Shown piece by piece: positions 1 to 24,486 of a stretch of DNA of 24,486 bases. A program made the position numbers and the translations under genes. The stretch comes from a virus. The notes beneath the pieces are model-generated. The model was not told where the DNA came from and made no database searches. It was given only the letters and a program-made list of their open reading frames with translations. How positions within the stretch are numbered: the stretch's first letter is position 1; each line of letters starts with the position of its first letter. The stretch lies in the IMG/VR virus record IMGVR_UViG_3300031964_000086, positions 1 to 24,486 of that record; one strand, written 5' to 3'.

Positions 1-3
1 CTC

Positions 4-162
4 CTACTCCGTGTCGTCGACGACGCCGAAGCGCCTACGCCGTTCGTGAATGAGTGCCGCGCGTGCTACGGGCGGGTAGTGCCACATGGGGCACCGAACC
101 GTGTCGTCGCTGGCGGTGGCGAAGTAGCTCGACCACTCGTCAGCCGACTTGAGCGTCTGCAC
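4..162 (-). CDS. Small hypothetical protein, 52 aa
   Basis: This short reading frame begins with GTG just beyond the stop of the Gp3-like gene, with GAAGAGCG about 6 nt ahead as a possible ribosome site. It ends at TAG near the window edge. The product starts MQTLKSADEW and has a central RCPMWHYPP stretch and a very basic ERRRRFG segment before an acidic end. I do not recognise a family. Its tight spacing to the gene before it suggests cotranscription and perhaps translational coupling. The in-frame TTG two codons earlier is an alternative start. It could be a chance ORF, but it uses the coding strand of all neighbours and fills otherwise empty DNA. Confidence 0.5.
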   Translation of the reverse strand: MQTLKSADEWSSYFATASDDTVRCPMWHYPPVARAALIHERRRRFGVVDDTE

Positions 163-164
163 TC

Positions 165-878
165 TCAACGCTCTTCAGCTACAGCGGAGTTGTAGGAACG
201 GATGCCGGTTAGTACCGGCTTGCGGTAAGACACGTTCCGGCCGGCCTTCGTGGTGTACTCGACCAGTTCGAGCGTGAGGTTCGCGACCGCTTCGCCGCCA
301 ACCTTCGTCAGCGCGTTGTCATAGATGTGCAGTACTTCGGCCATGGTCCACGAACCGGTCTGAAACTTGAACTCGCCGAGTTCCGGATCATCGGCGAGCC
401 GGAACGTGACAGCGATCGAGGGCGACGGGCCTACGAAGTCCTTCGCCGCTTGCTTCCGCTCGGCGAAGAGGCGAGGGCATCCGCAAGGCTGGCCAGCCTT
501 CTCGTCCGGGCTCAGGAACTCCACACCATCACAGTGGTGAACCAACTTGTTCCGGTTCCACAGCTTCAGATCGGAGTAGATCGCGCCGGGTCCGTCGAGG
601 ATCACAGAAACGGTCTCAACCGTCGACAGAACCTCTATGAAGTTCTCACTCTCGCTGTCGGTCTCGACAGGCTGTCCGCCGAAGAGCTGAGCAACGGCGT
701 CGGCAACGCTTCGTTCACCGGTCGTGATGCGCCACTCGGCGAGCGAAACGGGAATGGTGTTGCCTCGTGCATCCTGTGCCGTGGTGCCGGAGTGGAACCG
801 GCCGACCGTGTCGTCAGCGAAGGAGGTCCGCTCCTTCGGGGCTGCGTCGGGGTCGGTCTCGAAGATGCGAAGTGCCAT
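165..878 (-). CDS. phiC31 Gp3-like protein, candidate recombination directionality factor
   Basis: This 237-aa protein starts at ATG with AGGGGAAC 5 nt upstream. The opening [11 protein letters not shown]...[16 protein letters not shown], a central Cys cluster (HHCDGV...GQPCGCP, about residues 115-136) and the later [14 protein letters not shown] and KPVLTG segments resemble, from memory, the Gp3-like family of Streptomyces phage phiC31. Members of that family bind the serine integrase and switch it from integration to excision. The Cys/His cluster could bind metal, and relatives are often labelled metal-binding protein. A large serine integrase is present at the other end of the window, so a partner exists. 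The assignment rests on remembered similarity and context, not a search. The next gene upstream is a RecB-like nuclease, which places it in an early DNA-metabolism block. Confidence 0.58.
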
Positions 879-933
879 ACAGGTTCCCCTAGTTGAGCGT
901 CCGTGTGGGGCGTAGTGCCCTCTGTACTAGGCG

Positions 934-953
934 CTAGAACGCAATGGTTCTCC
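934..953. promoter_or_regulatory. Dyad site A (GAAC-N6-GTTC), upstream of the Gp3-like gene
   Basis: GAACGCAATGGTTC at 937-950, flanked by CTA and TCTCC, lies in the 77-nt gap between the nuclease and the Gp3-like gene, about 60 nt before the latter's ATG. The same pattern recurs at 1835, 4232 and 23176, each time in non-coding DNA. Its dyad symmetry and conserved centre suggest a binding site for a dimeric regulator. Promoter elements could not be placed with confidence. Confidence 0.5.
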
Positions 954-955
954 CG

Positions 956-1795
956 CTACTTGGCACGGCGCTGAGTGCCCGTAACCAGCCGTCCGACGCT
1001 CTTCGCCAACGCCCGCCCGAGGACCGTCTTCGACAGTTCCCGGTCCCACATGAAGACCTTCCGGAGGTTCAGGAACATGTCGAAGACTTCACCGTCGATG
1101 CGCACAGGCCGGAACGTCCAACCGTCCGGCGTGATGTGCAGAACCGCGCCGCCATCAAACTCGGGCATGGGGATGCTCTCGCCGGCCGCAGACACCACAC
1201 GGTCAGCGTGCGCGTAGGCAGAGAGCTGAAGGGCGACCTCGGCGTGAACGTCCTTCGAGGTCTTCCAATCCGTGACGAGTAGCAGCGGCTCGCCGGAGCG
1301 GTCTGGAGTCACCTTTCCGTCAGCGTCGACCCACACGCGAAGCCATGCGTCGAAGCTTCCGGCGTAGTCGTAACGGTCGCTCCACGCGACGTCTTCAGCG
1401 CGGATCAGTTCCGGGTTGACGACCTTCAGAAACTCGGCGAAGCCGCGCCGGTACGGCTCCATGTCGGGGTGAACGCTGCCGACCTGTTCGCCACGTGCCA
1501 TGCGCTCGAAGAGGTCGTGTGCGTCGCTGCCAATGGCCGCACGAATGGCCGTGTAGCGGCGACTCGCCCCCTTCAGGTAGTCGATTGCTCCCTGTCGGTC
1601 CCGCTCGGCCATGCGAGACAAGAAGTCGAAGCTGTCGACGGCGAGTTCAGCGCTCATCTTCGCCGACCAGAACGGCAGGAACGGCTTCGGAAGCATGTCA
1701 ATAATGCTGGTCACGCCCGGAACGGTTACATCGGCCCTGTCCGGGTGGACGTAGAACCGGCTACCACTCCGCTTGATTGTGCGTACCTTGCCCAT
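956..1795 (-). CDS. RecB/Cas4-like PD-(D/E)XK exonuclease
   Basis: This 279-aa protein carries the full motif set of the RecB/Cas4 nuclease family. H93 lies in GSDAHDLFE, D149 in YAGSFDAW, D176 and K178 in VTDWKTSK, and QLSAY spans 190-194. These residues bind Mg2+ and cut DNA. Phage members usually act as 5'-3' exonucleases in recombination or replication. The length fits a stand-alone phage enzyme with no helicase. No four-cysteine iron-sulfur cluster is visible, so it is closer to the simple RecB-like form than to true Cas4. It starts at ATG with AAGGGGAACC immediately upstream. A terminator and a dyad operator candidate precede it, so it probably has its own promoter. The Gp3-like gene follows after 77 nt. 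Confidence 0.85.
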   Translation of the reverse strand: MGKVRTIKRSGSRFYVHPDRADVTVPGVTSIIDMLPKPFLPFWSAKMSAELAVDSFDFLSRMAERDRQGAIDYLKGASRRYTAIRAAIGSDAHDLFERMARGEQVGSVHPDMEPYRRGFAEFLKVVNPELIRAEDVAWSDRYDYAGSFDAWLRVWVDADGKVTPDRSGEPLLLVTDWKTSKDVHAEVALQLSAYAHADRVVSAAGESIPMPEFDGGAVLHITPDGWTFRPVRIDGEVFDMFLNLRKVFMWDRELSKTVLGRALAKSVGRLVTGTQRRAK

Positions 1796-1830
1796 GGTTC
1801 CCCTTCGGGTTGCCTACTGCTTACGGCAAC

Positions 1831-1850
1831 TGGAGAACGGGAGGGTTCCA
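1831..1850. promoter_or_regulatory. Dyad site B (GAAC-N6-GTTC), upstream of the nuclease gene
   Basis: GAACGGGAGGGTTC at 1835-1848 lies about 40 nt before the nuclease ATG and just after the terminator that closes the previous unit. It shares the conserved centre with the copies at 937, 4232 and 23176. This position, directly upstream of a probable transcription start, fits an operator or promoter element. The flank differs slightly from the other copies (TTCCA instead of TTCTC). Confidence 0.5.
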
Positions 1851-1880
1851 CGTGGCTCTGTGCGCCCGTCTGCGGGCATG

Positions 1881-1917
1881 AAAGAGCCCCGGTCGACCAC
1901 TGGGGGTCAATCGGGGC
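1881..1917 (-). terminator. Rho-independent terminator after the 75-aa gene
   Basis: On the minus strand a 6-bp GCCCCG/CGGGGC stem is extended by an inner TTGACC/GGTCGA stem and is followed by TCTTT. It lies about 55 nt beyond the stop of the 75-aa gene and upstream of the nuclease gene. A second short hairpin (GCCCG/CGGGC at 1864-1877) follows. It probably separates the 336-aa gene unit from the nuclease unit. Confidence 0.7.
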
Positions 1918-1971
1918 CGAGAGGCGCTTAGGCGAGCACCTAGGGGGTCTTGCGGCGGTCTTCCGGGAACA

Positions 1972-2199
1972 TCAGTACTCTTCGTCACCCTTCGGCAAGT
2001 CCGACAGACCCGTCTTCCTGCGCATTTCGTCGCCGAATAGCCGATCAGCCAGAGACTCAGGGTCAGTGGCGAGCTTCAGCTTCCTACCCGCGCCCCACTT
2101 CAGGAACGCGTCGAAATTCTCGGCACTGCGCGCGGCCTTGTAGATGTCACCCCACACGCCCGCAATGTCTTCCCATGCTGGCACATCATCGTTGCTCAT
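1972..2199 (-). CDS. Hypothetical acidic protein, 75 aa
   Basis: This 75-aa protein starts MSNDDVPAWED and ends in an acidic tail. No family is recognised. The sequence is predicted soluble, with Trp-containing helices (WEDIAGVWGDIYKAARSAENF) and a basic patch (GAGRKLKLATD). Its ATG overlaps the stop of the 55-aa gene before it as ATGA, a typical sign of translational coupling, so the two proteins may be made in similar amounts or work together. A terminator lies downstream. The location between the unknown 336-aa protein and the nuclease suggests an early-region accessory protein, but no role can be assigned. Confidence 0.75.
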   Translation of the reverse strand: MSNDDVPAWEDIAGVWGDIYKAARSAENFDAFLKWGAGRKLKLATDPESLADRLFGDEMRRKTGLSDLPKGDEEY

Positions 2200-2363
2200 C
2201 GCTCAATCTCCATTTCGGAAATCGCCGTAACCAATGCATCCTCGCAGCGCTGCCAAAGCTGACGCTCAGCGGCACCGTTCTGAGAACGCCGAAACTGAAC
2301 CATCAGCAGCAGCGCGCCCATGTCCTCTTCGTCGAGCTCGATCGTATAGCGCTCAACAGTCAT
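2196..2363 (-). CDS. Small hypothetical protein, 55 aa
   Basis: This short gene starts at ATG behind a strong purine-rich ribosome site (GGGAGGGTGAGGC) and stops in an ATGA overlap with the 75-aa gene. The product begins MTVERYTIELDEEDMGALLL and continues with a helical, charged segment ending AISEMEIER. I recognise no family. The strong ribosome site, the tidy overlap and the palindrome 27 nt upstream all support it as a real gene. It appears to be the first cistron of a two-gene set with the 75-aa protein. Confidence 0.75.
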   Translation of the reverse strand: MTVERYTIELDEEDMGALLLMVQFRRSQNGAAERQLWQRCEDALVTAISEMEIER

Positions 2364-2384
2364 GCCTCACCCTCCCCTATGGAG

Positions 2385-2418
2385 CGGGGGCACCTACTAA
2401 GGTTAGTAGGTGCCCCCG
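2385..2418. repeat. Palindrome copy 1, 34-nt perfect arms
   Basis: The shared 22-bp core at 2391-2412 has arms CACCTACTAA and TTAGTAGGTG around a GG centre. It is lengthened here by CGGGGG on the left and the matching CCCCCG on the right. It lies 12 nt beyond the stop of the 336-aa gene and about 21 nt before the ATG of the 55-aa gene. As RNA it would be a very stable intercistronic hairpin. No U-run follows, so it is not a classical terminator. Confidence 0.9.
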
Positions 2419-2430
2419 GATGCTGGTCGG

Positions 2431-3441
2431 TCAGATCTCGCCGAGAAGTTCCTTCACGGCATCCCGGATCGCTTCGAGCTTCTTGCGCGTCGCCGTCCTG
2501 GCCTTCGCGTCGAGATCGGCAATCCCCTCCGTCTTGGCAAGCTTCGCAAGCTTCGCCATCTTCGACACAGAGTCGAACAGCTCGGCGTCGGGGGTCTTGG
2601 CGGGCTTGTCGTCGCTGAGTGCTTCGTCGGCCTCTTCCTGGCTCATCTCGCCGGCCGCAACCTTGGCAGCAAGTTCGTTCTTCCGCGCCGTCTTCGCCTT
2701 CGCGATCTCAGAGCGCGTGATGAGCTTGACATCGTAGTGAGCGGCGACAGCGTCGATCAGCTTCACATCGGGCTTGCCCTCGGTCAGCTTCGCGTACTTC
2801 GCAGCCTCTTCGGGCGAGTTGTCCAGAGCGCGAATGTACTCGACCAGCGTGTCACCCATGTAGTTCTGAGAGCTGCGCTGAATCGAGTTCAGCTCAGCGC
2901 GCACGCCGTCCGCATCCTCATCAACACCTTCTTCGGGGAGCGCGTCCGTGATGGTGCTGTAAACCTCACCAGCCTTCTTCTTACTGATGTCGAGGTCCCC
3001 CTTCAGGTCCGGGAGACCATCGGGCTTGATGATGTTGGAGCGAATGCCAACCAGGATGATTTGCGAGATCTCCTTGCCGCCCTTGAACTTCGCCTTTGCA
3101 ATCTCGAAGACGCGCGCAGAACCGGCCTTGACCGTGGCGTCAACGCTGGTGCCGACTACTGCCCCAGCATCCTTGTCCTTCTTGACGACGTCGGCCGACG
3201 GCTTCTCTGCGGGCTTCTCCTGAGCGGTGCTCGCATCCTTGACCAGCTTACGAAGGGCCGTCCGCTCCTTCGCCGGAAGCTGAGCGATCAACACGTCCGC
3301 CTCTTCGGCGAGCGTCTGCACACCCTCGGCATTCTCGGCTTCGACCACCGACGGGATGCGCTCGATGATGGCGGCGACCTCTTCACGCAGACGCTCGTAC
3401 TTCGCGGCGGTCTCGGACTTGCTAGCGGCGGTAGCTGCCAT
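2431..3441 (-). CDS. Unknown Ala/Lys/Glu-rich protein, 336 aa
   Basis: This 336-aa protein starts MAATAASKSETAAKYERLRE at ATG, with AAGGAG about 9 nt upstream. It is strongly charged and mostly helical: residues 1-75 look like coiled coil, residues 76-100 form a Lys/Pro/Ala linker (EKPAEKPSADVVKKDKDAG), a mixed central region follows (about 100-230), and the Lys/Ala-rich C-terminal helices contain KMAKLAKLAKTEG. I recognise no family. A terminator precedes it and palindromes lie on both sides, so it probably forms its own, perhaps strongly expressed, unit between the late genes and the nuclease block. A nucleic-acid-binding or scaffold-like role is possible, but no motif supports either. Confidence 0.85.
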   Translation of the reverse strand: MAATAASKSETAAKYERLREEVAAIIERIPSVVEAENAEGVQTLAEEADVLIAQLPAKERTALRKLVKDASTAQEKPAEKPSADVVKKDKDAGAVVGTSVDATVKAGSARVFEIAKAKFKGGKEISQIILVGIRSNIIKPDGLPDLKGDLDISKKKAGEVYSTITDALPEEGVDEDADGVRAELNSIQRSSQNYMGDTLVEYIRALDNSPEEAAKYAKLTEGKPDVKLIDAVAAHYDVKLITRSEIAKAKTARKNELAAKVAAGEMSQEEADEALSDDKPAKTPDAELFDSVSKMAKLAKLAKTEGIADLDAKARTATRKKLEAIRDAVKELLGEI

Positions 3442-3493
3442 GTCGCTTGCTCCTTCGTGGGGGCCGGTCGGCCCGTCGTGTCCAACAGGCAGG

Positions 3494-3499
3494 ACTCTA
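3494..3499 (-). promoter_or_regulatory. Possible -10 box for the 336-aa gene
   Basis: TAGAGT on the minus strand fits the actinobacterial TAnnnT -10 pattern. It lies about 50 nt before the gene's ATG and after the terminator and palindrome that end the late unit. A promoter is expected here because of that terminator. No convincing -35 box is visible at 17-18 nt, so the call is weak. Confidence 0.25.
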
Positions 3500-3540
3500 G
3501 CAGCCCCACGGGTGCGCGCGCGTACGTTCCGCGAAAAATC

Positions 3541-3575
3541 TTGGGACCCACCTACTAACGTTAGTAGGTGCCCAA
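3541..3575. repeat. Palindrome copy 2, with TTGGG/CCCAA outer arms
   Basis: The core is at 3549-3570 with a CG centre. Outer arms TTGGG (3541-3545) and CCCAA (3571-3575) can pair if ACC at 3546-3548 bulges out. It follows the kinase terminator on the minus strand and lies about 107 nt before the 336-aa gene, the largest distance to a start codon among the six copies. Confidence 0.88.
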
Positions 3576-3579
3576 CGAC

Positions 3580-3604
3580 AAAAGCCCCCGCCGAAGCGGG
3601 GGCT
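3580..3604 (-). terminator. Strong rho-independent terminator after the dNMP kinase gene
   Basis: A perfect 8-bp GC stem (3584-3591 with 3596-3603) closes a TTCG tetraloop on the minus strand and is followed by UUUU. It begins 4 nt beyond the kinase stop codon. It probably ends the long late transcript that runs through the tail and lysis genes. Confidence 0.9.
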
Positions 3605-3608
3605 CAGG

Positions 3609-4196
3609 TCATGGAACGAGTCGGTCAACTGCCTTGTGCAGCGCGGACATTGATCCTTCGTTGGCTATGGTGATATCGGACGGGTAGCCGTCTAGCGCGG
3701 TCTCGCTGGCGTGCTGGCGAGTCCGCACCTCTTCCCCACTGGCGCTGTCAGGTCGACCGGAGCGGGTCACCCGAACGAGCGTGAAGCCAGCGGCACTCAG
3801 CCGCTCGACCTCATTGGGGTAGCGGACGTCAGTCACGACGATGGGCATGTTCCATTGGTCGGCAACCTTGACCAGCTCAAGTACAGGCCGAAGCCAGAAC
3901 TCAGGGTCGAGGTCTCGCACTCCCTGCCCCATGTGCTGAAGCACTCGGCGAACTTCGGGGATGCGTTCCTTGGCGACGTCCCACCCCATTCGATGGACCA
4001 CGCTCGACAGCCGGGTAGGGAGGTATGCCGTTCCGGCGAGTTCGTAGCTCACGATCGGGTCGACCTGAAGCGCTGTGACCTTCAGGTGATCGGCGAACGC
4101 TAGGCGCGTGTAGGCGTGTTGGGCGACCAGTCGGCCGGCGATGGTGTCCTTACCGCTACGCGCCTTACCCATCAATGCAATGTGGTGAAGCCCCAT
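3609..4196 (-). CDS. Deoxynucleoside monophosphate kinase
   Basis: This 195-aa protein is a P-loop kinase of the phage dNMP kinase family (T4 gene 1 type), which phosphorylates dNMPs to dNDPs to supply DNA synthesis. The Walker A loop is GKARSGKDT (residues 10-18). FADHLK (about 34-39), VTDVRYPNEVERL and the late HASETAL stretch match the family's substrate-binding and lid regions. The length is normal. The start ATG follows GAGGAG by 6 nt, and this ribosome site lies inside an 11-bp inverted repeat, so translation may be modulated. It is the last gene before a strong terminator, directly after the lysis genes, and a dyad operator candidate lies 36-49 nt upstream. Confidence 0.88.
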   Translation of the reverse strand: MGLHHIALMGKARSGKDTIAGRLVAQHAYTRLAFADHLKVTALQVDPIVSYELAGTAYLPTRLSSVVHRMGWDVAKERIPEVRRVLQHMGQGVRDLDPEFWLRPVLELVKVADQWNMPIVVTDVRYPNEVERLSAAGFTLVRVTRSGRPDSASGEEVRTRQHASETALDGYPSDITIANEGSMSALHKAVDRLVP

Positions 4197-4201
4197 GCGT
4201 G

Positions 4202-4233
4202 TCTCCTCAGTCGGGTTGTCGTGACTGAGGAGA
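4202..4233. promoter_or_regulatory. 11-bp inverted repeat covering the kinase ribosome site
   Basis: TCTCCTCAGTC at 4202-4212 and its exact complement at 4223-4233 are separated by 10 nt. On the minus strand the downstream arm contains GAGGAG, the ribosome site of the kinase gene. The hairpin could hide that site, or act as a weak terminator after the holin gene. No U-run follows. Confidence 0.6.
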
Positions 4234-4247
4234 ACGCGAGGGTTCTC
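4230..4247. promoter_or_regulatory. Dyad site C (GAAC-N6-GTTC), upstream of the dNMP kinase
   Basis: GAACGCGAGGGTTC at 4232-4245 is extended to a 6-bp GAGAAC/GTTCTC dyad. It occupies the gap between the holin stop and the kinase start and overlaps one arm of the neighbouring 11-bp inverted repeat by a few bases. It is the most symmetric of the four intergenic copies. Confidence 0.5.
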
Positions 4248-4622
4248 TTACGCGGTCGGAGCGGGAGCAACCGCAACCGGAGCAACGGCTACAGCGGCCG
4301 GAGCGGGGGCAGGGACGGGCGCAACGGGGGCAACCGGCGCGGGGATACCGAGGATGGTGTCAGCCTCAGCAATGGCGCTGTACGGCGCTCCGAGATCCTT
4401 GGCGACCGCTACGCCATCCTTGGCGAGTGCGGCGACCTCGACCCCGTGTCGAGCGAGGTAGCCAGCAGCGAAAGTGATGCCAGCGGTAATGACTGCCTCA
4501 ACCAGTCCGGCGACGTCGGACGGGGTTCCGTGCGGCGCAATGTGCGGGGCGAGAATGCCGGTAACAATGGTGGTGATGGATGCGGCGACGGTGGCGGAAG
4601 TTACCTTGCCGGAAATGGCCAT
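4248..4622 (-). CDS. Putative holin with Ala/Pro-rich tail, 124 aa
   Basis: This small membrane protein begins at ATG 3 nt after the stop of the DUF1003-like gene. Two hydrophobic segments are visible, about residues 8-28 (TSATVAASITTIVTGILA) and 38-58 (VAGLVEAVITAGITFAAGYL). They are followed by a soluble region and a low-complexity Pro/Ala/Val tail from about residue 93. Two-TM architecture, length and location beside the GH25 lysin fit an actinophage holin, which makes inner-membrane holes for lysin release or activation. The Pro/Ala tail is longer than in most holins and may reach into the wall or cytoplasm. The call rests on context and topology, not on a conserved motif. Confidence 0.7.
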   Translation of the reverse strand: MAISGKVTSATVAASITTIVTGILAPHIAPHGTPSDVAGLVEAVITAGITFAAGYLARHGVEVAALAKDGVAVAKDLGAPYSAIAEADTILGIPAPVAPVAPVPAPAPAAVAVAPVAVAPAPTA

Positions 4623-4625
4623 GGG

Positions 4626-4979
4626 TCAGTCCTCGATTCCTATGTGTGCGGCTACAGCGTCGAGCCGAGTCGCTATGTATGTAAGTGCCGCGTGATCAGC
4701 GTCCGCCTTAGCGGTTCGCTTAGCGTCGGCCCTGTTGCTGGTATTGCCGAGAATGGGCAGCGCCCAGAGCTGAATGAGGTTCGACAGGAACAGACAGAAC
4801 GCGAACGGGTACCGGTCGCCGCTGAATGGCCACACGTTGAATGTGGCGAGTGCCATCCATCCAACCTGCCATGCCACTAGAACCCAGAAGGTTCCCATGG
4901 AGCCAAAGACGCTGGTTACTCGGTCGCCGATTCGGTCGTTGAAGCCGCTCAGCGGATGGGTCACTTCAGGGTGCGTCAT
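4626..4979 (-). CDS. DUF1003-like membrane protein in the lysis cassette, 117 aa
   Basis: This 117-aa protein has the DUF1003 pattern: an amphipathic start (FNDRIGDRVTSVFGSMGTFW), a first TM segment (about 30-47, LVAWQVGWMALATFNVW), a GDRYPFAF turn, a second TM segment (about 58-78, FCLFLSNLIQLWALPIL), then a charged helix (NRADAKRTAKADADHAAL). Bacterial DUF1003 proteins are uncharacterised membrane proteins. In actinophages they are often found beside lysins and may act as a holin or holin modulator. The ATG overlaps the end of the preceding membrane-protein gene by 14 nt, so the two are likely co-translated. The holin-like gene follows after 3 nt. Confidence 0.75.
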   Translation of the reverse strand: MTHPEVTHPLSGFNDRIGDRVTSVFGSMGTFWVLVAWQVGWMALATFNVWPFSGDRYPFAFCLFLSNLIQLWALPILGNTSNRADAKRTAKADADHAALTYIATRLDAVAAHIGIED

Positions 4980-5226
4980 TCTTCCTTAGTTCTAGTCGAG
5001 GGCTGCGGCGAGCGTCGTATACCGCATGCTCCGCCGTGTGTGCCGCTTGCCAATCCCGAACTTCGCGAATGTCGCTGCGCAACTCATCACGCACAGACGC
5101 GATTACGGCGCGGGTTGCTTCGCCTTCCTGCTGCGTCGTGCCTCGCCCTCGACTCAGCGCGTAGTACGCCGGTCCGGCGCTAATGGTGGCAGCAACGACG
5201 CTGCCGAACCACGTACCAACTGCCAT
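4966..5226 (-). CDS. Single-TM protein of the lysis cassette, 86 aa
   Basis: I chose the ATG at 5224-5226 because it overlaps the lysin stop as TAATG. The longer upstream frame is only a shadow of the lysin gene. The 86-aa product starts MAVGTWFGSVVAATISAGPA, with one N-terminal TM segment (about 5-24), then a charged helical region (TRAVIASVRDELRSDIREVRDWQAAHTAEH) suited to a coiled coil, and a basic end. One TM plus coiled coil resembles small actinophage holin-type or antiholin-type proteins. It is the first of three membrane proteins after the lysin. Which one is the actual holin cannot be decided from sequence. Confidence 0.72.
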   Translation of the reverse strand: MAVGTWFGSVVAATISAGPAYYALSRGRGTTQQEGEATRAVIASVRDELRSDIREVRDWQAAHTAEHAVYDARRSPRLELRKNDAP

Positions 5227-5921
5227 TAGCCCACCTTCACCGCAAGCGCGGCGACGGCAGCGTTCAGCGCCTTCTCGGCGGTCTCGACCTCGGCCATGAG
5301 CTGAGCGGCAGTCGGAGCGGGTGCAGGCTTCACGGGGGTCGGAACCGGAGGGTGAGTTACGGGTGCCTGCGGGTCGGCCCACGCTCGCAGCGCCGCAGCA
5401 CTCGCGAAGTTCGCTACGTTCCGGTCAATGCCGCCGGCCCATGAGTACTGCTGGAAAGTCCAGGGGTGCAGAATTCCCGGATGTCCGGCGGGGTTGTTCG
5501 GGTCGGCGATCCAAAGGCCGTCCATCGAGCCACCGTTGTTGGTGTCGATGTACTTCCAGAAATCGACGTTGCAGTAGAGCACGACCTTATGACCCGGTGC
5601 CCGGACCTTGAGCCGGGCCATGAATGCGTCACGCTCTGCCTGGGTCATGGTGGCGTCTTCCCAGTCGAGAGCGAGGATGTCACCCGGCTTCAGTTCGATG
5701 TGGGAAAGGAAGTAGTCAGCCTGAGTGGAACCGTTGCCGCTTCGGCCGAAGTGGTAGTGACCGACGATCAGACCACCAGCGCGCGCGTGTGCAACCTGTC
5801 CCGAGTAGTTCGGGTTCACGTAGCCGGTTCCCTCGGTTGCCTTCGCGAATACGAAGGACTCGCCGACAGTCGGGAAGTCGACAGCCTGATAGGAAGAGAC
5901 GTCAACGCCGTTAACGGTCAA
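5226..5921 (-). CDS. Endolysin, GH25 muramidase, 231 aa
   Basis: This GH25 family lysozyme cleaves the MurNAc-GlcNAc bond of peptidoglycan. Family motifs are VDVSSYQ (residues 6-11, with D7), FVFAKATEG (23-31), GHYHFGR (54-60), LALDWED (83-89, with acidic D86 and E88), VVLYCN and LWIADP. The catalytic domain covers about residues 1-185. A Pro-rich linker (about 190-205) leads to a C-terminal helix rich in Ala (about 206-231), with no recognised wall-binding repeat. No signal peptide is visible, so export needs a holin. It starts at TTG with AAGGAAC 5 nt upstream, and the preceding fibre gene's stop lies inside that ribosome site. Three membrane-protein genes follow. Confidence 0.93.
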   Translation of the reverse strand: MTVNGVDVSSYQAVDFPTVGESFVFAKATEGTGYVNPNYSGQVAHARAGGLIVGHYHFGRSGNGSTQADYFLSHIELKPGDILALDWEDATMTQAERDAFMARLKVRAPGHKVVLYCNVDFWKYIDTNNGGSMDGLWIADPNNPAGHPGILHPWTFQQYSWAGGIDRNVANFASAAALRAWADPQAPVTHPPVPTPVKPAPAPTAAQLMAEVETAEKALNAAVAALAVKVG

Positions 5922-5930
5922 GTGAGTTCC

Positions 5931-6461
5931 TTAGTTGTAGATCCAGAGAGCGGACAGCGAGGATGTCTGCCCGTTGACGGAGGAGGTAGAGAGCGCGGAC
6001 CCGCAATTTTGGTACCCCCACAATTCGACATAATCGCCGAGACCGTTGAGATACACGAAGCACGAAGCCGACACGGCCGTATAGGGGGTCGCTCCGGCAG
6101 CAGCGCCAAACGCGCCGGGAACCGTCGAACCGTTCTTCATGATGAAGGCACAGCGCCCGGCAGTCGTGTTGGCATTGAAGTTCACGGTCCCTTGGACCCA
6201 GTACCAGCCGGGAAGCTGAGCCACATAGCGGCTGTTGCTCGAACTGGTCGAATGACCCCCGTAGGAATCTATCGACTCAGTGTCGAGATTGATTGCGACA
6301 CTGGCGTTCGACGCGATGCTCTGCACCGTCGACTGATAGCCGAAGAACGCCGGTCGAGTAAGAAGGAAGGTCAGTCCGTTGGAATTCGCGTTCCACAACG
6401 CGCCAGTGATGAATGACCCCGGTACCTCGTATGAAGGTACTGGAACGGGAAGGTTCGTCAA
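5931..6461 (-). CDS. Tail fibre/receptor-binding protein with C1q-like jelly roll, 176 aa
   Basis: This 176-aa protein starts at TTG shortly after the stop of the large tail protein. Its C-terminal two thirds contain alternating beta-strand motifs of a C1q/TNF-like trimeric jelly roll: GWYWVQGTVNFNAN, RCAFIMKNGS, SASCFVYLNGLGDYVELWGYQ, and a terminal SALWIYN strand. Such domains form the tip of many actinophage tail fibres and bind host surface sugars. It is the last structural gene before the lysin, the usual place for a receptor-binding protein. The short N-terminal part (MTNLPVPVPSYEVPGS) may attach to the tail. The fold call is by pattern only. Confidence 0.72.
   Translation of the reverse strand: MTNLPVPVPSYEVPGSFITGALWNANSNGLTFLLTRPAFFGYQSTVQSIASNASVAINLDTESIDSYGGHSTSSSNSRYVAQLPGWYWVQGTVNFNANTTAGRCAFIMKNGSTVPGAFGAAAGATPYTAVSASCFVYLNGLGDYVELWGYQNCGSALSTSSVNGQTSSLSALWIYN
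6443..6456. promoter_or_regulatory. Possible fifth GAAC-N6-GTTC site in the start of the fibre gene
   Basis: GAACGGGAAGGTTC fits the pattern of the four non-coding copies but lies inside codons 2-7 of the fibre gene, so it may be a chance match. It is recorded because its centre is close to that of site B. Confidence 0.2.
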
Positions 6462-6469
6462 TCACGGTC

Positions 6470-9364
6470 CTAGTAGCTGAAGGCGGAAGAGTTGAAGGCC
6501 GCACTCGGGTCGAAGGTCGTAACCGTCGTCGCGTAGGGAAGGGGCTCACACAGTGCGGCACTGACGGCGTGCGCTTGCGTCGTCGAGGTGACTTGCAGCG
6601 TGCCGGTAGTCCAGTTAGCGGACGTTGCCCCTACGGCCGTTACGGTCACGGTCTCTTGTGTCGGCAATCCGTGGTCGAGAAGGAGCTGTTGACCTATGCC
6701 GACCTGTGCAGCGAGAGGGTTCGTGACGTCAAGTGCCGCTTGTGTCACGGGGTTTATCGGCGTGATGGTTAGGGATGTCGCGCCGGCCAGCGCAGGCGAC
6801 TTCAGCCATGCACGCCACGACGTCATCACGCCGTACGGGGTCAAGTCGGCCGGACTGCACTGCATTGTGAGTGTTGCCGCACCCTTGTCGGAGAAATCCC
6901 ACTGCATCGACTCAATGAAGCAGTCAAGCTGCATGGGTGCCGCATAGCCGGGGGGCTGTCGCATCACTCGAATTCGGGTGCCGATTTCGAGGTTCACGAC
7001 CGTGCCCCACAGCAGCGGATTCCCGGCGAGATTCAACTTCAGCGAGGTAATGCGAACCGCCGCACTTTGATACCTCGACAGTAGATAGTTGGCCGCATCC
7101 TGGCATTCGAGCGTCGAGTTTGTGTTAATCGTCCGCTGCATCAGCCGGGCAAAGTAGTTGGTCGCCGACGACGTACTGTTCGCAGTGAAGATCTGACTCG
7201 AAGAGTTCTGCGTCACCTGAACCTGGCTCGCCAAATGCGTTGTGTCGTAGTCGAGTTGCAGATCTTCGTAAGGAAGCTCGCCCGGACCGTCACCGAAGGT
7301 GCAGTAGGGAACGTTCGAGTTGTACCTGAACCCCCGACTCATGAACCGAAGCGTTCCGGTCCCCCGCACTACGTGCGACCCTGATTCGGTCGTGACGACA
7401 GCCTCTAGCGCGCTCATAGCGTCTGAGCCGCTGAGGTCGGTAGCCGGTCCCATGCTGGTTGTATTGCCGGCATCGAGCCATGTCGGTCCCGTAAATCCGG
7501 CATACCTCAGGATGCGGGCGTAACGCGCTCCGGAGGACTCCCCCGATGCTGCGTTGCGCCATGCCGTGTAAAGGTTCGTGATCTGCGTTGCGGTCAGCAG
7601 AGTAGGTATCTCCGCCACGAATGCAATGTCACCCGTGTAGTTAAAGTCCGTCATGTTGCCCAGCGACGAAACGACCATTGCGCCGACACTGTCGCAGACA
7701 ATGCCGTTCGGGACACCGTAATTGATGTACCCCGACGTGTAGGACGTGTAGGCACTGGCAGTCTTGCCATCGAAGGATGCCATGATCTCAGTGGACGTTG
7801 TACTCATCCCGTAGACGAGTAGGTGCCAGTTGCCATCGGTCGGGGTGGCCGATGTGCTTCCGGAAAACGCCATACTCAACTGATAGGGCGCATACTGTGC
7901 CCCGATCGCCAGGTATGCGCCTGTGTCCTCGATCTGAACTTCAATGTTCGCGCCGGATGGCGCGAAGCCATTGTTGTACTGGTCGTACGCGGACGCGAGT
8001 TTGGCGAGATTGCCCGACCCGAGGGCACCAGAGCCCCAGAGAAACGCAATCACGCGCGTCCACTCGGCAGGGTTCGCCGGTCCAGTAATTCCCGCCGAGG
8101 ACAGCGAAAGAAAGGACGTTGCTACGGGGGTTGTGGTCCAGCTGACCCCCGGGGACGGATTGGTCAGCGTCATGACCGTGCCCGGACCAGCGAATTCCCC
8201 GGTAGCCGTGTTGGTCGCGGTAATGCTCATTCCGAACGCGTACGCGCCTGAACCGGCCTTCGATGTGCCGAAATTGGCCGCAGGGTTATTGCCAGTACTG
8301 TCGGCTGCGGACGTTGCGCCGACAGGGTCGTCGAGCCGGTAGACGAAGCGCGGGTTGAGCAGGTTCAGTTCTTCGGTCAGCGGGTCGGCGAGAGTGTACT
8401 GAGACAGCAGCGCGAACGCGTCGACAGCTTCGGGCTTGACCGTCCCCCGCAAGCCTCCGGAATCCCAGGTGGTAGGCCAGCGTTCCACGTAGCCGTTGAA
8501 GATCGGATACCAGTTCCCTGGCCAGACCCACGCCGTAGAAGTCGAATTCTGCTCCAACTGCCATGAGTTGACCTGAAGTTCCGTCGCCGAAGTCGTCGCC
8601 GCCACAGTGAGCGATAGGCCGACCAGTACGCCCGTGGCGTTCGCGGGTGCTGTCCCCCATGCGCGGATCTGAGTCCATCCGGCGGACGTCGAGCCGACCA
8701 GCGCGGCAACGTCCCCCGCCGCCCAACTGGTCACCGTTGCAGAGCCGTTGGTGTAGAACCCCATGCACGCCGCTACGTTGGCAGTCGTCGAGGCAGTCAC
8801 ATTGCGGACGTAGATCTGAAACGCGTAGGGCATGCCAGCGCGGACAGACAGGTGATCATAGGTAACTACGTTGGTATTCCCGGCAGTTGCGGCCGGTACG
8901 GCAAACTGAAACGCCGTGGTGCCATTGGGGACATTCCCCGCGCCGAGCATCTGAACGGTTCCGCCGGTCGAGTCCGTTCCGGACACCACACCGATATCAG
9001 AGTTCGTCGGGTTGTAGCCGGTCGCCCAACCCGAGCCGCAACTAGCGATCTGCTGCGGAAGCAGGTTGGGCGACGCACCCCACATGAGTCGACGCCGGAA
9101 CGGCTGAAATGGTTCGACATTGCCGAACCATGGGCCACTCGGGTTCAACGGGTCTAGTGCCCCGTCGGAGTTGTCGAGAGTTGTCGAGTACTCCCCCGCC
9201 TGCATGGCGTCGAGTTCGTACTGTCGACCCCGCTTGATGCTCACGCTGCCCTGAGTGCGCCCGGTGACGTCGACCCACTTATTCAGGGGTGGACCGCCAC
9301 CGTTGACGTTCCATGCCGACCCCCAAGAATCTTCGTACAGTGGGGCATTGACGTTCAGCGACAC
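6470..9364 (-). CDS. Large minor tail protein with LamG-like domain, 964 aa
   Basis: This 964-aa protein directly follows the tape measure gene, where distal-tail/baseplate proteins are encoded. The N-terminal part (MSLNVNAPLYED...VDVTGRTQGSVSIKRGRQYELD...YSTTLDN) looks like the base of an actinophage tip protein. Residues about 110-290 form a beta-rich carbohydrate-binding-like region, and about 325-600 resemble a concanavalin A/LamG jelly roll (FVYRLDDPVG...GNWHLLVYGMS...). The remainder (about 620-860, YARILRYAGFTGPTW... to MQWDFSDKGAATLTMQC) has the look of a tail-hub domain. It starts at GTG with AGGGGGACC upstream. No peptidase or muramidase motif is seen, so cell-wall entry activity is not evident. 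Confidence 0.8.
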   Translation of the reverse strand: MSLNVNAPLYEDSWGSAWNVNGGGPPLNKWVDVTGRTQGSVSIKRGRQYELDAMQAGEYSTTLDNSDGALDPLNPSGPWFGNVEPFQPFRRRLMWGASPNLLPQQIASCGSGWATGYNPTNSDIGVVSGTDSTGGTVQMLGAGNVPNGTTAFQFAVPAATAGNTNVVTYDHLSVRAGMPYAFQIYVRNVTASTTANVAACMGFYTNGSATVTSWAAGDVAALVGSTSAGWTQIRAWGTAPANATGVLVGLSLTVAATTSATELQVNSWQLEQNSTSTAWVWPGNWYPIFNGYVERWPTTWDSGGLRGTVKPEAVDAFALLSQYTLADPLTEELNLLNPRFVYRLDDPVGATSAADSTGNNPAANFGTSKAGSGAYAFGMSITATNTATGEFAGPGTVMTLTNPSPGVSWTTTPVATSFLSLSSAGITGPANPAEWTRVIAFLWGSGALGSGNLAKLASAYDQYNNGFAPSGANIEVQIEDTGAYLAIGAQYAPYQLSMAFSGSTSATPTDGNWHLLVYGMSTTSTEIMASFDGKTASAYTSYTSGYINYGVPNGIVCDSVGAMVVSSLGNMTDFNYTGDIAFVAEIPTLLTATQITNLYTAWRNAASGESSGARYARILRYAGFTGPTWLDAGNTTSMGPATDLSGSDAMSALEAVVTTESGSHVVRGTGTLRFMSRGFRYNSNVPYCTFGDGPGELPYEDLQLDYDTTHLASQVQVTQNSSSQIFTANSTSSATNYFARLMQRTINTNSTLECQDAANYLLSRYQSAAVRITSLKLNLAGNPLLWGTVVNLEIGTRIRVMRQPPGYAAPMQLDCFIESMQWDFSDKGAATLTMQCSPADLTPYGVMTSWRAWLKSPALAGATSLTITPINPVTQAALDVTNPLAAQVGIGQQLLLDHGLPTQETVTVTAVGATSANWTTGTLQVTSTTQAHAVSAALCEPLPYATTVTTFDPSAAFNSSAFSY

Positions 9365-9382
9365 CTACAGGTCCCCCTCGAA

Positions 9383-9416
9383 GGGAAGCACCTACTAACG
9401 TTAGTAGGTGCTTCCC
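9383..9416. repeat. Palindrome copy 3, arms extended with GGGAAG/CTTCCC
   Basis: The core is at 9389-9410 with a CG centre. The outer arms GGGAAG (9383-9388) and CTTCCC (9411-9416) pair perfectly, giving 34 nt in all. It lies 3 nt beyond the tape measure stop codon and about 19 nt before the start of the next tail gene. The outer arms differ from those of copies 1 and 4 but keep complementarity. Confidence 0.92.
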
Positions 9417-9419
9417 GCT

Positions 9420-11822
9420 CTATCGTCGATACGGTCGCCACGTGCCGTTGTTCCTGGCACCCAGCTTCAACATCTCCTCTTGGAAGATGTCGCGTAGCTC
9501 TTGGTCTGATCTGACCGAACCTTCAACCGTGACCGTCACGTGGTTAGTCACGGTCACGGTTCCGCCAGTAGCCGAGTCCGGCATGCCCGCCGTGGTGCCA
9601 CCAGGAAGGGCACCAGGAAGCCCCGTACCGCCCAGAGAGGCAGACAAGGCAAGTGGAGTACCCAGCGCGCCTCTTAGGCTCCCCACGGCACCCGTGGCGA
9701 GTTGCTTCATGGACAGCGCGGCAGAGTCGGCGTGATCGTCGATGCCCTGCGCAATACCCTTCGCCATCCACTGACCGACTTCGGTCCGGAAGAGCCTCGA
9801 CGGCGAGTTGATCCCGAGAAAGGACTTCGCTGCGTTGAGCGCTCCCTTCGCAAGCCCTTCTAGGGTGCTCGCAATCGCGCCGCCGGCGTCCTCGATTCCG
9901 TGAACGATGCCTTCGACGATGCCGGAGCCGATCGACCAGACCAGCGAAACAATGCTGGAGAGGAAGCCGCCCAAAAAGTGCATCACGTCGGAAAAGGCTT
10001 GAGAAATCAGGTGAAGGAAATCCGAGCAGGCTTTTCCCCAGTGGCCGGTTATCAAGTCGAGGACAACCCCGATGATGTTCATCACCAGGTGCATTCCGAG
10101 CGTGACGACATTTGAGATGTTCGTCCACGCGAACTTGATTACCGCAACGATGATCCCCCAGGCCGTAGAGATCACATCGCCCAGAATCTCGAATCCGGCC
10201 TTCAGAAACGCCCAGGCAATTCCTGCTACGACCTGGATTTGCTTTAGGCACAGCGACCAGAATTCAGACAGTTCAGTCGTGTGTCCGCGCCACCAGGACG
10301 TCAGGTCGCCGACGCGAGCCATGACCCACTTGAACACGTTCGCGTCGAGCCACTTCGCCCAACCCTGGACTTCCTTAGACGTCGCTGCCCACGCAGCGCC
10401 AAAAAAAGCAAGCGCCGCATGCCACAGAGACATGAACCCCTTAGAGGATTCGGCGGTCTTCTCGACCCACGTCACGACTGTTTTCCAGTGCATGACCAGC
10501 ATTACCAGCCCAGCGCCGAGCGCCATCACGCCGACCACAAGCCACGTGATCGGGTTGGCCAGGATTGCGGCAGTGAAGGACCACGCCGCCACGCCCGCAG
10601 CAGCGAGACCGACAACCAGAATCCCACCGATTGCACCCGCCAGCGCCAGCGCAACTGACCGGTGACGCGTCATCAGCGCCATTCCCGAGGACAGCCACCC
10701 AAGGAACTTCTCGGCGTACGGGAGTAGGACGAGACCTATTCGCGTGGCAAGAGCCTGAAAACCCGCCTCAAGCTGCTTGAGTCGTTGGGAAAAGGTTGCC
10801 TGAGTCGCCGCCCATGCTGCCCCGAAGCCGGTCGCGCCCTTTGTGAGTTCGGGGTATTTGCTGTTCAGCCGGTCGATCTGATCGACCAGAACGGCGAGGC
10901 CAGAACCGGCTTTCTTGCCGAACATGTCCGTAAGAACCTGTCCGGTTTCTGTCCCGGTAACGCCCGCCTTTTTCATGCGGCCGACCAGGTCGTTCAAGGC
11001 GAGCTTGAGCCCACCCTTCTGCATGTCCTCGGAAAGAGTCGTTGCCGACATTCCGAAGCGCTTCAGGTCGGCTGCGGCAGTTGCGGCCGGCACCGCCATG
11101 GCCTGAACAGCCATGCGCAAATCCGTCGCTGCGACCTTTCCTCTGATGTTGTTGTCACCAAAGGTCGCCAGCGCCGCGCCAACGTCGTTCAGGGTAAGGC
11201 CGTAGCCCTTGACCACTGCAAGAACGCCGGACCCGAGGGCATCGGCGAGATCCTGCATGGTCATATCGCCGGAACCGACGATAGCGTTCAACGCGCCCAT
11301 TGCTTGCGAATAGTTCTGGACGCCCGGAATTCCGGACGCAATCGCAGCGTCTAGCGCGTTCTGAACATCGACTAGGTCGGCGTGACCAACCGCCGCACCC
11401 TCCGCCGCAATCTTCAGAATGTCGAGTGCCTGAGGCCCCTTGATACCGATCGAGGCAAAGGACGACTCAACGTGAAACAGGGCTTCGCTGAGCGAGTTAG
11501 GCGAGAACCCAACCTGTCCAGCAAGGCTCAGAACCCCATTGCTCAGGTAAGCAATCTGCTGCTTCGATGCGCCTGCCTGAGTGCCAAGAAGAGCCATGTT
11601 CGACTGGAACTCGGCGGCCATCTTTATGGACTCGTAGGCAGCGCCAAGAGCCGCAGCGCCAATGCCAAGCATTGCGGCCTTACCGACAATGCCGAGCCCT
11701 TCCATGCTCTCGCCGCCTTCAGCGTCGAGTTCTGCGAGACCAACCTTTGCTTCGTCGATGGTCGCGAAAAGACCAGTCGCGTTCCCAAGAAATTCAATGA
11801 AGACCGGAGGTAGTCCAGCCAA
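9420..11822 (-). CDS. Tape measure protein, 800 aa
   Basis: This is the longest head-tail-region gene after the tail chaperones and has tape-measure features. Its N-terminal half is helical with a TP901-like core (AAEFQSNMALLGTQAG..., SEALFHVESSFASIG..., DLADALGSGVLAVVKGYG...). Several hydrophobic membrane-like segments follow at about residues 390-460 (LALAGAIGGILVVGLAAAGVAAW, LVVGVMALGAGLVMLV), then Trp-rich helices and further hydrophobic stretches near 530-640. The C-terminus is Gly/Thr-rich. Tape measure proteins set tail length and enter the host envelope during infection. At a rule-of-thumb 1.5 A per residue, 800 residues would predict a tail near 120 nm. It starts at TTG with GGCGGTAG upstream. 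Confidence 0.92.
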   Translation of the reverse strand: MAGLPPVFIEFLGNATGLFATIDEAKVGLAELDAEGGESMEGLGIVGKAAMLGIGAAALGAAYESIKMAAEFQSNMALLGTQAGASKQQIAYLSNGVLSLAGQVGFSPNSLSEALFHVESSFASIGIKGPQALDILKIAAEGAAVGHADLVDVQNALDAAIASGIPGVQNYSQAMGALNAIVGSGDMTMQDLADALGSGVLAVVKGYGLTLNDVGAALATFGDNNIRGKVAATDLRMAVQAMAVPAATAAADLKRFGMSATTLSEDMQKGGLKLALNDLVGRMKKAGVTGTETGQVLTDMFGKKAGSGLAVLVDQIDRLNSKYPELTKGATGFGAAWAATQATFSQRLKQLEAGFQALATRIGLVLLPYAEKFLGWLSSGMALMTRHRSVALALAGAIGGILVVGLAAAGVAAWSFTAAILANPITWLVVGVMALGAGLVMLVMHWKTVVTWVEKTAESSKGFMSLWHAALAFFGAAWAATSKEVQGWAKWLDANVFKWVMARVGDLTSWWRGHTTELSEFWSLCLKQIQVVAGIAWAFLKAGFEILGDVISTAWGIIVAVIKFAWTNISNVVTLGMHLVMNIIGVVLDLITGHWGKACSDFLHLISQAFSDVMHFLGGFLSSIVSLVWSIGSGIVEGIVHGIEDAGGAIASTLEGLAKGALNAAKSFLGINSPSRLFRTEVGQWMAKGIAQGIDDHADSAALSMKQLATGAVGSLRGALGTPLALSASLGGTGLPGALPGGTTAGMPDSATGGTVTVTNHVTVTVEGSVRSDQELRDIFQEEMLKLGARNNGTWRPYRR

Positions 11823-11833
11823 TCGACTACCGC

Positions 11834-12328
11834 CTAATCTGTGCTAGTTGCCTTTGCCCAAGCTTCATTCCAAATTCGGGGCATCTTCGGGGTTGCTGCT
11901 GCAATCCCCGGTTTGAAGTAGGGAAACTTGCCTTCGACCCACTTCTTATAAATGTTCTGGTACCCGCCGAGACCGCCGGACATCACGACCGCATTGAATG
12001 TCCCCCGGCCAACCTGCCGGCTCTTCCGGCTCGACCGGATGGAGCGCTGAAGCTCACCGGACATCTTGCCCGGACCGCCACCACGGCTGATGTGTTCCGG
12101 ACTGCTCCGAACCGTGATCGCGGGACGATCGGGGAATCGCTTGGACTGGCCCCGATGATTCCAGCGCGCCTGTCCACGCATGCGGGATTTGATAGACGTC
12201 TTCGCCTGTGCCTGCACCTTTTTGAGTGCGGCTTGCGTGGCGATATCGACGCGGGCTTGCATGCCTTCCAAAGCCTCGACTACGTCGCCAACGCCCTCGA
12301 CAATGGCACCGACCATTCCGTCACCCAT
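11834..12328 (-). CDS. HK97 gp10-like tail/neck protein, 164 aa
   Basis: The ATG at 12326-12328 overlaps the stop of the tail-chaperone extension as TAATG, so I prefer it to the longer frame upstream. The 164-aa product has an N-terminal helix (VEALEGMQARVDIATQAALKKVQAQAKTSIK), a basic centre (SRMRGQARWNHRGQSKRF), the GGGPGKMSGELQRSIRSS motif, and a C-terminal KFPYFKPGIAAATPKMPRIWNEAWAKA helix. The whole layout matches HK97 gp10-like minor tail or neck proteins. Its place between the chaperones and the tape measure is unusual, since gp10-like genes normally lie before the major tail gene. Confidence 0.6.
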   Translation of the reverse strand: MGDGMVGAIVEGVGDVVEALEGMQARVDIATQAALKKVQAQAKTSIKSRMRGQARWNHRGQSKRFPDRPAITVRSSPEHISRGGGPGKMSGELQRSIRSSRKSRQVGRGTFNAVVMSGGLGGYQNIYKKWVEGKFPYFKPGIAAATPKMPRIWNEAWAKATSTD

Positions 12329-12543
12329 TAGCCTGACTCCTTCGCCCGGCGCACTTTGGTAACCGTTTCGTCGATGGCCAATAGCCAATCGAGTTCGGTT
12401 GCGGACTGGTCGTCGAGGTCGGACGGGCGACAGTGCAGCAGCGTGCAAAGTCGCCACGTCCGGAATCGAGCGGCGGAAACTTCGTCGAGGTCGTCAGCGT
12501 CGTGCCCCTCCAGCGCTGCCCTTATTCGCCAGAGGGAACGATA
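12328..12543 (-). CDS. Tail assembly chaperone extension (gpT-like), -1 frame
   Basis: This stretch has no good start of its own and is read as a -1 frameshift continuation of the chaperone gene that ends at 12522. It encodes 71 residues beginning YRSLWRIRAALEGHDADDLD and containing the typical TELDWLLAID segment, then KVRRAKESG. In long-tailed phages the shorter G and longer G-T proteins bind the tape measure in a fixed ratio and help the tail polymerise. The TAA ends in a TAATG overlap with the next gene. Coordinates start at the first codon after the best candidate slip. The true point may be a few codons earlier. Confidence 0.6.
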   Translation of the reverse strand, partial: YRSLWRIRAALEGHDADDLDEVSAARFRTWRLCTLLHCRPSDLDDQSATELDWLLAIDETVTKVRRAKESG

Positions 12544-12953
12544 GGGGACGCCGGGTCCGGGGTAGGCTCAAAGTTCGGCTGAAGAGCCGCAATGTAAGGC
12601 GCTACGGCCGTACGAAGCGCGTCGAGGTCGCGCCCCGGAAGATCTTGCACAGAGTCAAGCGACGGCTCAAACGGGTAGGACCACGACACAACCGCAGCGA
12701 GCACAAGCAGATCGTTAAGGGTCTCCAGCGGATCGAACGCGTCACCCATAACCTGAGCAATGGCGCGCTGAGCATCCGGGGTCATGTCTGCGCCACCCGC
12801 CTTCTCAGCCTCATTCACTGCATCGAGAAAGCCAGCGTTTCCGGTGAGTTGAGCCTGAATGCGCCGAATAGGCCGACGCTGGCGCTCGGTCACATCCTCG
12901 ACGGCTCGGAGGTCGGCATAGGCACCGGAGGGAAGATTGATACGGGTCGTCAT
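12522..12953 (-). CDS. Tail assembly chaperone (gpG-like), 143 aa
   Basis: This gene lies between the major tail and tape measure genes, the fixed location for tail assembly chaperones. The 143-aa protein opens TTRINLPSGAYADLRAVEDVTERQRRP, a common start for actinophage chaperones. A helical centre (FDPLETLNDLLVLAAVVSWSYPFEP, SLDSVQDLPGRDLDALRTAVAPYIAAL) and a Pro-rich end follow. Its start codon overlaps the major-tail stop as TAATG. A second frame at -1 overlaps its end and runs on to 12328, so part of the product is probably extended by programmed frameshifting. Confidence 0.82.
   Translation of the reverse strand: MTTRINLPSGAYADLRAVEDVTERQRRPIRRIQAQLTGNAGFLDAVNEAEKAGGADMTPDAQRAIAQVMGDAFDPLETLNDLLVLAAVVSWSYPFEPSLDSVQDLPGRDLDALRTAVAPYIAALQPNFEPTPDPASPIVPSGE
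12540..12548 (-). other. Candidate -1 frameshift site of the tail chaperone gene
   Basis: Near the end of the chaperone gene the 0-frame codons read TCC CCT ATC. A single -1 slip after CCT, allowing its tRNA to re-pair with CCC, would continue in the frame that encodes the gpT-like extension. It is not a classical X-XXY-YYZ heptamer. A second C-run (ACC CCG) a few codons earlier is an alternative. Only the need for a -1 shift is secure. Confidence 0.35.
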
Positions 12954-13915
12954 TAGTAGGTGCCGCTCGCAATCGCGTTGGTAAGGGTGGCTTTGATGGG
13001 GCTGTAGCCGGCGGACGCGCCAACGTCCGTGGTATTCGCATTGGCCGCGTAGTTGCAGCTCAGTTCGATGTAGTCCTTACCGCGCGATATCTCAGCGCCG
13101 GACAGAGTCACATTCGACATGTGGAGATCGAGCCCGACCAGAGCCGCACCCGTGCCGTTCGTGAATGAGATGTCGAGAACCTGCGACGCACCGGTCAGAT
13201 AGTTGGTCAGCTGTGTGTCCGACTCCATCACAATGGTGAACTTGCCGGAGACACTGACCACGCCGGACCAAATCTGATACGGGAACTGAGTACCGTCAAC
13301 GGCCTTCACGAGAGTGACCGGACGCTTAATGTCTACCTCAGCGTCCATGATTCCCGCCGCAGCAGTGCCGCCGAGAGAAACGGTCGTGTTCCATGCGGCA
13401 ATCGGCTTCAGTGCGGAGAATGCCGGTGTCGGTGCGGTGGTTGGGACAGACCCGAGAGTGGTCGCCTTCGCCGTGTACGTAATCATGCCGTCCGGCGAGA
13501 ACTTGAAACTCATGTCACTGAACTTGCCGCCCGCATACTGCCGGACGCCTGCCACATAGTTGTCAGTGAAGGTGAAGCTACCGGGCTGACCATTGCCGTT
13601 ATTGAGAACAGCAAAGGCAGTCGCGTAGGGGACGCTCGACCCGGTTGTGACAACGTCGCCGAGAACGCCAGCGAGTGGCCATCCAATGGTGTCCGGGAAG
13701 ACGTCGCCGCCGAAGTCAACGGTCGCGCTGACCGGTCCGGCAACCTCCCCGTACTGCTCAACCATCGAACCCCGCCAACCCTTATCAGGCAGCAGAGTGA
13801 GACTGTCCTTTGGGGTGAGCGACGTCACCGGAATGTACGCCGTCGCTGCCGTAGCAGTGGCGAACCCCGGTTCCCGTGCAATGCCTAGGAATGAGAGTGC
13901 GGAACTCTTAGGCAC
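12953..13915 (-). CDS. Major tail (tube) protein, 320 aa
   Basis: This 320-aa, mostly beta-sheet protein lies immediately before the tail chaperone genes, where the major tail protein of siphoviruses is encoded. The sequence starts PKSSALSFLGIAREPGFATATAATAYIPVTS and has the long runs of Thr, Val, Gly and Ala seen in tail tube proteins. Many copies stack as hexameric rings around the tape measure to form the tube. No separate Ig-like C-terminal domain stands out clearly. It begins with GTG, overlapping the Pro/Ala-rich gene by 8 nt, and ends in TAATG with the chaperone gene. One half of the repeated palindrome (TTAGTAGGTG on the plus strand) lies exactly at its stop codon. Confidence 0.85.
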   Translation of the reverse strand: MPKSSALSFLGIAREPGFATATAATAYIPVTSLTPKDSLTLLPDKGWRGSMVEQYGEVAGPVSATVDFGGDVFPDTIGWPLAGVLGDVVTTGSSVPYATAFAVLNNGNGQPGSFTFTDNYVAGVRQYAGGKFSDMSFKFSPDGMITYTAKATTLGSVPTTAPTPAFSALKPIAAWNTTVSLGGTAAAGIMDAEVDIKRPVTLVKAVDGTQFPYQIWSGVVSVSGKFTIVMESDTQLTNYLTGASQVLDISFTNGTGAALVGLDLHMSNVTLSGAEISRGKDYIELSCNYAANANTTDVGASAGYSPIKATLTNAIASGTY

Positions 13916-14198
13916 TGGTCACCTCCGGAGCGACAGGAGCCACCGGAGCGGGCTCCACGGGCGCGGGAGCGGGCTCAACGGCCGGAGCGGGGGCAGGAGC
14001 CGGGGCAGGCTCGACAGGGGCCGCTACAGGGGCACTGACAGCCGGTACAGTCACGGTCGCCGCCCCCGGCGTGACAGGCATCCAATACCCATCCGCCGGC
14101 GCTTCGCCGGGAAGGTCGATGCACTGGCCAGGAAGCGCGGTAATGCCGAGAGTGGGGTAATACAGCTCAGTCGAACCAATGAAGCGGAAGGAATTCAA
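13908..14198 (-). CDS. Small Pro/Ala-rich head-tail region protein, 96 aa
   Basis: This 96-aa protein starts at TTG behind AGGGAC and has two parts. Residues 1-43 form a compact segment (FRFIGSTELYYPTLGITALPGQ...DGYWMPVTPG). Residues about 50-96 are a low-complexity chain of PAPAP and VEPAPAP units. Similar small proteins with flexible Pro/Ala tails sit in this position in some actinophages, between the tail terminator and the major tail gene. The first part could be a tail-associated domain and the tail could extend outward or act as a spacer. The repeat-rich end resembles the tail of the holin and the linker of the lysin, a shared composition in this genome. No function is known. Confidence 0.7.
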   Translation of the reverse strand: MNSFRFIGSTELYYPTLGITALPGQCIDLPGEAPADGYWMPVTPGAATVTVPAVSAPVAAPVEPAPAPAPAPAVEPAPAPVEPAPVAPVAPEVTSA

Positions 14199-14206
14199 GA
14201 AAGTCC

Positions 14207-14680
14207 CTAGATGGTGTTAGCGCACTGGATTTGGATTACGGACGTGGCCACACGGCCTAGGTGGTCGGGGTCCCAAGTGACTTCCGTCTGATCAGTCAGC
14301 GGAACGGCAACGGTCACGCTGTCGCCGAGACTGGGATCACTGCGGACGACTGCAACCACCGCATCGACAAGGGACTGAGCGCGCGTGTACACGCCTTGCG
14401 CGTCGTCGCCGCCCCGGTACACGTCGACCGTGATTTCTACGGTGTAGCTCTCGTCTAGCCACCCCGGACCGCCACCACCAACCAGACGCTTTGCCTTGAC
14501 CGTGCGGTGAACGGCACCGACCGACACAATGTCTTCGGGCTGATCCGGCCCCGGTTCGTCGTAGACGACAATCAGGCGCGCATCGGGATTGGACGGGTCG
14601 GGGGTGATCTGCGCGGATAGCTGAGTGAAGAGCCAGAGACGCGCGGCAGGGGCGGAAGACGTGGGAATGACAAGAGTCAC
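14207..14680 (-). CDS. Tail terminator/completion protein (gpU-like), 157 aa
   Basis: The protein follows the connector gene with a 1-nt overlap (TAGTG), so the GTG at 14678-14680 is chosen over the longer frame. Features of the tail-terminator family include a helix near the N-terminus (SAPAARLWLFTQLSAQI), a beta-rich core (ARLIVVYDEPGPDQPEDIVSVG) and TVEITVDVYRGG followed by helix TRAQSLVDAVVAVVRSD and a final strand segment (ATSVIQIQC). In HK97-like and lambda-like phages the terminator caps the tube and joins it to the neck. The gene order connector, this gene, small protein, major tail fits. Exact family assignment needs profile comparison. Confidence 0.68.
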   Translation of the reverse strand: MTLVIPTSSAPAARLWLFTQLSAQITPDPSNPDARLIVVYDEPGPDQPEDIVSVGAVHRTVKAKRLVGGGGPGWLDESYTVEITVDVYRGGDDAQGVYTRAQSLVDAVVAVVRSDPSLGDSVTVAVPLTDQTEVTWDPDHLGRVATSVIQIQCANTI

Positions 14681-15570
14681 TAGGCGATTCCGGGAGGTCG
14701 ACGGAACGGGGACCACAGTTCAATGACACGGTCCGGCAGGGCGAATCCCATCGGTGCGCCCGCAACGTCTCCGTCTTGTGCTGAGGAACCGAATCGAGGT
14801 CGGCCGCTCTGCTGCGTCTGCTGCCAGAGGTGGCGAATCAGTTCCAGCGCTCCGAGACGAACCGTGTACGGGATCACGCCCGCTCGCCCCGCCGTGTACG
14901 TGAGTTTGATGTTCTTCGAGCCAGCGGCGAACAGTGCGGCTTCGCCGCCGAAAGTGCGTCGGGTGATCTGACCCGTGGTGTAGTCGGCCGTGAAGGCGAA
15001 CGCGTTCATTTGCGCGCCGAGTTGCTGTTCCGTCAGCAGGAACGCCGACAGCCCGTAGTACTCGGTACAGCTCAGAATCGATGCCAGCGGAACCCAATCG
15101 GGGAAAATCCAGGAAGCGCCACCGTCGAACCACTCGGTATGCACTTCCGGCAGCAACGGGCCGACCACGTCGCGCGCCTGATCGGCGGCAGTGAGAATGA
15201 AGTTCTGTAGCTCATCGTCCGAGCGGGTATCGGCCAGATTGATGTTCAGGTGCTTTTTCACGCTGACTAGGTCGACGATCTGTTCTACGCCGACCGGGCG
15301 AACGGTGAACTGATCCGCGTATGTCCAGCGGACGTTAGTACCGACAGCCGACCACGCGACCAGCCATACCCCGAGGGTCGTCGCCGACGAAGCGATAGCG
15401 GTATAGACACCAGCACCAGCACTCACAGTGGCCGGCGTGGTCGCATTCCCGAGCGGGTCAGTCACGGTCACCGTGACTGTCATGGATTCCGTCGCCGGAT
15501 TCCCGCTGTCGTCGAGCACGGTCGCCGACAGGGGCACGTCTTGCCCAGCGAAGTACATAACCTGAGTCAA
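14680..15570 (-). CDS. Head-tail connector fused to an N-terminal Ig-like domain, 296 aa
   Basis: The 296-aa product seems to have two domains. Residues 1-95 are a beta-sandwich with invasin/Ig-like features (FAGQDVPLSATVLDDSGNPA, TVTVTVTDPLGN, AGVYTAIASS, GVWLVAWSAVG). Residues about 96-296 form a helical gp6-like head-tail connector (VDLVSVKKHLNINLADTRSDDELQNFILTAADQARDVVG, then WFDGG, PLASILSCTEY, and VRLGALELIRHLWQQTQQ). Connectors of this type form a ring below the portal. The Ig-like domain could face outward at the neck, as other phage Ig-like domains do. The gene starts at TTG with GAAGGGGG about 6 nt upstream, 12 nt after the His-rich gene. Confidence 0.72.
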   Translation of the reverse strand: MTQVMYFAGQDVPLSATVLDDSGNPATESMTVTVTVTDPLGNATTPATVSAGAGVYTAIASSATTLGVWLVAWSAVGTNVRWTYADQFTVRPVGVEQIVDLVSVKKHLNINLADTRSDDELQNFILTAADQARDVVGPLLPEVHTEWFDGGASWIFPDWVPLASILSCTEYYGLSAFLLTEQQLGAQMNAFAFTADYTTGQITRRTFGGEAALFAAGSKNIKLTYTAGRAGVIPYTVRLGALELIRHLWQQTQQSGRPRFGSSAQDGDVAGAPMGFALPDRVIELWSPFRRPPGIA

Positions 15571-15582
15571 GACATGCCCCCT

Positions 15583-16002
15583 TCAGTGCCAACGGTGGCG
15601 GTGCCTGATGTGCTCTCGCCGGTGCTTGTGGTGTTCGTGCCGGTGCTTGTGATGCTCTCGGCGCTTGTGACGCGCATGGTGCTTCCGATGCGCGTGCAAC
15701 TGGCGATGCGCGCGCTTATGGCGCTTGCGCCGCTCATGGTGGCGCTTCCGGTGCAGCCCCTTGCGCTCATGGCGCTTGTGGTGCAGGTGCGTCCGGTGCT
15801 TGTCTTTGTGGTGCTTGCGGTGCTTGAACTTCCGGTGATGTTCTTTCCGGTGCATGTGCCGCAAGTGGTGCAGGTGGTGCGTGCCCTTCGTGCGCTTGCG
15901 CGGCTTGCGGGGCTTGTGACTACGCGTCGACTTCCGCGTGTGTACGCGGTGATGCTTTATGTGGACGCGCCGAACGTGTCGACGCCAGTGCTCTAGGGAC
16001 AC
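15583..16002 (-). CDS. His/Arg/Lys-rich polycationic protein after the capsid gene, 139 aa
   Basis: This 139-aa product contains 44 His, 34 Arg and 21 Lys (about 71% together), with fewer than ten acidic residues. It opens MSLEHWRRHV and is otherwise an irregular chain of HRK, KHH and HKR units. The start GTG has a strong ribosome site (GGGGGAGG) 5 nt upstream, and its stop is 12 nt before the connector gene. It fills exactly the slot between capsid and connector where decoration or head-accessory proteins are often encoded. A DNA-condensing, internal head or metal-binding role would suit the composition, but no homologue is recalled and the role is inferred. Reading the opposite strand gives a Val/Leu-rich ORF with no support. 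Confidence 0.75.
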   Translation of the reverse strand: MSLEHWRRHVRRVHIKHHRVHTRKSTRSHKPRKPRKRTKGTHHLHHLRHMHRKEHHRKFKHRKHHKDKHRTHLHHKRHERKGLHRKRHHERRKRHKRAHRQLHAHRKHHARHKRREHHKHRHEHHKHRREHIRHRHRWH

Positions 16003-16016
16003 AGACCCTCCCCCGA

Positions 16017-16048
16017 AGGGGCACCTACTAAAGTTAGTAGGTGCCCCT
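16017..16048. repeat. Palindrome copy 4, arms extended with AGGGG/CCCCT
   Basis: The core is at 16022-16043 with an AG centre. The outer arms AGGGG and CCCCT pair perfectly, giving 32 nt. It lies 8 nt beyond the capsid stop codon and about 14 nt before the start of the His-rich gene, whose ribosome site begins right after the right-hand arm on the minus strand. Confidence 0.92.
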
Positions 16049-16056
16049 CGTTGTCC

Positions 16057-17400
16057 TTAGAAGGTGGGGGCAACCAGACCGGTGCCGCTGACCACGGAAA
16101 TGGACTGCGGGTATCGACCGGGCTGGAAGGAGGCGTAATTGTAGAGCCGGACGTAAACTGACATGTTCTGCGCGTACGTCTGCTGGAAAGCCTCAGCCCG
16201 AATGTCGGACTCCCAGAGCATCAGGTCAGCCATGCGAGCAACCAGGACAACATCCTGATTGGTGCCGGTACCGAGGTTCGTCGGAAGGCTCGCGTCGACA
16301 TAGACGGGAAGCCCCAGCATCGAACCCACAAAGCCCTGAGACGCATTCGCCGACAGGTTGCCGACAGCGTTCATCGGACCGCCGGCCGCAGGGACAACCA
16401 GCGGACGACCCTGCGTGTCCTGCTGCGCGATTGCCCACGCCCAACGGCGCGGGTGCATGATGATTGCGTCCGGGGGCAGGAATCGGCTGGTGTGGATCGC
16501 CTGAATGGCACCCGCAAGCTTCGAGTACAGAGCCGCAAGCGTCGGCGAAGCGCTGGTGAAAGCGAGCGCGTTCGTACCGGCCAGGGTCGTGATACCGGTC
16601 AGCGTGCCACCGGTACCGGCACCCTGGATCACCTGAGTGTCGAGCTGAACGGCATAGGCCGCCGCGAGATCGGCGAGCACGACAGAGTCAATGTTCAGCG
16701 GACTCTGTTCGAGAAGCTGAAGCGAAACGGTCTGGCCACCCGCGATGGTCACGACCGGACTAGAAACGCTGGTCGTGGTGAGATCCTGTTCGAGGACTCC
16801 GCCGTTCTGCGCTGTCTGCGGAGCAACCTGCGTACCGGTATTGATCTTCGGGATGTTGATCGAGTCGGTTCCGGCCGGAAGCTCCATGGTGGGGCACAGG
16901 TTCGCCACGACTCGACCGGGGCGCGCGAAGGCGATGAAGTCCTGTTCGAGCCACAGGGGCGGAACGAACTCGCCACCGCCGCCATTGGCGGTCGACAGCG
17001 CCGCACGCTTCTCGTCCTGAGCCGCGCGAATGCGGTCGTTGCGAATCAGTCGGTCGAGCGCGTCACGGTCACCCTTGTTTCGGGCAAGGTGAAGGTCTCG
17101 GAAGTACGACCGCCCGTCGTTGGCCTTCCGATACACCTCAGGCTCACTGGTGACCTGAACGGACGGCGCATAGCGCTTCCGCATCTCTTCGGAAGCCTCA
17201 TCCATCCGAAGCTGAGCATCGAGTTCGGAAATGCGGTCGTCGAGCGCGCGAATCTCGGACTCGTCAGTGTCGAAGCGGCTCGACTCATCGTCGGTAAGGC
17301 CGCGCGACTCCGACTGAGCTACCTTCAGCACCTCGTCGATAGCGGAGCGCATCGCAGCGCGCTTGGAAATGAGATCAGCAATAAGCTCACGCTTGGTCAA
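16057..17400 (-). CDS. Major capsid protein, HK97 fold, 447 aa
   Basis: This 447-aa protein follows the prohead protease, the standard HK97-type order. Residues about 1-90 are a charged coiled coil (RELIADLISKRAAMRSAIDEV..., ESEIRALDDRISELDAQLRM), the delta-like scaffolding domain expected to be removed by the protease. The body then shows HK97 signatures: GGGGEFVPPLWLEQDFIAFARPGRVV, SINIPKIN, VTIAGGQTVSLQLLEQS, ADLAAAYAVQLDTQVIQGAGTGG, DAIIMHPRRWAW, and a late DLMLWESDIRAEAF strand. Many copies build the icosahedral shell. It starts at TTG with AAGGAAC upstream. The stop is followed by a palindrome hairpin before the next gene, which could lower expression of the downstream genes relative to this abundant protein. 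Confidence 0.95.
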   Translation of the reverse strand: MTKRELIADLISKRAAMRSAIDEVLKVAQSESRGLTDDESSRFDTDESEIRALDDRISELDAQLRMDEASEEMRKRYAPSVQVTSEPEVYRKANDGRSYFRDLHLARNKGDRDALDRLIRNDRIRAAQDEKRAALSTANGGGGEFVPPLWLEQDFIAFARPGRVVANLCPTMELPAGTDSINIPKINTGTQVAPQTAQNGGVLEQDLTTTSVSSPVVTIAGGQTVSLQLLEQSPLNIDSVVLADLAAAYAVQLDTQVIQGAGTGGTLTGITTLAGTNALAFTSASPTLAALYSKLAGAIQAIHTSRFLPPDAIIMHPRRWAWAIAQQDTQGRPLVVPAAGGPMNAVGNLSANASQGFVGSMLGLPVYVDASLPTNLGTGTNQDVVLVARMADLMLWESDIRAEAFQQTYAQNMSVYVRLYNYASFQPGRYPQSISVVSGTGLVAPTF

Positions 17401-17409
17401 AAAGGTTCC

Positions 17410-18159
17410 TTACGAATGGCGGGGAGAGATGTCCAGTGCGCGAAGACGGGCGCAATACAGGGACAGGTCCGGAACGGACAGCGACTCAATCGCCGGGGCA
17501 GGCTCGGGAAGACCGCCGAGCGCCCCCAGAAGGGCGAAAATCGCATCTAGCTTGTCCGGGGTCAGCTCGACCCCAGAGCGGAGCGCACGGAGCGCGTCAG
17601 CGGCTTCACGAGACCGAAGGGAAGCGCCGGCCGTGTGAGGGTTCGCGCCGTAGTTCACGGCGCTTACGTCACCCTTGTGCATGTCGACTTCGGTAATGTC
17701 GCGCTGACTCCAGTCAGGCGACCACGACTGACCAGTGACCCGAAAGCCAAAACTCATTTCGTCGAGGTCGCCGCGATCCATGGCGATCTGAAGGTCACGC
17801 ACGGCCGACTGAGCGGGGTTCAGGTCGGCTTCGACATGAAGGCCGCGCTCATCCTCAGCGAGCCGCATAGTGCCGCTTTTGGTCCTGGCCAGCGTCAAGC
17901 CCTCATGGTTCAGCTTGAACGGCACGTCAGCCCCGTTCGCCAGGGTCTTAGCGAAAGCCCCCCGGCGCACTACCTCGGAGTAGTCGCCGAGATAGTCACT
18001 CATGGTGTAGGGGGTCTCAGTCACGGACGCATAGCCGGTGAACCTGAGAAGATTCCCCCCTGAGCCGTCCGGATGCTCACGTATCTGAGCGTCATCGAAC
18101 GGACGATTACGTGTTTCAACAGCACCACCATTGGTGGCGCGTATGGAAAGGTCGGTCAC
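17410..18159 (-). CDS. Prohead protease, HK97 family (S78/U35), 249 aa
   Basis: This serine protease is related to HK97 gp4. Family features are FTGYASVTETPYTMSDYLGDYSEVVRRGAFAKTL (residues 40-73), the catalytic H85 in KLNHEGLTLART, S136 in DEMSFGFR, and an EVDMHKGDVSAVNYGANP segment carrying the last catalytic acidic residue. It processes the N-terminal delta domain of the capsid protein during head maturation. The N-terminal 35 residues and the C-terminal 70 (after GASLRSREA) are variable and may be self-cleaved. The GTG start overlaps the portal stop by 1 nt (TAGTG), so the two are translationally coupled. The capsid gene begins 9 nt downstream. Confidence 0.92.
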   Translation of the reverse strand: MTDLSIRATNGGAVETRNRPFDDAQIREHPDGSGGNLLRFTGYASVTETPYTMSDYLGDYSEVVRRGAFAKTLANGADVPFKLNHEGLTLARTKSGTMRLAEDERGLHVEADLNPAQSAVRDLQIAMDRGDLDEMSFGFRVTGQSWSPDWSQRDITEVDMHKGDVSAVNYGANPHTAGASLRSREAADALRALRSGVELTPDKLDAIFALLGALGGLPEPAPAIESLSVPDLSLYCARLRALDISPRHS

Positions 18160-19403
18160 TAAAGCACAGCCCCCATTGCATCGGCCTTCATTGGCGAAGG
18201 CGAAGCCCCCGTGTCCTTAATGGGCGCGACGTTGCTATTCAGCGGGGCCGCGATGTTGTCGCCACCCTCGACCGGGGCGAAGTTTTCCAAAGCCCGGATT
18301 TCGTTCTGAGTGAGGATTCCGGCGGACCGGGCAGCGCCGTAGACGAGATAGCGGCCGGCCGTATCGGTGCGCAGAAGTGCGTCAGCATTGAAGCGCGCGC
18401 ACTGCGGTTTCGGCATGAGCGATGACCACGCATCTTCGAAGCGACCGAGCCACGGATTCAAGGTGTACGCCAAAAATCCGAGCCCCTGCTGTTCGATGCC
18501 GGTGCCCCAGCTCGTAGTTTTGTCGGTCTGTCCGAGCATGTGCGGCGGAATCCCGAACAACATCGCTAGGTCGATGGTCTGCGCGGCGCGCGTGCCCAAA
18601 AACTGGGCATCCTCAGGCGTGACCGATATCGGTCGCCAGGATGCACCACCAGAAAGCACACCTACCGTGTGGGCATGGCTGAGTCCGCCATGCGAAGCCG
18701 TGAACGACTCTTTGAGCTGTCGGGCTCGCTCTCGGTCGAGGTCGCCGGGCACCTCGACAATGCCGCTCATGTGAGCGCCATTGCCGAAAAAGCGGGCTCC
18801 GAATTCCTCGGCGGCGAGCCCCAAGCCGATGGCGTTCCGCGCGTACCGAATGACGCTGATACCGGTAGCGGCTTCCGGGTAGGCAAGCCCCAGGATATGA
18901 ACGATGTCGTCAGCGTCAACCGGCTTCCGGTTGACTTCGTAGACCCGTTGCCCATTCCCGTCGAGCGTGCACTTCACGCGGTCGGGATGAAGCACCATCA
19001 GCCGGTTTGGATACCCTCGGGAGTCCCGAGACAGCACCAGGCAATACGCGTTCCCTCGCAGCAACAGCGAGACCATCATCTGAGAGAGCCCGAGACGCCT
19101 CGACGGAAGCGACGTGTTAGCCGCACCCCCGAACGGGTCGGAGATGATCCCCGGCGGGGGCTCAAGAGTCCGGCGAATCTCTCCCTGCATCCGGACCGCA
19201 TCGAAAGGGAGTCCGGCGACAGCATCAGACAGGATGCGCACAGCGGAAGCGACTACGAGTAGTTGCATTGCCGTGTCTTCGGTGACCGGGACGCCGGCGG
19301 ACGTGATTGCCGCAAGGCTGCCGTTCGTGGGAATCGCCCACGGGTCACCCGCCCCACTCGGAACAAAGGCTCTGCGCTCAGCGGCGCGACGGGTAAAACT
19401 AAT
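18159..19403 (-). CDS. Portal protein, HK97 family, probable ATT start, 414 aa
   Basis: The portal ring gates DNA packaging. Family signatures include AVRILSDAVAGLPF, RLGLSQMMVSLLLRGNAYCLVLSRDSRGYPNRLMVLHPDRV, GTRAAQTIDLAMLFGIPPHMLGQTD and FEDAWSSLMPK. The first in-frame ATG (19266-19268) would remove conserved N-terminal sequence (APVTEDTA-type, here GVPVTEDTAMQLLVVASAV). Between the upstream in-frame TGA (19410-19412) and that ATG there is no ATG, GTG or TTG. The best start is ATT at 19401-19403, overlapping the stop of the small membrane-protein gene as ATTAG and giving SFTRRAAERRAF at the N-terminus. Alternatives are a start at the ATG or a frameshift from the preceding gene. Confidence 0.85.
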   Translation of the reverse strand: MSFTRRAAERRAFVPSGAGDPWAIPTNGSLAAITSAGVPVTEDTAMQLLVVASAVRILSDAVAGLPFDAVRMQGEIRRTLEPPPGIISDPFGGAANTSLPSRRLGLSQMMVSLLLRGNAYCLVLSRDSRGYPNRLMVLHPDRVKCTLDGNGQRVYEVNRKPVDADDIVHILGLAYPEAATGISVIRYARNAIGLGLAAEEFGARFFGNGAHMSGIVEVPGDLDRERARQLKESFTASHGGLSHAHTVGVLSGGASWRPISVTPEDAQFLGTRAAQTIDLAMLFGIPPHMLGQTDKTTSWGTGIEQQGLGFLAYTLNPWLGRFEDAWSSLMPKPQCARFNADALLRTDTAGRYLVYGAARSAGILTQNEIRALENFAPVEGGDNIAAPLNSNVAPIKDTGASPSPMKADAMGAVL

Positions 19404-19560
19404 GGTCGGTCACCCAACCAATCAGCACCAGCGCCCCGCCGAGTAGCGCAAGCCCGAGAATCCCGCTCCATGACCAGCCAGCGGCGACCAGACAGCCGAT
19501 ACCCGCTAGGTCGGCCACATCAGAGAGCGCCCGGCGCTTGTGTTCCTTCCGGTCGTTCAT
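19399..19560 (-). CDS. Small membrane protein between terminase and portal, 53 aa
   Basis: This short gene starts at ATG with GGAG 7 nt upstream and ends with TAG overlapping the portal start. The product opens MNDRKEHKRRALSDVADLAG, a basic cytoplasmic stretch, then a hydrophobic segment of about 30 residues (IGCLVAAGWSWSGILGLALL and GGALVLIGWV) that forms one long or two short TM helices, ending TDH. Small membrane proteins at this location occur in other actinophages. Suggested roles, such as tethering packaging components to the membrane or blocking superinfection, are unproven. A palindrome lies 19 nt upstream. It was too short for a 60-codon cut-off but is well supported by its ribosome site and couplings. 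Confidence 0.8.
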   Translation of the reverse strand: MNDRKEHKRRALSDVADLAGIGCLVAAGWSWSGILGLALLGGALVLIGWVTDH

Positions 19561-19578
19561 GTGGTCGCTCCAATCGGA

Positions 19579-19602
19579 GCACCTACTAACGTTAGTAGGT
19601 GC
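19579..19602. repeat. Palindrome copy 5, between terminase and small membrane protein
   Basis: The core is at 19580-19601 with a CG centre, plus one extra G/C pair. It abuts the TAG of the large terminase (1 nt away) and lies 18 nt before the ATG of the 53-aa gene. It has the shortest arms of the six copies. Confidence 0.92.
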
Positions 19603-21114
19603 CTATAGGTCGTCCCAGCGCCAGAATTGGGGCTCAGGGTCACGCTCGGGTTCGACGCACGCACGCTCAAGCGCCATGACCGCCGAAACGGCCAAGTCGA
19701 TTTTTCGAGGACTGCCCTTCGAGTCCTTCGAGAGTCGAGAGCCGCGCGAATCCGTGCGGATCACACAGTTGGCAAGGTGGCGCGCTAGGCGCGGGTTGCC
19801 GGAATGCGTGATGGTGCGGTTCATTACCGCTTCAAAAAACCTGGTCGTCGCTGGGATCATGCGCGCGGGAGACTGGGGAAACTCCACGATCGGCAAACCC
19901 TCGTCTTCGAGGATTTGATACGTCCGAGCCCAGCGGTAGGGGTCGCAAACTACTTCCCGAACCGTCCAGCGTCGACAAGCCGCGCGAATCTCGGCTTCGA
20001 CGTCCACAATCGGCACAGACCAGTCTTGACCCGTGTTCTGAGGGCGTTCCCACGCTGCGACGACGTCGACATGTGGTAGCCGTCCATCGGTCGGGCACTC
20101 GACGACGACAAGCGCCGTGCTGTCGTTATTGAATGAGCCATCAAAGCCAAGGACAACGTCCGCACCATCCGCAATCTCTCGCGTGGTATCTACGCACGCG
20201 TCCCATGTGCCGGCGGGCAACCACGCCTGAGCGGCGCTCACCCACTGGTTAAGCCGCTTCGTCCGAAACTCGGCTTCCGGCGTGCGCAACACGGCCGACT
20301 CGAAGTCGTCCGCAGAGACGATGTCGCCGAAACCGGGGTTGGCCTCAGCCCAAACGGCACGATCCCGGTGGTCGGCGTTCTCAGGCGCTCCCCACCATTC
20401 GAAGTAGAACGCCGGGTCGTCGACTTCACCGCTGGCAACCTGACACCCGTACTGGTACATGCCGTAGCAAAGGCTGTCGCCGCCGGAACTGTCGCTCTTG
20501 ACGCCAGCAGTAGTGATGCCGACAATCAGCGGCTCGACACGCGCACCGGTAGCGAGCGCCATCACGTCCCACAGTTCGCGGGTTGGCTGCGCGTGCACCT
20601 CGTCGAAGAGAACGAGGTGAGGGTTCAGCCCCTCCTTCGTGAAGGCTTCAGCGGACAGAACGCGATAGACGGAGCCGGTCGCCGGGAACTCGATTGCGTC
20701 CCGGTAGAGTCGGAAACGACCGTTGAAAAACGGCTCAAGCTCGATCATCTTCTTCGCGACGCCGAAAACGATTCTTGCCTGCTCTTTATCGGCAGCACAC
20801 GAGAAGACCTCGCCACCCTTCGGCCCGAAGGCGAGCCCATAAAGCCCGATTCCGGCCCCGAGCGCGCTCTTGCCGTTCTTTCTCGGCTCGCCGATAAGTG
20901 CCTGTCGATGCCTCAGGCGGCCATCAGCACGCCGAGCCAGAAGGCGACTAATCATGTCCGTCTGCCAATGGCGCATAACCATCGGCTCGCCAGCGGAACC
21001 GCCGACACTGTCTTTCGTCACGCGAAGGAATTCCGTAAACGCGCCGAAATGATCGCCATCACCCCGTGCGATGTCCTCCGGAGCGACCTTCGTAAGCCAA
21101 AGGGGGCCACTCAA
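19603..21114 (-). CDS. terL: Terminase large subunit, 503 aa
   Basis: The DNA-packaging motor has an N-terminal ATPase and a C-terminal nuclease. Walker A is GEPRKNGKS (residues 75-83), Walker B is LVLFDE (167-172), and the coupling motif is TTAG (201-204). In the nuclease domain D325 (GFDGS) and D391 (CDPYR) are visible, and KIDLAVSAVMAL near the C-terminus carries the third acidic residue. The length is normal. It cuts concatemeric DNA and pumps it through the portal. It starts at TTG behind AGGGGTAG, 3 nt after the small-subunit stop. The HK97/phiC31-like type and two nearby HNH genes suggest cos-type cohesive ends. Confidence 0.95.
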   Translation of the reverse strand: MSGPLWLTKVAPEDIARGDGDHFGAFTEFLRVTKDSVGGSAGEPMVMRHWQTDMISRLLARRADGRLRHRQALIGEPRKNGKSALGAGIGLYGLAFGPKGGEVFSCAADKEQARIVFGVAKKMIELEPFFNGRFRLYRDAIEFPATGSVYRVLSAEAFTKEGLNPHLVLFDEVHAQPTRELWDVMALATGARVEPLIVGITTAGVKSDSSGGDSLCYGMYQYGCQVASGEVDDPAFYFEWWGAPENADHRDRAVWAEANPGFGDIVSADDFESAVLRTPEAEFRTKRLNQWVSAAQAWLPAGTWDACVDTTREIADGADVVLGFDGSFNNDSTALVVVECPTDGRLPHVDVVAAWERPQNTGQDWSVPIVDVEAEIRAACRRWTVREVVCDPYRWARTYQILEDEGLPIVEFPQSPARMIPATTRFFEAVMNRTITHSGNPRLARHLANCVIRTDSRGSRLSKDSKGSPRKIDLAVSAVMALERACVEPERDPEPQFWRWDDL

Positions 21115-21117
21115 GCG

Positions 21118-21588
21118 CTACCCCTCTCGATTGGCTCGCCTTTCTAGCATTTCCTCGAACTTGTCTCGCGCCTTAACCTCGGCGAGCCCCATTCGAGTTC
21201 GGTCCGCCGGCGTGTAGCCGAGCGACGCCAATACGGAATGCAGTTGCTTTCGACTGGTCGCCAGCGCACCGACCAAAGGATTAATGACCGGGTATCCCTT
21301 GTCAGTGACGTACATTCGGCCCATCTCGGCGATTTCTGCGGCCATTCCGGCGCATTCGTCGACCAATCGAGCCGCAAGCTCGACCGTTGGGCGGTCGGTA
21401 TCGGCGAGCCATGGAGTCGAGGCCACGACATCAGCCAGGAAGGCCAACCCGGCGGGTTCAAGGTCGGAGGGTGGCGCGAACGGCAGACCAGGCAGCGCGA
21501 CGACGTCAGCAGCCTTCGGAAGTGCACGTTTGCCGGGATTTCCGAGCTTGCGCTTGCGCTCATTCGGCATTGGGGGTGGTCCCGACAT
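21118..21588 (-). CDS. terS: Terminase small subunit, 156 aa
   Basis: The protein begins MSGPPPMPNERKRKLGNPGKR, the basic Pro-rich N-terminus typical of P27-family terminase small subunits. It continues with LPFAPPSDLEPAGLAFLADVVASTPWLADTDRPTVELAARLVDEC and ends with a helix (AEVKARDKFEEMLERRANREG). It binds the packaging site and recruits TerL. I chose the ATG at 21586-21588 because a run of eight G residues lies just ahead as a ribosome site. The longer frame to 21687 reads into an AT-rich regulatory region and lacks family similarity. MPNERKRK six codons later is a second possibility. An AT-rich dyad region and an HNH gene precede it. Confidence 0.88.
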   Translation of the reverse strand: MSGPPPMPNERKRKLGNPGKRALPKAADVVALPGLPFAPPSDLEPAGLAFLADVVASTPWLADTDRPTVELAARLVDECAGMAAEIAEMGRMYVTDKGYPVINPLVGALATSRKQLHSVLASLGYTPADRTRMGLAEVKARDKFEEMLERRANREG

Positions 21589-21748
21589 GCAAGACCCCCC
21601 CCATCTAACCTGCGGCCGTGTGTGCAGCCATGGGGCCGGGGTCCGTATATTGCATATACGTAGACATTTACCTACCCCCACCCGCATACATGGGTACTAC
21701 TTCTAATGAGCACCCATATTCACAATTGCGATATGCAATTCACATTCG
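21589..21748. other. AT-rich intergenic region with dyads before terS, possible cos/terminase site
   Basis: This 160-nt gap is visibly richer in A/T than the rest of the window. It contains perfect inverted repeats GTATAT-TGC-ATATAC (21645-21659) and AATTGC-GATAT-GCAATT (21724-21740), an ATGGGT/ACCCAT pair (21690-21695, 21712-21717), and a run of eight C at 21595-21602 that forms the terS ribosome site on the minus strand. The location beside terS and an HNH gene fits a packaging-initiation (cos) region, and a promoter is also possible. The exact cut site cannot be seen. Confidence 0.45.
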
Positions 21749-22081
21749 CTATTCCGAACGGCTTCCCTTGCGGCCATTACAGGCGCGACAGAGAACGGCT
21801 AGATTCGCTCGGTCATCAGTGCCACCGCTCGCCTTAGCAATGATGTGGTCCACTGTCAGGTCATTACTGATATGGCCATCAATACGCCAACCAGGACACC
21901 AATCGCCGTAGTACGAACGATGCTCAGCGAGAACAGCCTTAGAGAGCCGACTCCAGCGCGAACCATAACCACGCTGAGTGGAATTGCCACGCCGACGCTC
22001 TCTATCCGTGACCGGACAGGCATCACATCGCGACGGGTTTCTAGTCAGTCTCTTGCAGATCAGACAGGGTCGTTGTGCCAC
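21749..22081 (-). CDS. HNH endonuclease next to terS, 110 aa
   Basis: This small HNH nuclease has zinc-binding Cys pairs (CLICKRL...CDACP and a final CRACNGRKG) and the HNH core DLTVDHIIAKASGGTDDRANLAVLCRACN, with the DH pair and the central N. HNH proteins adjacent to terminases in HK97-like phages assist TerL in cutting at cos. The GTG at 22079-22081 is chosen because AGGGTGG lies 7 nt upstream. A TTG start would add 12 residues. The stop of the small Cys-containing gene lies 4 nt ahead, so the genes are packed together. The last HNH position is Asn rather than His, common among phage members. Confidence 0.87.
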   Translation of the reverse strand: MAQRPCLICKRLTRNPSRCDACPVTDRERRRGNSTQRGYGSRWSRLSKAVLAEHRSYYGDWCPGWRIDGHISNDLTVDHIIAKASGGTDDRANLAVLCRACNGRKGSRSE

Positions 22082-22085
22082 TCGA

Positions 22086-22427
22086 CTACCACCCTGTAGG
22101 AAGGTCGGGAACACCAAGGTTCATGGTTACCGGAACTTCCGGAGTGCAGTTGCAGTTGGGCAGCGTTGCAGCATTCGGCGCACTGCAAGTCGACTGGTGA
22201 ACCTGACTCGCCAGAGCAAGAGTGATCGCATGAGCCGCACAAGCACATACCGAAATGGTTGAATCGGTCGCCGTCGGCAACGCCGGAAAGACCGGTGATG
22301 GAAGCGACGGATCGGCGAGTGCAGTGATCTGCGACTGCTGATTCTGAACAGCCGACACAATGCCGGCGAGTTCAGTCGGATTCGGTCGCCTCGACCAGTT
22401 CACTACAGCCACAGCACCACAGAGCAC
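22086..22427 (-). CDS. Hypothetical Cys-containing protein between two HNH genes, 113 aa
   Basis: The product begins MLCGAVAVVNWSRRPNPTEL and has a helix (AGIVSAVQNQQSQITALAD), a Pro-rich turn, then a Cys-rich second half (SVCACAAHAITLALASQVHQSTC, PNCNCTPEV). I recognise no family. Paired cysteines might bind zinc. The frame fits neatly between the stop of the first HNH gene and the start of the second (4 nt gap). The GTG start has a weak, distant ribosome site, so the true start could differ (an upstream ATT is in frame). It might be a terminase-associated accessory protein given its location. The coding call is moderate. Confidence 0.55.
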   Translation of the reverse strand: MLCGAVAVVNWSRRPNPTELAGIVSAVQNQQSQITALADPSLPSPVFPALPTATDSTISVCACAAHAITLALASQVHQSTCSAPNAATLPNCNCTPEVPVTMNLGVPDLPTGW

Positions 22428-22448
22428 GCAAACGGAAATGTCGTCACC

Positions 22449-22808
22449 TCAGGATGATGTATTGGCCGCATCGAAGTCGAGGCGCGTCTTCAGCTTGTGA
22501 CACGGCCGACAGAGCGCCTGAACGTTGCTGTCGACGTCTCCGCCACCATGGGCAAGCGGAACAATGTGATCGACGTCTACAGCGGACGCGAGAACGAGAT
22601 TCCGGCACTTCGCGCAACGCGCTTCACCGGATCGCTTGATTTCGGAGCGAAGTCGAGCGGCAGCGTCATTTCCGCTTGCCAGCAACGCACGACGCTTGCG
22701 CCATGCCTTCACGGTCGATCTACGTTCATAGGCTTCATAATGAGCCATACAGCGACCCCTACGGGTCGGGAACGCGTCACAGTCGAGGCAGGATGTTCGC
22801 AAGGTCAC
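22449..22808 (-). CDS. HNH endonuclease, 119 aa, start next to palindrome copy 6
   Basis: The N-terminus has a Cys pair and a basic stretch (CLDCDAFPTRRGRCMAHYEAYERRSTVKAWRKRRALL). The HNH core is CAKCRNLV...AVDVDHIVPLAHGGGDVDSNVQALCRPCHKLK, with DH, N and the CxxCH site. I chose the GTG at 22806-22808 because AGGTGG lies 8 nt ahead. That ribosome site is part of the palindrome's arm, so hairpin folding would hide it. The GTG four codons earlier lies inside the palindrome itself. Two HNH genes in one packaging region could be a cos-cutting helper plus a homing-type nuclease. The sequence does not say which. Confidence 0.87.
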   Translation of the reverse strand: MTLRTSCLDCDAFPTRRGRCMAHYEAYERRSTVKAWRKRRALLASGNDAAARLRSEIKRSGEARCAKCRNLVLASAVDVDHIVPLAHGGGDVDSNVQALCRPCHKLKTRLDFDAANTSS

Positions 22809-22813
22809 TCCAT

Positions 22814-22842
22814 GACCCACCTACTAACGTTAGTAGGTGGTC
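22814..22842. repeat. Palindrome copy 6, overlapping the ribosome site of an HNH gene
   Basis: The core is at 22818-22839 with a CG centre. The flanks GACC and GTC give only a short extra pairing with one bulge. It lies between the expanded-loop tRNA-like gene and the HNH gene. The minus-strand right arm and the next base supply AGGTGG, the ribosome site of that gene. Confidence 0.92.
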
Positions 22843-22848
22843 TGATTA

Positions 22849-22946
22849 GCCGGGGTTCCGGAATCGAACCGGATCTTCCGGAGTGTTCGGGCGGGTGATT
22901 AGGTCCGCCGTACTAGTCCAGAGTGCAACGCGTACACCAACCCCTA
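22849..22946 (-). tRNA. tRNA-like gene with an expanded 34-nt anticodon loop
   Basis: A cloverleaf can be drawn: acceptor TAGGGGT/ACCCCGG with one A-G mismatch and one G-U pair; D stem GTG/CAC (loop lacks the usual GG); anticodon stem CTGGA with TCCGG, one wobble; a short AAGA variable region; T stem TCCGG/CCGGA with loop TTCGATT. Between the halves of the anticodon stem lie 34 nt instead of 7. They contain an inner hairpin GGCGG/CCGCC around ACCTAATCAC. No anticodon can be assigned, and no CCA is encoded. The D arm and anticodon stem resemble phage tRNA-Gln, hinting at an insertion of about 27 nt. It could be a pseudogene, a tRNA with a small insert, or a tRNA mimic. Confidence 0.5.
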
Positions 22947-22987
22947 GTCAGAACGTCAACCGGATCACAGGTCGGATTCTGGCTCTG

Positions 22988-23061
22988 TCGCCCCGGATGG
23001 ATTCGAACCACCGGCACCGTGTGTGTAGGACACGTGCTCTGACCAACTGAGCTACGAGGCG
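22988..23061 (-). tRNA. tRNA gene, best anticodon UAC (Val-type), unusual C33
   Basis: The 74-nt gene forms a complete cloverleaf: acceptor CGCCTCG/CGGGGCG, T8-A9, D stem GCTC/GAGC with a GG-containing loop, anticodon stem CGTGT/ACACG, variable GTGCC, T stem GGTGG/CCATC with loop TTCGAAT, discriminator A, and no encoded CCA. The anticodon loop reads CCTACAC, so the anticodon would be UAC (valine codons) but position 33 is C instead of the almost universal U. C1-G72 is also unusual for a valine tRNA. The amino acid is therefore uncertain. It is the first gene after the 325-nt non-coding stretch. Confidence 0.82.
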
Positions 23062-23386
23062 AATCCCGACGCTCAACCGATCGGGAAGATTCGGGAGCGT
23101 CGGGGAACTGGAGAGGCGATCTCGGTCCGCCGTGTTGCCAGGGGTGCGCGGTGTCGCTGCTCTCTGGTGATACTAGAACGGAAGGGTTCTCCAGTCCGTC
23201 TGTGCGACGCCGAGACGAACGAACGTTGTTTCCCGTTTCCCTTAAGAGTTTCTATAGGCAAACGAGAAAGAGCGAAGAACCATCACGACGTCACGCCAGG
23301 ATCAGCCATCCCCGCTGATTGGCAACGCCGAGTGAGCAGGCGAGCACCTTCCGTAGATGGTTGGCAAGCACAACCAATTCTAAGGC
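23062..23386. other. Non-coding 325-nt stretch with a 10-bp hairpin
   Basis: No convincing gene was found between the terminator of the integrase operon and the tRNA. It holds a 10-bp inverted repeat, CCCGACGCTC (23065-23074) with GAGCGTCGGG (23095-23104), and an inner CCGA/TCGG pair, directly upstream of tRNA 1. It also holds dyad site D and a TGGTTG/CAACCA pair near 23360-23376. A promoter for the tRNA and packaging genes is expected here. TAGTAT beside dyad D (minus strand) is a possible -10 box. Confidence 0.5.
23172..23191. promoter_or_regulatory. Dyad site D (GAAC-N6-GTTC) upstream of the tRNA and packaging genes
   Basis: GAACGGAAGGGTTC at 23176-23189 with the same CTA and TCTCC flanks as site A. 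On the minus strand its end overlaps TAGTAT, a possible -10 box, so a bound protein would be expected to block a promoter there. The distance to the tRNA 1 start is about 115 nt. Confidence 0.5.
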
Positions 23387-23424
23387 AAAAAAGAGCCCCG
23401 GCGGGGCCGAAGCCTTACCGGGGC
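23387..23424 (-). terminator. Rho-independent terminator after the integrase operon
   Basis: On the minus strand a GCCCCGG/CCGGGGC 7-bp stem encloses an inner GGC-TTCG-GCC hairpin and is followed by TCTTTTTT. It lies 24 nt beyond the stop of the 118-aa gene. It is the strongest classical terminator in the window along with the one after the kinase gene. Confidence 0.9.
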
Positions 23425-23447
23425 GAGATCGAGCTGTGTGCGGGCGT

Positions 23448-23804
23448 CTACGGGTTCTGGCGGGGCGTCTGCGGCCGGTTGGCCTCAGTCAGGAAGCGGG
23501 TACGGTGCTCGCTGTCGATGCGCTCCGCTCGGTGCTCGGCTTCGTCTAGGGAGTCCTGAACTGCCTTGCGTCGCAGAGCGAGTCGCTCAGCGCCCGCATT
23601 GCTGTTGTAGAGCCCTTCCGACGCTTCTGCGTCCAGCTTGGCAAGGGAGTGCCTGGCAATCTCGGCGTCCAGCAGTGCCGCGAGAACGGCAGGCGAGACG
23701 TGCGACTCCTCGACCACGTGCGCGAGTAGTTTGCTGGCTCGCTGTCGCGCTTCGGCTTGCATCTCGATCATGCGTGCTTCCCCGTACTCTCCGCTGTCTG
23801 CCAT
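23448..23804 (-). CDS. Hypothetical helical protein following the integrase, 118 aa
   Basis: The ATG at 23802-23804 begins 4 nt after the integrase stop, so I chose it over the longer frame, which only shadows the integrase gene. The product starts MADSGEYGEARMIEMQAEAR, and is almost wholly charged helix with likely coiled coils (RQRASKLLAHVVEESH, AERLALRRKAVQDSLDEAEHRAERIDSEH). No Cys cluster or DNA-binding motif is evident. The close spacing and shared terminator indicate co-expression with the integrase, so a role in controlling recombination is possible but unsupported. It does not resemble the Gp3-like candidate found at the other end. Confidence 0.75.
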   Translation of the reverse strand: MADSGEYGEARMIEMQAEARQRASKLLAHVVEESHVSPAVLAALLDAEIARHSLAKLDAEASEGLYNSNAGAERLALRRKAVQDSLDEAEHRAERIDSEHRTRFLTEANRPQTPRQNP

Positions 23805-23808
23805 GGCT

Positions 23809-24486
23809 TCATGTTCCCACCGGCACCGAGTCAGCTTCGACGATGACCGCCGTTGCTTCGGTGTCGACATCGTCGGGCACTGGTCGCCAGTGCAACCGAG
23901 TGCGGTCGGCAATTGCGAGGATCTTCTGTTTGCCGTCTTCGCCCTTAACTCGACCCTCGACGAACGAGACCCCTTCGAGGAACAGCCCCAGGAACTCACG
24001 TCGCTTGAACACGTCCCAGCTTGCCCACGGCGTTCCGGGGGCTGTCGGGTCGATGCCGGGCGCGAACCAGTCGGCAGGGATGCGAACGCTGTCGTCTACC
24101 TTCGCGTCGAGTTCAGCGAGTCGTGTCGTGCACTGCTCTTCCCAGTCTTGGTACTTATCCATGGTCTCGTTCCATGCTGCTGCACCACTGGGCCCCTGCC
24201 ACGCCCGCGCGCTGCGCTCTGCACGGTGCCGGTCGATGGATTCGCGTACGTGGTCGAGGTGAGCCTTCGTCTCCGTTCGCTCATCCTCGACCCCGGACAG
24301 GTCGCGCTGTTCGGCGAAGCGGGTTGCGGCAGCGATCAACCATGCGCGGTCGGTTGGGTCGCTCATATCTGCGGCGGCAATCTTCGACCAGACTCGCCGG
24401 GCGACGTAGTTATCTGCCTGCCCAATCTGCACAGCAAGCCCACCATGACCAACGGGGTTCGCGCACAGGTAGTACGGCTTAGCCTG
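23809..24486 (-). CDS. int: Large serine integrase, C-terminal part (5' end outside the window)
   Basis: The frame is open to the window edge, so only the C-terminal 225 residues are present. It begins QAKPYYLCANPVGHGGLAV, the end of the zinc-ribbon/recombinase region. A long helical segment follows (ARRVWSKIAAADMSDP...TETKAHLDHVRESIDRHRAERS...EEQCTTRLAELDAKVDDSV), fitting the coiled-coil domain used for synapsis. The conserved tail is WDVFKRREFLGLFLEGVSFVEGRVKGEDGKQK. Large serine integrases join phage attP to host attB. The catalytic serine lies upstream and is not visible. It is followed after 4 nt by the 118-aa gene and then a terminator. The identification depends on the domain pattern. 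Confidence 0.88.
   Translation of the reverse strand, partial: QAKPYYLCANPVGHGGLAVQIGQADNYVARRVWSKIAAADMSDPTDRAWLIAAATRFAEQRDLSGVEDERTETKAHLDHVRESIDRHRAERSARAWQGPSGAAAWNETMDKYQDWEEQCTTRLAELDAKVDDSVRIPADWFAPGIDPTAPGTPWASWDVFKRREFLGLFLEGVSFVEGRVKGEDGKQKILAIADRTRLHWRPVPDDVDTEATAVIVEADSVPVGT

Follow-up and report, generated by a model that had tools for sequence, protein, structure and literature searches.

Gene organization of the head module

The window, meaning the whole 24.5-kb virus record that was analysed (24,486 nucleotides), carries a set of phage head genes on its minus strand. The large terminase (19603–21114), portal protein (18159–19268) and capsid maturation protease (17410–18159) genes were assigned from position and synteny; for the protease, the order was as in annotated relatives and tblastn aligned it to a syntenic prophage. 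The major capsid protein of HK97 type (16057–17400) was recognized by the PF05065 (E=8.5e-20) and phrog_2263 'major head protein' (E=6.8e-65) profiles, and the head-tail adaptor (14680–15570) by phrog_442 (E=3e-16). At its N terminus the adaptor is extended by ~80 residues, which is unusual among head-tail adaptors; the extension matches the Ig-like domains Invasin_D3 and MG2 weakly, below the Pfam cut-offs.

Between the capsid and adaptor genes lies an open reading frame (15583–16002, minus strand) that starts with GTG and encodes 139 residues. As originally predicted, these include 44 His, 34 Arg and 21 Lys, together about 71% of the protein. The strong ribosome-binding site was also verified from the sequence as GGGGGAGGG (16006–16014, minus strand), with the GTG start 3 nt further on. 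Exact packing between neighbours held on the downstream side only, where 12 nt separate the basic gene from the adaptor start; upstream, 54 nt lie between the capsid stop and the gene. This longer spacer contains a perfect 15-nt inverted repeat with a 2-nt loop (16017–16048). On the minus strand the repeat lacks a trailing T run, and it is possibly an attenuator or an mRNA stabiliser. In several relatives, the capsid-to-gene spacing is too short for a 15-nt inverted repeat.

Coding status of the open reading frame

Complete copies of the same ORF were found in IMG/VR contigs 3300029951_000076 and 3300030739_000101 (one residue different), and a further copy in IMG/VR 3300030520_000533 was interrupted by the contig end. 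Because the ORF recurs in these further assemblies, it is not an assembly error. Its composition is also beyond what reading in a wrong frame produced: off-frame readings of high-GC genes at several of the examined loci reached 50–56% H+R+K over 50 residues, whereas the window ORF peaked at 80% over the same length.

Pairwise comparison of the homologues revealed dN/dS values of 0.12–0.63 in the gene's frame for pairs with enough differences, and most changes fell at third codon positions. The third-position GC of the basic gene ranged from 0.68 to 0.98 and tracked that of the capsid gene. The gene's frame alone was free of stops in every member; each other frame was broken in some member, and the antisense frame was interrupted in most. 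A plus-strand ORF (15541–15996) does overlie the gene, and we regard it as a by-product since on the opposite strand the codons CAC, AAG and CGC become codons for Val, Leu and Ala. Related phages with stops in the gene's frame had been named beforehand as a ground for giving up the proposal; the homologues were intact, and the related phages without the gene lacked all of it and held no broken copies.

The idea that the ORF is no gene, but low-complexity DNA read off-frame or in antisense, might draw on the 50–56% seen in high-GC genes and on the nearly open plus-strand frame; it is hardly credible in view of the purifying selection in the basic-protein frame, the single frame left uninterrupted in all members, the end sequences conserved among homologues and a third-position GC resembling that of the capsid gene. 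Taken together, the sequence comparisons indicate that the His/Arg/Lys-rich ORF is a genuine gene maintained by selection.

A family of basic proteins in the capsid–adaptor slot

The capsid protein and the adaptor were used as anchors to read the slot between them across viral loci, and carriers were traced through viral contigs by an adaptor-anchored search and a DNA scan with the core motif. Similar proteins near capsid genes elsewhere, which the original prediction had named as something to look for, were indeed found: about 18 distinct sequences had a related ORF, rich in His, Arg and Lys, in the capsid–adaptor slot. The carriers were the window phage, loci L005, L007, L008, L009, L012, L021, L022/L024/L033, L023, L025, L026, L028, L050, L051, L052–L054, L060 and L086, and a prophage in G405. 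G405 is a bacterial genome that belongs to the order of a Streptomyces genome, and the gene order of its prophage matches the window from the small terminase to the tape measure.

The family members range from 43 to 71% H/R/K and differ considerably in length. The short form in L022/L024/L033 has 75 residues, the G405 prophage protein has 177 residues (42 H, 40 R and 14 K) and the L028 protein has 202 residues, of which 81 are His. Nearly all members contain 0–2 Asp/Glu residues, the window protein being exceptional with 8. Many members share an N-terminal stretch resembling LRRHLRRVRSQ, and many have a core like KAAHRHTLRAHRKH and an RRYR-like C-terminal end, with some lacking one or the other. 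We found no fixed His motif or Cys-rich motif conserved across the family. In the AlphaFold model, a helix at the N terminus is accompanied by a long one at the C terminus (mean pLDDT 77, pTM 0.40); for so biased a sequence, the model carries little weight.

The statement that no characterized phage head protein is known with this composition agreed with the searches made. Searches of the 17 members against Pfam, PHROG and NCBIfam profiles gave no match of weight, and a PDB profile search revealed no relative of the basic protein. In particular, the known protamine-like and core protein families gave no match of weight for the 17 members in Pfam, NCBIfam, PHROG or PDB; no HU or Lsr2 profile, representing bacterial nucleoid proteins, was matched in Pfam, NCBIfam or PHROG; no known decoration or minor capsid family was matched with weight in PHROG or Pfam; and the T4 IP families gave no PHROG match of weight. 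A tblastn search with three members and a DNA search with one member against annotated phages returned nothing, and these BLAST negatives are weak because of the low-complexity mask; proteins of this kind tend to escape standard searches, whose low-complexity filters mask them. A degenerate core-motif DNA scan of viral contigs recovered seven family loci together with L120 and L126, which lie in unrelated loci, look like chance matches and were rejected as members. Searching the literature for phage head proteins that are histidine-rich or protamine-like revealed no precedent, only a eukaryotic-virus analogue. On the evidence of these comparisons, the basic proteins are a real family that is not filed in the libraries searched.

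Position and distribution of the basic gene

In every homologue measured, the basic gene directly preceded the adaptor gene with a gap of 11–24 nt, and the adaptor was the constant downstream neighbour across all homologous loci. The description of the protein as capsid-adjacent is accurate for the window; in many relatives, however, one or two small genes stand between the capsid gene and the basic gene, encoding a decoration-like protein and an NPINYAxGL-type protein. In phages without the basic gene, the slot holds only those two, another small gene or nothing. The slot is also variable more generally: at L006, L008, L017, L028, L032, L049, L068, L101 and L115, it behaves as an accessory slot, and decoration-like, NPINYAxGL, ~190-aa, ~107-aa and basic proteins occur in any mix, or not at all.

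The carriers clustered in a tree built from 73 adaptors, and the presence label needed at most seven changes. This count treated L030 and L055 as non-carriers; both are cut pieces of the L033 and L012 contigs, which carry the gene, so that fewer than seven changes are needed. The basic gene was absent throughout a sister group on this tree (42 rows). Contigs of about 39.5–41.4 kb were found both with and without the gene, and we therefore rejected the idea that it allows longer genomes. Many close relatives whose contigs are equally long lack the gene, which also indicates that it is not needed to pack the genome. Judging from this distribution, the basic gene is dispensable across the phage group. 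We also considered whether the capsid N-terminal region is more acidic in carriers, as for recruitment of the protein; the comparison did not support this (mean net charge -4.7 versus -4.0, p=0.10).

Conservation of fixed charge and variation of histidine

The number of Arg and Lys residues was between 39 and 60 in 16 of the 17 sequences, the exception being the short form with 25. Over these 16 sequences, the number of His residues varied five-fold (16–81); the short form had 7. Replacements within the H/R/K set accounted for 34–47% of the changes at H/R/K residues in diverged pairs, compared with 18–20% expected from one-step mutation, although the alignment may inflate the observed share somewhat. 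In the near-gapless pairs L008/L009 and L050/L051, these swaps made up about 40%. The share of Lys dropped with rising third-position GC (rho -0.66) while the total basic share was unchanged. Judging from these sequence patterns, selection seems to maintain some 50 fixed positive charges per molecule while the number of His residues changes.

Discussion

The family described here is acid-poor, rich in Arg and Lys and encoded with the head genes. As the protein is nearly free of acidic residues, has about 50 fixed charges and is encoded among head genes, a DNA-binding component of the head would explain it best. We consider it somewhat more likely than not that the gene is an accessory head-module gene of HK97-type actinophages, whose product is an acid-poor polycation that binds nucleic acid and likely neutralises packaged DNA. 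By analogy, the protein would most likely bind packaged phage DNA as protamines do in sperm, and our best guess from the gene context is that it would be located inside the virion. We infer DNA binding, virion presence and genome condensation by the basic protein. The more specific proposal, that this is an undescribed family of phage His/Arg/Lys polycations packaged with the DNA and condensing or tethering it in the heads of HK97-type actinophages, is put forward more tentatively and stands at somewhat below even chances.

In the proposed mechanism, the basic protein would be made late, together with the capsid and the adaptor, and would enter the prohead or join the incoming DNA. Roughly 50 fixed Arg/Lys charges per molecule would then neutralise and tether the phosphates of the packaged DNA. 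The histidines would be mostly uncharged spacers, able to hydrogen-bond DNA and to gain charge if the pH falls. Charge and His hydrogen bonds both let His/Lys polymers bind nucleic acid, as seen with siRNA (PMC7465012). Such synthetic histidine-lysine carriers resemble the phage protein as mixed His and Lys polymers that bind nucleic acid; they are designed peptides and not a gene family, and serve as a physical model only.

Among natural proteins, one close likeness is to the protamine-like proteins of eukaryotic dsDNA viruses, namely baculovirus P6.9, adenovirus core VII and mu, and the ascovirus P64 family, which are likewise small, extremely basic and acid-poor. They too are encoded by dsDNA viruses, and genome condensation by the phage protein would follow by this analogy. 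In contrast, their hosts are eukaryotic, while the phage protein belongs to a bacterial host and to packaging by a terminase motor, and the phage protein had no sequence match to any Pfam family or PDB chain. P6.9 is also Arg/Ser-rich rather than His-rich. Viral protamine-like proteins (PMC6163548) offer a eukaryotic-virus analogue for a DNA-binding role in the head.

Other accessory proteins of phage heads were compared as well. The T4 internal head proteins (IPI, IPII and IPIII) are non-essential and produced along with a tailed-phage head, and the basic protein is accessory in the same way; we found no sequence relation to them, and its composition is much more extreme. The T4 proteins are targeted by an N-terminal sequence that the prohead protease cleaves. 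The T4 proteins are packaged, and IPI is injected (PMC9958956). The HK97-type decoration and minor capsid proteins of actinophages, such as those of Patience, Rosebush and Myrna, are outer-shell accessory proteins (PMC7150772). They resemble the basic protein in being accessory head proteins of actinophages, and small accessory genes share its slot. Unlike these outer-shell proteins, the basic protein is a polycation without a match to a globular profile.

The T4 comparison raises a different possibility, in which the basic protein is injected and acts in the host, coating entering or replicating phage DNA, for example against nucleases or restriction, or displacing host nucleoid proteins; T4 IPI is a case of such protection of DNA. 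Patchy presence and fast drift would fit accessory counter-defence, and the T4 internal proteins are non-essential, with injected IPI inhibiting a restriction enzyme (PMC9958956). We consider this role unlikely, as the near-pure polycation shows no sign of a specific enzyme-inhibiting fold.

The constant position of the gene would also fit another role, that of a DNA plug at the neck, where a few copies at the portal–adaptor junction would hold the last-packaged DNA end until ejection. The gene does lie directly upstream of the adaptor gene by 11–24 nt even when it is separated from the capsid gene. Gene adjacency is weak evidence, however, and relatives whose adaptor belongs to the same family lack the gene. 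We also know of no plug protein with such a His/Arg/Lys composition, and a neck plug is quite improbable.

A role centred on histidine, as a pH switch or a metal binder, had been suggested in the original prediction, with release of condensed DNA on a pH shift. The His content across homologues (9–40%) and the predicted net charge of the window protein, which rises from about +48 at pH 7.5 to +69 at pH 6 and +88 at pH 5, are in its favour. It is nevertheless weakened by the five-fold range of His in the family while the Arg and Lys number is held, and by the absence of any fixed His or Cys-rich motif kept across the family; we regard it as distinctly unlikely. Since Arg and Lys are held while His varies, the sequences speak more for a head polycation that binds DNA constitutively than for a protein that switches with pH or binds metal; effects of pH or metal, if any, would be secondary.

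The proposal of a new protamine-like or metal-binding class of head protein thus survives in its first half, as a head-module polycation without a known family, and loses force in its second. A protamine-like role is the best guess for a real and unusual polycation gene of this kind. The weight now lies on fixed charge instead of histidine, and on the adaptor gene instead of the capsid gene; as read from the sequences, the original proposal is partly supported.

In the usual description of tailed phages, DNA is packed by motor force and counter-ions with few or no condensing proteins. If the constitutive polycation proposed here is correct, it would represent a protamine-like system among tailed phages, whose packaged DNA is generally regarded as essentially naked. 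Carriers and close relatives of equal contig size offer a natural way to compare whether a condensing protein alters DNA pressure, ejection or particle stability. The basic protein is also a compact natural His/Arg/Lys candidate for nucleic-acid binding, with a possible use in delivery.

With regard to the phages themselves, we found no isolated phage carrying the basic gene. The window capsid protein matched only Mycobacterium phages among the annotated phages (about 41–44% identity), and in the two Mycobacterium phages examined, the small gene after the capsid gene was not basic-rich. The L028 adaptor had no match in the annotated phage collection. With this adaptor unmatched and the capsid matching only Mycobacterium phages, the phage group seemingly has no isolated member in that collection. 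A product encoded at 23809–24432 of the window looks, on visual inspection, like the C-terminal portion of a large serine recombinase; this would be consistent with a temperate phage.
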